Of a DNA stretch of 64,000 nucleotides, positions 1 to 64,000 are shown piece after piece. Each line of letters starts with the position of its first letter. Within the stretch, counting starts at the first letter, position 1. This DNA comes from Chamaelirium japonicum (taxonomy: Eukaryota; Streptophyta; Magnoliopsida; Liliales; Melanthiaceae): contig OX393553.1 in the NCBI GenBank assembly GCA_947650365.1, positions 70,479,463 through 70,543,462 on the forward strand, given 5' to 3'. A program made the position numbers and the translations under genes. The notes under the pieces are model-generated. The model saw nothing but the letters and a program-made list of their open reading frames with translations, was not told the DNA's origin and did no database searches.

Positions 1-149
1 TTGAACCATTCCTATACGAACAAATATGATGTGTGTCCCCGCTAACGATTATCCAGTTCTGATCTAATACAGAATTAATGGTAGCCATCAGAACATCCCC
101 CTCATCTGAATCCCTCGATAAGGCTTAACCGGCGGATTCAGCATTCTTG

Positions 150-930
150 CCCTTGGATGACCTTGAGCAATCTAGTCTTACTCCTCCTTTACACTTTTAC
201 TCCGATTTTAAGTGCCCAGATCTTTCGCACTTCCAACAAGTGCCTTGCCTTTTCTTCTTTTTTGCTCCCGCAACGAACGTTAGCGTCTTGGATTGATTAT
301 CACCACCTGTCTCGCTCGTCCCCTTTAATCAGAGTTTATTTACGAGAAGTGTATCCATGACATCCTCCAACTTAATAGATTCCTTCCTGTAAAGCATTGT
401 GGCCTTCAGATACTCATAAGACTGGGGCAAAGATCCTAAAAGAAGTAGCGCCTTATCTGTATCCTTCATGTCTTTACTGATGTTAAGGAGTTCTTCTGCC
501 AGTTGATTGAAGGCCGATATATGCTCCGTAATCCTTGTACCTTCCGCCATCTGAAGAGCGTAGATCTTTTGCTTCAGGTACAATCGGTTCATGAGCGATC
601 GGGTCAAGTACATACTCTCCAACTTCTAGCCCATAGTTTTACCTTGGGGATTTCCCTAGAGACATTCGCCAATACGACCTTCGCGAGACACATTCGAATC
701 ACGCTCGCTGCCTTCAAATCAAACTCAATCCAATCATCGTTCGACATCGAGTCCGGCTTGACGCCCTTCATAACTTTGTGCAATCCACCTTGAATCAACG
801 CATCCCTAACTTGTTTTTGCCATAAGCCAAAGTTGATTTGGGCATCGAACTTCTCGATCTCGAACCATAGGTTCGATCCTTAAGTCATCATCTTCGAATA
901 ATTCATCATCGAACCGGCACCTCCGAATCA
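150..930 (-). pseudogene. Ty1/copia gag remnant (UBN2-type)
   Basis: Read on the minus strand, two overlapping frames give a recognisable copia gag core. The N-terminal part (about 890 to 610) contains KFDAQINFGLWQKQVRDAL, and the next part (about 622 to 329) contains MYLTRSLMNRLYLKQKIYAL and LLGSLPQSYEYLKATM, both typical of the UBN2 / gag-polypeptide of LTR copia family that forms the particle coat. Further on, near 205-225, a CWKCERSGH stretch looks like a decayed CCHC zinc knuckle. Frameshifts and stops separate the pieces, so no full protein can be made. No protease, integrase or RT follows, because the element runs off the left edge of the window. A primer-binding-like site and an LTR-like region lie just upstream at higher coordinates, as expected for this orientation. 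Family assignment is confident; clade is not. Confidence 0.8.
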
Positions 931-956
931 CAAACAAGTGCTCTAATACTAATTTT

Positions 957-986
957 TTGGTATCACCCTGAACCTTAGCTCATACC
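957..986 (-). other. Primer-binding-site-like sequence of the copia remnant
   Basis: On the minus strand the sequence reads TTGGTATGAGCTAAGG, close to the TTGGTATCAGAGC primer-binding site that pairs with initiator-Met tRNA in many plant LTR elements. It lies about 70 bp upstream of the gag remnant, in the right order. The mismatches fit the decayed state of the element. Confidence 0.45.
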
Positions 987-1700
987 AATTTATTATGATA
1001 TGAGGCCTTCGCGCGATGGAAGGAGCAAGAGAAACACAACGTGTGAGAAACTTTCCAAAGAAGACGATGGTTCATCACCACCAAGAAGACGAAACAACAG
1101 AGTAAAGCAAACAAAGCAATCACAGGCGATGTCCGGTAACGACAATCAATGGATTCACTATTGTGAAAATGATCGAGTACAAGAACTTTGCCTCTTCCAA
1201 TCCCGCACAATACCCTCAAAGAGAAGCCCTCCCACAAGTGACTAGATCCCGCAACCCTCTCACCTCGGAGAAATAAGAGCAAAACCTTACCGAAGTCCGC
1301 AAGCCTCCTTGGATCGCTCTCCCTCTCCCTTGATGATAATTGCCTTCTCTTGTAGCTTCTCTTGTCACCTAGTTCGTCCTAGGTCTTCCCTTTTATAGGT
1401 ATACATTCATATACAACTTGTAGAAGGAGTTCTGCGAGAAAACGCAGGCCGAATCGTCTCACCGACATGTGGCCAAATCAAGTTGTGCGCACGACCTGGG
1501 AGGTCGCGTGCACGACTGAAGCTTGTTTACTCGCCCGACTTTTATGCCGATGCCAGTCGTGCGCACGACCTGTGAAAGTCGTGTGCACGATTATGCCTAG
1601 CCCTATTCCTACTAGCTCCAGAGCTATGTCTTCCACCATTTCTTCGCGCACGAATCTTGGAGTTATATATGGCTTGTTTGGAGTCATATCTTCAACAAAG
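987..1700 (-). mobile_element. Probable 5' LTR of the copia remnant (outer boundary not seen)
   Basis: This stretch lies immediately upstream (minus strand) of the primer-binding-like site. It contains a minus-strand TATA motif CCTATAAAAGG at about 1392-1402, roughly 400 bp before the putative LTR end, as expected for an LTR promoter. Between 1486 and 1595 there are repeated near-palindromes built on GTCGTGCGCACGAC. No TG...CA outer end or second LTR was found, so the extent is uncertain. Confidence 0.45.
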
Positions 1701-2027
1701 CGCACCCAAGATACTACACGTCAGATGCTAAGTGCACCCCTATCTTTTCCCCCTATGCACCTTGAACCATGCGTTGTGCTTTTTTCTTTGCACTTTGCAC
1801 CCCTTTGTGTGTGATTTCTCTTTGTGCGCCTTGCGATTGAGTCTTCCCTTGCATGTAGTATAAGCATGTTCTTTCCTTGCGCCTTGCATGAGTGCATTCT
1901 TGCATCTTGCACAGGTGCGTAGCACCTTGCGCCTTGAACGATAGTGTCCTTCTTTCGCTAAGCACGAGTATGCCCTTCTTGCGATTGGGTTTTAGCAAAA
2001 GCTAACCCAGCATAAATAAGAAATTAA

Positions 2028-2285
2028 GGCGATGTTTGGAATGAGAAAGAAATATTCTGCTTAATCCTCATCCAGAAGAGGGTATACCCATGAATTACTG
2101 TTTCTAATGTAATCCGATGGTTCAACATTCCGGTTAGAATAGAAACGCACGGAGTGATATATTATCGTTCCCAACTCCTTCATTCTACTGGAACAAATAC
2201 TATCCGTTACTTTTAAAATATGGAACTGGGAATAGAAATAGACTATTCTTGAATTAATGATGCCAAACATGCACCCCCCCCCCCG
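2028..2285 (+). mobile_element. MITE, family A copy 1 (GGGTGTGTTTGGCAT ends)
   Basis: About 258 bp bounded by GGCGATGTTTGGAAT on the left and the inverted ATGCCAAACATGCACC on the right, followed by a C-run. It is flanked by TAA on both sides (2025-2027 and 2286-2288), a 3-bp target duplication of the PIF/Harbinger kind. The interior matches copies at 2356-2611 and, inverted, at 41273-41515. It has no coding capacity. Confidence 0.75.
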
Positions 2286-2355
2286 TAAGTTCACTCCCGT
2301 CCATGTCCATACATGTAACGTACAAACCATATATTTTTCGACTATGACCTCCCTT

Positions 2356-2611
2356 GGAGTGTTTTGTGTTTGGCATGATGAACAACTGTTCCGCTTAAAC
2401 CTCATCCAGAAGAGGTTAATCCTGTCAATTACTATTTCCAGTCTAATCCTATGGTTCAATGTTCCGGTTAGCATAAAAACGAACGGAATGACAAGTTATA
2501 TTTCCAAAGTCGATCTTTATTCCACCGGAGCAAATAGTATCCGTTGATTTTGAAATATGAAACCGCGGATAGAAACAGAAGAGTCGATCCAGAATGATGC
2601 CAAACACCCCC
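2356..2611 (+). mobile_element. MITE, family A copy 2
   Basis: It has the same orientation as copy 1 and lies about 70 bp downstream of it. It shares GTTTGGCATGATGAACAACT at the left end, AATGATGCCAAACACCCCC at the right end and a collinear interior (CTCATCCAGAAGAGG, GGTTCAATGTTCCGGTTAG). The exact left end is diverged, so the target duplication cannot be read. Confidence 0.65.
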
Positions 2612-2639
2612 TAGCTTATCCGCTATTCCGTGTTTTCGA

Positions 2640-3390
2640 TGGACGGCAGATCTGCTCGCTGCAGATCGCACGTGCCAATCACACGTGTAACATGCATGTA
2701 GTTAGCCAGCAGGGAAAAAAAAAACACGTAGACAAAACCGAGCATACGTACGTACGTACGCACCCGAAGAGCTCCCCCCCTTAGCTGCCTCGACTGTGGA
2801 CAGCGTGGCAATGGAGTCATGGTCCTGCAGGAACAGTGGACAAGGACCAAACCAATCCCCATGTACTCTTGTTGGCTCCACAGGGAAAAGGTGAAGGAGG
2901 GAGGAAAGATACCACTGAGCCATTGGAAATGGAGCAGCAGTGTACCCTGCCCCCCATGGGCTTGCATGATGACCACCCAAGCCAAGGGTGGGGGGTGATC
3001 TCAGAGGTATCATAACACCCTCCCCCTCCCCTCTGACATGTGAAAGCAAAGGGGGGCAGCCAGACCCATTGACCACTTTGACCCACACCATCATCACCCA
3101 AAACCCTAGCTAGCTCTATCATTCCACATTCCATGTATGCTAGCTTGGAAGGAGGAAGAGGGCCCTAGGCCCATGGTGTAATGAATGGGAGGTAGCCCCA
3201 AGTTTACCATTTTACCCCAAGACCAGAGGTCTAGGCCAAGCATTTGGTCATGACAAGGACTTGCACAAACACCTATCCTCATAATTTCCCTCCTTGTCTT
3301 CTTTTGTGTTGTGGGGGTAGAGAGAGAGACCTAGGGTTTTGAAAGGGCACACATTTCTTCCAGTCTATCTTCATGGATAAAAGAACAAAG
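2640..3390. other. Unassigned single-copy-looking sequence
   Basis: No gene recognised. The stretch is richer in GC than its surroundings, with short C- and G-runs and a (GTAC)n-like tract at 2747-2762. The overlapping minus-strand open frames show no protein-family motif and share no consistent frame. Known conserved plant microRNA sequences were not spotted by eye. Confidence 0.4.
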
Positions 3391-3712
3391 GATAAATTAC
3401 AAAGACCTCCCTCCAGCTATACACTGTATTTTATATTTATTCTTTGTTTTTTTTTTTTGAACAATTTGATCTCTAAACTATGCTCCATTTATATTTAGTC
3501 TCGCCTGTCAACTTTTTATTCCAAAAATAACCTTATTAATTCTTAGTAAGACTTGTATTTAACTTATGCTTACTAGGACAATGATGTTTTTGAAATAAAA
3601 GTTAACAAATGAGCTAAATATAGACGGAGCATAATTCACGGATCTAATTGTTTTTAAAAAAATTAAGGAACTAATATGTAATCTATATAACAAGCTAGGG
3701 ACGTCGGTTTTG
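3390..3712 (+). mobile_element. MITE, family B copy 1 (GGATAAATTACAAARACC end)
   Basis: It starts GGATAAATTACAAAGACC and is collinear with the better-preserved element at 43845-44158, sharing GAACAATTTGATC, the reverse-strand ATTTTTGGAATAAAAGTTGAC-type core and AGAGCATAATT. The right end is decayed. It is a non-coding element of probable Mutator-like type, judged from the 9-bp duplication of the sister copy. Confidence 0.6.
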
Positions 3713-4515
3713 TGCTGACTAGACAAAACGGAACAAAAAAGCTGACTAGGACAAGCTGATTGGACAAAATGAACCGAATAGATCTAACCATTTGTTCAAA
3801 AATTAATGCACGATCACTCCTTGGTTTCAAATCCCCCAACCCATTTAAATTGTACTAAACCCCTAAAATCCTGCCCCATTGAAACTGCACTAAACATGAT
3901 CGTTCTTTCCGTGATCGTTGTTTGCATCAACGGCTATAAATCCGTCTGCTGAAACTTAGGTTGTCCCAAACCATTGGGTCGATCTCGAGGAATCTGTTCG
4001 AACAGAGACAGTTGTGATTGATCGATTATAGGGGAGGGGGAGTTGGTTGCGTCGAAGGCGCTCGCTTCGTGCCAATCGGTACGGGCAAGAAAATGAGTGT
4101 CTATGAATGCCAGTGTACATGTTGTCGTCGAAAGTGTTTTGTTGCTGAAGATGTTGAGGTGTGTTGCTGCTAAAGACAGCCCACTACAGTGCCGACAGAT
4201 ACGGACATACACTAGTAAGATATATAGTTGAGGGGAGGTTTCTGTAATTTGCCCAAGAGAAACATATGTGCATGGCCACAGCCACAGTGAGAGTGACATA
4301 AGCAAAATAGGCATGTTGGGTGGCATGGGGGAAGGACTTTATTTGGGTTGTTTGGGTTGGAATGGAGGGATCAGATGGTTTTTTATTTTTTTATCACCAC
4401 CTTATAAGTATTTAATTCTTTTATGCAGAGAAGGTTGGGTATGGGAGGAAGGGATGGCAGGATTCTGGTCAAGATCACATGTGGACTCACCTCTTTTTTT
4501 TTTTTTTTTTTTTTG
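3713..4515. other. No gene recognised
   Basis: Ordinary AT-rich sequence with short direct repeats of GCTGACTAG(G)ACAA near 3714-3770. Open frames here are short and show no family motif. It ends in a poly(T) run at about 4494-4514. Confidence 0.4.
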
Positions 4516-4519
4516 GTTA

Positions 4520-4800
4520 TTTTGACTTTGTCCCCCCCCAAATTTTGCCTTGAATTAGACTTTACCCCTAATATTTTCATCAATTAGACTTTACCCCCGA
4601 AACTAACTTTTCCATGGCTCACCATCCAAAACTTTATTTCTTTTCCATCAGCTCACCCTTTCTCTTAGATGGTGAGCTGACGGAACAGTTAGTTTTGAAA
4701 GAAAAAGTGTAAATAAAAATATAGGGGGTAAAGTCTAATTCAAGACAAACTTTGGGAGGGGGAGGGGGGGGGGGGGGGGGGGGGGGGGTAAAGTCAAAAA
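4520..4800 (+). mobile_element. MITE with GACTTTGTCCCCCC / GGGGGTAAAGTC ends
   Basis: Inverted termini: the left GACTTTG(T)CCCC...TTGAATTAGACTTTACCCC pairs with the right GGGGGTAAAGTCTAATTCAA...GGGGTAAAGTC. The right arm carries an expanded G-tract (about 30 G) and poly(A), and the left carries poly(T), so the whole element folds back. The middle repeats a small inverted unit, GCTCACC...GGTGAGC. Non-coding. Confidence 0.65.
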
Positions 4801-5020
4801 AAAAAAAAAAATTTAAATAGCACACCCAAATGAGTCTCTCCCATCTATCCATCCCTTGGCTCTCTTCAAGCCTCATAAATGACAACATACCTACATATTG
4901 AAATCAAATTGGTGCAGAAAATTAGGTACAAAGTGTGATATTATATCAGAGCTTGTGAAACAAATTGGCAGACAAGGGAACACACCACCCAACAATTCAC
5001 ACCCCCAAGGCAGGCAGACC

Positions 5021-5059
5021 CCCCCCCCCGCCCCCCCCCCCCCTACATTCCTCCTTAAA

Positions 5060-5118
<59 letters not shown>

Positions 5119-5119
5119 A
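5021..5119. repeat. Compound microsatellite: C-run, (CT)n, (TA)n
   Basis: A broken C-run (about 5021-5043) is followed by (CT)n at 5067-5098 and (TA)n at 5099-5119. Short open frames across it (SLSLSL, IYIYIY) are artefacts. Confidence 0.9.
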
Positions 5120-5478
5120 CCTCTCCTCTCTGATTTCTTTGTGGGTAAACTATGATTACACAATTCCCAACATGGTATGATTTTGTTTCTTATTTAGTCT
5201 CTTCCCCTCACCCATCATGCATGCATGCAAACATTGGATCATACCATGTACAAAACATGGGGTTCTAGACCATCCACTCACTCTATATATAATGCATGGC
5301 AACTGCTGGTTGGGGGCAATGCAACACCATATGGCCATGTTGGGGTCTCACATGTGGGAGATTTGATCCAAAAGGAGAGTTGGGTATTGTTCACTCTCTA
5401 CTATGCATGGGCGGCGCCCATGTAGATATGGGTCATACATGTAGAAAAATGGTGGACAAGATCAAGCATGCACATTAA
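5120..5478. other. No gene recognised
   Basis: Host-like sequence between the microsatellite and the Harbinger-type element. No coding or repeat signal could be assigned. Confidence 0.4.
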
Positions 5479-7465
5479 GGATGCGTTTGGCATTGGTTTT
5501 AAAATTTTAGGTTTTGATTTTGGAATACCAAGAACTAGTTTTGTGCAAAACCAGTTTTAGCTTATCGAAAATCAGTTCTAGAATTATCAATATTTAAGCA
5601 TTTGACAATAAAACCATTTTTGAGCCTAAAACTAGTTTTGCAGTTATTTCCTCTATTTTTAAATATTCTATTTGTAAAATATTTTCTAAAATACTATTCT
5701 TCTACAATATTTTATCTCTCTACAATATTTTCTCTCTAAAATATACTCATTCTATAATATTTTCTCTCTCAAAAATATTCCCTTGCTACAAGATTTTCTC
5801 TCTCTAAAAATATGCTCTCTATAACACTTTCTCTAATATTTTCTCTCTACCCCATTTTTTCTCTCTATGATATTTTCTCTCTATAATATTTTCTCATTCA
5901 GTTTCTCTTTTAAATATTTGTTCTTTAAAATATTTTATCTTTACAATATTTTCTCTCTCTAAATTATTTTTTTTGTAAAATAATTTTTCTCTCTCTATAA
6001 TATTCTCTTTCTACAACATTTTTTCTTTACAATATTTTTTCTTTATAAAATATTATCTTTCTATAATATTTTTTTTATCTGTAATATCTTCGACCTCTTT
6101 CAACAATATTTTTTTTCTATACCATTTTTTCTCTATGATATTTTCTCTGTATAATATTTTTTCCTTTATGTCATTTTCTCTCACTATAATATTTTCTCTT
6201 TCTAAAATATTCTTTCTATAATATTTTCTCTCTCTAAAATATTCTCTTTCTATAAAATTTTCTCTCTAAAATATCATATTCTATAATATTTTCTCTCTAC
6301 AACATTTCTCTCTCTAAAATATTCTCTTTGTATATTATTTTCTCTCTCTAAAATATTCTTTCTATAATATTTTCTCTCTTGAACATTTTCTCTCTCTATG
6401 ATATCTTCTCTCTCTATAATTAATATTTTTCTCCCCTCTACGTTATTTTCTCTCTCTATAATATTTCTTTTCTAAATTTTACTCTCTATAATATATTCTC
6501 TCTCTAAAATATTCTCTTTCTATAATGTTTTGTCTCTATAAAATATTCTCTTTCTATAATATTTTCTCTCTCTATAATATTTTTCTTTTTAAAATATTCT
6601 CTCTCTATAATATTTTCTCTCTCTAAAATATTCTCTTTCTATAATATTTTATCTCTCTAAAATATCCTATTTCTATAAAGTTTCCGCTCTATAACATTTC
6701 TCTCTCTAAAATATTTTCTTTTTATAATATTTTTTTTCTCTAAAATATTTTGTTTCTATTATATTTTCTCTCTCTATGATATCTTCTCTCTTTATTATTA
6801 ATATTTTATCATCTCTATGTTTTTTTCTCTCTCTATAATATTTTCTATCTAAACTACTCTCTATAACATATTCTTTCTCTAAAATATTATCTTTCTATAA
6901 TATTTTTCTCTCTAAAATATTCTCTTTCTATAATATTTTCTCTTTCTACAATATTTTTTCAACAATATTTTCTCTCTACAATATTTTCTCTCTTTATAAT
7001 ATTTCCTCTCTATAATATTTTTTATCTTCAATATTTTCTCTTACTATATATTTATTTATTTAATACTCTCTATCTATATACTTCTCTTTAGAATTTTCTC
7101 TCTATAATATTTTTATATCTATCATATATTTTCTCTAAAGTATTCTCTATAATTATTTTCTCTCTCTTCAATATGATATGTATATATTCTTCCGGTTTTA
7201 ATTTTTTCTCTTTACAATAGTTTCTCTCCACAACATATATGTTATTCACAATAATTTTTTTTAATTATTGTTTTGTCTTGCCTCAAGAACCCAAAAGTAG
7301 AAAATTTCTGCTTTTGTGTTTTGATGCTTTTCTGGTTTTGGTTTTGGAAAACCAATTTTCTAATCGAATCCCAAACGCACTAAAATCTTATACCAAAACC
7401 AATTTGGCAAGCGGAACTAGTTTTGACGCAAAACTAGACCTCCAAAACCAATGCCAAACACACCC
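5479..7465. mobile_element. Non-autonomous PIF/Harbinger element with a minisatellite core
   Basis: The ends are GGATGCGTTTGGCATTGG and the inverted CCAATGCCAAACACACCC, flanked by a perfect TAA target duplication (5476-5478 and 7466-7468). The outer ~150 bp on each side are homologous to the ends of the autonomous element at 31193-37966: both have repeated AAAACCAGTTTTAGCTTATC-type blocks on the left and AACTAGTTTTGACSCAAAAC on the right. The middle ~1.5 kb is pyrimidine-rich tandem repeat with no coding sequence. Size is about 2.0 kb against 6.8 kb for the relative, so it is an internally deleted and repeat-expanded derivative that would depend on a transposase supplied in trans. Confidence 0.8.
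5650..7225 (+). repeat. Degenerate minisatellite, unit about 17/34 bp (TATAATATTTTCTCTCTCTA)
   Basis: Dozens of imperfect copies of TATAATATTTTCTCTCT and AAAATATTCTCTTTC alternate without a fixed period. The plus strand is almost free of G. The unit is A+T-rich with strict strand asymmetry (CT on plus, GA on minus). It lies wholly inside the Harbinger derivative. Confidence 0.9.
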
Positions 7466-7479
7466 TAAAACTCTTTTAG

Positions 7480-7960
7480 CCTTATTAGATCATGCCTTGG
7501 CGCTATGGAAGATCAAGACCCCACTTAAGGCTTAAATTTTTATATGGTTGGTCATCCATAATAAATTATTGACACGGTGCAATCTGGCAAGAAGGAAGCA
7601 TCTAATTAAATCTACATGACTTATCTTATGTTTTATGTGGCAATCACAAGGAGAATGCTAATCACCTATTGTTCAATTGTCCCTAGTTCTCTAGTAGAAG
7701 GCAATCCCTTCAAGCTAGACTTCTCATTAAAGGTATATCAGCTACTGTTAATTTTTTATGGACCAAGTGGAGGAACAAGCAGATTCTGAAATAATTAATG
7801 GAGGAAAGCGTGGAATATAATTGTAGTGGTAGTGTGCTAGAACATCCAGAAAGAGAGGAATCTACAGGTCTTCGACGGGCCATCCAGCTCTGTTGATACT
7901 TTGCTTCTTAGGATAGGGGCATGTCTGAAGACATAAAGCCCATTAATAGGAGATGAGATA
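7480..7960 (+). pseudogene. LINE (L1-type) ORF2 C-terminal remnant
   Basis: The plus-strand frames read LWKIKTPLKA*IFIWLVIHN, then KLLTRCNLARRKH, then CxHLLFNCP, and later WNI...NIQKERNLQVF. This is the zf-RVT region (C-x-C...H..F..C) and the following WxxWxERN tail of plant L1 ORF2 proteins. Several stops and frameshifts make it non-functional. It begins directly after the Harbinger element's target duplication, so its upstream part is either missing or was separated by that insertion. Confidence 0.7.
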
Positions 7961-8499
7961 TCCATTTTAGATTAGCTTCTTTGTAATCTTTTTTTATCTC
8001 TCTTTCTCTTGGATCCACTAGATTCTTATTTTTTCTTTTCTTTCCCTTCTAATAAGGGAGGTTTTTCCTAGAATGGCCCCCAACTATGTCGTATTGTTGT
8101 GAATAGACCTGATTGCCTTTTGCATTACGTACTTTTCTAGCCCTCTCTATGTGTGAAATGTCATATCCGAACAACTGTTGCTCTTTTATGATCAATTTAC
8201 CCTTACCATGTAATCGGTGGTGGATGGATAAACCGATAAAGTGTAAAAAAAAAAACCGATTCTTCTTTTCCTTTCATTCTCTATTAACTTCTACTCGTCG
8301 TCAGAGATCGTGGTTCCAGATGCCAAAGTCAAAGAAGATTGTATAAGCCGTTGCTTTAAAGCTGAAGTTGAAGAAGATCGTGGTTCAAAACATCGTAACA
8401 ATCAAGGTACTCCTCCTCACTATACACTATGTCGTTATTTGAAACCCTAGACATTCATTGTCCTCTTCACTTGTTTTCTAGCTGGATGTCGTAAACCTT

Positions 8500-8650
8500 A
8501 AGAAACCCTTGATATCCAAGGTACTTAGCCCTTAGAAACCCTAGACATTCAAAGTACGTAGCCCTTAGAAATCCTAGTTTCCATAACTATGGGGATTTCT
8601 AGGGTTTCTATGGTGCAAAAGATGCTTTCAAACCGTGCTACGGTGCAAAA
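8500..8650 (+). repeat. Short direct duplications near the left end of the MULE
   Basis: TTAG(C)CCTTAGAAACCCTAGACATTC-type units occur two to three times, and GGTGCAAAAGATGCTTTCA occurs twice. These are small local duplications, not telomeric repeats. Confidence 0.6.
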
Positions 8651-8689
8651 GATGCTTTCACACATGGAATGTAACTTATGCGTGCGCAA

Positions 8690-9590
8690 TACATACTCGG
8701 ATGCTTCGAAAGTAGTTACTTAATTAGATAAACTATGCGCTGAACCATGATAACAATGGTAAATGCACTAGTGCATTTTAAGTCATATAAATCTAAAACA
8801 TTCCCATAGTAATAAAATATTGCTATTACACCATGACATTCAATATGCTCCAGCAAATACATACTCTGGTACTTCAAAAGTAGCTATTGAGATACAATAT
8901 GCATTGAAGCATGGTAACTATTATAAATGCACCAACATATTTAAAATAACATGGGATTGGTGGAAATTGGATTACATGGTGGCATTCAACATGTTACTAT
9001 TAAAATAATTAAATATATGCTGACGGTGCTTCAAAATGAGCTATTGAGATACAAAATACTCTGAAGCATGGTAATTATGATAAATACGCTAGCGTATTTT
9101 AATTAATATGAACCCAAGGCCATCCCATACGAGTAAATGCATCGGTGTATTTTAACTATGGTAAATACACCGGCGCATTTTAAGTCATATGAACCCAAAA
9201 CATTCCCATAATTATAAAATGTTATTACATCATGACATTCAATATGCTCCAGCACATCATACTTTGGTGCTTCAAAAGTAATTATTAAGATACAATATGC
9301 GCTGAAGTATGGTAACTACTATAAATACACTGGCGCATTTAAAATAATATAAATCCAAAATATCTCCATACTAATAAAATATTGCTATTTTACGGTGACA
9401 TTCAACATGTCGATGCATCAAAAGAAGCTATTAAGATACAAAAAAAAATGCTCTGAAACATGATAATTATGATAAATACACCAACGCATTTTAATTAATA
9501 TGAACCCAAGATATCCCCATACGAGTAAGTACGTTGATGTATTTTAATAATGATAAATGCGTCAGCATATTTTAGAAGTAATATGCGATT
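8690..9590 (+). repeat. Tandem ~150-190-bp repeats carrying short palindromes (MULE left subterminal region)
   Basis: About five diverged copies begin with ACTYTGGTGCTTCAAAAGTAG-like text (near 8690, 8859, 9011, 9257 and 9407), followed by TATTGAGATACAATATGC, a TGAAGCATGGTAACTA block and a TATTTT block. Most copies contain an AAATRCRCYRRCGCATTT-type palindrome (for example near 8765, 9087, 9162, 9323, 9473 and 9553). The open frame at 8820-9008 lies in these repeats and is not taken as a gene. Confidence 0.75.
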
Positions 9591-9614
9591 GGCTTAGTTT
9601 ATTCGTATTGTAAT

Positions 9615-10025
9615 ATGCAGATGGCACTAAGAAAAAGAATAAGATTTAAAAAATCCATTATGCAAGATGATCATTCAGAAGCTGAAGAACATTTCAAATA
9701 TTCATCCGAGAGTTCAAAGGGTATGAAACGTAAGAGAAAATTAGAGGAAGGTGATTGGAAGATGAGGCCTATGAAATGTTCAATAATTTTTTTCATCATG
9801 CGGATTTTGGATATTTTTCAAAGATTTTCTAAAAGAATGGAGACACTTAGAATATCTTGCTTTGGTCATCTGTTGGACATAAAAAAACAGCAGTGTTACA
9901 ATTCATTCCACAACTTGCATATTATCTGCTTCGAAAGCGTACTGCAAAATTTTACTTCAAAATATGAAGTACAACAAAAAAAATTTCTAGGAAGGATTCT
10001 ATGCAATCCTTCATCTACAACATAA
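9615..10025 (+). CDS. Hypothetical ORF inside the MULE
   Basis: A 136-codon open frame starting ATGCAGATGGCACTAAG. It begins with a basic/acidic stretch (KKSIMQDDHSEAEE, KGMKRKRKLEEGDWK) and continues with ordinary hydrophobic residues. It lies just before the DUF1985-like part, where Kaonashi proteins usually begin, so it may be the decayed N-terminal exon of the same gene. I do not recognise a domain, and it may be non-functional. Confidence 0.35.
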   Translation: MQMALRKRIRFKKSIMQDDHSEAEEHFKYSSESSKGMKRKRKLEEGDWKMRPMKCSIIFFIMRILDIFQRFSKRMETLRISCFGHLLDIKKQQCYNSFHNLHIICFESVLQNFTSKYEVQQKKFLGRILCNPSSTT

Positions 10026-10089
10026 CCGCAAGGAAAAGCCTACTAAAAGTGATGGTTTTAGTGGTGGCCGACTAAGGGGTGTCTATTTT

Positions 10090-10600
10090 CCTAGGGGAAT
10101 AAAGTGACACAAAATGAGCTTATGTCATAATAACCAGATGCATCTCAGATTCGATGTTGTGAGCCTTGCTCTTATAGTTATATTAGAGTGCTATATTCTT
10201 GGGATCAACTCCTCTAACAACATCACTTGGTCTTACGTCACAATTGCTAATGACCTTGAGGTCTTCAACAATTACCCATAGGATAATATTGCATACGAAA
10301 TCTTGAAGCATGTAATGAATATAACAAAATTGAAAATAATAAGGCCAATAAAGTATAATTTGTTCAGTTACGTCCCAGCATTGCAGGTATGCAAAATTTC
10401 TAAACAATACTATCATTTTATATTTATATAGTTAAATAAGTTCATATACTCTTGCAGGTTTGGTTTTTTGAGAGGATTCTAGAATTAGGAAGCTTTTACG
10501 CAACTAAAAAAATTGAACCATTGTTTTCTAGGATATATAATTGGTATAACTTTCAGAGTGTTATATATGATCAAGTTGTCAAGTTCTTTAGCAGTGATGA
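10090..10600 (+). pseudogene. DUF1985-like domain remnant of a Ulp1/Kaonashi protein
   Basis: In one plus-strand frame: LECYILGINSS..., then VFNNYP*DNIAYEILKHVMN, then FSYVPALQ; an intron-like gap (GTATGC...TTGCAG, about 10386-10457); then VWFFERILELGSFYATKK and EPLFSRIYNWY. The pattern FNNYPWG..AYE ... ALQVWxFE is the DUF1985 signature found next to Ulp1 protease domains in plant Kaonashi MULEs. The W of FNNYPW is a TAG stop here. The order and spacing to the downstream charged region and protease support the call. Not functional as it stands. Confidence 0.65.
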
Positions 10601-11179
10601 TATAAGTATTTAATCCAATTTATTTTATTATGATTGTTAATAATTATATAACTGATACTTAGAAGCGCTGGAGCAGCTTATATAATGAATATTGTATCGG
10701 TGTATCTTTATAATGAGTTCCTGTTTGTTCTTAGTTTTAACTTTTATATTTTTTAACCCTGTTTATTTTTATTTCTTATCTTTTATTAACTATGTTATTG
10801 TTTATTATAATCTTGTAAGTTCTGATTTTGGATAAGATTAAAATATCCTTGAATAAAATTATAGGATTTGAAAATATAGATGATTTTCAAAAAAAAGGAA
10901 AAAAAAAGTTGAAGAAGAATGATGATCTTGTCAGTTCTGATTTTGGATAATATTGAAATATCTTTGAATGAAATTATAGGATTTGAAAATAAACAGGATT
11001 TTCAAAGAGAGAAAAAAAAGTTGAAGAAGAATGATGACGAGAAAAAGAAGGATATGGTGGCGGATGAGGAGGAAAATGATGAGGGATAATATTTTGCCCA
11101 CTAGAGAAAGTTTATTATTGCTTCTCCATTTGATGGTTGGATTAAAGCAAAAGAAACTCATCATATTTTTTTAAGTATA

Positions 11180-11406
11180 AGAAAGAAGAGTAATGAAATG
11201 AAGGATGATGTCTTATATCGTTTAGAAGCAAGAGTGACTTAGCTTGAAAATATAGTTGCTGCCCAGTAAATTAAAACCAACACCCTAAAAGGTGTGCATT
11301 TAACCAGAGAAGACCACGATAAATCTGTATTTGTAAATTTTTTAGATGTTCTTGCTAAGAATCCCCAATTTATAAATAGTGATGATGATTTGGAGAAGGA
11401 GAGGGA
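11180..11406 (+). pseudogene. Linker plus start of charged domain, Ulp1/Kaonashi gene (upstream of hAT insertion)
   Basis: The plus-strand frame reads KKSNEMKDDVLYRLEARVT, a stop, LENIVAAQ, a stop, then LTREDHDKSVFVNFLDVLAK and NSDDDLEKER up to the hAT insertion point. The frame resumes exactly in phase on the other side of the inserted element (see 12143-12712), which shows both pieces belong to one ancestral exon. Confidence 0.6.
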
Positions 11407-12142
11407 CAAGGGCAGACCTAGAAATTTTTATATAAGGGGGCCGAACTAGTAGAGGTGCAGGTTGCGCCGAAAGAGCTTAGGGGGTTTGGCTCAAAATTTT
11501 TTGAACTCCTCACAATTCGTATTTTATTAAAAAATTTTGAACTCCTCACAGCCATCCGCTTCACTGTTGCACCCAACCTGCACTACTGAATCCCATTCAT
11601 TCAGCCTCAATGATAGAAAAACGAACAACTGAGATGGGTTTTAATTCCACAGTAAAAAAACTATCAACTACAGTAGGGGTTCATAGGGTGCGATCAGCTT
11701 GAGCGGTTGACGTGGTTTAGTAGCGCGCTGAAATTTTGAGAGAAAAGTTAGACAGGGGCCCACAAACGGTGCCGCACTTCATTGTTCCCTCCCACAAATG
11801 TGTTAAAACCTGGGACTAAAAAAATTAGGATAAATTACACTTTGCCCCCCCCTAAAATTTAGCTCAAAAACACTTAACCCCACTATAGTTAAAAAACTAC
11901 ATTTTGCCCCCTTCAATTTAGTTTTAACAGATAAAAATCACCAAATGAGAAAATTAAGTAGTTGATAAAAGGAGTGATTGTGCTAACATTTCAAACTTTA
12001 GGGTGCGATTTAGAACAAAATAAACTAAGAGGGGTTAGTGCTTTTGAGTTAAACTTCAGGGGGGACAGAGAGTAATTTATCCAAAAATTAAAATATTTGG
12101 GAGGTCCATGAGCCCCCTAGTCCCTTAGTAGATCTGGCCCTG
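11407..12142. mobile_element. Non-autonomous hAT element, 736 bp
   Basis: The ends are CAAGGGCAGACCTAGAAA and the inverted TAGATCTGGCCCTG, close to the CAGGGxCxGAxCTA ends of plant hAT elements. A perfect 8-bp target duplication GAGAGGGA flanks it (11399-11406 and 12143-12150). It interrupts the charged domain of the Ulp1-like gene and itself carries a 254-bp MITE. Confidence 0.8.
11829..12082. mobile_element. MITE nested in the hAT element (GGATAAATTACACTTTGCCC ends)
   Basis: Inverted ends GGATAAATTAC...GTAATTTATCC, with CTTTGCCCCCC on the left and GGGGGGACAGAG on the right. An AAAAATTA duplication (11821-11828 and 12083-12090) flanks it. The interior contains CATTTCAAACTTTAGGGTGC and AACAAAATAAAC, which resemble parts of the composite elements at 25-27 kb. 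Confidence 0.7.
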
Positions 12143-12712
12143 GAGAGGGAGAAGAAACAATAACAACAACAGCAACAACAACAACAATAGAAGAAAGAGA
12201 GAGAGCATAGTGAGAGGAAGAAGAGAGAATATAGTAAGGGCGATGAGAGGGAGAAGAAGAAGAGGCAGAGGGAGGATAGGGAGAGGAAGAGGGGGGAGAT
12301 TGAGAGGGAGAAGAAGAAGAGGGAGGAGAGGAAGATGGAGAAGAAGGAGATGGAGATAGAGAGGAAGCAAATAGAGGAGGAAAGGGAGAGGGATCAGAGG
12401 AAGAATGAGGAGAGAAAGTAGAGGGAGGAGAAAGAGAAAAGAGATGATGAGGAGAGGAAGCAGAGAGAGAAGGAGGAGAAGAAGTAGATGAAGGAGAAGG
12501 AGGAGAGAAAGTAGAGGAATGAAAAGTAAAAGAGGGAGGAGGAGAAAAGGGAGCAGTGGGAGGAGAATGAGAGGAAGCAGAGGGAAGAGGAGGAGAGGAA
12601 GCAAAGGGAGGAGGAGAGAGAGAAGGAAAAGAGGGAAGGAGAGAAGGATGAGGAGGTAGAGACTATTTTATTAAAAGAAAGCACAGGAAATAAGGTATAC
12701 ATGTCCTGATAG
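12143..12712 (+). pseudogene. Charged E/K/R coiled-coil domain of the Ulp1/Kaonashi gene
   Basis: Nearly 190 codons of Glu/Lys/Arg with a short Gln run (CAACAACAG...) are readable in a single plus-strand frame, interrupted only by a few stops (TAA or TAG in place of CAA, CAG or AAG codons). It ends ...KDEEVETILLKESTGNKVYMS then TGA. Such acidic/basic linkers are usual between DUF1985 and the protease domain. The purine-rich DNA is therefore decayed coding sequence rather than a random microsatellite. The long minus-strand poly-Leu frame opposite is a shadow. Confidence 0.6.
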
Positions 12713-12724
12713 TCAGTAATTTTT

Positions 12725-12850
12725 TAGAAGCTAGTGCATCCTTAGTAGGGCGTCAGTACAGCCTTACTAGTGCGCCTGCGCATTCCTATTAAGTCGCCAG
12801 CGCAGCTTTACTAGTGCACCTATGCACCCTCACTAGTGAACCTATGTTAT
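12725..12850 (+). repeat. Palindrome cluster (GTGCGCCTGCGCAT type), centre of MULE
   Basis: Repeats of the form AGTGCGCCTGCGCATTCC, AGTCGCCAGCGCAGC and AGTGCACCTATGCACC occur within 110 bp. They match the dispersed palindromes near both ends of the element. Confidence 0.6.
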
Positions 12851-13149
12851 AAAATATTTTATATTTTTAACTATTTGTAGGATGTTGCTAAGAGAAAAAG
12901 AAAAGCAAGCCGATATCTAAAATCACAATGGAAAAATCAAACTAAAAAAAAGCTTAAAGATGAGTTCATTGAACAAAAACAAATCCTCCCTGCAAAATGA
13001 ATGAAGCAACTCTCTACTTGAGAAAAAAAATATATTATTGGAGTTTATCGATGGAAACAAAAATAACTTGTTAGTTCATAAATTTTTTTTATATTTATAT
13101 TTTTTAAATTAATAATAATATATTTCCAATCATAACTTCTTATTTATAA

Positions 13150-14165
13150 TGTAGGGATGAACTACAAATTGAATCGGTTTCCATTATCCCCGATCTTTTA
13201 TATGATTTGTATGCTAAAAAAACTTGGGTCACAAGTGACGTTAGTAACTCTGTCTTAATTTTATTTCAAGCTAACAAATTTTTTATTTATTTGTATAATT
13301 TTAACATACTTTTTCTCATATTTTGCAGTATGTGAATCCATATATGTCCCTCATTTTGGATCGATATAATACAAAAAGGAAGTCTAGATTATTTTTCATA
13401 TCCCCAATAATGATAACAGTGAGGTAATATTTTTCAATCTAATTTTCTTTTATAATGTATATTTATTTCTATTGATATCTCAAAATCTTATAAATGCACC
13501 GATGCATCCTTGGATTTATATGTTGGTAAATTTTATTTTATTTTCTATACAAGGTTTAATTCTTGGAGCTTCTCATGAATTTAAGAAATGAATAAATATT
13601 AAAAAAAATAAGTCTGAAATAATAGAAGAAATGCATAAAGGTTTAGGATATATGTGGAATGAAGCAACACCATAGAGAATTTAGTCAATTTATATAATAA
13701 AGTTAAAGATGTAGACAAAAATGTTCTTCACATATGGGACTGTAAATATGTTGTTATCCCAATTAATCATACCTAACAGTACTAGTACTTGGGGATATTA
13801 GACATACAGAAGAAAATAATGGTGGTTATTGATTCTATGTTCAAAAACCCTCCGCCAAATACAAAAAAATAATCAATGACTTCTTCTACATCCTCTAATT
13901 ATTTTATATAACATATGTTACAAAACTGCTTTCAAAGAAAATACAATGACTACCCAAAATAGCAAAGAAAAATACATAATCCAAACAAATAGGTAAGTTT
14001 TGAAGAAAAATATTATACAAATTTTTTTATTGATTTATTTGCTATTATAATTAAGTTTAAAGTCATGTTATAGTTTATGCCAAATTTCATATATGATTGT
14101 GATGTTTACATGATGGTCTTTTGCGAAGTATTTCATGGCATGGTTGTAATCAAGGTAGATTTCTT
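13150..14165 (+). pseudogene. Ulp1-like C48 peptidase domain remnant
   Basis: Plus-strand pieces: DELQIESVSIIPDLLYDLYA (near 13158), YVNPYMSLILDRYN (near 13330), VVIPINHT*QY*YLGILDIQ then KKIMVVIDSM (about 13750-13845), and MPNFIYDCDVYMMVFCE (about 14072-14125). This is the Ulp1 catalytic layout: the (H)W...D block with PIN, then the DC nucleophile block. The His-Trp pair is now Tyr-stop, the Asp of LDI and the Cys of YDC remain, and introns plus frameshifts separate the pieces. Ulp1 proteases normally cut SUMO precursors; this copy is dead. Confidence 0.65.
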
Positions 14166-14439
14166 ACAACATAACATGGCTGTAATCAGAAGAAAATGAC
14201 ATATGAGTTGCTGATGGGCTCTATTTTTATTTTGAACAAGAAGCAATATTAACTTTGAATGAACTGTTGAATATAAACTTTGTATTTTATGATTCAACTG
14301 GTTGAATATAAACTTCATTAATAGATCATAATGTTCTTTATTTAATATTTATTACAATAATGCGTTTGCACATCATTTATTGATAGATCATAATATATTT
14401 TATATTTCAACTGGTTGGCTGATCATAATATTCTTTATT

Positions 14440-14680
14440 TAATGTTTATTGCAATAATGCGCCTGCGTATTCCTTATAAATACGTTGAAGCATCTTAGCG
14501 AATACACCAATGCATCCTTAATAGCGCTCTAGCTCATTTTTATAAATGCTTCAGCGCATTATTTAAAGTACACTAGCACATCCTTACAAATCCTTTAGCA
14601 CATCCTTATAAATATTACAGTCCATTATTTAAAATATATTATCACATCCTTACAAATGCTCTAGTATATTCTTTAAATTA
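14440..14680 (+). repeat. Palindrome cluster, right half of MULE
   Basis: AATGCGCCTGCGTATTCC, ATACACCAATGCATCC and TGCTTCAGCGCATT units alternate with CTTATAAAT(A)C. They have the same vocabulary as the left-end repeats. Confidence 0.6.
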
Positions 14681-15539
14681 TGTGATATGCACGTATTTCG
14701 ATATTATAATTATTTTATTGGAATAACTATAAATGTATTAAATTGGCTTTATCGAAGAGCGTTAAATGTCTCATCTGAATCAAATAGAAAATGAATATTT
14801 CTTTAAGGCTATTAAATAAGGATAAGGTAAGGCTCTTCTTAGTTCTTTTCCATTCGAATTTTTTCTCTTCTTCATCATCACTCCTCATCAAAGATCACAG
14901 TAAACAGGTATTCATCATCCTAATTTTTTTTGTATTATGTATTTTTATATTATTTTTTTTAAAAAAATTCTCTTTATTTAGGCATATGAAATATGAACTC
15001 TTTTTCATATCCTCTTATAAGATGTTCATACAGTGTTTTTCTTTGTAAAATACTTACTTCTAATATCTCCAATAATCTTGAAAGAAATTTCTATTTATGT
15101 CCTCTACCAGAGGTTTATATGGTCCTAACTTTAAAGTTTTCTTCACAACTTTATAAGTTTTAATTTTTTTTAAACTTGATTATAAGCAAATAGGTATAAA
15201 TTATTTTTATGGTGTGATCAACTTTCTTTGGTTGAGCATCAATGCACTTATGGGGATGCTATAAACCAATTACAGGACGAAGTAAATGGACTGAAGATCA
15301 AGTTGGAACAATATGAGCTTATAATGGACCAAATAAGAAAGAAACTGCTTGATTTGATCCCGATGTTTTCTTTTATTGACTATTTTTTTTTTGAATATCC
15401 TTGATTAAAAGTTGTTATAATAATGATAAAAAAGAAACATATTTATTTATTATCTTTGATGATTATACTTTATGATTTTGGTTAGTTGTATACCTGACAG
15501 AAAATAATTTTACTTATTGAATATTCCAGATTTAGAGTT

Positions 15540-15670
15540 GTACTATGCATCGACGTCTTGTGTATTGGGCATCGACACATCTGTATAATGCGTCGGTGCA
15601 TTATATATAATGCATCGACGTATTTTATACTTAGCACCAATGCATTCTATACGGTGCGCTGATATATTCT
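15540..15670 (+). repeat. Palindrome cluster near the MULE right end
   Basis: ATGCATCGACGTCTTG, ATGCGTCGGTGCATTA, ATGCATCGACGTATTTTA and CACCAATGCATTC lie within about 110 bp. This mirrors the left-end cluster. Confidence 0.65.
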
Positions 15671-15689
15671 GAAATATGAGAAAATCAAT

Positions 15690-15960
15690 CCTTTTTTGTA
15701 AAAGATAAGGACGGATCCCTTTTAAAATCGAATAATTGAGGTTCTATTAGGGGATCTAATGAGCGAAGATGAGAACGAATCTTCTTTGAAATCGGATACT
15801 TGAGCTTCTATTGGGAGATTTAATGGGCGAAAATGTGGATGGATCACCTTTGAAATCGGCCAATGCTTGCCGAAATATGAGGAAATAAAATCTTTTTTCT
15901 GGACGACATGAGGTCGAATCCCCTTTGAAATCGGACAACTACTTGCAGTTCCGGCGAACT
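15690..15960 (+). repeat. Subterminal tandem repeat, ~75-bp unit, 3-4 copies
   Basis: The unit contains GGACGGATCCCTTTTAAAATCG then TTGAGGTTCTATTAGGGGAT. Diverged copies follow with CTTTGAAATCGG as the common core (near 15710, 15785, 15850 and 15920). Confidence 0.7.
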
Positions 15961-16199
15961 AGATAGTTGATTTCTGGATCTAACTGATGAAAGCGTCTGT
16001 CGATCGAGATTATACAAATTCGAGGGGTCTTCCGTTTTGAATTAGAGGTGAAGACTTTTTAACTATACGAGAATATTTTGATCACAAAAAATAAATGATT
16101 AGAAAAATAATACAAAAAACATTCGGGTCTATCCCCGATAATATGACAGAGTTGGGGGCTATTATGAAAAAAACCTTCTACTAAGGATAAATGCCAAAC

Positions 16200-16653
16200 C
16201 CCCCCTAAGGAATTTCCCTCTTAGGCTTGTGGTCATTCATGACCTATCTTATCTTGGCTTGTGGTCATTCATGGCTTGTCTTATCCTTGAAGGTTTGAAG
16301 GAGATGGAAGCCATGAGAGACTCCCACTGGCTTGAAGGATGTAGTTTAGTTTCTTTACTGCCACAAATCCTCAACTGTTGTTCTTGGAATTGGAGCTGAA
16401 ACCACAGTGGGTGGGGTCAGTAAAGCAAAGGTGGGAATTCCAATAGAGATGATGGATGGACTCCAAAGAGAAGAGATTGAGGGTACTTGTTCTTTTTTTT
16501 TTACATAAAGTTGGTGTGGTCAATGCTCCCCTTCAAACAAATGCTGCCAATCCCAACTTCTCCACTGCGGAAAGCTCCAAAGCCCATATCACGTGACGGC
16601 CTTCGCCGGTCGTCGCAATCTTGGCACCCAAAAGCTTGGTGCATCACCTCGGT
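16200..16653. other. Sequence left of the assembly gap; no gene recognised
   Basis: It contains a direct duplication GGCTTGTGGTCATTCATG (16218 and 16257). A minus-strand frame open from the gap to 16501 and plus-strand frames exist, but none shows a family motif. It might be exonic, since the stretch from 16520 to the gap is richer in GC and unrepetitive. Confidence 0.35.
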
Positions 16654-17153
16654 NNNNNNNNNNNNNNNNNNNNNNNNNNNNNNNNNNNNNNNNNNNNNNN
16701 NNNNNNNNNNNNNNNNNNNNNNNNNNNNNNNNNNNNNNNNNNNNNNNNNNNNNNNNNNNNNNNNNNNNNNNNNNNNNNNNNNNNNNNNNNNNNNNNNNNN
16801 NNNNNNNNNNNNNNNNNNNNNNNNNNNNNNNNNNNNNNNNNNNNNNNNNNNNNNNNNNNNNNNNNNNNNNNNNNNNNNNNNNNNNNNNNNNNNNNNNNNN
16901 NNNNNNNNNNNNNNNNNNNNNNNNNNNNNNNNNNNNNNNNNNNNNNNNNNNNNNNNNNNNNNNNNNNNNNNNNNNNNNNNNNNNNNNNNNNNNNNNNNNN
17001 NNNNNNNNNNNNNNNNNNNNNNNNNNNNNNNNNNNNNNNNNNNNNNNNNNNNNNNNNNNNNNNNNNNNNNNNNNNNNNNNNNNNNNNNNNNNNNNNNNNN
17101 NNNNNNNNNNNNNNNNNNNNNNNNNNNNNNNNNNNNNNNNNNNNNNNNNNNNN
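16654..17153. other. Assembly gap of exactly 500 N
   Basis: A run of N with no sequence content. The round length suggests a placeholder joining contigs, so the true distance is unknown. Open frames crossing it are meaningless. Confidence 0.98.
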
Positions 17154-17405
17154 TGATGCAGGAAAACAAGCTGGAGTACGAGGCCAAAAGTCGGAAAGGA
17201 GGGGGGGGGCCTTCAAGCAGCTATCATCCAAACACAAGCACTACAACAGCTGTACCCAATGTTTCATGAATCAGGAGATGGGTCTCAATTCTATCGGCAA
17301 CCGTCCTGGCCGAGTGGAGTCATCCCGACATACAGTCAGCATTTGTATGGATTGATCGCACATACCAATCAAGGATACAAGATAATAAAGAATAGATTAA
17401 GATGA
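17154..17405 (+). CDS. Partial terminal-exon-like sequence of unknown protein, frameshifted in a G-run
   Basis: From the gap edge one frame reads MQENKLEYEAKSRKGGGG. After the run of nine G (17201-17209) the next frame continues LQAAIIQTQALQQLYPMF, HESGDGSQFYRQPSW, PSGVIPTYSQHLYGL and AHTNQGYKIIKNRLR, ending at TGA 17403-17405. Removing one G would join the two into about 80 residues. The composition is that of a real soluble protein and differs from the junk frames nearby. I do not recognise the family. The G-run next to a gap could be a sequencing error, or the piece could be a pseudogene. It is co-linear with nothing else in the window, so the rest of the gene would be in or left of the gap. 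Confidence 0.4.
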
Positions 17406-17675
17406 CTTGAACATGCAACATAGACCAAAGGCGGCTCCCGATAAGGAGAGGCTCCCGGATTAGTGTGGAAGGTCCTGGGAGGAGAGCAAGACCTAGAACA
17501 ACATTGATGGAAGCTGTTAGAAAAGACACGGAAAAACTTTCATTGACAACAGATATAGCCCTAAATAAAAATGAACGGCAAAGAAGGATTTATAAGGCCG
17601 ATCCCAAGGCGATGCAATAAGAATTCAGATGAACAAGCAACCACGGTCGGTTGAATGAAACTGGCAATAATCCAT

Positions 17676-17681
17676 TTTATT
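17676..17681 (-). promoter_or_regulatory. Poly(A) signal AATAAA for the HIG1 gene
   Basis: AATAAA on the minus strand about 120 nt beyond the HIG1 stop codon, inside an AT-rich 3' flank. It is placed as a plant near-upstream polyadenylation element would be; this is inferred from position only. Confidence 0.45.
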
Positions 17682-17800
17682 TATACTGATTTTTTATCGT
17701 AAGATCAGCTGCCACTCTTACAGGAAAAGAATTGCTTTCGCGTTGAAATAAATATGGTCCAGTATGTAATAAAGGAAGTTCCGCCCACTGCACCATTTCT

Positions 17801-17976
17801 TCACTTCTTCGAACCTGTAAATCTTTCTCCGTAGTAGTAAGCGCTGCCAAGCATCAGAGCAACAGTTGCGCCCTGAGCCACCACACGAGCCCTCATCAGC
17901 TTCTGGCCCAGCTGAGAGTTCCCCTGCCTGAAGCTAATCAGGCCAGCCGTGAGCACGCCGGCGGTGATAAGCGCAC
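17801..17976 (-). CDS. HIG1-domain protein (RCF1/HIGD2-type), exon 2 (last)
   Basis: Codes residues 29-86: ALITAGVLTAGLISFRQGNS, QLGQKLMRARVVAQ, GATVALMLGSAYYYG, ERFTGSKK and stop TGA at 17801-17803. It contains the family signature QX3RXRX3Q (Q53, R57, R59, Q63) between two hydrophobic segments, the mark of HIG1 type-2 proteins of the inner mitochondrial membrane that help assemble cytochrome c oxidase and respiratory supercomplexes (yeast Rcf1, animal HIGD2). The acceptor is TCTCAG|GT and a CTAAT branch-point-like motif lies about 20 nt upstream. The first codon (Gly) is completed by the last base of exon 1 at 29533, in matching phase. The frame is intact. Confidence 0.9.
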
Positions 17977-18889
17977 CTGAGACAATCCACTATTAGGTCC
18001 GGATAGAGAAATGGAAATGAGTAAATATTATCCATTCAGAATTACAATTCTAATCAGTTTAGCATTAATGAACTGATTCATGTAGATGAAAATTGTCAAG
18101 CAACAATAACTCAAGTCAAGAATAGCTTGCAATTCACGTTTCATTCACCAAGATTTCAAATTGTAAGCAGCTACAATTAGACGGAAACTTTTGTTTCAAT
18201 CTTGTTAGATGTAGTAGTTTAGTCCCACATGAATGTGGTATTGTAATGGTGTGCGTTATGTGGATCTCCCACAGCTAACTCCTTGGCTCAGTTCTTTGTG
18301 GAGCTCAATTCAAGAAATATCAACCAACCGGAGTACAAGTCAGGCCTTGGCATCCGATGGTTGTTTCCAGCATGAGGCACGTGCTCCGAAGGGGCTCGAC
18401 ATTCTCACTGCCGGATGGCCAACTAAGCGATGAAACCGAAGCAGATTTCAAGCAACATTATCAACAACATGAGGAAGAGACTCTGCACCAGTGGTTGTAT
18501 GATTGCATCAGCTTGAGATGATACTCAAGGCCTCTGATATCGTGACCCAATAGCATGCACAGGAAGAGGAGACACGTGAGATAATCTCAAAAGACAGAAA
18601 TACGGGGCGGAAAGTGAAGGGATGTGTTCTCTACAACTTCTGTAGAGTCATCCTTCCCAACATTTACGGTTTTACCTGTGGAATTCTTGGATTGTGGATG
18701 GGCTTTTGAGAGCATTTTTCGAGTAGAGAAGAGGAAGATGATGAATAGTAATTGACAACGGGTCGGATCCTGTAAATCATGTTGGAGCTCTGAAGTCCCT
18801 CAACTTAAGTGTGAACAACCGAATTGGAATCAATGGCAGAGATGAATTACTACTTTACCCCCTTTTATGTCTGAGATCAATAACTTCAA

Positions 18890-19435
18890 TTCAATTTAAA
18901 TTAATTCTACTAAATTTTGAGTTAATTCAACTCAATTTTTTAAAAAAACCCAAATTCTTATGAACCCATCATAAAAATTTGAGTACATTCAACTCAATTT
19001 TGAGTTAATTCAACTCGGTTTTGATTTAATTCAACTCAATTTTGAAAACCCCTCAAATTCTTAGAATCTTATGATCAATAACTTCAATTCAATTTAAGTT
19101 AATTCTACTCAATTTTGAGTTAATTCAACTCAATTTTTAATAAAACCCAAAATCTTATGAACCCATCATAAGAATTTGAGTTCATTCAACTCAATTTTGA
19201 GTTAATTCAACTCGGTTTTGAGTTAATTCAACTCAATTTTGAAAACCCTTTAAATTCTTATGAACCCATCATAGGAATTTGAGTTAATTCAACTCAATTT
19301 TGAGTTTATTCAACTCAATTTGAGTTAATGTAACTTAATTTTGAGTTAATTCAACTCAATTTTGAAAAAACCCCAAAATTTTTTATTGTACTGAGCAAAA
19401 TTCATCTCAATTTTGGAAAAACCTAAAATTGGATC
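18890..19435 (+). repeat. Minisatellite of (TCAATTTTGAGTTAATTCAAC)-like units
   Basis: Around twenty copies of a near-palindromic unit (TTGAGTTAATTCAACTCAA) are grouped into higher-order blocks of about 180-190 bp that start CTTATGAACCCATCATA. The repeat can fold on itself. Confidence 0.85.
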
Positions 19436-19439
19436 AAGT

Positions 19440-19520
19440 GAAAAACTGCCCAAGCATCTAGGCAGTCCTAGGCGCCCAGGGGTCCAAAACGCCTAGGCGG
19501 CACCTAGATGACACTTTGAC
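19440..19520 (+). repeat. GCCTAGGCG-rich short repeat
   Basis: Clustered AGGC(A)GTCCTAGGCGCCCAGG and CGCCTAGGCGGCACCTAG units, similar in style to 44790-44900. Possibly the end of a MITE; boundaries not seen. Confidence 0.4.
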
Positions 19521-19554
19521 TACAGAGGGCCAAACAATGCCAAATGTTGGCATG

Positions 19555-19770
19555 TTCTTACCACAGGTCCACAACATGCATTCTCACATGGACTGATGTA
19601 TGTCGCATTATCGAGGTATAAATTACCAGAAGGAATCAAAGTACTAATAAAGCCACTTTCAGATGATATTGACGATAGAACTCACATACATAATGTTGTC
19701 TACTCTGATTTTCTGACTCCTGCTGGTCTTCAATGCAAATATATCATGGAAAGTGCTCATTCATATTAGA
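19555..19770 (+). pseudogene. Helitron RepHel remnant: C-terminal part of PIF1-like helicase
   Basis: The plus-strand frame around 19570-19740 reads HAFSHGLMYVALSRYKLPEG, IKVLIKPLSDDI and THIHNVVYSDFL. This matches the final helicase motif of plant Helitron proteins, FSHGQLYVALSRxTSxxGLK and NVVYxEVL. The helicase unwinds DNA during rolling-circle transposition. Only this tail is recognisable; the Rep domain and helicase motifs I-IV are absent. Confidence 0.7.
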
Positions 19771-19799
19771 TTAAACTTTATATATGTCATATTTATATA

Positions 19800-21340
19800 C
19801 AATTGTTCACCTTATATCTATTGACAGTGAGCTTTGCTATAAATTTCACTTATAGTGCAGTAATTCAAATACTCTACATATTTTACATAAAGGGAATCAT
19901 TACGAAAAGAGCATATAAATTGTTCTTTGAGATAAATGAGACAATAATCAGATGGATTGTTAAAGTTAATATCACTGACATAAAGGATCGACGAAAAAGC
20001 AACACTTTATCCGAGTGAAACTTTAATTTCCTAGATCTTACTTGAATACAGTGGAAATAAAGTTGTTCTCTATATGACTATTCCGGGCACAGAAATGCAG
20101 GCAACAATCTCAAATGAAGAGGTTGATGCCTTTGAAATTATAATTTGCAAAAATAGCACCTACTACATCTCGAACGGTACTATTAAAGAAATAAAAGCTA
20201 CATTCAGAATTGTAAATCACGATTACCATATGTTCATCTCGAAGAAGACTTATATTGAAGAAGTTATAGAGGACAATATAAGCATTCCCATAAAAAGTCC
20301 TCGATCACTTCTTTGAGTTGCATAAATTAAATAGCTCAGCCGATATCCCATCCTAAGTTGGTACGATATATCCCTTTATATATACACAGACATTTTGAAA
20401 CACATTCTTACCATCATTTTCATTATTGCAGATATCCTCGCCATTGTTGTGAATATATCATTAAAAGAAAAGAAAAAAAGGAAAGGAGATTATATGGATG
20501 TATCATTCCAATGACTAACTAATACGAATTTTCAATATGATTATCACTTATAATAATATCTCTCATATGTTTATCTGTTTATATAATCCTTTTATTTAAT
20601 ATCGTAAAAAATATTGAAATAAAATTCTGATAATAAGCTTGCACACCTCAACTCCTGTCTTTATGGGGAAAATCACTCCAAAATGAGTGTGAAGCATTAT
20701 TTATAATGAACGATTCAATGCAAATAATACTTACTACACATCTTGCGCTTAAAGATTTTTATTCTAAACATTTTACATTATTATATTGTTTATTTTATCG
20801 TCATATTGATCTACGTATTTACATTGCAGGTCAAAAGTCACTACTATTTAGTATCTACAACCCAAGTAGCTACAAAAACCATTGATCCAGACATAGTTGA
20901 AGCTACTCAAATGAAATCTTGGTACAATTATATACCATATAGGTGTGAGAAATCATAAAACTATTACAATCTTACAAATATTCTTTTATATTAGTCATGC
21001 ATAACAAGAACATTTTAGAGAAGATGAGATCGCATTTTATTAAAGTGAAATGCTCCTCAGTTCTGAAGAAAGTACACTAGATGCAAGGTTCGAATTTCTC
21101 TTTCGACCAATATTTTGACACTGCAGGATATGGAAATATTTCGATAATGTGAAGATACAAAACTTTTATAGAAATGATGGAAATGTTGATAAACTGAGGG
21201 AATTCCTTAAGAAAACTCTCGATAATACTAAATCCAGTATAGACACACACATTAGAACACTAAAATCACATTTCTATACTATCATGCTGCATGGAGCTCT
21301 AAATAGCATGTATTTCTATGTATGTTGTGGAGATGCATAA
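19800..21340 (+). pseudogene. RPA-like (OB-fold, DUF223-type) accessory gene of a Helitron, decayed
   Basis: Plus-strand exon-like pieces are: 20074-20316 (GTEMQATISNEEVDAF, NSTYYISNGTIKEIKATFR, IVNHDYHMFISKKTYIEEV); 20800-20957 (KSHYYLVSTTQVATKTIDPD, IVEATQMKSWYN); and 21149-21340 (NVDKLREFLKKTLDN). The first matches the RPA70-type OB fold (DUF223) found in proteins carried by plant Helitrons, with G.x.QATI...F...L..G..Y.ISN...F....H.Y.I.F...T. The second resembles the SSTxxTxxxxxPDIxE segment of the same proteins. It sits directly downstream of the helicase tail. Intron-like AT-rich gaps and stops separate the pieces. Confidence 0.6.
21078..21175 (+). repeat. AAGGTTCGAAATTTC... repeat, copy 1
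   Basis: GCAAGGTTCGAAATTTCTCT followed by TTCGACCAATATTTTGAC and GGATATGGAAATATTT recurs at 49796-49880, so it is a dispersed repeat rather than Helitron coding sequence. Related CGAAATAT-rich text is at 21780-21910 and 50588-50793. Confidence 0.5.
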
Positions 21341-21979
21341 CAGTATAAAACTAGAAATGATGGAAACATTGTTTTTTCGAATGAAATTTGATCATACAAA
21401 GTTGTGGAACTCTGAAATTCTTTTGATTTTTTAAATAACCCCAATTTTTTTGAAAGGTGGATCTAATAAGTTCAGTGATTGAACCCCAAATGCAGTGTAA
21501 GAATATCAAATCTTGATACATTTGATGCCCTCACACCATCATGTTATCAATTAAACAAATGGAAAGAAATTTATTGAAAGAAATCTAGAGTTTGTCGTTA
21601 CCAAATTCTTTAGGAAATAAACTTTGATCCAATCAAACAAATGATTTGATGCATTTTCATATTTGATCTCCCCATAACGGTGTTATATGGCAATCTCACA
21701 ACCAAAAACCAAAATCTGAAGAAAAATCGCGTTGAAGAAGTCGAATGGAGGAATTTTAGGATTTCGGATGAATTTCCTGAAATTTCTTAAAATTTCCTAG
21801 AAATAAAATTATGGAATATTTCAAGAAATTTCAAAATATTTCGAGAAAGTTCACAATAGAGCACGATATACCGCAAAATATCATGCAGTTTCCCAGCCAC
21901 TCAATATTAATGTGTACATTTTGCTTTGATCTTTCATAAAACCAAAATATTTAGTGAAATATCACAAAATATTATGAGT

Positions 21980-22690
21980 TTTTGATCCTTGACTGGATAA
22001 AATAATTAACTCTGGAGATATGGTATGGCATTATTATTTTCACTATTTTAATATCACGTCTCAAATTTAGCCAACATTACCTAATATTATAGGGCCGATC
22101 ATAGTGAATCAAAGCTTCCATTGCACACATTTTACCGTAGCCAAAATTATGACACGTGTTGCAATAACTACCACAAAAATCCAGAATTATGCGAAACAAT
22201 TTTCGACTGTGAAAATTTTCATAAGTAACATGTTACTTCAAAGCCTAGGAAAACAATTTGAAATATCAAGTCCACTAGATATTCAATCTTACATAAATGT
22301 TTATATATGACACATTTATGTGATGGAAAATCCAAAACCTGACGCATGCGTAGACGTCCGCACTACCACCCTTAGGCGTTTTCTTTTTTTTCCTTTTTTC
22401 TCTTTTTGGCCAGCCGTACCTCCCTAAGAGGAAGGGGCAGCACGGCTTGAAGGTGGGGCCGGTGGGCCCCACTTGGGGGTGGGCACATCCGCCCTCTTTT
22501 TGGGTCTATCATGGGCCTCATGGGAAGGGCCGATGGGCCCACTCGGTCTCCTTTGAGCCGGGTACGGGACTTGTTCGTAGCGGCCCTAGCGGGTCTTCGC
22601 ACGGGCTCTTGGACTTGAGGGCCTCTTGTCAATAGTGGGCCGGGCTCCTTTACGTGAGCATTAGACAATGATTTTTTCATTGTCTACAGT
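21980..22690. other. No gene recognised; GC-rich block with terminal hairpin
   Basis: AT-rich up to about 22350. From 22361 to 22640 a GC-rich block (GGGGCCGGTGGGCCCC, GATGGGCCC) contrasts with its surroundings. It ends in a hairpin TAGACAATGATTTTTTCATTGTCTA-type sequence at 22661-22686. It may be the end of a mobile element; family not identified. Open frames on both strands show no domain. Confidence 0.35.
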
Positions 22691-22879
22691 CCCAAAATCT
22701 ACAGCCATACGTCTTCTGTTCTCAATTTGTCACATGTTTACCTTCACCACTCTCAACCTCAAAAACTGACCCCATCATACTAAATCTGGCAACGTCTTGA
22801 GTCATTCTTGGCTATACATATCATATCTTTGATATTTGGACATATAGCTCCTTTGTACTATTACAAAGTCTCCCTTTTC

Positions 22880-24003
22880 AACAAAAACCCCAACGGTCCA
22901 TCTAAACATCCTCTTGAGATGGGACCTTAGATTGCCTTCGACATTCTCTCGACTCACATATCCAGTAGGTGTGCCTCTTACACACAGACCATCAATTGTT
23001 TTCACCTTGGATGTGTTTAAGTGCTATTAAGGAATTATAAGAAGAACAGAGTAAGTTTGCAATTAATGATATTAATCTGATTCCAAAGAAATAAAGACTG
23101 CTGAAAAATCTCTCCTGTACTGAATTAGGTTCCCTTCTTTACATCATATCAGCTCAATAGGATTAAAAGGACAATAGACTGAAGGTGCAGTAGTATTAGA
23201 GTGAGGCAATTCAACTCAGATTTGACTGGTAATCAACTTCTCACCAACAGCTAACTCAAAGCGATGATGGAATCTCCTCACAAATGAATTCCTGATATAT
23301 TAGTAATAAGAATTTCTAAAAATAGGGAAAAAAATTACTTTGCTGAAAAGTATCAATTTAATGTAGGCCTACCGCTCTTTACAGTACCAAACCATAATAT
23401 TAACAATAGCCTCAAAGCACATCTCCTACGTTATAAAAGTCCTAACCTACTTAGAAAATGCAAATATTGTTTTAAAAATCCTAGTAGAAATAAAAACCAA
23501 GTTAACTTTATGGGCCATCATAGCTACAAGTGTTAAGAGGGGAAATTGTTCTAGAGCAGCCAGCTACATATGACCGTTCTCAAATGTGGCCACCCCTCAA
23601 TTCTTCTCTTATGTTACCAACAAAAGGATTTCAGGTGTAACTCGACACCTCTGATCTCCCCTTCCTAGAGCTGTAAGAACAAAGACAATCTCCAAGAGGC
23701 CGCAGGAAAATTCTGGAGTATAAATAGGTGCTGTCCACAATTCCCCCTTATAAATGTGTATGAATGCTTTGGTTTTTTTTACCTATAGGGTTTAAGACAA
23801 AAGTTTCCCCTCTTTTTTAATCCAAACACCCCATCTACAAATCCTCTTCTGATGGGATCTTAGATTGCTATCAACGTTCTTTCTTTAACTATTCCCCCAT
23901 AAAGTGAGACTCTTTTGACAAGACCTATAGCGATTATCATATGTGTCGTGTTTGAAGCTCTATAAGAGGAATTATAGCAAGAACAAAAAAAAGGCTTACA
24001 ATA
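22880..24003. repeat. Diverged direct duplication (22880-23056 and 23800-24003)
   Basis: Both copies share AAAGTYTCCC, CCATCTA(A)ACATCCTCTT, GATGGGA(C/T)CTTAGATTGC, GACATTCTCTC-like text and AGGAATTATA(A/G)(C/G)AAGAAC in the same order. No coding sequence was found between them. Confidence 0.6.
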
Positions 24004-24030
24004 ACTTTCTTCTTTTACACTCATTCTGGT

Positions 24031-24318
24031 GAAAGAAGATTGACAAAGTTTATCAACTGACAAGTACATATTTCAAGAAAGATGAGCAATCAACTTTTGA
24101 AACCTGAAAGGAATCACATAACAAGACTAGAAGGCTTGACGTCATAACCAACTAACTAAGGTTAGGAGTTTTGGCTGAAACTGATCCGAAACAAATCGTA
24201 AAAGAAGATTGATAAAGTTTATCAATTGGCAAGCACATCTTGCAAGAAAGATGAGAATGAAACATCTTGCAGCTGAAAGGAATCACATAACAAGACTAGA
24301 AGGCTTGACGTCAGAAGG
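24031..24318 (+). repeat. Tandem duplication, ~168-bp period
   Basis: AAAGAAGATTGAYAAAGTTTATC, AAGAAAGATGAG and GAAAGGAATCACATAACAAG then ACTAGAAGGCTTGACGTCA occur at 24031-24148 and again at 24199-24316. Confidence 0.8.
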
Positions 24319-24326
24319 CTCGTAAC

Positions 24327-24647
24327 CAAGGTTTAAAATCACGGTATCGGTTGGCTCCGAACCGGTATATACCGGTCGGTACGTACCAGTACTGGCCGAT
24401 ACGGACCGATACTGGTTGAGAAAAAAAACCCGAAACCCCCCCCCCCAAAAAAAAAAAAAAAAATTAACATGTCGATACTGGTCCGTACCTGTCGTACCGG
24501 TCGGTACCGGCCGATACGGACCGGTACGTACCGGTACCGGCCGGTACGGGCCAGGTATCGGGATCGGATGCAGTACCGGTCTCGAACCGGCCAAAACCGA
24601 TACGTACCGGCCGGTACGTACCGGTATCGGCCGAGATTTAAAACCAT
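24327..24647. mobile_element. CGGTACCG-rich foldback MITE, family C copy 1
   Basis: It starts CAAGGTTTAAAATC, ends GATTTAAAACCAT and is flanked by a perfect 9-bp duplication GCTCGTAAC (24318-24326 and 24648-24656), as in Mutator-like elements. The interior is saturated with CCGGTACGTACCGG-type palindromes on both sides of a short C- and A-run. The four overlapping open frames here are by-products of the repeat. Confidence 0.8.
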
Positions 24648-25196
24648 GCTCGTAACTTTGTTTGTGAAACTAATTGACAATTATCATGCCAAATACCATT
24701 GTAACGGTAAATACAAGTAAGTAGGCTAGCAGCCTCCGAAGTATTATTATTAGTACATTCAAACAAGAAAACAAAAATGAGTGGGTGTTTTGAACTATTT
24801 TCAGTCTTTTATTTTGTTTCCAAGGAGAAAGCCCAAAGGGCACACCATGGGAAGAGGACCAACAGACCAAGCTCACCAATGTGCTAGGGCTCCAAGCCCA
24901 AATATAAAGACATACAAGTGGGTGTGATCACCTATGGTGAGAATACCACACAATAGAAAGAATACAAACTTAAAGAGAGCTTGGAAAACTTAGAGGAAAA
25001 ATGGAGAGAGCATGAAGGTCTTGAAGAGAACTTGGACACTTGGAGGGACTTGGACAGAACTTGAAGGATATGGAGAGTGTTAGACAAGGTTTAGAAGCGT
25101 TAAGTGGTACATTTAGTGTACAACTATGAAGCACGGGTACTGGTACGGGTACGCTGATACGGTAAAACCTTAAAAAACTAGGGTACGAGTACGGCG

Positions 25197-25198
<2 letters not shown>

Positions 25199-25270
<72 letters not shown>

Positions 25271-25272
25271 GA
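25199..25272. repeat. (TA)n then (GA)n
   Basis: Perfect (TA)n to 25250 followed by (AG)n to about 25271; the left border of the embedded foldback. Confidence 0.95.
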
Positions 25273-25797
<525 letters not shown>

Positions 25798-26764
25798 TTT
25801 AAGGGAGCAATTTGGAACAAAATAAACTTTAGGGGGCTGAGTGTAATATAGACTATCTATATTACAATTAGGCTGTCGGGTCGGGTCGGGCCGACACCCT
25901 GGAAAAAAAAAAAGACCCAAAAGGGGTATTGTGCAAACATTTCAAACATTACGGAGCAATTTGGAACAAAATAAGCTTCAGGGGGTTGAGTGTAATATAG
26001 ACTCTATATTACACTCAGGCCTTCGCTGGGAAAAAAAAAAGCCAAAGGGGTATTCTGCAAACATTTCAAACATTAAGGAGCAATTTGGAATAAAATAAAC
26101 TTCAGGGGGCTGAGTGTAATATAGACTATCTATATTACACTCAGCCCTTAGCCTTTCGGGTCGGGTCAGGCCGACACCCTAGGAAAAAAAAAAGAGCGCC
26201 GCTGCGCCGGAGGGGGGAAGGGGGGGGCCGGGGGAGGGGGGGGAGGAGGGGGAGGTCCGAGATCTTACCTCCGAGGCGACGACGGTGGCAAGGCGACGAT
26301 GACGGCTGCGCCGGCGAGGCGACGACGGCGGCTGCACCGACGAGGCGACGACGACAGCGGCTGCCGAAGGGGGAGGAGGAAGAGGGCTTCCCGGATCCCT
26401 CTCTCTTCCCGGACCCCTCTTTATAATTTTTTTTTAAAAAAAATACGTACCACATACGTACCCGAGTGAGTACCCGATCCGTACCAGCATACAGTTTTCG
26501 TACCCGATTCAAACCGGCGTACCGGGTACGAGAATCATCGTACCTGTACCTGTACCTGGTACGTACCCGGTACTGGTACGTGTTCTGATCCACATACCCG
26601 TGCTTCATAGCTGCCAATTATGTACAAGGATCCGTATCTGCATATCCTACTTTACCAACATGCCTTGCATATATCATTATATATTGTTTAATGTACGACT
26701 TGATAAACACATAAAGGGTGATACCATCTGGACCATCACCTCTACCCTTTAGATGACTTACTAG

Positions 26765-26854
26765 CTATGAAGCACGAGTACTGGTGCGGGTACAGGTACG
26801 ATACGGGTACGCTGATACGGTAAAACCTTAAAAAACTAGGATACGGGTACTGCG

Positions 26855-26926
<72 letters not shown>

Positions 26927-27784
26927 TCTGTATGTACTTTAAGGGAGCAATTTGGAACAAAATAAACTTTAGGGGGCTGAGTGTAATATAGACTATCTAT
27001 ATTACACTCAGGCCGTCGGGTCGGGTCGGGTCGGGCCGACACCCTGGTGAAAAAAAGACCCAAAAGGGGTATTGTGCAAACATTTCAAACATTAGGGAGC
27101 AATTTGGAACAAAATAAGCTTCAGTGGGCTGAGTGTAATATAGACTCTATATTACACTCAGGCCTTCGCTGGGAAAAAAAAAAGCCAAAGGGGTATTGTG
27201 CAAACATTTCAAACATTAGGGAGCAATTTGGAATAAAATAAACTTCAGGGGGCTGAGTGTAATATAGATATAGTCTATATTACACTCAGCCCTCAGCCTT
27301 TCGGGTCGGGTTGGGCCGACACCCTAGGAAAAAAAAAGAGAGCGACGAGCGAGGCGGGTTAGGATTTGAGCGCCGCTGCGCTGAAGGGGGGGGGGGACGG
27401 GGGAGGGGGGGGAGGAGGGGGAGGTCCGAGATCTTACCTCCGAGGCGACGACGGGGGCGAGGCGAGGCGACGACGACGGCTGCACCGGAGAGGCGACGAC
27501 AGCGGCTGCACCGGCGAGGCGACGACAACAACAGCTGTCGGAGGGGGAGGAGGAAGAGGAGGGCTTCCCGGATCCCTCTCTTCCCGGACCCCTCTTTATA
27601 AATTTTTTTAAAAAAAATACGTACCACATACGTACCCAGGTGAGTACCCGATCAGTACCAGTGTATAGTTTTCGTACCCGATTCAAACCAGCATACCGGG
27701 TACGGGAATCGCCGTACCCGTACCCGTACCTGGTACGTACCCAGTACTGGTACGTGTTCTGATCCACGTACCCGTGCTTCATAG
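26765..27784 (+). mobile_element. CTATGAAGC-ended composite element, copy 2
   Basis: Ends CTATGAAGCACGAGTACTGG and the inverted ACCCGTGCTTCATAG, followed by GTGTACAA (27785-27792). It has the same internal order as copy 1 but a single (TA)n (about 26859-26924) and no foldback. The GC-rich block 27340-27590 is purine/GACGACGG-rich; its Arg/Gly- or Pro-rich open frames have no domain and are rejected as genes. Confidence 0.7.
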
Positions 27785-28770
27785 GTGTACAAAGGGGTTG
27801 AGGGAGTGAAGGAAAAAATTATTAAATATTCTACTGGTCATAATCATTGATGTTGGAGTACTATGTGACAGCACAGTGAGTTGTGTGCGTATGCGTATAT
27901 GCATCAGGTTCCTTTAATTTCGCATATGGGACCATATATGCACATATATATTAGCATATCACTAAATGGCCATTATCAACTCTTATGAGAATCAAGTACT
28001 AAGGGCATAGTCATTAATGGCGCTCATTAACTTTAAGGACCTAATAACAACAATATATATTGAGCATTTGACCTATAATATGCCAATTCAAAAGACCAAG
28101 TTTAAGATCTCGAACATTATAGCTCCTTAACTCGGACAAGTCAACACTAAATGCAAATTCAAGTTTGAATGATAACTAAACTAATTCCGTAGTATTAAAT
28201 TGCCCAAAGTTGTTTATCTTATGTATATAATATATATATATGCGGAGACTTGTTGGAATTCTTTCAGCTTTTTCTTAACTTTTTAATTGTTCCAAATGAA
28301 AATCTTCAAAGTGTAAATCTTATTGTTTACTAATTACTATTACTACCATATTGCTGAGAACAAGAGCTTACATAAGTTTTTATTGTTTTCCCTCCCACGC
28401 ATACATGTTCGAGCATTGGAATTTTGGTCTAAGTGCCACCATGCACCCCTCGTCCAGTCATCCAATCGTGTTAGCGGAGTGTTGCATACATGCTCATCTC
28501 GCTTCCGGTGTTATATCTTTGCTAAAGTCGTAGGGTGAATCGGTGTAATAGTTTAGATCCACTTTTGACATGGTTCAAAAGGTGCATACGAGTTGGCCAA
28601 GTGGAAAGCGTACATGATGATTCACATGCCAACATGTGCCTTCATAACTTTTGGGCTTATCTGAGTAAGATTTATTTAAAGGGGCCAAAGCCCATGGAGA
28701 CAGTAATTCAAAATATCCTAGGAAAAAACCAGGGACTCTGAGATAAGGACCTTCTCTGTTACTGAGCTCC

Positions 28771-28834
<64 letters not shown>

Positions 28835-29530
28835 GTTTTCTAGTAAATAAAATTCTTCTTTTTTAAGTTTTTTTAACAGCATGGCAAAAAGGAAAGATTG
28901 GAATTTGGGTCATCTTCCTCCTAAGTGATCATGTCACCCGAAGGAGATGGACCGTTCTAGGGTTTGTTGTAACTTGGGAATTGTTGTAACTTGGGAATGC
29001 CATCGCTAGAAGCCCCTAAACAAAGGGGACGATAGTGTTCTTAGGGAAGCGAGATTGCACCTCCTTTACCTCAGCTTTTACATTAAACATTCATTGTGTG
29101 TATGCCATAAATATTTCCGATTTTCCAAACTTACTATTGGTTTCCATGTTTGCAACTGAACATTAATGCTCTTCCAAAATGCAATTATTGTTTCCCAAAA
29201 ATCTTAATTCTTCCTCGGGAAAGTGTTTAGTGCGATAAAAATGAATTTACTGTAAATTTGTCTCTGCAAGCAATAATCCTATGTAAAACAGCATGATATA
29301 CCAACAAATTTACAGGATTGGGAATTTGGGATTAGGGTTATCTCATGAATCTTCGAAAGGTACTCTCGAAGGCCCAAATTTGTTTTGGGTTGCCTTCAAA
29401 TCCCTAAATTCCAGTGTATGTAGTAAGTAGGTAAAGGGTCCGATTTTCCCCATAGTTTCAAACGGGAGGGACACCAAGGGAGTTGATGGAATTGGAAGAG
29501 GAAATGCAAAGGCCACGAGATGGGCATCTT
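27785..29530. other. HIG1 intron, 5' part: no gene; (CT)n at 28776-28832
   Basis: Apart from a (CT)28-like microsatellite at 28776-28832 and a small duplication TTGTAACTTGGGAAT (28965-28995), no element or exon is recognised. Confidence 0.5.
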
Positions 29531-29532
29531 AC

Positions 29533-29617
29533 CGATGGGGACGAGAGGATTCTTGAAGGGTTTCTTATGGTCGAAGAGCTCCTCCAGCTCCGAGTCGGCG
29601 GCTCCCATCTTCTCCAT
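29533..29617 (-). CDS. HIG1-domain protein (RCF1/HIGD2-type), exon 1
   Basis: Codes the N-terminus: MEKMGAADSELEELFD then HKKPFKNPLVPI, plus the first base of a Gly codon, ending at the donor G|GTAAGA. NPLVPIG directly before ALITAGVLTAGL is the invariant start of the HIG1 domain, so this exon pairs with 17801-17976 to give an 86-residue protein, a normal length for the family. ATG at 29617 is used; a second in-frame ATG three codons on (29608) is equally possible. The two hydrophobic segments of the domain are both in exon 2. A CACGTG box lies at 29619-29624, just upstream of the start. No TATA box is obvious. Confidence 0.85.
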
Positions 29618-29770
29618 TCACGTGTAAACGTTAATCAGAAAATATCTGGTGGTAGAAGAAAAAGAACAGAACTTGGATGGTCTGCACAGAGTAGGAAGTA
29701 GGAACCTCCTGCTTGGGCTGAGGTGGCAGCAATTGATAGGTCCCAAATGTGTGACCCTATTATAGAAAAT

Positions 29771-29798
29771 CACTAGTAAGAAACCCGGGCAATGCCAT
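29771..29798 (-). mobile_element. Possible Helitron 3' terminus (minus strand)
   Basis: On the minus strand GGCATTGCCCGGG is followed by TTTCTTACTAG|T. A GC hairpin about 10 nt before CTAG, next to T, is the Helitron 3'-end pattern; the hairpin is imperfect here. Confidence 0.35.
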
Positions 29799-29802
29799 TA
29801 GT

Positions 29803-30803
29803 AGGGGTGGCAATGGGTCGGGTCGGGTCGGGTCGGGTCGGGTTCGGATCGGATTGAGACATAGGTATAAGGGCAAAACAGTCAACCCGAACCCGACCCG
29901 TTTAATAAACGGGTCAAAAACTTAAACCCAAACCCGACCCGCCTAATCACGGGTTGACCCGACCCGACCCGTTTAACCCGTTTACTAAACAGTTTGGGTC
30001 GTGTCGGGTCGGGTTGGCTCAGGTTGGGTCAACAGAACCTATGTAAACCTGTTGGGTTGGGTCAAGACGGGTGGGATTGGGCCGGGTTGATTCAAGTTGG
30101 GTCGGGTTGGTTAGGGTTGGCTCGGGTCGGGTCTGGTTGACACGGCCCATTTGGTAAACGGGTCAAGTCGGGTCAATCGGGTTGTAAGGACAAACCCAAA
30201 CCCGACCCATTAAATAAACGGGTCAATCGGGTCGACCCGTTTATGACCTGAACCCGTTTAGAGCAAACCCAAACCCACTAACTTCGGGTTGGGTTGGCGG
30301 GTCGGGTCAAGGATTGCCACCCCTAAGGGTGGCAATCCTTGACCCGACCCGCCAACCCGACCCGAAGTTAGCAGGTTTGCGTTTGGCCTAAACGGGTTCG
30401 GGTTATAAACGGGTCAACCCAATTGACCCGTTTATTTAATGGGTCGGGTTCGGATTTGTACGTATAACCCGATTGACCCGACTTGACCCGTTTACCAAAT
30501 GGGTCGTGTCAATCCAACCCGACCCGACCCGAGCCAACCCAATCAAACTCAGCCCAATCCGACCTGTCTTGATCCAACCCGGCAAGTTTACATGGGTTCT
30601 ATTGACCCGACCCAACCCGACCCGACCCGACCTGTTTAGTAAACGGGTTAAACGGGTCGGGTCGGGTCAACCAGTTTATTAGGCGAGTCGGGTTTGGGTT
30701 TAAGACTTTGACCCGTTTATTAAACGTGTCGGGTTTGGGTTGGATGTTTTACCCTTATACCTATGTCTCAACCCGACCCGACCCGACCCATTGTCACCCC
30801 TAC
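29803..30803. mobile_element. ~1-kb foldback made of two inverted GGGTCGG MITEs
   Basis: The left half starts GGGGTGGCAATGGGTCGGG and ends GATTGCCACCCCTA at about 30325. The right half is its inverted copy, ending ATTGTCACCCC at about 30803. Each half is itself terminated by the GGGGTGGCAAT / ATTGCCACCCC end, so two elements are joined tail to tail. The interior is (GGGTC)n / (GACCC)n with AAACGGGTCAA blocks. A partial relative lies at 46645-46800. Open frames across it are artefacts. Confidence 0.8.
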
Positions 30804-30811
30804 TTACAGTC

Positions 30812-31020
30812 CTGGGCCATAGGTCGGCAGGGTCCAGTAATAGCAAATCTTGTGCAACCACAACAAAAAGTCCCAGATCAGTCGCTTGTATAACCATAAC
30901 CCTGACAATGGCATCGATGTTGGTGCGGTGGAGATACTGATACCATCAGGTTGGCATTCTTTAAATCCAACTAGACCATTGTATATTCTGCATCATGAAC
31001 GAAATTGTATGATGCATTGA
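30812..31020 (+). pseudogene. Unrecognised coding remnant
   Basis: The plus-strand frame reads GRQGPVIANLVQPQQKVPDQ then SLV. After a one-base shift it continues YNHNPDNGIDVGAVEILIPS, GWHSLNPTRPLYILHHERN and CMMH, then TGA. Both halves read like conserved protein and join at the same point, so this looks like a decayed exon of a real gene or transposon protein. I cannot name the family. Confidence 0.35.
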
Positions 31021-31539
31021 GTGATTTGATAAATCATATCTAGGTTCCAATTTGAATCGAGATGCATGATCAAGTTTACGGTGACCAAACGCCCGCAAAA
31101 ATAGGGTGACAATTATATATATAGGACCAGGATCCATAGACCCATCATGTTGAAATATAATCCAAATCGTTAAATAGAGGTTTCAGAATTTACTATGCGT
31201 TTGGCATCAGTTTTGAAATTTCTAGTTTTGGTTTTGAAGTACCAAAAACCAGTTTTCACCAAAACCAGTTTTAGCTTATCCATAACCAGTTTTGTGCTCA
31301 AAATCAGTTTTGCAATTATGTGTGTTTGGCTGATTCAATACAAAACTGATTTTGATCATAATTAGCAATCGTGACTCAAGTGTTACGAGGTTTTTCATTT
31401 ACGAGGGAACAAGCAAACATGCATGCTCTGTTACGGAAAAACTTGGGCATTGGCCCATTTCTGACGAGCATTCTATGAAGGCCAAAGTAAAGCACAGAGT
31501 TCATCTCAGTGAACCAACGACCCACTGCATCATCACAAA

Positions 31540-31720
31540 TAAGAACCCCATCATGAAGACAAGTTCAAAAAGTATTACAACAAACCAACATAAGAACCCC
31601 ATCATGAAGACAAGTTCAAAAAGTACCTCATCTGATGTATGTCTCTTACAAGCCAACACACAATATAAGAACCCCATCATGAAGACAAGTTCAAAAAGTA
31701 TTACAACAAACCAAAATGAA
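31540..31720 (+). repeat. Three direct copies of AAGAACCCCATCATGAAGAC
   Basis: A unit of about 35 bp (AAGAACCCCATCATGAAGAC followed by AAGTTCAAAAAGTA) occurs at 31542, 31593 and 31667, between the left end of the Harbinger element and the transposase stop. It makes a repetitive open frame on each strand; neither is considered a gene. Confidence 0.8.
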
Positions 31721-31748
31721 AAATACGTAATATGAGACCCTAATACAA

Positions 31749-33080
31749 TCAAATGATTCCTGCAATTCCTTTTGATGCTGCCATTGCATTGGCCAATGAC
31801 TTTCTGAATTCTGTCATTTGGTTGTCCCGACCTCTAAGCACAACGCCCTCATTCTCACCATTACCACCACCACCATCATCGTCATCCAAAACATCCTCTT
31901 CATCGGTACCATCGCTAATAATCATATCATTATCATCATATTGGGTGAATAAGAAATCCCTTGTAGCCTCCTGTTTAATAAAATTATGCAGTGCACATGC
32001 AGCAATGACAATCTTCACTTGCGTCCGAAATGGATATGAAGCCATACGTACCAAGATTGGCCACCTTTTCTTCAAAACGCCGAAGCATCGCTCGATGACA
32101 TTCCTCAGTGAGGAGTGGGCATGGTTAAATAACTCCATTGCACCTTCCGTTTTCCCACCAACACGATGAAAGTCTGGTATATGGTATCTGACTCCACGAA
32201 ATGGCGAAAAATATCCCGGCATGTTCTTATAACCCGAGTCTACGACGTAATATTTGCCTAAGAATAGAATAAGTTACATATAAAAAAAATACACAATATA
32301 AAGTATAAAGTGACAAACAAACATAAGACATTTAGATATACCTGGAGGGGGGTGAGGAAATTTTATATTCGGATTCCGTATTGCTTCACCCAAAATCCTG
32401 CCATCATGCGCTGTTCCCTCCCAACCTGCCTGTACAAATGTAAAACGCATATCGAATGAGCAAACAGCAAGTACGTTTTGTGTTACTTCATTATTCCTGC
32501 CAGATCGATATGGGATTTGTTTTTCTACTGGAATTACTGCATTTATATGGGTTCCATCAATTGCACCGATACAATCCTTAAACCATGGCATGAATCTTTT
32601 ATTGTTATAAATCTCCATTGGTGTCTCGTTGAAAGACGGTGGTACAATAAGCTCCTTGGAAAACTCAATAATAGCCTCTAACACATTATTAAAATGCCGG
32701 CTAATTGTCTCTAAAGAATGATTGAACCTATCACATGCATCAAAGTTACTCCAGTTATGAGCAATAATAATGATAAATATTGCTAATTGCTCCTCTAAGG
32801 ACACATTTTGTGTATCCTTCAACAACCCTCCCTCTTTGAGTGCTTGAACTAATTTAAGAAATACATTTCTGCTCATTCGAAGTATCCTATAAACACGTCT
32901 ATGGTGTGTTCCAGGATCTAAAAGGCCCTTAAAATACTTATGTCCCGTCTCCTCCGATGTGAACATCCGTTGTCGAGATATACGTGGTTTTTCAATATAT
33001 TCTATAAACTCCAAAACCATCCTATCGATTACGATAGATGTCAACACATCATCTTCGTCTTTACTCAACACAATGTCCAT
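31749..33080 (-). CDS. Harbinger (HARBI1-like) DDE transposase
   Basis: Two exons, 32342-33080 and 31749-32257, are separated by an 84-bp intron (donor CCAG|GTATAT, acceptor TTCTTAG|GC), giving 415 residues, a normal length. The split Gly restores the family motif PPPGKYYVVDSGY. All three catalytic acids are present: D175 in IGAIDGTHI, D253 in VVDSGY and E302 in NVIERCFGVLKKRW (DDE_Tnp_4 family). A helix-rich region around residues 94-140 (EEQLAIFIII...LETISRHF) is the usual HTH-like DNA-binding part. The tail is acidic (DEEDVLDDDDG). The protein cuts and pastes the element at TWA targets and normally works with the Myb-like partner encoded by the same element. The reading frame is intact, so the transposase could be active; it would probably also mobilise the 5479-7465 derivative. 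Confidence 0.9.
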
Positions 33081-33084
33081 TGCA

Positions 33085-33545
33085 CCTGTTCATTCAAAAT
33101 AAAGGGTGAACATTAAAACTTTCTCTTTGACATCTCGTACATACAAAAAGAATATGTAATCAAATATAAAATAGTTAAAAACTTTGAACCTAACAAATTA
33201 ATTGCTCAACCCCATAGTTGACAGTACCAAAGATGATTTCACTGAACCAAGAAGGCAAATGAAAAAACAAAATTCATGCTATCATTGTAATTTCAGATGT
33301 TAAGCATAAACAATGAATTATATGTTCAATTGATAGCTTACTAACTACTTTTCGTCGATCGATAAGGTTAGAAGACCTCCAAACTTGAAAAGTCAAGAGA
33401 TAGAAGGTAACTTGGTCTACTAACCCTAATTCCAACAAGAGAAAATGATACTCATCACACTTGCGTGCGCAATTGTACAGCTATTTTGGATTGCAAAAAA
33501 AAAAAAAAAAAATTTGTACAGCTAGGCTTTCCATGATATACAAGC
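33085..33545. other. Spacer between transposase and captured fragment; no gene
   Basis: AT-rich spacer inside the Harbinger element, with an A-run at 33497-33511. It presumably includes the transposase promoter (minus strand); no clear TATA box could be placed. Confidence 0.4.
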
Positions 33546-33546
33546 A

Positions 33547-33923
33547 TCACAATCCCATGATGAAGGAATGGTCTATGTTGGGCTCCACCACCAGAGCTAA
33601 CACATCATCACCTAGTGTCACCCCTGATTCTGTTTCCTTCCTCTTTACCTGCTCCAATGACAGCAAAACACATTGAGAACATTTGATTAAAGCAATTAGA
33701 ATGAGAACATCTGAATATAATCAATATAGAATTGAAGGCCTACCTCCGCGACTGATTTTCCAGAGATGTCGACGATCTTGTATGATGATTTGCTAGCCAA
33801 CCCATCAATCCCATAGCAAATGAGGCAGCCATTGTCACCCAACACTTCACAAGATGAGGACTGGTCACTTTTCATAATCCTGCAAGGCTTCTTGACCTTG
33901 AACCATGGCTTCAGTTCCTCTTG
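33547..33923 (-). pseudogene. Captured LURP-one-related (LOR, DUF567) gene fragment, two exons
   Basis: Exon 33744-33923 reads ELKPWFKVKKPCRIMKSDQS, CEVLGDNGCLICYGIDGL and KSSYKIVDISGKSVAE. After a 95-bp intron (GAG|GTAGGC ... GCAG|GTA) exon 33547-33648 reads VKRKETESGVTLGDDVLALV then VEPNIDHSFIMGL and stop. This is the C-terminal half of the tubby-like beta-barrel of LURP-one-related proteins, a plant family some of whose members affect pathogen defence. Splice sites and frames across the two exons are intact, but the N-terminal exon is absent and the end is about ten residues short, with later frameshifted matches to the usual tail. It lies between the two transposition genes in the same orientation, so it is a captured, intron-containing genomic fragment. 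Promoter read-through transcription is possible but not shown. Confidence 0.8.
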
Positions 33924-33929
33924 CTGTGA

Positions 33930-35132
33930 TCCATCTTAATTTTAGCAATTGGTGTAGAACCAAATTCATTCAGAATAAAGGGTTTGATTTCAGAACCCTT
34001 GATCCAAGAGAGAGAATTCCAAATCACAGAGGTGAGGAAGAGGAAAAAAAAAAAACAAAAACAAAAAATAAGGGACCAAATTTGTTCCCAATAAAAAAAA
34101 ATTTATCCATCCACAGGCAAACACTACAGTGAGCTACACTTTTAGCTTTGAAAGTAAGGGAGAAGATAGTTCTCCAGGCTATAGCTAACACTGAACAGCA
34201 AGAAGTAAAAGATGAAATGCTTGAACAAGCTCACAAATTATAAAACGCAAAGTAGCTTACAACTGCAAAACTATTAAGATTCCAACATTCGAACCCAACC
34301 CAGATTCGACTAAGAGCCAATGGATCAAAACAACACCTCGGATCGAGAAAAAGGAAACAGTCGAACATGACATCTGCATCCATCACTGCCTGGCTTGTGC
34401 ACCACCATACCCACCACCATAATTCAATTCAGTGGTACAAATTAAGTTGGAAATAGATCAAAAATACCCAAATGCAGTCCAAAATGAGAACAAATTAATA
34501 GGGCCAGAATAATAGTAGGAAGTGCTTGAAGGGCTTTGGCTCTACATAAACCCAAAGGACGAACTAGGTCTGCGCTTCAGTGCTGGGTCTCCAACTATTG
34601 ATCAATTCCTCAATTCCTCTAGGGGGGGCTCTATTATTTGTTTCCATCCACACAGAAAAAATAGCAGAGCATGCAAGAGGATCATATCCACATTCTTTTT
34701 GAACCCATGAAGAAAAAGGATAGATCTGCAAATGCTTTTGATAGAGTATCTTGTAGAGCTTGGAGTCCACTTCACTCTAGCACAGCAGGACTCCCATATG
34801 GCCTAGGAGAATTGGCACTGAAAGAAAAGATGCTTAGCTTGAGAGGACTTAGCCCTGAAATTAAAGCAACTAAACTACTGTAGCATGAGCCTTAGCCTCC
34901 TCATTAGAAAAACAATAAAAAAAGGAACCCTAATACTCTTTTGCATCACCTTTCATCAATGTGGAGGAGCCCTTTTTTGAGAAATGAACAAGACCCAAAA
35001 AATTAGAAATAAGGAAAGACCTAGGGGAGGGAAAAAACTGAACCATGAATCAGATAGAAAAAAGGACAGAAATTAAATAATTCATGAGCTTTGAAAGCCC
35101 TATATTTCGTAAATTACATTATTCCCATGAGT

Positions 35133-35182
<50 letters not shown>

Positions 35183-35595
35183 ATCAAAATGTATATGATT
35201 GGACCAATCAAACACATTGCATCCCTTGAGACCAAATCAACCCAATCAATCAGCAGGGGAAAACATAGGATTAAAACTAGATAGAATCACACCCTCTTGA
35301 AGAAAAACTGAATCCCAAAGTTACCAACTAATCATAAAGCACAGTACTATCAAGTTCTCTTAAAGAACAGAAAGTTCTCTTGCAAACTACAAGCAATAGC
35401 TTTCAAAAGTTCAAGAACCACAAAGTTACCAACTAATCATAATAGCATCCAGAATTCCAACATAATCACAAAGTTACCAACTAATCATAAAAGTATCCAG
35501 AATTCCAACATAAATAAAGGGTGAACAATTCCAACAAGAACTACATATCATCCCAAACCAAGTCCCAGAAACACAAATCATAACCACATAATATG
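33930..35595. other. Middle of the Harbinger element; no gene recognised
   Basis: Low-complexity A-rich text, (GA)n at 35142-35180, and short direct repeats ACAAAGTTACCAACTAATCAT (three copies, 35318-35490). The missing first LOR exon was looked for here on the minus strand and not found. Open frames have no motif. Confidence 0.5.
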
Positions 35596-35598
35596 AAA

Positions 35599-36662
35599 CT
35601 AACGGTCGTAACCGGTAATTGCTTTCAGCCAACCCAAATGAAATTCTGGTTCAAGCAACATAAACATCTCCCGCTTCTGTGGTTCCATGAATGCTTGAAG
35701 AATAACATAGTAAAATGGACTTCCTTTTTCCACGTACGCCATTTTGTTTAGGATTGGCATGACAACTTGCAAAGCGTATGCCTCCTCTCTTTGTTGAGCT
35801 GATGTAGGTTGGGCAATTCTGGACTGTAGGAATTGAGCCATCAAGTCCGCATTTGCGTTAAACTTATCCAACAACTTTGTTTTTGTACGAGATTGCTTTG
35901 AAGCGGATGCTAATGAACCAGATGCTCGCTTCTTGTACCCGCTAGTACGTTCTTCTCCAACCTCCTCATCGACCCCCCACGGAAGATGAAGTATGCATCT
36001 CTTCAAATCCTTGTGGGGGAGCCGCATCATGTGGTGCTGATTCTGAATTAGTAGGTTCATTATTCATGCTCATGGTTAATGCTTCTTCGCCTGTGGCTGT
36101 TGTTTCTTGAAACACTGCATAATATAATTCTTTATACTGCAATGTTTGAGTTCTAAATTTCTTTGACATTGGATGTGCCTGTGTCGATTTCATACTTATA
36201 TCAATGGAATGTTCGTATAACAACTATATATAAGAACCAACTTTAAAGTTTTCTAATTACCTCTATGTATGCATCCCATACTACATCATCGGCCACAAAG
36301 ACATGCTTCACTTCATCCCAGCCAAATCCAAATGAGTTTCGTTCAAGGTAATCCCATTCATTCCAATCAGCACGCATATTTTTATATAAATTCTTAAGCT
36401 GGTCCATTTGGTAGACCCCATTTGTTTGCTTGGTATACTCCTCAAATAATAATTTCCAACCTACTTTGGTGAAACTACTTGTAGGCCTATGACCCTGTTG
36501 AACTAGCTCCTGACAGCATTCTAGAAAAATTCTTTTTAAGTCCGATGTCCATTCTGCTTTGACAATATTTGAATCTTTCTCCTTCCCCTTCCCCTTTCTC
36601 TTTCCCTTTCCTTTTTCATTTCCTGTTCCAAGTTGGTTTGCAGCAGGAATCAGACGATCCAT
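35599..36662 (-). pseudogene. Harbinger Myb/SANT-like DNA-binding partner gene, one frameshift
   Basis: Exon 1 (36261-36662) begins MDRLIPAANQ, then a Lys/Gly-rich stretch, then the Myb/SANT-like trihelix domain: KAEWTSDLKRIFLECCQELV, SSFTKVGWKLLFEEYTKQT, MDQLKNLYKNMRADWNEWDY and VWDAYIE. The best intron is 36179-36260 (82 bp, GAG|GTAATT ... ACACAG|GCA), which joins to AHPMSKKFRTQTLQYKELYY and TTATGEEA, the usual continuation. In exon 2 the frame is lost at a C6 run (35973-35978; G6 on the coding strand). One base fewer would continue into VDEEVGEERTSGYKKRASGS and on to the LGWLKAITGYDR end. Partner proteins of this type bring the transposase to the element ends in the nucleus. The frameshift may be a real lesion or a homopolymer error. 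Confidence 0.8.
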
Positions 36663-36699
36663 TTGTAACTATGTTACGATAATTGCCTGAAAAGAAATA

Positions 36700-36705
36700 A
36701 TATAT

Positions 36706-36743
<38 letters not shown>
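36700..36743. repeat. (TA)n microsatellite
   Basis: Perfect (TA)n just upstream of the Myb-like gene start (minus strand). Confidence 0.9.
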
Positions 36744-36745
<2 letters not shown>

Positions 36746-37339
36746 TGTACACTCTAGCTAATACATCTAAAACGTATGTTAGAAGCAAATCCCTTGTTGT
36801 AATCCATTGATTACAATATAGCAGTTAAAATGTGAAAAGTATAGAAAATTAGGAATTAAATCAAGGAATTACAGGTTTTTAAGACATAAAATAAAGAATT
36901 CATACCAATGCTTAAGGACCATTCTTTTATGTCTATTTTTTACATCTTTAGTAATCAATGTTATTTTTCCCACTTATCCTTTGATAACGAAAAAAAAAAT
37001 CATTTAGGGCCAGGTTTGGGCTTAGGCTTCATGGCCACGCACAAACGACCGGGATCATGCCAAAACCTCCGACCGATCGCAGAATTCATAACCTAGATAG
37101 AAATTTAGGTGGATTAATGATACCCCAGTTGATTTAAACGATGCCTTTCTTAAAAATAAAAATAAAAAAGACCCATAATTCCACAATCTAAAAGAGCCCT
37201 CAACATGAGACATTTCATCCATCCAAAACAAAAGACAATTCAAAAACAGAAAAAAAACAAAGCAGAAACCCATCTTTGTATCAAGGTAAATCATATATGA
37301 GGCATCCAACAAATTCGGCTAAAAAAACCATAGATGGGG

Positions 37340-37725
37340 GCTCACCGAGATTTCTGATGGATGATCGGAGATCGAAGAAGTGACCAGCAATCGGAGGAGG
37401 AGCGGCCGGGCTGCTCGACGATCGGTTGAGGGATGATCGGAGATCGGAGGAGAAGTGACCGGCAATCGGAGGAGGAGCGGCCGGGCTGCTCGATGATCGG
37501 CTGAGGGATGATCAGAGGAGGCGAAGTGAACGACGATCAGAGGAGGAGCAACCGGGGGAGGAGCGACCGGGCTGCTATCACCAACGACCGGGCTGCTCTC
37601 ACCGACGACCGGGCTGCTCTCACCAACGACCGGGCTGCTCTCACCGAGCGACCGGGGCTGCTCTCACCGGCAATCGGAGGAGGAGCGGCCGGGTTGCTCT
37701 CTGATCGATGAGGAGAGGAAGAAGA
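37340..37725 (+). repeat. GC-rich minisatellites (GATCGGAGGAGGAGCGGCCGG; CGACCGGGCTGCTCTCACC)
   Basis: Two overlapping repeat types occur. The first is a ~90-bp duplicated block with GATCGGAGATCGAAG...GGAGGAGCGGCCGGGCTGCT. The second is a ~24-bp unit CGACCGGGCTGCTCTCACC in four to five copies (37566-37665). It is the GC-rich subterminal part of the Harbinger element. Open frames on both strands are repeat artefacts. Confidence 0.8.
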
Positions 37726-37984
37726 GGCCACACCCCTCTTCAAACCCTAACCCGATGGTTAGGCGTCGCTCGAGAAACAGAAACACAAGCCGAAAAGCAA
37801 AAATTTTTTGCTTTTCGGTTTTAACCCTTTTTCCGGTTTTGGTTTTACAGAACTGGTTTTGTAACCGGATGCCAAACAGACTTTTGGTTGGGGTTTAAAA
37901 CTAGTTTGGACACGAAACTAGTTTTGACCCAAAACCGGGTGTTCAAAACGGATGCCAAACGCACCCTAATTTTTAGTAAGAATG

Positions 37985-38440
37985 ATCATATTGACTTAAA
38001 TTTCACACCAACAAAAAATCAGTAAATTCTAAAAACTCCAAGTTCATCAAATCCAAAGGAATTATCGACCGTCCATTTTAAGCGCTAACTTGAGGGGAGG
38101 GATGCATCAACTTATGCTATGCTTCCTCATATATTTACTAATGGACTTTCACCTACATGCTAATTTTGGTCGATATGCTACGATCAAGTGATAATCCTCA
38201 CCAAAAATCAACAAATTCGGAAATCCCAAGGCATAAAAAGTATATCGTTCAAATTAATGGGTAAAATGTACAGACGATAAAGCTTCTAAAATTTATGGCC
38301 CATGAAGTTTTAAGATGTGTCGTTTTAGTTGGATATGCTATCTATGGTTAGGTGATTATCGAACCAAAATTCAGCAAATTCCGAAACTTTTATGCATGTG
38401 AAAGTCCATAAGTAATTACATAAGTAAGCGTAACATAAGT
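37985..38440. repeat. Core-family sequence, two diverged copies, left of (TA)n
   Basis: CACCAACAAAAAATCAGTAAATTC and CACCAAAAATCAACAAATTC each lie in the context (T)GATAATCCTCACC...CTTCTAAAA...GATAAAGCTTCTA. The vocabulary is that of the elements at 57540-57830 and 63850-64000. Part of the (TA)n-associated family. Confidence 0.55.
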
Positions 38441-38444
38441 CAAA

Positions 38445-38805
<361 letters not shown>

Positions 38806-38939
38806 GTTTTCATAAGTAATATTATTTTTTTTTTAAAAAAAATGGATCTCTTCTCCCCCTTTCTTCCTTGAGAATGTGCGACCGGAGGAGTCGCTAAGTG
38901 GAGAGAGAGTCAAACTCATGAAAGAGAGGGGCTTATAAT

Positions 38940-38972
38940 TTTAAATACTAGGAAGAAGCCCGGGCAATGCCC
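38940..38972 (-). mobile_element. Probable Helitron 3' terminus (minus strand)
   Basis: Minus strand: CCGGGGCATTGCCCGG hairpin, GCTTCTTC, then CTAG|T with A on the other side. This is the hairpin plus CTRR pattern of Helitron ends inserted between A and T. The element would extend to higher coordinates; its 5' TC end is not identified. Confidence 0.5.
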
Positions 38973-38974
38973 CG

Positions 38975-40330
38975 GATTAAACTTGATGCAAGCCACTTGG
39001 AACAAACGACACCATAGCCATCAAAAGATATTATTTTATTAATTGAGAACCCTAATTTCCCTTAGTAGGTATCGTTGTAATTCATTTGGGGTCTATTTAT
39101 TGGGAAAATTGGCATTAAACCTTTATACGGTGATATCACCTATTGTGGGGTACGATTTACCTTTGGGCGCGCTCGATCTTTGTGAAGGTTGACGTTGGGG
39201 TGTTTTCGCTTGCGACGAGGGAGTCCGAGTGTCGTCTTAGGTGAGTATCTAGGGCCACTCGTGTTGGATCGAGCAAAATGTAGAATCAAAAGGTTGTGAA
39301 GAATCGAGAAGAAGGCGAAAATCAACGTGGCATGGAGGCAAACTCCCAGTAGACCCATGACTTGAATGTTTATGCCTTGCACCACATAGAAACAACACTC
39401 TGAACTGTTTACTCGGAGAGGAGAGAGATAATACCACTCAGATTCTTGAAGAAAGGAGGGTGCTTTTCCTCGTATCAACTAGGACAAACATAATTTGCCC
39501 TTTCAACGCACGAGGGGCTCAAAGTTCGTCAAATAAACTTAGGGCTTTCAATAGGGAAAGGTTTTCACAGGATGGCAGGAGTCTCTCAAAGAAGGGGCAA
39601 TTTGTTATTTTTTCGACAGGAAACCATGTCATTGCAGTTGGGTAACATATGTATTTACAACTTTCGTCGATTCTGTCTACTAGAATTGAAAATGAGGACA
39701 AACTATTGATTTTTTATAAAAAAAAAAGTTAATTTTTTAACTATAAATGGTTAAGTGATTTTTAGTTTAACTAAAAGGGTAAAATGTAATTTAAATTCCT
39801 TTATCTTTTGTGTTTTTTTTCAAAATAATATTTAAAAATAAAATATTTAAACAAATAATATTTGACCAAAAATAATTACCATACTAGCACTCTGACAACC
39901 ACGTGGTTGTCAGCGCCGTAAAGCAAGCCACGAGAATTTTTATTTTATTTTTTGTTTTAAATAGAATCCGATATTTGGATTACATGGTTTAAACCCATGG
40001 ATATTTTTTTTGAGAAATTAAACCCATGGATATAGACTTTACCCGAAATCCGACGAGAAAACGGCTAAGTATGGAAACGTCATATAAGCTGGCTTCGGTT
40101 AAACTCTGTATCCAGAATACCGGATTTAAACCCTGCAATCCAAATACCTAGTTCTATATGAAATAGAAAAAAAAAAAATTTACGGCTCGTTTTACGACGC
40201 TGACTGTCAGAGCGCTAAACCGATAAATACTTTCGATCAGATGCTATTCAGTTAAATATTTATTTTTTAAATATTATTTTGAAAAAAATACCATCTTTCA
40301 TTCACGTTATCTCCAATCAAGTGGGAAAAA
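38975..40330. other. No gene recognised upstream of DEG9
   Basis: It may be the body of the Helitron whose end is at 38940. Two diverged inverted segments around 39895-39920 and 40190-40215 (CTGACAACCACG..., GCTCGTTTTACGACGC...GTCAG) plus AATATTTAAA-rich arms suggest another decayed inverted-repeat element at about 39780-40300. Open frames have no motif. Confidence 0.35.
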
Positions 40331-40422
40331 AATCCCCGCCTCCTCAGTTATTACCGCGGAAACCTCCTCACTGACTTCCCTCCGTCCTCTCCTCACGAAC
40401 CTAGGTTTCTGCTTCGGTGTGA

Positions 40423-40430
40423 AAACCCTA
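40423..40430 (+). promoter_or_regulatory. Telo-box AAACCCTA in the DEG9 leader
   Basis: AAACCCTA lies 9 bp before the DEG9 start codon. Such boxes are common near the 5' ends of plant genes for ribosome, nucleolar and replication functions. An inverse CCTAGGTTT lies at 40400. No TATA box is evident. Confidence 0.45.
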
Positions 40431-40438
40431 GCTCAGCA

Positions 40439-41021
40439 ATGGAAAGCCCTAAGAAGAGAGGCCGCCCGAAGAAACCCGTGGCCGGGACAATGGACTTCCA
40501 GAAGACGGGCTCCGGTGCCCCCTCGCCTTCTCCCTTCGACGAGACCGAGATCCCGGAGTCGGCCCCTTCGACCTCCCAAAAGCGGCGTGGCCGGCCTCTG
40601 AAGGTACAGAGGCAGAGCCTCCCCAAAGAGGTCGTCGCCGACAAGGGCCCTGCCACCTCGAGGCGGGCCCTGCAGGTGGTCGCGAACAACGGGGAATTGG
40701 TGGGGGACCTCCAGCGGCACGGGTCCGGGGTGGTCGCCGCTGGGGAGCCGCCTCCTAGGTGGGAGCAGGTGGCCAAGGTCGTGCCGTCGATGGATGCGGT
40801 GATCAAGGTGTTCTGCGTTCACACGGAGCCCAACTTCTCGCTCCCGTGGCAGCGGAAGCGGCAGTACAGCTCTAGCAGCAGCGGGTTCATCATCGGGGGA
40901 CGGAGGGTGCTGACCAACGCCCACTCGGTGGAGCACCACACACAGGTCAAGCTGAAGAAGCGCGGGTCGGACACCAAATACCTGGCGACGGTGCTGGCCA
41001 TCGGGACCGAATGCGACATTG
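40439..41021 (+). CDS. DEG9: DEG9 exon 1
   Basis: ATG at 40439 to donor ATTG|GTATCT, 194 codons plus one base. It is markedly GC-rich at third positions compared with exons 2 and 3. It carries the AT-hook-like region and catalytic H162 and D193. Without splicing, the frame would run on to a stop at 41075. Confidence 0.9.
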
Positions 41022-44000
41022 GTATCTCCTCTTCTTATAACATGTATGTTGAATCATATGGGTTACTTGGGCTCTAAAATTTAAACCACCACCTCATTGT
41101 ACTAGAATTTTGCCTTCATCTTTTAAGAAATTAGAAACTAAAATCAGATCCCTATTGTCTATAGGATTGGACGTAATATCTTGCACCAGGTAGACAACTG
41201 TTTGGAAAGTTCTTGTCAATCTTCCTAACAGTCGACTCCATCTGATGGGATGACATTTGGGTGATAATCATAGGGTGTGTTTGGCATCATTTTGGAACCG
41301 TCAGTTTCTATTCCTAGTTCCATATTTTAAAAGTGACAGGATAGTATTTGTTCCGGTGGAATGAAGGACTTGGGAACGATTATATATCACTCCGTGCGTT
41401 TCTATGCTAACGGGAATGCTAAACCATCGAATTACATTAGAAATAGTAATTGACGGGAATACCCTCTTTTGGATGAGATTAAGCGGAACAACTGTTCCTC
41501 ATGCCAAATACCCCCATAATGATATGCGTCTTGAACATTGTCTATTATCCGTCCCATTTTCCATCTAGCACAGAGTCAAACTTATGGGTAATCTTAGAGA
41601 GCTTGGAATAGTATTTGAATATGAACATGATCCAGTAAAATAATAATTTGAATAATTTGGCTTCATGCCAAGGTGTCAACCATTGAGTCAATTTTGACGT
41701 AGACAATTGACGTAGTAATTTATTGTTCATGTACGGTTAAACTTGAATTTATTGATTTATACCAAAATTGGGATGCGATGAGGAAGGACATATTGAACGT
41801 GTATAGCACGCATGAATTGCAGCATTTATGATGGTGTATGCATTGAGTCAGTACTCCAAATAGAATAGTTGGACGAGACTCTATCAAATCATTCTTCCAC
41901 ATTTCCACCTCATCTAGCTCTGCAAAAAATGGCATGTTGATGCCTCAAATGGTATTCGAGCATGATGGATCAAATATAAGTGTTTCTTGGAATGTTATGC
42001 ATTTACGAAATTTTATGAAGAGACAAGGAGATTCACAAGAGTCCAAGATAGATATAAAGCTTTGTTGTATAGATCTATATTTTAGGTAATTATAAGGGTC
42101 CATTAGCAAGTAACGAAGATAAGGAGGTTGATATATGATGTAGTTTGTTGGATTGCTTGTCTAGTTGGATTTTAGTGCTTAGATCGAGGCATATGAAATA
42201 TGAATTCAAAATTTTTTTTGTCTTGATTTTTCCTAATTGTCTTAGCAATATTAAGTATTATAAGTCTGCTACCTTTTTGAAGGCATAATCTTTTGAATAT
42301 ATACCAGTTTTTGGTTCAGGACCACTCATGGGAAAGCTAACTTCAGGCCACACATTTCAGTTTCAAGAAATGGGATTTGGTTATATATTTGAGTCATTTA
42401 TGAAATTCTATGTTTCTTTTGTAAATCTCAGGATTGGTTTGATTTACTGTTTACTGTCAAATTAGGTTAAGTTGAGTTAATGCTATTAATTTTCATTGTG
42501 ATTCCTAGTTTTTCATGATTAATGAGATTGCAGTTTATTTATCTTTCATCTCTGTTTGTGGACTCTTAAGGCCTCCTCTCTTTGTTTCTCTTCTTTGCTC
42601 TTGGATTTTGAGCCAAGTCAAGCGGATTCGTCTGCCAACACTTTTCTTCTCTTTCTTTTCTTGTTCCAATATTTTCCAACATTAAATTGGTATGAGAGCA
42701 GGTTTATGTGGTGTCCTATCATCTCTGTTAGGGCATACTATGATCATTATATTTCCAGATAGTAATGACAAAATTCAAGATTTACGTCCATAGGTTGTGA
42801 AATAAGCCCATATCAAAGCTTCGTGAGATGAATGCCACAATCAATTTTTCATTTTCTTTCGACATGTGATTTTGGGTCTAGATCAAGGTTTCAAAACTAG
42901 GTATCGGCCCGGACCTGACTCAGTATCAGTCGGTTCAAGCTGATACCATTTTTTGTCATTTTCAAAGATAAATTAATTTTTTTTTTGCAGGTATCGGCCG
43001 ATACGACCGATACGGGATGGCTCGGCCTATACAGATCGATATGTACGAGTATTGATTGATACGTACTGATTGGGACTCCGTACCGGCCAGTAGTAAACCG
43101 AGTCGTATCGGTCAATATGACTTAGTATCGACCGAGTTTTGAAACCATTGTCTAGATATTGGGACTACATATGTGTGGTTCTAAAACAACATGAAGAAAG
43201 TGATTTTTCTCTTTAAAAAAATAATCTACATCAATCTTCAGCGTGTATCTTGAAGACAACCCATCATGAAAGATGCTGATGAGAAGAACCTTTAGGTGTT
43301 CCATTCATTATTAAGCGGATATACAAGCATGATCTAATCCAAAGGAGGAAGAGTGTGTTTGTTCTTTTTCACTTTACATTGATTCACTCCTTCCAGTATC
43401 AAAATAATGCTTGGTTTGGTGATCGACATCGATGCGGAGAACAACCAAATCAAGAGCCTTTATTGTAAATTGTAATGAAAGCACATTGGGTTTGTTCTTT
43501 GTTAGGACTTAGGAGTGCATAGAGAGAAAGACCTGCACCATCAGTTGATCATAGACATTCATGGCTGTAGTCGGAACTTGAGGTGGGATGTTCAGGCTTC
43601 TTTATGTAGAATTGCTCCTTTTAAATTTTCTAGACGAGATTGGGCTTGGGAGAGAAAGGTGTGCATGTGTTTTTTTTTTGTTGTTGGGGGGGGGGGGGAG
43701 GATGGGGGTGTTGTGTTGGGATGTAGAGAACTGACAACATTTGGATCTCATTGGTGAGATCATCACAATGGAAGCCATTTATAGTCTATTTGGTAGTGGT
43801 ACTAGATTAGGTCGAGTTTAGTGTATGGCGACTCTTAATTTTTAGGGCAAATTACAAAAACCTTTTTGAACTATACACCTCATTTCATATTGGTCCCCCG
43901 TCCCTCAACTTTTTTTTTGAACAATTTGATCCTCCGCCAACTTTTTATCCTAAAAATACCCTTATCAATTTTAAATAACACACAAAATTGTTTTAAAATA

Positions 44001-47000
44001 TTTAATTTATGCTTTCTAGGACAAGGGTATTTTTGGAATAAAAGTTGACGGAGGGGGCTAAGTGCAAACAGAGCATAGTTCTGGGATCAAATTGTCCAAG
44101 TTGAGAGTCCAATATGAAATGAGGTGTATCGTTTAGTGAAGGTTTTTGTAAGTTACCCTAGTTTTTATTTGAGGTTTGGATTTTTCTTTCTATTCCTATT
44201 TTCTTGTTTATTATATTATATTGCTTGTTAGAGATACAACTTTATGTATATTTACTCTTAAATTCCTGTATCTTGTTTTAGGTGCAAGATCACTTGTCCG
44301 AAAGCTAACTTTAGGCATAAGTGCATAACTTCCTAATTATAATTCTGGTTAGATTTGGTCATTGTGGGTGCTGTAAACCAGTCTCAAGTTTGAAAACATA
44401 ACCGATTAGATATTTGACTTGTATTACAGAAGTTTTAGTTTTCATTTGTTCTAATATATGTTAAGGGTTTTTTTAATAGATGAAAGTTCTATGTTTCATT
44501 AATGTTTCTTACGTTTCAAGAAATGTCGTCTTTAAATATTGGGTCAATCAACAATTTAATTCATAGTTGATGATGATCAATAAAGGTTTAATTTAATTGT
44601 GTTCATTACTTGTGGACACAAGCTTTTGTCTTCACTTTCTTCTCTCTTCTTTGCTTGTGGATTTCAAGCTTGATTGGGGATTTGGTTGTTTAACCCCTTT
44701 TCTCCTCCTTGTGCAAAAAATTTTTCTTTGGGGAAGTGTTTTTTTTTACATCATTATGTATGTAGTTTCTTTAAGGAAAAAACCCCCTTGGGCAAGCGCC
44801 TAGGTGCCTGCCTAAGGTGGGGCCACAAACCAAGCACCTAGCTTAGGGTAGCAGGTTGGTCGCACGATGCCTCCCTAGTGGTATGCCTAGGCATAACCTA
44901 AGACCAATTAAAGCAGAATATGAAACATGGCCTTTACCTTTTTCCTACTTTAACAAATACAATTAGAGAAAAAGAGGGATGGTGGGCACTTCCATCAACA
45001 AGAAAGTTGAGGAGGGAGGGAGAGAAGGACAAAGAGATGCAAGAATCAACATGTTCAATTGGCTAGGAGTTAATATTCACCTAGGCTTTACGCTTCTCAT
45101 GGGATTTTTTTATAGAACATTGTATATGTAAAAACAAAGAAAGGTTAGAGTTTTGAAATTTTGTGCATGTGTTTAGAGAAGTATTTTATGCTGGAAAAAA
45201 TGGTTAAGAAACGAACAATCACATGAGGCACGTGTAAACACACTTTCTTTAAAGCGTTCTTCGCACCCTATAGTCGCTAACGGGTCTACTTGCGAATCAC
45301 CTCCCAGGATACAACAGCCTTGTGGGACTACATCCAGCATGGTGAAGAACTCACTTCAATGAATTTGGATGCGGGGTTTTCTGGCAGAGAAGTAAACCCA
45401 AGAACATGGGAATTCAAAGTGATCCAATTATGATCGGAATTGCAATCTATTATTTTTTTTTCGGAGTGAGTTATGGGACTGGATATATAAGGCTCGAAGC
45501 ACCCCTTGAGCCCAACCACCAAGCCAAAGCACCCTTTGGACCATTCGTGCCTACCCGTACGCACCCAGTCTATCCCACTCTTAAGCTAACCGACCGAGTT
45601 AGTCCATTCGGTTCTATCTCTAGTTCAAAAGGAAAAGGCTTCTCAATGCGACATGTTAAGTGCAAAGTACGCCTCTAAGCGTCCAATCGCCCTAAACGCA
45701 CAATCGCATCGCATCTCTCACTCGGTGCGTTGCACCTTGCCGCGTAAGCCCATTTTCTCTTTTATTTGACTAAAATAGCTCCCGATAGGGTTTGATCACT
45801 AACCTCCTACCTTGCAAGCCGCAACGCTTACCAAGTAGCCACAGGCCCACAACCAAGTTGTTGTAACCATTCCCACTAAAATAGTTACATATTAAACCCG
45901 TTTTGAAATTCTCCAATATTTTAAAAGTAGAAAATTAGATGAACTCTACAAGTGGCTCCAATAGAGGATAAAGGGAATCACGTAATATGGTTTAGACATG
46001 TGCAATGACAACAGTGTATACTGAGACTCGATACATCATATTTGTAGGAGAGGAAGTTCATATTCAAGCTTTTAAGAATAGGAAGATCAATTTAGATATG
46101 TTCAATGTATATCGAGACTCGAGACTCGAGACATCCTTAATGAGAAGAGGACGCTTATATTCACGCTTTTAAGAATAGGAAGATAGGTCAACCGCCATGA
46201 AGGCTTGGACGTAAGTAAAATAGAAGGATTGAATAGTCAATTTTACAGAGAAATGATAGGGTTTAACAACCTCAGTTGTGCCAAGGACTGACAACATTTG
46301 GATCTCGTGTGTGAGATTAGCACAACTGAAGTTCATTTATGTAGTCTATTTGGTCACTAGCTTATGTCGAGTCTAGTGTGTGATGAGTCGTAGGCATTTA
46401 AGTTCTATTTGAGGGTTGAATTTGTTCTTTCTTTTTCAATTTTTTTGGGTATTGTAAGTATCTTGCCTATTAGAGGTATAAGTTCAAGAATGTTTACTCT
46501 TACATTCTTGAATTTTGTTTTAAGTGTAAGACCACTTGTCCGAAAGCTAACTAGGGGCACAACTTTATTAGTATAATTTCAGTTAGGTTTAGTCTTTGTG
46601 GGTCCTATAAATCAACCTCAACTCTGAAAACATAACTTGATTTAGGGGTGGCAATTTATTGGGTTACCCGACCCGACCCGACCCGACCCTATTGGGACAA
46701 GTTTGGGGTGCTCAAAAACGGATTTGGGGCGGGTTTGGGATTTATTTTTGAAACCCGATCGGCTTTTACTCTGCCCTGCCCTGCCCCGACCCGATTATAT
46801 GTATATATGTTAATGTTAGTAATACTAAGAGTCTACAGTTTCTTCTTGTAACTCATCGACTGGAGTTATATTGATATCCAATATGGTTTACTCATATTGG
46901 GTCTTTGAACGCAGATGCAATTTTTTTGTGTGGAAATTCCCGTCGCATATTTGACAGAACAAGAAAGTATCTAGACTTGTAATTCATAAAGCCTGATTTT

Positions 47001-48811
47001 ATCCCTCCCCATACCCGACCCGATCCGACCCGACCCGCAAAGCATAAACTGGGCGGGGCGGGGTGGGCACATGTCTTCCTAGTGCTAGTAGGCAAAGTGG
47101 GTTGGTAGAATAGCATTTTCTTATAATTTATTATTTTTCTTTTCCCTTTTAAAAGTTGGCCTGGTACCATGAATAGTATTAAACAAAAGTTGCACATCAA
47201 TTGGGTACAAACCTTGTCCTTTTACATGAAATTGAGAATCCCCTTTCATGGGTACCTGCAAAGGACCCATAGCATGCAGACTTGAAATGCCATCTTGCAT
47301 GTACTATGACAGTCCTAGGAATACAGTCAGACCCACTGGTCCATTGATATTGGATAAGTAAATGCCTCTAGTTTTTTAGTTGATAGCCTAACATGACACC
47401 CAGCTTGTAATCTAGTCAACGGTGAACTTCATTTGGAATGGTGGATAGGAAGGTTGGTGGAGCCGAGGGGCCTCACATTCCCATCTTATCGGCTTGACAC
47501 CATCCATTGTGGAATACGGCATAAGGTATTTGGCTGCCCTTCTCATTTTTTACCGTCGGGCTGCACTTATTCCTTCATATATCTGTATGCCGCCCAAGTG
47601 GCAAAGTTACTCCAAGGCTGAATGGGTGGTAAGCACTTTGTTTAATGAATCTGTTTGTTTAGAATTGATGTCTTCTCCCCAACCTCCTCCTGCATCAAAA
47701 GTAATACTTCATAAGAAATATGGTGAGATTTCTGTTGCATCCTTTAAGCCATTCTTAGGAATTACATGAGAGGATGCCAGTATGGCCTGTATGCTGGGTA
47801 CGAAAACAACTATGTTGTAGACGTACGAGGACGTTCTTACTTTACCAATGTTATCCGTTGCTACTTCAAATTTCAAATAACTGTTCAAACTTGATGAAAT
47901 ATTTTGGAAAAGATGGTCAATAGTAATGGCGCTTGAAGTTGTTAATAAAGCTTCTGCCAGATTGCCACCAACTTAATAAATTGGTAGGGTTATTGCATGC
48001 TCATATTTGCTGCTTTGTTTCTACTTTCACCAAAAGACAGATTTGTGTAACTGACTAATATTAAAGGTTTAAATAGACAATGCCAACATCTGGTGTTTGC
48101 ACTCCAAAATATATTCAGTGTACATCCATGTCAGCAGTGAATGCTCTATAGGAAAATTATTTTATCTGTTTCTGATACTAGTTGTTTACTTTATGTATTT
48201 TTAGCGTCTTAATTTTTCCCTTTCTCTTTTGTGCCACAGCAATGTTGAGTGTCAGTGATGATGAATTTTGGGAGGGAGTTTCTCCAGTGGAATTTGGATC
48301 TTTGCCCGCACTCCAAGATGCTGTTACTGTTGTTGGCTATCCAATTGGAGGAGACACAATCTCTGTGACTAGTGGTGTTGTATCACGTATGGAGATATTG
48401 TCTTATGTTCATGGTTCCACGGAACTTTTGGGCTTGCAGGTTTGAAATTGAAATTAACTTTCTGTATTTCTATTTAACCAGTTTATTTACATTACAATCA
48501 GCATGAATTCTATTGTTATACCCTTTTTTTTTACTTTACCATTGTGTTAATATTGACAAGAATATTCTCTTCTTTCTCTTTATTAGTTTGCCTTTATGAA
48601 CTACTTATTGTGCCAATTGTGCTATGACAGATAGATGCAGCTATAAATTCTGGAAATTCTGGAGGCCCTGCTTTTAACGATAAGGGAAAATGTGTTGGTA
48701 TAGCATTTCAGTCCCTTAAACATGAAGATGTGGAAAATATAGGCTATGTAATACCTACACCTGTCATTATGCACTTCATTCACGACTATGAAAAGTCCGG
48801 TGAATATACAG
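40439..48811 (+). CDS. DEG9: DEG9-type nuclear serine protease, 5' part (three exons, incomplete)
   Basis: Exons 40439-41021, 48240-48439 and 48631-48811 splice in phase to 321 codons plus one base. The N-terminus has two AT-hook-like motifs, KKRGRPKKP (residues 5-13) and KRRGRPLK (48-55). The trypsin-like domain of the DegP/HtrA family follows: H162 in [11 protein letters not shown]193 in GTECDIA and S271 in [10 protein letters not shown], a complete triad. Stretches such as [20 protein letters not shown] and [19 protein letters not shown] are near-identical to Arabidopsis DEG9, a nuclear/nucleolar protease. The PDZ domains that should follow EKSGEYTG are not in the remaining window, so either intron 3 exceeds 15 kb or the gene is truncated. 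All reading frames and splice sites seen are intact. Confidence 0.9.
41273..41515 (-). mobile_element. MITE, family A copy 3 (inverted)
   Basis: Ends GGGTGTGTTTGGCATCATTT and the inverted ATGCCAAATACCCCC, 243 bp, with ATA on both sides (41270-41272 and 41516-41518). Its reverse complement is collinear with 2028-2285. Confidence 0.8.
41516..42880. other. Intron sequence, nothing recognised
   Basis: AT-rich intron text without coding motifs, terminal repeats or microsatellites that could be assigned. Confidence 0.5.
42884..43148. mobile_element. CGGTACCG-type foldback MITE, family C copy 2
   Basis: CAAGGTTTCAAAACTAGGTA at the left and ACCGAGTTTTGAAACCAT at the right, flanked by GGTCTAGAT and TGTCTAGAT (8 of 9 bases). 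It has the same ends and GGTATCGGCCGATACGACC-like interior as 24327-24647, but is more diverged. Confidence 0.75.
43678..43705 (+). repeat. T-run followed by G-run
   Basis: Simple-sequence tract GTTTTTTTTTGTTGTTGGGG(G)n. Frames over it are not genes. Confidence 0.8.
43735..44401 (+). repeat. Segmental duplication within DEG9 intron 1, copy 1 (interrupted)
   Basis: CTGACAACATTTGGATCTC, then AGTCTATTTGGT, then (after the MITE) TTACTCTTA(A/C)ATTC, AGACCACTTGTCCGAAAGCT-like and CTGAAAACATAAC-like text, in the same order as 46283-46632. The MITE 43845-44158 is present only here. Confidence 0.8.
43845..44158. mobile_element. MITE, family B copy 2
   Basis: Ends GGGCAAATTACAAAAACC and the inverted GGTTTTTGTAAGTTACCC, 314 bp, flanked by TAATTTTTA and TAGTTTTTA (8 of 9 bases; Mutator-like). 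The second copy of the surrounding duplication lacks it, confirming both ends. Confidence 0.85.
44402..46282. other. Intron sequence with GCCTAGG-rich and LTR-like patches
   Basis: 44790-44900 has GCGCCTAGGTGCCTGCC and TATGCCTAGGCATAACC text resembling 19440-19520. 45200-45860 is GC-richer, includes a TATATAAGG box at 45484 and may be a decayed solo LTR; no ends were found. 46010-46180 has a diverged duplication around ATTCA(A/C)GCTTTTAAGAATAGG. Confidence 0.35.
46283..46632 (+). repeat. Segmental duplication within DEG9 intron 1, copy 2
   Basis: Uninterrupted counterpart of 43735-44401. It shows the empty site of the family B MITE (TCGTAGGCATTTAAGTTC against the filled site). Confidence 0.8.
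46645..46800. mobile_element. Partial GGGTCGG MITE
   Basis: Starts GGGGTGGCAATTTATTGGG then (ACCCG)n, like the ends of 29803-30803. A second GACCCG-rich patch is at 47010-47045. The right end is unclear. Confidence 0.55.
46801..48239. other. Intron sequence, nothing assigned
   Basis: A plus-strand frame at 47494-47769 is open for 91 codons but shows no motif and is broken off by stops. It could be a decayed transposon fragment. No repeat partner was found in the window. Confidence 0.35.
48240..48439 (+). CDS. DEG9: DEG9 exon 2
   Basis: Acceptor CACAG|CAATG and donor GCAG|GTTTGA; residues 195-261: [67 protein letters not shown]. This is the central beta-barrel segment of the HtrA-type protease. 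The frame is intact. Confidence 0.92.
48631..48811 (+). CDS. DEG9: DEG9 exon 3
   Basis: Acceptor TGACAG|ATAGAT and donor ACAG|GTATGC; residues 262-321: [60 protein letters not shown]. It carries the nucleophile S271 and the end of the protease domain. The donor is good, so another exon is expected downstream. Confidence 0.92.
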
Positions 48812-50585
48812 GTATGCACAAATTGGTTATAGGAATTATCAGTATTTTCTTGACAATTACTAAAGTTGATTCCATCCACTGCATAATGTCTAATGATATT
48901 TCTGTTTATGTTTTCTATGTTGGTGATAATGTATGTTAGTAGATGGTATATAATATTCATTCATTTTATAGATCTTAAATGTGAGGTTTTGGCCTATTGT
49001 ATCATAGATATTTGTCTATCCGTTAAGTGATCAATGCATTTAAACCTTTCGATATTTCCTTCTCAAGACTACACTGTACTAGATCACCACTTATCAGCTA
49101 TATTTTCTTGGGCTGCTCATGATAGTTTTGAAGGCCTATTGTGGGATATTTGACCATTTATTGTTGACTGACCCATTCTTACGACCTTCTTGGTCGAACT
49201 TACCGACCTGCTGTATGATTCATGCACCTGATTGTCTGCTACCAGAAAACTAATTGGTTAACAGCATTTTGACTGCTTGGGTTGTTTTCCTGCGCTGATA
49301 CCATATCTGGTGTTGGATGGATTGTTTGGCATCCAATTAAAGGGTGCCACTCCCTTTGTATATGGATGAATATTGTCTAAAAACTCCATATTTGACCACA
49401 CTCTGTCCTTGCTGCAATGCATTGGCTTGGCATTGGTGCTAGAGGCTCTTATTAAACCAACTTTCTTCTTGAAATGTCATATTGGCTATTCCATTTAGTT
49501 TTTGAGAAAATCAACTATCACCATCTCCTACCGTCTCTAGTCTTGATACCAGCTGAATTAAGCCAATAATGCTCCTAACTGCTGAATCCTTGATTGTTTC
49601 ATTGAATTGTTGTAAGGACACTTCATTTTGTTTTTATGATAATTCTTCCTACTTTGACGCCTTATCTTGCACTCAACGTTGTCAAGTGCGATGCATGATC
49701 ACAAAAACTGTACATCTATGATCACGTTCCCTTTTGTGCCATTCCTTTTGAAATTAGAAAAAATAAAAACCACAACTGGAAAAAAAAGGGAGGTTTGACG
49801 CAAGGTTCGAAATTTCCATTTCGGTTAATATTTCGACCCCTCTGGATATGGAAATATTTTGTGTAAATATTTTGACAGTGTGGAAATATTGTGATTTTAT
49901 AGAAATTATGAAGATATTGGTTTTTTAATGGAATTTTTAGTGTATCTTTGCATAGTCATAAACCAAGTATATATACACAATTTGGAACACTCAGATAATA
50001 TTTATACCCTATCTACGGGTGTATATCATCACAAAGCATGTATTCTACATTTGAGTCTTGTGCAGTCTTGTTTGGTCCTGTTTTGATCTATGATTTTAAG
50101 ATGGTTTTTAATCTTTTTTGTGGATAAAATTGTTTCCAAAATAAAGATTAGTTGATTGTTAAAATAATGCTTCAAACGATTTTGAAAACGGACTTAAAAC
50201 AAGAAAGTTGTGCAAGTTTGAAATCGGGCAAAAATTATGCTGAAATGCAAAACACTGTTTTTTTACTAAGTTTGAAAAACTGAGTTTTTATAAAGAAAAA
50301 TTTTTATACATTCAAAATTTTCTTTGACGGACCATGGTTTTCTAGATGTACTTTTAGTTCTACATCTTGTGGAAATTTTTGAGCTAAAAATGAGTTGATT
50401 TAACCACTTTTCTCAACATACAAATTTTATGAAAAACTGAAAAAACTATTTTCTCCTACTAAAACTGAAAGCATACTTTTGCTTATTTATATATAATAAC
50501 ATTTAAGTAAATGTAGTCTTATATGTAGATAAGCTGTTGAGAACGAAACCCCCAGTCCCCTTTTATAACCAGTCAGTCTCAACAT
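48812..50585. other. DEG9 intron 3, first part; nothing coding
   Basis: AT-rich. A repeat copy AAGGTTCGAAATTTCCATTT followed by GGATATGGAAATATTT at 49800-49880 matches 21078-21175. No DEG9 PDZ exon found. Confidence 0.5.
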
Positions 50586-50587
50586 TA

Positions 50588-50793
50588 CGGTGCCAAAATC
50601 CCTAAATATCTCGAAATTTTCACGAAATATCGCGATATTTCGTGCCGACAAATATATCGTGCGAAATATCACGATATATCATGATATTATCGTGATTTCC
50701 ATTTCTTTCGATATCGCAATAGGAATTTCGTGCCGAGGTCTGAGAAAACCGAGATATTTCACGAAATTTCTCGAGATTTTGTACCTTGGTTTG
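50588..50793. mobile_element. CGAAATATCGCGATATTTCG-rich foldback MITE
   Basis: GTGCCAAAATCCCTAAATAT at the left is answered by ATATTTCACG...GAGATTTTGTACCTTGG at the right. The interior is built of ATATCGCGATATTTCGTGC palindromes. Short, non-coding. The overlapping frames are artefacts. Confidence 0.55.
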
Positions 50794-50799
50794 ACGTAT

Positions 50800-51590
50800 A
50801 TATAGTGATGTAGGCATGTCGTTCAATGGGAGGGAAATGGAGACAATGATGGCAGCCATAGTCACAAAGTTCGAGTTCGACAATATGTCAGCGAGGGTAA
50901 AACTTTGAAAGTTTGACGAAAATCGGAAAGTTTGGGAAAAAAATGGGGGAAAAAATCGGGTTCGGGATTTAATCGTCGATGGTGAAATTTTTAAAAAATT
51001 GGCAAGTTCGGGACCTTTAAGTTAACTTTTTAGCCTACATCTAAGCAACTGAAACATTCAGAACATGACATTCATAAAACAACAAATCAATCTATAGTGA
51101 ATGAGAATGGTTAAAACTTAATGATGAGATCTATGATAATCGAGACGAATAAAGCTGAGGGTACAAGATCCTTTGAACAATGAAACCCAATTAAAGGGAC
51201 TTGTGCACAAGGATGTGCCATTATATTAGAATGAGGTCTATATATAGTTATAGTTGGCAAAATCCATCCAAATAAGCACCTAAGTTACATTACTCACATG
51301 CATATAACATACATATAAACAAGTCAGTATAAATTCCTAATATGGATTTTGTGCACAAGGAGTTGTGCGTGCCAGTACATATGGTGGGATAGAGAAAAGA
51401 CGAGGTGTCACCAGATTCAACGTTTTAAATACGATTTTTTGAAAAAAAACACCAAATTTAGTGATGTATTAAGTTCGGGTTATAAGACAACCATCTATCG
51501 ATTGAGGAATAATTCGCGTTTTAAACGCGTTTTTTTTCAAAAAAAAACAGAGAACTTGGTGTCTATGAGGGCAGTGGTGTGAAGGCGATA
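50800..51590. other. Intron sequence, nothing assigned
   Basis: No coding motif, repeat pair or terminal inverted repeat recognised. Confidence 0.45.
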
Positions 51591-51599
51591 CAATTTATT

Positions 51600-52500
51600 T
51601 TGGGTTTTGTATATAAAAGATAACTAGTGATGCAAGATCATTGAGAGAGGAAAGGGTGGAAGGGCTAGAAGCTATGGGTCAAAAGAAAAGACTAAAAGCT
51701 AAGACGAGATTGATACCTGGAATGCACGAGACCAAGGGAGAGAAAGGAGACTCATATCCATGAGCCTAAACAACAACAACAACCGGCCATTCATTCATAA
51801 TCAATAGTCTGTTATTTTCCAACTACAAGGGGCCCTTTAAATAGGCATCTAAAAAGATAATGATAAAAACAAATTTAAACCCAATAATTATCCTAACAAC
51901 TTGCCTAAAAGTCATTAAAAGATTATAGAAGATATCCTAAGATATATCAGGCCTTATCTATCCATGGCAGGCTTGGATGGGCCTTTGAACGGGCCAACGA
52001 GCTTGGGCCATGGGCCGATATTTGTGCTACATTAGTCACTTCCGCTGCAAAGGACTCGTCCTCAAATTCCAAAGGGAAGGCATAAGTGGCAGCAAATGCA
52101 GCAACGACTCCACCGTCCACCGTGATATCGTCATGGTGCCAAGATCTGTTGATAGAGGCCTAACAAGTGGTGTCGTATTGCCTGGACCTACATAGTGGGG
52201 CCCTTTTTTATTTATATGTTCATTGTCACCACGAAGGCAAGTAATGCTAACCGAGCATGGGTTTCTATATTTTGTTGGTTTATTTTGGCCTTCATGATAG
52301 CCAGATGTTTAGCCAATGCCCCTAGGGCCTTGGCGACTGGTAAGGAATACACATTAATCTGGTAGTCTTTACGACTATGGGTTGACATGCACTAGGGGTG
52401 AACCTATGCTATATGCTATGCCACTACAATGATGATATATGGAAAATCCTAAGCCTAAACAAGAGCTCTGATACCAAAGCTGATACATGCCCAATGCGAT
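51600..52500 (-). mobile_element. LTR-retrotransposon remnant with very short internal region
   Basis: Minus strand: TTGGTATCAGAGCTC at 52478-52464 is a textbook initiator-Met tRNA primer-binding site. At about 52080-52030 AATTTGAGGACGAGTCCTTT leading to TGTAGCAC resembles the pol end and 3' LTR start of plant LTR elements. Only about 430 bp lie between, so the interior is deleted or it is a non-autonomous (LARD/TRIM-like) element. LTR outer ends were not found. Confidence 0.5.
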
Positions 52501-53039
52501 TATGCTTAAATATGTTGCGAGATATCAGTTGGCACGATTATCCTTTGACAAGTCGAATTTAAAATAGCTGACAATTCAAATTTCATTATTCATAGTAAAT
52601 AGTAATAAAAGCGGTTAGCATGAAATACTCGAGACCTAATTACAATCATATAGTGCAAAGCTATCCAATTTAATTCAGGCGAACGTTTGGATGTAAAGAT
52701 CACCTATGATAGGGATGACAACATTCAATTTAGAAGTCCAAATTATTTTAAGGATTTAAAAAATTAACACATGCTCATTTTGGTTATATCAAAAGTCTGA
52801 GGCTCAAGTAATGTTGGGTTTGGGATCTTAACCAAACTAGCAACAAAAATAGTAATAATGAAAATATTATTTTTAGCCGAGGTTGGATACGAGGAAGGCA
52901 TTACCGGAAAGGGAAACATGAAGGGGTGAGTGGGCGATTAACAAGGTCGAGGGGTGTCTTGTTCAAGGAGGGCACAATATAGGCAGGTGACGCGATGTAG
53001 GGGCTAGCGTCAGTGGATGACGCGTTCCAGGATGGCCGA

Positions 53040-53180
53040 CACGTTGCCGCCCGCGCGGGGGGGGGGGGGGGAGGGGGGGGGACACGATCGGTCGCTGGTG
53101 GTGATGGTGGGCGGTGGTGACGTTGATGGTGAGGGTGGTGATGATGTTGATTCTACGGGGGGTGATGATGATCGTCGAGA
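53040..53180 (+). repeat. G-run and GGTGATG-type tandem repeat
   Basis: A G-run at 53058-53080, then GGTGGTGATGGTGGGCGGTGG-style repeats to 53170. The Pro/His-rich minus-strand frame over it is an artefact. Confidence 0.7.
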
Positions 53181-53425
53181 TTAAGCACAAGAAAGAGAAA
53201 TATGATACCCAACTTCACACCAGAGTTATAGGCTTTGCCTCCTAGTGCTTTTTGCCGTGAGCTTTTTCTCAGGGAACAAGATATAGCAAAAATTCTAATT
53301 TATTCATTCATTGTCGCAATAGTCCAGACTCAGTCCTTCATATAGGTTTTGGGTTTTACATAAAAAAGATGCATAATCAATACTGGACTAAAAAACAACC
53401 AAATAAGGCCTAAAACTATACGTTG

Positions 53426-53441
53426 AATAACAGCCTAATAT
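53426..53441. repeat. LINE target-site duplication, left copy
   Basis: AATAACAGCCTAATAT, repeated exactly at 56535-56550. It adjoins the poly(T) (minus-strand poly(A)) tail of the LINE. Confidence 0.9.
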
Positions 53442-56400
53442 TTTTTTTTTTTTTTGAGAAATTCCTCTCCGAGAAGGAGAGGATGGGGTTAAGCCGTACC
53501 CCAAGCTATATTATTAAAATAGGAAATAGCAAGTTACAGATTACATAGAAAAGGGATCATATCTCCTGACTGCTTAGGAGAGAGGGCTGTGGACCAGGAT
53601 AGAATCATCCTCTTAAATTTCTCCCAGACCTCCGCTATAGTAAGCTCAACTCTGGAGAAGACTCGAGCATTCCTTTCTCTCCAAATGCACCAACATAGGC
53701 CAATAACTAGAAGATCCCAAGTCGATCTGAGCTTGCTGTTGATCCTCTTAGCCCGCCAAACAGTCCAAAAAGAGCGCATAGAACCCGGATGGCCCTTAAT
53801 TTGAAATCTGTGCTTAAGCATCCTCCACAGCTTACGGGAGTAGGCGCAACGGAGAAACAGATGGCCAACATCCTCCCTAAGAGCTAGGCAGAGCGGGCAG
53901 GAAGAGTCTGGGACGTTTGGGTTATTCCGAAGGCCGAGATTAACTCTGGTGAGAATCCTCTCCTTAATAGCCAGCCACATAAAGATCCGTGTCTTGAGAG
54001 GAGCTGGAGATTTCCAAAGGTGCGAGGCAATATGACATATTAGCCCTCCTGCATTGAAGAATCGGTAGAAAGATCTGACCGAGAAGGCTCCTGAAGCTTC
54101 CCACTTCCATATAGAGGAATCTCTCTCTGGGGTCAGAGCGAAGGAGGAAAGGATGCGGTAGAGCTCTGCTAGTTGCTCCTGCTGCGCGGGGTCAAGGTTT
54201 CTTCTAAATTTCACCGACCAAGAGACTTCTCTTTGCGAACTGGAAACCTGCGAACGGACTGAAGCATTCTGGTCCCATGCTAGTTCAAAAAGATCCCCAA
54301 AGAGAGAAGCGAGCGAGATATCCCCGACCCATTGATCTAGCCAGAATTTGATGTTCCTCCCGTCCCCTAGAACCAGCTTAGTGCCGCAACGGAAGGCCGT
54401 TCCAACTCGGCAGATACCCTTCCAGAACGAAGAAATCTTTCCCGATCGACGACTTCTCGCTTGGAGAGGGAAAAACCGCCTAAAATAGCGATCTCTGATG
54501 ATGTTGGACCAGTGATCGTCATGATCGTTCTGCAAACGCCACCACCATTTGCCCAACAGTGCTCGGTTGAAGTCTCTCAAATTAAGAACCCCCAAACCTC
54601 CTTGAGATTTGGATTTACAGGCGACACCCCACTTGACAAGGTGATAGGACCCCGAGGTACCATCAGCTCCTCTCCAAAGAAAATGGCTTCTGATACTGTC
54701 GATCTTCCTAATCACCCAAGAAGGAACAAAATAGAACGCCAAGAAATAGGAAGGAATGGAGGAGAGAACAGCGTTAACCAGACAAAGACGTCCTCCAAGA
54801 GACAGATGCCTGCTCTTCCAGTTCGAGAGGCGCAAGTCCACTTTCTCGACCACTTTAGACCATTGAGCTCTAGAAATGGGTTTGTTGCTGATCGGAAGTC
54901 CTAAGTACTTCATTGGAAGAACGTCCAACCGACAGTTCAGAAGCGAGGAGGCTTTCACTTCGAGTTCTTCAGAGGCCCCCACAACGAAAAGAGAACTCTT
55001 GTTGAAATTAATTCTCATGCCCGAGCAATACTCCAGCCCATAGAGAATGATCTTCAGCACTGCAATCTGTTCAATCTTCGCTTCACAGAAGAGGATAGTA
55101 TCATCAGCGAAATGAAGATTCGAGATATGCCAGGAGTTACCTCGGACACCTCGGATGAGGTTATTAGCATTAGCCCGCAATAAGATAGCGTCGAAAGCAT
55201 CCACCGCGAGGATAAAGAGAAATGGGGAGATGGGACAGCCCTGTTTCAGCCCTTTCTTAACCAGGAATTGGCTTCCCAGCTCCCCATTCACTGAACAGGA
55301 GAGCTTGGAAGAAGAAAGACAATCAGAGATCCAACGCAACCAAATCTCTGGGAACCCTTTAGCTCTAAGAGTAGAGAGAATGAAGTCCCAGTGCAATCTA
55401 TCGAACGCCTTCTCGAAATCCAGCTTCAAAATAAGGCCCTCCTCTTTCTTCTCCTTCAGATGATAAATAACCTCCTGAACTGAAGCCACGCTGTCTAAGA
55501 TAAGGCGGCCTCTAATGAAAGCGGACTGGGATATACTGATGATCGAGTCCATAAAAGGGGCCATCCTATTGGCTAGAATCTTCGTGACTATCTTGTACAT
55601 GCAGTTGGACAGGCTGATCGGTCGGAAATCTGAGATTGATTCCGCCCCCGGACGCTTCGGGATGAGAACGAGGATAGAATAGTTGAGGCTATGCAGAGGA
55701 GCCGCTCCTGAGAAAAAATCGTGAACGAAGCGTATAACATCCGGGGAGATGCAGTCTCAGAACGACTGGAAGAAGAACATTGGAAAACCATCCGGACCAG
55801 GAGCCCCATCTCCTTTCATCTCCATCACAGCGCTCCGGATTTCCTCGACCGAAAAATCTCTCCCGATGTCAGATCCTTCTGGAAGACGACCCATAGGAAG
55901 ATTATTCCAGTCTAGCGAGGCAGAGGAGGAAGGTAGCGACCTGAAGTAATTCTTAAAGTGTTCCCCAACCCCTTGCAGAATAGACTCTGTTCCGGTGAGT
56001 ATCTGACTCCCCACTGCAAGACTCCCTATGAAGTTCTGCTTCCTTCTGTGATTCGCCACCTTGTGGAAATAAGAGGTGTTACGGTCTCCTAGCAGTACCC
56101 ATTTGTCTCTCGATCTCTGTTTCCACAAAATCTCCTCTCTTTTCAACATCTCCAGGAGATCTTTGCGAGATCTAAGCAGGTCGTTCAATTCCTCCTCGGT
56201 AAGTTGAGTCTGCTCCTCTTTGGCTTCCAGGACTCCGATACGCTGGAGAATAATCTGCTTATTGGTCAGGACATTGCCAAATTCCGATCGTTCCCAGCCG
56301 CGAATCTTATGCCTAAGAACTCGAAACTTACGAACTAAGTTCCTAGCGGAGTTGAAGTCCACCGGGGTCTGAGACCACCACTTACAGACAAGGTCATCGA

Positions 56401-56534
56401 ACCCTGGGCTCTCTCGCCAAACTTTCTCAAAACGGAATCTCCTCTGCGGCCTACCAAGGCTAGGACAGGTATCCAAAAGAAGAGGAACATGATCTGAGAC
56501 CACTGATTGGAGAGAGGACTGAATAGCGTTGGGA
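53441..56534 (-). mobile_element. 5'-truncated L1-type LINE, 3.1 kb
   Basis: Poly(A) tail (plus-strand T-run, 53441-53455), 3' end GAGAGGAATTTCTC-like on the minus strand, ORF2 with RT and zf-RVT, and an abrupt 5' end inside the end of the endonuclease domain. A 15-16-bp perfect target duplication brackets it. Truncation during target-primed reverse transcription is usual for LINEs. It lies antisense in DEG9 intron 3. Confidence 0.9.
53534..56534 (-). pseudogene. LINE ORF2: end of endonuclease, reverse transcriptase, zf-RVT; one nonsense codon
   Basis: One minus-strand frame runs from the 5' truncation (FPNAIQSSLQSVVSDHVPLL, the SDHxPLL end of the APE-type endonuclease) to the stop at 53534, about 1000 codons. 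It is broken by a single TGA at 55757-55759, where QSFW is expected (TGG to TGA). RT motifs follow: KRPGAESISDFRPISL, LILKLDFEKAFDRLHW, LKQGCPISPFLFILAVDAFD, FADDTILF and MKYLGLPI. Near the C-terminus the zf-RVT domain has CPLCLALREDVGHLFLRCAY. There is no RNase H domain. The enzyme copies LINE RNA into nicked target DNA. The very low number of lesions points to a young insertion. Confidence 0.9.
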
Positions 56535-56550
56535 AATAACAGCCTAATAT
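56535..56550. repeat. LINE target-site duplication, right copy
   Basis: AATAACAGCCTAATAT, identical to 53426-53441. Confidence 0.9.
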
Positions 56551-57425
56551 AGATAACTAGGCACGTTCTGACTTGGGTCATGAAGTCCATGATAGGCCTC
56601 CAGGCCAAATTGAGAGTCGGACGAATCACTTAGTCCTCCGTCACTAGGAAACCTGTAGATCCAGTGCTGTAAGTGTTCTAATGTCCTTTTCAGATATTCT
56701 CCTAGTGAGACATTATGCTTAGTGGTCGTGCTATGACTGAGTTGCTGTTCCTCGCATTGTTTGCTATGCAGTTCTCTTGCACACACTCAATTAGCTTAGA
56801 GCATCTCCAGTTGATGACTCATCCGATGGGCCCCACCCGAATATGGATAATATCGCCCCAATTCAAGGCTCCAGCGGATTACCCATGTTTTGTTCCCACA
56901 GTTTTTATGCAAACCCATCTGCATCTTTGCATATTGTTTCCCACGACCCAAACGAGACACGTGGCGATGTGAGAAAGTGTGCTGGCGATCGGAAGGAATT
57001 GGCCTACGTACACATCACTTTCGGCCGAATATTTAATCAAGAGGCATTAATCTTAGCCCTTGGAATCAATGGTCGGTGATCAAAGACCACAAAGAATCCC
57101 AACAGGTAGTCCAATGGCTACTTTTTTTGAAATAAAGCAATGCCAACCTCCTCTTTTGGGGCCAAAAAAATCCCAAAAAATCCCACAATTTTTTATATAA
57201 ATAGGGGGTAGTGACCTACTCATTTTACACCTCCCCCTTGCTGTACCCCCTTGCTAACAATGAATCCTCGCTACTTGCACTCGTAGTCGAGCTTTGTCGC
57301 GTTCACCGGTGCGGGATCAAGAGACCTTGTCGTCAGGCTTCACCAATATTGAAAAACCCGGAACTCGGACTCGACTCGAAAGTCCACTGAGTCGAGTAAC
57401 TCGAAGACACGATTTGGGTGGCTCG
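56551..57425. other. No gene; possible Harbinger/Tourist-like MITE with TATA box
   Basis: AGAGCATCTCCAGTTGATGA at 56797 is a typical start of a widespread class of plant MITEs. TTTTTTATATAAATAGGGGG at 57189-57208 is a strong TATA-like box. A matching right end was not found and no ORF of substance follows. Confidence 0.35.
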
Positions 57426-57426
57426 G

Positions 57427-57429
<3 letters not shown>

Positions 57430-57490
<61 letters not shown>
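57430..57490. repeat. (TA)n microsatellite
   Basis: Left border of the next foldback element. Confidence 0.95.
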
Positions 57491-57493
<3 letters not shown>

Positions 57494-57874
57494 AAATGAG
57501 TTCCTATGACATGTCATAGGGAGTACCCTATGACATATGGTGAGTTAGTAACCCTAGAATATTTAGAATGTTCTGAATTTTTATGAGGATGATCATCGTA
57601 TCGTAGATAGAACCCCCGCAAAAAATCGGCTCATTCTAAAACTTCTAGAGGCATCAAATATGATTTTCAATTTAACGTTTAAAATGAATGGCCGATAAAG
57701 CTTCTAGCATTTGATGCCCTAACAAGTTTTAGAATGCTTTGATTTTTTGTGGACATTCTATCTAAGGTAAGGTGATCACCCTCAAAAAAATTCAGCACAT
57801 TCTAAACATTCTAGCATTACTAATTCACCATATGTCATAGGGTACTCCCTATGACATGTCATAGGAACCCAGCC

Positions 57875-57876
<2 letters not shown>
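57491..57876. mobile_element. Foldback element between (TA)n tracts, core family
   Basis: GGGAAATGAGTTCCTATGAC... at the left answers ...GTCATAGGAACCCAGCCCTC at the right, with CCTATGACATATGGTGA and CACCATATGTCATAGG inside. The middle has the core text (GATGATCATCG..., AAAAAATCGGCTCATTCTAA, GATAAAGCTTCTAGC). Non-coding. Confidence 0.8.

Positions 57877-57963
<87 letters not shown>
57877..57963. repeat. (TA)n microsatellite
   Basis: Right border of the foldback, and also the insertion site of the Helitron-like end at 57964. Confidence 0.95.
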
Positions 57964-57965
<2 letters not shown>

Positions 57966-57995
57966 TAGTAAAGCCCGTGCCTGTCGGCACGCAAA
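57964..57995 (-). mobile_element. Probable Helitron 3' terminus (minus strand)
   Basis: Minus strand: hairpin CGTGCCGACAGGCACG, then GGCTTTA, then CTAG|T against the (TA)n tract. The hairpin is perfect (stem 7 bp). The element body would run to the right, towards the gene fragments at 60.8-61.5 kb. Confidence 0.6.
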
Positions 57996-58330
57996 AGATT
58001 TTGAGGGCGACAAAAATATTTTGAGGGCGTGATAAAATTTTGAGGGAAGAGGCAATATTTTAAAGGTGGCAATAATAATTTAAAAGTGATGATATTTTTG
58101 AGTGAGAATAATATTTCGAGGGTGATAACAATATTTTTTGAGCTATGAGCTACGGAATGAGAAAATAAGCTACGATCATTTTGACCACCCTAGAAGTTTT
58201 GCAATTTTGTAAAAATTAGTGGGTGTGTTGTCTAGGGTATCATGATTATCTTCATCAATTTTCAAGGAATTCCAAAACTTCTAGGGTCATCAAACAATAG
58301 AACGATATTTTGAGGAAGGTGGTGATATTT
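57996..58330 (+). repeat. Repeats of (A)ATATTTTGAGGGYG and a core-family fragment
   Basis: About ten degenerate units around ATATTTTGAGGG(C/T)G at 57996-58135 and 58305-58385. Between them, 58170-58290 carries CCTAGAAGTTTTGCAATTTT...GGGTATCATGATTATC, a copy of the core found in the (TA)n foldbacks. Confidence 0.6.
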
Positions 58331-58389
58331 TAAAAGTGACAATAAAAATTAAGAGCCCTGATAATATTTTGAGGGTGTGAACAATAATT

Positions 58390-59265
58390 CATATTGTTTT
58401 TTTTTAAATCTATGTTCTATCACCCTCTCCATAACTAAATGGTGATCCATCGGAGGAGAAGGGGGGAGGGGGAGCCAATCAAACCCCCTCCCCCTAACTG
58501 CCCATCTTCTTGACATTGACATTTTGAGTAGATTAATATAACCCTCAAGACCCATATCTGTCGGCACTACAACGACCACGGCCATGCCTCCAGTGAACTG
58601 TCTCCGCATTAGAGAGAGGGAGGGGTTGGCCATTTGGCGTAACGAATTAGAATCAGAACTTATATGGATGCATCAAAAGTAGTTCCTAAATCTCGGTTGA
58701 TTTTGTTTCTTGTGAACATCTGGTGGTCTTGTTTTGATTGCATGAAGAACTGAGCTTTGTTCTTGCATTATGCTTAACTATTGCCTAATTTTGTTATTGG
58801 ATTTCTCTAATACTCCTTTGGCAATGGAATTAATCGAGTCAGCCCCTCGGCACTACGGTCTGATTCAGTCCCTTTCAAGCCAGATTTGAAAACCTATTCC
58901 ATAATCTTTACTGTAATCTTTAATTTTATGTGGGTTGCTTTGTGGTAATCAAAATTGCAGCAGTATCAATCCTGGACCGGCACAATTTGTATTTTAAAGT
59001 GACGAAAACGTGTAGTTGGAATACGCGGTTGTTTGCTGCGTGGTCCAACAGCAGCAGTTGCGGCCACATTGCATTCTAGCGTTCGAACTTCAGCGAACCA
59101 AACAGGCTGTTTAGTGGCAAGGTTTTCTACCGGCGGGTTATTAAAATTCAGGTAATTTCTCACTCCAATGGCGAGTTTCAATCCTTGGTCTAATCATGTT
59201 CTGGCACACTAAAATGTAATGATGTGGAGGATAAGGGCCAGCAAGTCATCTTTCTCTGATCCACC
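58390..59265. other. No gene recognised
   Basis: A purine-rich patch at 58450-58490 and a GGCGTAAC motif at 58635 recur in the 62.0-62.2 kb region. Open frames have no motif. Confidence 0.4.
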
Positions 59266-59440
59266 TCTCTCTCTCTCTCTTGCAATTTCTCTCTCCATCT
59301 TTCTCGAGCCACAACTCTCTCTCTCTCTTGCAATTTCTCTCTCCATTTTTCTCGAGCCACAACTTTCTCTCTCTCTCTCTCTCTTGCAATTTCTCTCTCC
59401 ATCTTTCTCGAGCTACAACTTTCTCTCTCTCTCTAGGTTC
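59262..59440 (+). repeat. CT-rich minisatellite, ~60-bp unit, 3 copies
   Basis: The unit is (CT)n TTGCAATTTCTCTCTCCATC then TTTCTCGAGCCACAAC, at 59262, 59318 and 59370. Confidence 0.85.
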
Positions 59441-59727
59441 AGGGCTTTATGGGAGATTGCAATGGGATTATGGTATCCCCAAAATGTAGCTAATATATTC
59501 AACATTGATCAAATTCAAATCCGAAAAAAATTTGATCCAGTTACTTTTCCAAAATCAAGTCAACACACACAACTTTGAGGTGTTACGTGGGGTGGGCCGA
59601 CAACTTCATGACAGATAAGATAGTACCACCACCAGTAGCAGCAGCATACGGACATCTCCCTGACCCAAAGAATACATATACAAACAATATACATGGATTC
59701 AAAACAGAACCATATGGATCAGCAGAT

Positions 59728-59901
59728 AACGATTTTGTTCCAACCTCCTTAATGAAGTTGGAGAATGCCTCTATCTCATTGGTCCATTTCGAGGGCTTTT
59801 GGTCATTCACTATAATGAATAGTATGAAATGGCACAAATACCCCTAAAATGGAGAGAGGGGAATGCTACAACCTCTTTAAAGAGGTTGGAACAAAATCGT
59901 T
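59728..59901. mobile_element. Small MITE with AACGATTTTGTTCCAACCTC ends, 174 bp
   Basis: Perfect 20-bp inverted ends: AACGATTTTGTTCCAACCTC at 59728 and its reverse complement ending at 59901. No target duplication could be read. Confidence 0.75.
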
Positions 59902-59904
59902 GTC

Positions 59905-60855
59905 GAATTAGCATGCTTCAAAATGAATACTAATATAAAGATAAGTGATATGAAGAGAAAAAAGATTGAAAAAGAGGGGCTGCTCTAAATGAGAAATGAA
60001 CATAGGTACAACTCTGATTACATTGGCATCAAACAAAACTATGATGTCATAAAATCAAAATCAAAAACCCTAAATCATAAGCACAACAACAGTAATTCAA
60101 ATATTAATGGCCTACATTTGTGGCTTAAGAATTGCATATGGATTTAGCCACACAATATTAATGTTTTTCCTTTTATCCCCTGCTAATTAAAGATATGAAA
60201 AGTGAAGGAAAATCAGCCACACAATTTTTTGGACGGGTATTTAAGAGGATTTTTTTGGAATGGAATTCGAAGGGGAAATTTGTTAACATGGAAACGTATG
60301 AACTAAAAGCTTGGGCATTTAGTCGAATAGAGATGGGCAAGGAAATGTATGAACTGAATCAAATGCATGAGATGGGTAAGGAAACGCATGAAGCAAGGAA
60401 ACATATGAACTGGAGATGGTTGGGCATTTAGTCGAACAGGAGATGGGCAAGGACACCTATGAACTGAATCAAATGTAGCGCAAAAATAAAACACAAATTT
60501 ACATGGTTTAAGGGAAAAAAAACAGATGCATTTAGCCATGATTAAAAGGAAAAAACAGGAACACCCAATACCCCATGGTTGCAAATCTGCAACAACTCCA
60601 GCTGCCACATGAAACTGCAATCAGCAGGAAAAAAATAAAAATCTTAGAACATGAGAGAGAGAAAGAGAGAGAGAGAGACTTGGTGCTGGCGGTAGCCGTC
60701 ACTGGAGCCGACTAAAGAAAACTAACACAGAAGAGAGAAGGCTCTGTCTTACATTCCCAAAAGCTCACCAACAAAAGTATTTGAAATCTCCCTTACCTCA
60801 CACCGTTTCCTCCTTCCCCCTTTCTCACCAAGAAAAAAAAACCAAGTCTTCAAAT
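59905..60855. other. No gene; local duplication at 60315-60470
   Basis: CATTTAGTCGAA(T/C)AG(G)AGATGGGCAAGG and TATGAACTGAATCAAATG units are duplicated at 60315-60365 and 60425-60470. (GA)n at 60654-60680. The plus-strand frame 60195-60431 runs through the repeat and has no domain. Confidence 0.45.
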
Positions 60856-60860
60856 CTCAA

Positions 60861-61013
60861 TCAATCCTCCTTCCCATTGCACCTCTCCATTGCTTCGGGC
60901 GTAAGGTCCGTGCGTCGGGCGTAGCTGGCAATTCCCAGGCCGGCCGGTGCAGAGGGATTCTCGCTGAAGAATCGTCCATCAGAGGTGGAGATCCGGGGGA
61001 GCCAGCTCGTCGC
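60861..61013 (-). CDS. Exon-like fragment of an unrecognised protein
   Basis: A good acceptor (TATTTTATTTTCAG|GCG) is followed by a 50-codon frame: ATSWLPRISTSDGRFFSENP, SAPAGLGIASYARRTDLTPE and AMERCNGKED, stop TGA at 60861. It looks like real terminal-exon coding sequence, GC-rich, but I do not recognise it. It lies 300 bp downstream (minus strand) of a saccharopine-dehydrogenase-like fragment across simple repeats, and could be a second captured fragment in the same mobile element. Confidence 0.4.
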   Translation of the reverse strand, partial: ATSWLPRISTSDGRFFSENPSAPAGLGIASYARRTDLTPEAMERCNGKED

Positions 61014-61033
61014 CTGAAAATAAAATACCAAAG

Positions 61034-61144
<111 letters not shown>

Positions 61145-61285
61145 GGGGTGGGGGTCGGAGGCCGTGCTCAGAGCGAGGTGGCAGACAACGTCGGCGAGGA
61201 GGGAGCCGCATGATCTGGCCTCTCTCTCTCTCTCTCTGTCTGAATTGAGAAGGGGCGAGGATGGGTGAACTGCTCGAGAGGCCGA

Positions 61286-61490
61286 GGGGGAGATGTCGAG
61301 GTAGTCCACACCGGCATTGACGCAGGCGACGACGATGGGACCGCCGTAGAGGTGGAAGGGCCCGACGCAGTTGAGGACGATGTGTGTCCGGCGGCAGAGG
61401 GTGAGGAGGGAGTCGGGGTCGAAGACGTCGACGCGGAAGATGGGGATGGGGAGAGGGGGGTGGGTGGCCAGGCGATCGGGCTGCGAGATT
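61286..61490 (-). pseudogene. Fragment of a saccharopine-dehydrogenase-like oxidoreductase
   Basis: The minus-strand frame from about 61490 reads DRLATHPPLPIPIFRVDVFD, PDSLLTLCRRTHIVLNCVGP, FHLYGGPIVVACVNAGVDYL and DIS. This matches the N-terminal Rossmann region of the plant saccharopine-dehydrogenase-like (SCCPDH-type) oxidoreductases: DPDSL..LC..T..ILNCVGPF...G.P.V.AC...G.DYLDIS. After DIS the family continues GEPEF, but here unrelated sequence follows, and the start (GASGFTG nucleotide-binding loop) is missing. With its GC-rich codon use and (GA)n flanks it is most simply a captured gene fragment, not a working gene. Confidence 0.7.
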
Positions 61491-61499
61491 TGGGGAGGG

Positions 61500-62117
61500 A
61501 GGAAGCGATAGGGTAATCGGGGCGCTTAGGCCCTCGCTCTGTGTGGCTCCACCCCCATTGAGGTGATCCACGGCTGGAGAACGGGCGGCGAGCGGCAGCA
61601 CCGGCGGCGAGCGATAGTCGTGCAGCCTCCTGCTCCTCCTTTCGCCGGGATCGTCTCGCGTCCGAACCCGCCGCACTCCGCCTGGGGTCGGATTGGGGCG
61701 TCAGCCTCGACGGACAGATGGGCGGTGGCAGCGGCTTCGACGAATGGCCGGCCGGTCATAGCTCTGATCTTCGATCCGCCTTGCCCCAATCCGACAGGCA
61801 TCACAGGCGAGCGGCAGCCCTCTTGCTCCTCCTCAAGGTCGCCAGAGGTGCTCGAGGTCAACATGAGAGCAGGAGGGGGTAGGTGCAGGGGTCCGATGGT
61901 CGTAGAAGGAGAGAAAGAGAGAGAATCGGAGAGAAAAAGAGATCTCGTGCGGGGTGGGGGGTGGGGGCTTCACTGACGGGAGAGATAGAGAGAGAGGCGA
62001 GGTGGGGGGGGGGTAGTTTGGCGTAACGGACGGGGAGAGAGAGAGCGGTGTGTGTGGGCGCGCGGGCGTGGGTGGGGGGCGCCGGGGGGGTTGGCGTAAC
62101 TGACGGCGGAGGGGGGG

Positions 62118-62163
<46 letters not shown>

Positions 62164-62199
62164 CGGGGTGGGGGTGGGGGTGGGGGCTTAACTGACGGG

Positions 62200-62275
<76 letters not shown>

Positions 62276-62280
62276 GTGAC
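61500..62280. other. GC-rich, repeat-rich block; no gene
   Basis: GCGAGCGGCAGC...CTCCTGCTCCTCCTTTCGCC and a related GCGAGCGGCAGCCCTCTTGC block form a diverged duplication (61590 and 61808). GGGGGCTTMACTGACGGG and GGCGTAACKGACGG repeats with (GA)n (62117-62161, 62205-62273) fill the rest. Arg/Pro/Ser-rich frames on both strands are rejected as genes. Confidence 0.5.
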
Positions 62281-62476
62281 ACACCATTGGTTGCCGAACA
62301 CTTGATCAGTTCAGCCCACTGTTCGTTACTAACCACTTGATCATTAATGAACGGTGACACACTACCATAACAGATCGTACATAACTATCCAATGCACAAT
62401 GCAGAAAGATCTGGGCTTTTATTTTGTTAACCGCCACTTATGTTTGTATCGAACGGCTCTCTTTATCCATTCCTAG

Positions 62477-62923
<447 letters not shown>

Positions 62924-62957
<34 letters not shown>

Positions 62958-62964
62958 GAGAGAG
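62924..62964. repeat. (TA)n then (GA)n
   Basis: Border between two foldback elements. Confidence 0.9.

Positions 62965-63599
<635 letters not shown>

Positions 63600-63631
<32 letters not shown>
63600..63631. repeat. (TA)n microsatellite
   Basis: Border between foldback elements. Confidence 0.95.
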
Positions 63632-63636
<5 letters not shown>

Positions 63637-63757
63637 GTTAAAATGCGACGTGCGGTGTTGCACCGCAGCCGTCTGATGCACCGCTGCGTGCATCGCACGC
63701 ACCGCAGCGGTGCATCAGACGGCTGCGGTGCGACGCCGCGCACGCCGCATCCTAACA

Positions 63758-63760
<3 letters not shown>
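63632..63760. mobile_element. Small GC-rich foldback (GCACCGCAGCCGTC) between (TA)n tracts
   Basis: GTTGCACCGCAGCCGTCTGA and TGCACCGCTGCG on one arm; CGCAGCGGTGCATCAGACGG and CTGCGGTGC on the other. It resembles 62965-63098 in size and in GCCGTC(T/C)GATGCACC. Confidence 0.8.

Positions 63761-63814
<54 letters not shown>
63761..63814. repeat. (TA)n microsatellite
   Basis: Border of the last, incomplete element. Confidence 0.95.
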
Positions 63815-63818
<4 letters not shown>

Positions 63819-64000
63819 AAAAGGGAATCTCGTTGCTGCACTTCAAATGTAGTTTACCATCCTAGAAGTTTTAGAATTTGGTGATTTTTGGTGGATGTGT
63901 TCTCTAGCGTAAAATGATAATCCTCACAAAAAATCAGTAAATTCGAAAACTTCTAAGGTCATCAAATGTTCAAACCTTTATCGACCATTCACTGTAACCG
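63815..64000. mobile_element. Left part of another (TA)n-bounded core-family element (runs off the window)
   Basis: Starts GGGAAAAGGGAATCTCGTTG after (TA)n and contains CCTAGAAGTTTTAGAATTTG, GTAAAATGATAATCC and AAATCAGTAAATTCGAAAAC, the core of the family. Confidence 0.7.

Follow-up and report, generated by a model that had tools for sequence, protein, structure and literature searches.

The region at positions 31193-37966 of the window (the whole 64-kb stretch of Chamaelirium japonicum DNA that was analysed) has inverted ends, which enclose a gene for a DDE transposase, a gene for a Myb/SANT-like protein (ORF1) and, between both genes, a piece of a LURP-one-related (LOR) gene. The region is most likely a single PIF/Harbinger-type element. 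All splicing in the element is predicted from the sequence, and the features are as follows.

31193..31230, + strand: left terminal inverted repeat, with the flank TTA at 31190-31192.
31749..33080, - strand: DDE transposase of 415 aa, with exons 33080-32342 and 32257-31749.
33089..33112, no strand assigned: motif copy A, 8 bp ahead of the ATG of the transposase.
33113..33964, - strand: putative captured segment of 852 bp, which includes the LOR fragment and is flanked by motif copies A and B.
33473..33524, + strand: short poly-A-tailed insertion (33484-33513) and its flanking repeats, 3' of the LOR stop codon, read directly from the sequence.
33547..33648, - strand: last LOR exon, coding at 33648-33550, with the stop codon at 33549-33547.
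33649..33743, - strand: predicted LOR intron, 95 bp, GT-AG, phase 0.
33744..33923, - strand: upstream LOR exon, its 5' edge predicted.
33965..33983, no strand assigned: motif copy B, upstream of the LOR exon, identical to copy A at 18 of 19 positions.
33984..35511, no strand assigned: 1.53-kb stretch without a recognised domain among the open pieces scanned (27 of 35 in 33984-35598), either a second insert or a native spacer before the transposase.
35512..35527, no strand assigned: motif copy C, downstream of the Myb gene, identical to copy A at 16 of 16 positions.
35599..36662, - strand: ORF1, Myb/SANT-like, with an exon at 36662-36261, an intron at 36260-36179 and a second exon from 36178.
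37780..37966, - strand: right terminal and subterminal repeats, with the flank TAA at 37967-37969.

The transposase gene has one predicted intron of 84 bp (32341-32258), and its product contains no internal stop. The protein matches the Pfam family DDE_Tnp_4 across the complete profile (1-158 of 158; 1.3e-21), and its motifs include the acidic residues D175, D253 and E302, which we take to be the catalytic residues. The Myb-like partner proposed in the initial annotation is recognizable from a match to Myb_DNA-bind_3 (5.1e-18), but its frame breaks at a run of G residues near 35,970. The remainder is open in another frame, and for this part of ORF1 a Pfam search gave nothing up to E 10. Because of the break, ORF1 is not intact as it stands; the break may be a true mutation or an assembly error. 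Short inverted ends, a DDE_Tnp_4-type transposase that has the three acidic residues, and a second protein with a Myb/SANT-like domain are traits of the PIF/Harbinger superfamily, and each of them is present here. An Rfam scan of 31000-38200 at the gathering threshold gave no matches.

The LOR piece is on the same strand as the two genes that surround it. As had been annotated, it consists of two exons and their intron, although the splicing is predicted. The joined exons match the Pfam LOR family (1.6e-18) at profile positions 84-184 of 187; the query comprised 97 residues of the joined product, of which 93 are from base 33923 onward. This base was chosen as the start of the upstream exon based on a CAG acceptor-like site, and the resulting piece has 93 codons without a stop. 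The piece is the C-terminal half of the LOR domain and so falls short of the full domain by which the LOR gene family is defined. No N-terminal half was seen among the 31 of 79 open pieces of at least 30 aa that were scanned for domains (27 of 35 in 33984-35598, 2 of 10 in 33081-33560, 1 of 26 in 36663-37966 and 1 of 8 in 31193-31748), a coverage at which a remnant might be missed. In the same 31 pieces, two domain matches were obtained in all, each under its family cut-off. A search of solved structures with the LOR piece returned four matches up to E 10, the best of which, to At5g01750 (0.011), is too weak to add anything.

Of 56 rapeseed LOR genes, 27 have two introns, 26 have one and 3 have none (PMC10264818). 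In view of these counts, a broken-off gene would fit a 3' piece that retains one intron and might include some of another intron upstream. On the 3' side of the LOR stop codon, the poly-A tract lies between 11-bp direct repeats of TTGTACAGCTA (33473-33483 and 33514-33524), and it apparently is a small scrap that was retroposed into the putatively captured segment.

The LOR piece, which is located before the transposase start in sense orientation, is in all likelihood a functionless passenger. A selected role, for example as the source of a sense transcript or of small RNAs that act on host LOR genes, would agree with the 93 stop-free codons, with the strong domain score and with the sense orientation relative to the transposase. 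However, half a domain is all that is present, and captured pieces are usually pseudogenes (PMC13317346); we consider selection of this cargo extremely improbable.

The terminal arms of the element (31187-31217 and 37942-37972) are 84% complementary, and a 13-base perfect core, TGCGTTTGGCATC, is present at both element ends. When the end regions 31000-31748 and 37001-38200 were compared, the best 31-base inverted match had 26 of 31 positions in agreement, which was reached by none of 300 shuffled pairs. Because the best shuffle reached 25, this inverted match by itself is only modest evidence that the ends are paired. The outermost three bases are unlike (CTA on the left versus GGG on the right, read inwards). 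The TWA flanks reported in the initial annotation are present on both sides, but the left one reads TTA and the right one TAA, and thus they are not identical as a direct repeat, a mismatch that had been left unsaid. Both sides of a target duplication are expected to agree, which leaves two explanations: a base change, or separate histories of the two ends.

A second element, located at 5479-7465 in the same window and flanked by a TAA/TAA duplication, has a start and an end similar to those of the larger element. The left ends are identical at 119 of 161 aligned bases (74%) and the right ends at 126 of 186 (68%), and subterminal sequence also is common to the two elements. These matching ends are stronger support for the pairing than is the inverted match. 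Because both ends recur together on the second element, the two ends of the larger element appear to belong to one family and to form a natural pair in the normal arrangement. The earlier statement that the ends match is upheld, apart from the outermost three bases.

The element at 5479-7465 is a relative without transposase-sized frames, and TCTATAATATTTTCTC-like units repeated in tandem take up much of its interior. Two more sequences that resemble ends, GATGCCAAACACCCCC and GGGTGTGTTTGGCATC, occur at 2596-2611 and 41273-41288, and these may mark the termini of further elements from a related group.

Three copies of one motif lie between the transposase and Myb genes, and ACCCTTTATT is their common core. 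Copy C matches copy A in the left part plus the core, whereas copy B matches it in the core plus the right part. For the 15-mer AATAAAGGGTGAACA, the 64-kb window offers no third match with up to 2 mismatches, and the 19-mer of copies A and B has two more matches in the window, only at 4 mismatches (38244 and 51790). In a test with 3464 shuffles, for which poly-A, GA and 48-mer tracts were cut out and low-complexity words were ignored, an exact 16-mer pair arose in 7 shuffles and an 18-of-19 pair in 4, and in none did the two kinds of pair fall on a common locus. A smaller test retained part of the 48-mer array, and in it each kind of pair occurred twice in the real sequence; among its 200 shuffles, one had a 16-mer pair, one had an 18-of-19 pair and none had both on one locus.

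These repeats suggest that motif copies A and B are the borders of an insert of roughly 850 bp that contains the LOR piece, and the layout of the motif favours insertion into a single element. The overall pattern would be expected if two insertions had occurred one after the other at a single site and had duplicated it; the LOR segment (33113-33964) would then have entered first and the 1.53-kb stretch (33984-35511) later. After removal of both stretches, the gap between the Myb and transposase genes is only about 100 bp. Such a gap would hardly accommodate a promoter, so the 1.53-kb stretch could be native, with copy C as an older repeat. Whether that stretch is an insert or native, the LOR segment has the same border. 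Alternatively, the motif may be no scar at all, but a repeat native to the element.

Copy C keeps the left side of the motif, copy B the right side and copy A both, as two successive insertions would leave them. For this reason, it is possible, albeit doubtful, that the motif with the ACCCTTTATT core is a site at which the element family repeatedly breaks and takes in foreign DNA. If so, the passenger at this position would differ from one family member to another.

The direct repeats A and B can also be read as a long target duplication, in which case the LOR piece might have arrived as cargo of another transposon, such as a MULE or Helitron, or by retroposition, and would be nested in the Harbinger element. 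The short poly-A-tailed insertion within the LOR segment is in line with such an origin. In contrast, the LOR intron is retained, and the borders of the segment have no poly-A tract. A search for a nested transposon at the inner borders revealed no inverted pair of at least 14 bases at 33113/33964 or 33984/35511, shorter pairs being below the reach of the search. Taken with these observations, nested cargo seems very unlikely.

The unequal flanks and outermost bases of the 31193-37966 region keep alive a reading in which two adjacent Harbinger elements, whose inner ends have been deleted, flank native host DNA with a decayed LOR gene. Such a composite may never have moved, and it would represent the initial step of tandem insertion as modelled for Pack-TYPE elements; capture via neighbouring insertions has been proposed for several superfamilies by Gisby and Catoni 2022 (PMC8903248). 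However, the halves would need to complement each other to within 16 bp, given that copies A and C agree at 16 of 16 positions, and a search of 33081-35598 with up to 2 mismatches found no inner end of this family. Moreover, both genes are in tandem as in one element. We therefore regard two separate elements as unlikely, and a single element with an insert as the better reading.

Thus, one two-gene PIF/Harbinger DNA transposon has probably captured about 850 bp of genomic DNA beside the start of its transposase gene. The captured DNA would comprise the final two exons of a LOR gene and the intron that separates them. The initial annotation had proposed a PIF/Harbinger element that carries a LOR fragment, and the ends and the DDE_Tnp_4, Myb_DNA-bind_3 and LOR matches confirm this. 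Its interpretation is supported in part. Capture of the fragment by one element is the best reading, in light of the ends shared with the 5479-7465 element, the lack of an inner end of this family within 33081-35598 at up to 2 mismatches, the motif-bounded insert and the lack of an N-terminal LOR half in the 31 of 79 open pieces scanned. Its conclusion that capture occurred at the DNA level is drawn here also, because the LOR intron was kept, which argues against an origin from spliced mRNA.

The mechanism of capture is most likely repair of a break inside the element, through which the foreign DNA would have entered. Repair might have proceeded by fill-in of a staggered cut, or by copying of a distant locus followed by return to the element, and would have left a duplication of some 19-24 bp of the element on either side of the insert. 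The third motif copy, beside the Myb gene, might be an older repeat, or the motif might have been the site of another such event. In PIF/Harbinger elements, the transposase cuts at TWA sites with the Myb protein as its partner, and the present element would move like the others. With its broken ORF1 and altered left end, this copy may depend on other copies.

Several other features of the window were observed. Long open frames at 53534-55600 and 55757-56629 resemble LINE reverse transcriptases by eye. A frame at 40439-41077 has a match to the Pfam family Trypsin (1.6e-4), and by eye it is probably the start of a host gene for a Deg-type protease. Positions 25899-27782 are a duplicated block, in which a 124-bp repeat forms two arrays (25899-26149 and 27050-27293), and the GC-rich open frames that come after one array resemble those after the other.

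The host gene fragment at 33923-33547 lies inside the transposon ends, as is characteristic of captured genes (transduplication). Gene fragments captured between transposon ends are familiar from Pack-MULE and Pack-CACTA elements, which differ from the present element in transposase superfamily and end sequences. For CACTA elements, a capture model is given in a review (PMC13317346). The initial annotation had considered capture to be little known for PIF/Harbinger elements, a view that the published Pifvine-3 (PMC2528002) and Pack-PIF (PMC8903248) elements do not support. Pifvine-3 (Harbinger-3_VV) of grapevine, as presented by Benjak et al. 2008, has ORF1 and a transposase gene and is 5.8-6.7 kb in length; its members frequently hold genomic sequence that includes exons and introns, some of it common to multiple copies, and the PIF duplications in that study are mainly TAA or TTA (PMC2528002). 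The present element is likewise of the PIF family, with ORF1, transposase and captured exon and intron DNA. In Pifvine-3, the extra DNA is in a long 5' region, whereas here it is between ORF1 and the transposase gene, and the captured gene is LOR.

The Pack-PIF elements of maize and rice, described by Gisby and Catoni 2022, similarly have PIF ends around captured coding DNA (PMC8903248). Pack-TYPE elements are defined there as non-autonomous and without transposase. In contrast, the element at 31193-37966 has an open transposase frame, and its transposase match would class it as autonomous. Turmoil-1, a Harbinger element of C. elegans, has a transposase gene together with a captured piece that resembles two exons and their intron, according to Sela et al. 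2008 (PMC2572040), but the capture there is inside long inverted repeats and the host is an animal.

Among the papers searched, none combines Harbinger and LURP, and the term Pack-PIF is used in Gisby and Catoni 2022 alone. Capture of exon and intron DNA by PIF elements is already published, so the present case is new only in gene and element, and by itself it leaves knowledge on PIF capture unchanged. It provides a clear case of PIF/Harbinger gene capture in which the transposase frame is still open and the likely borders are proposed to the base, and the motif common to these borders could reveal how PIF/Harbinger elements acquire host DNA.
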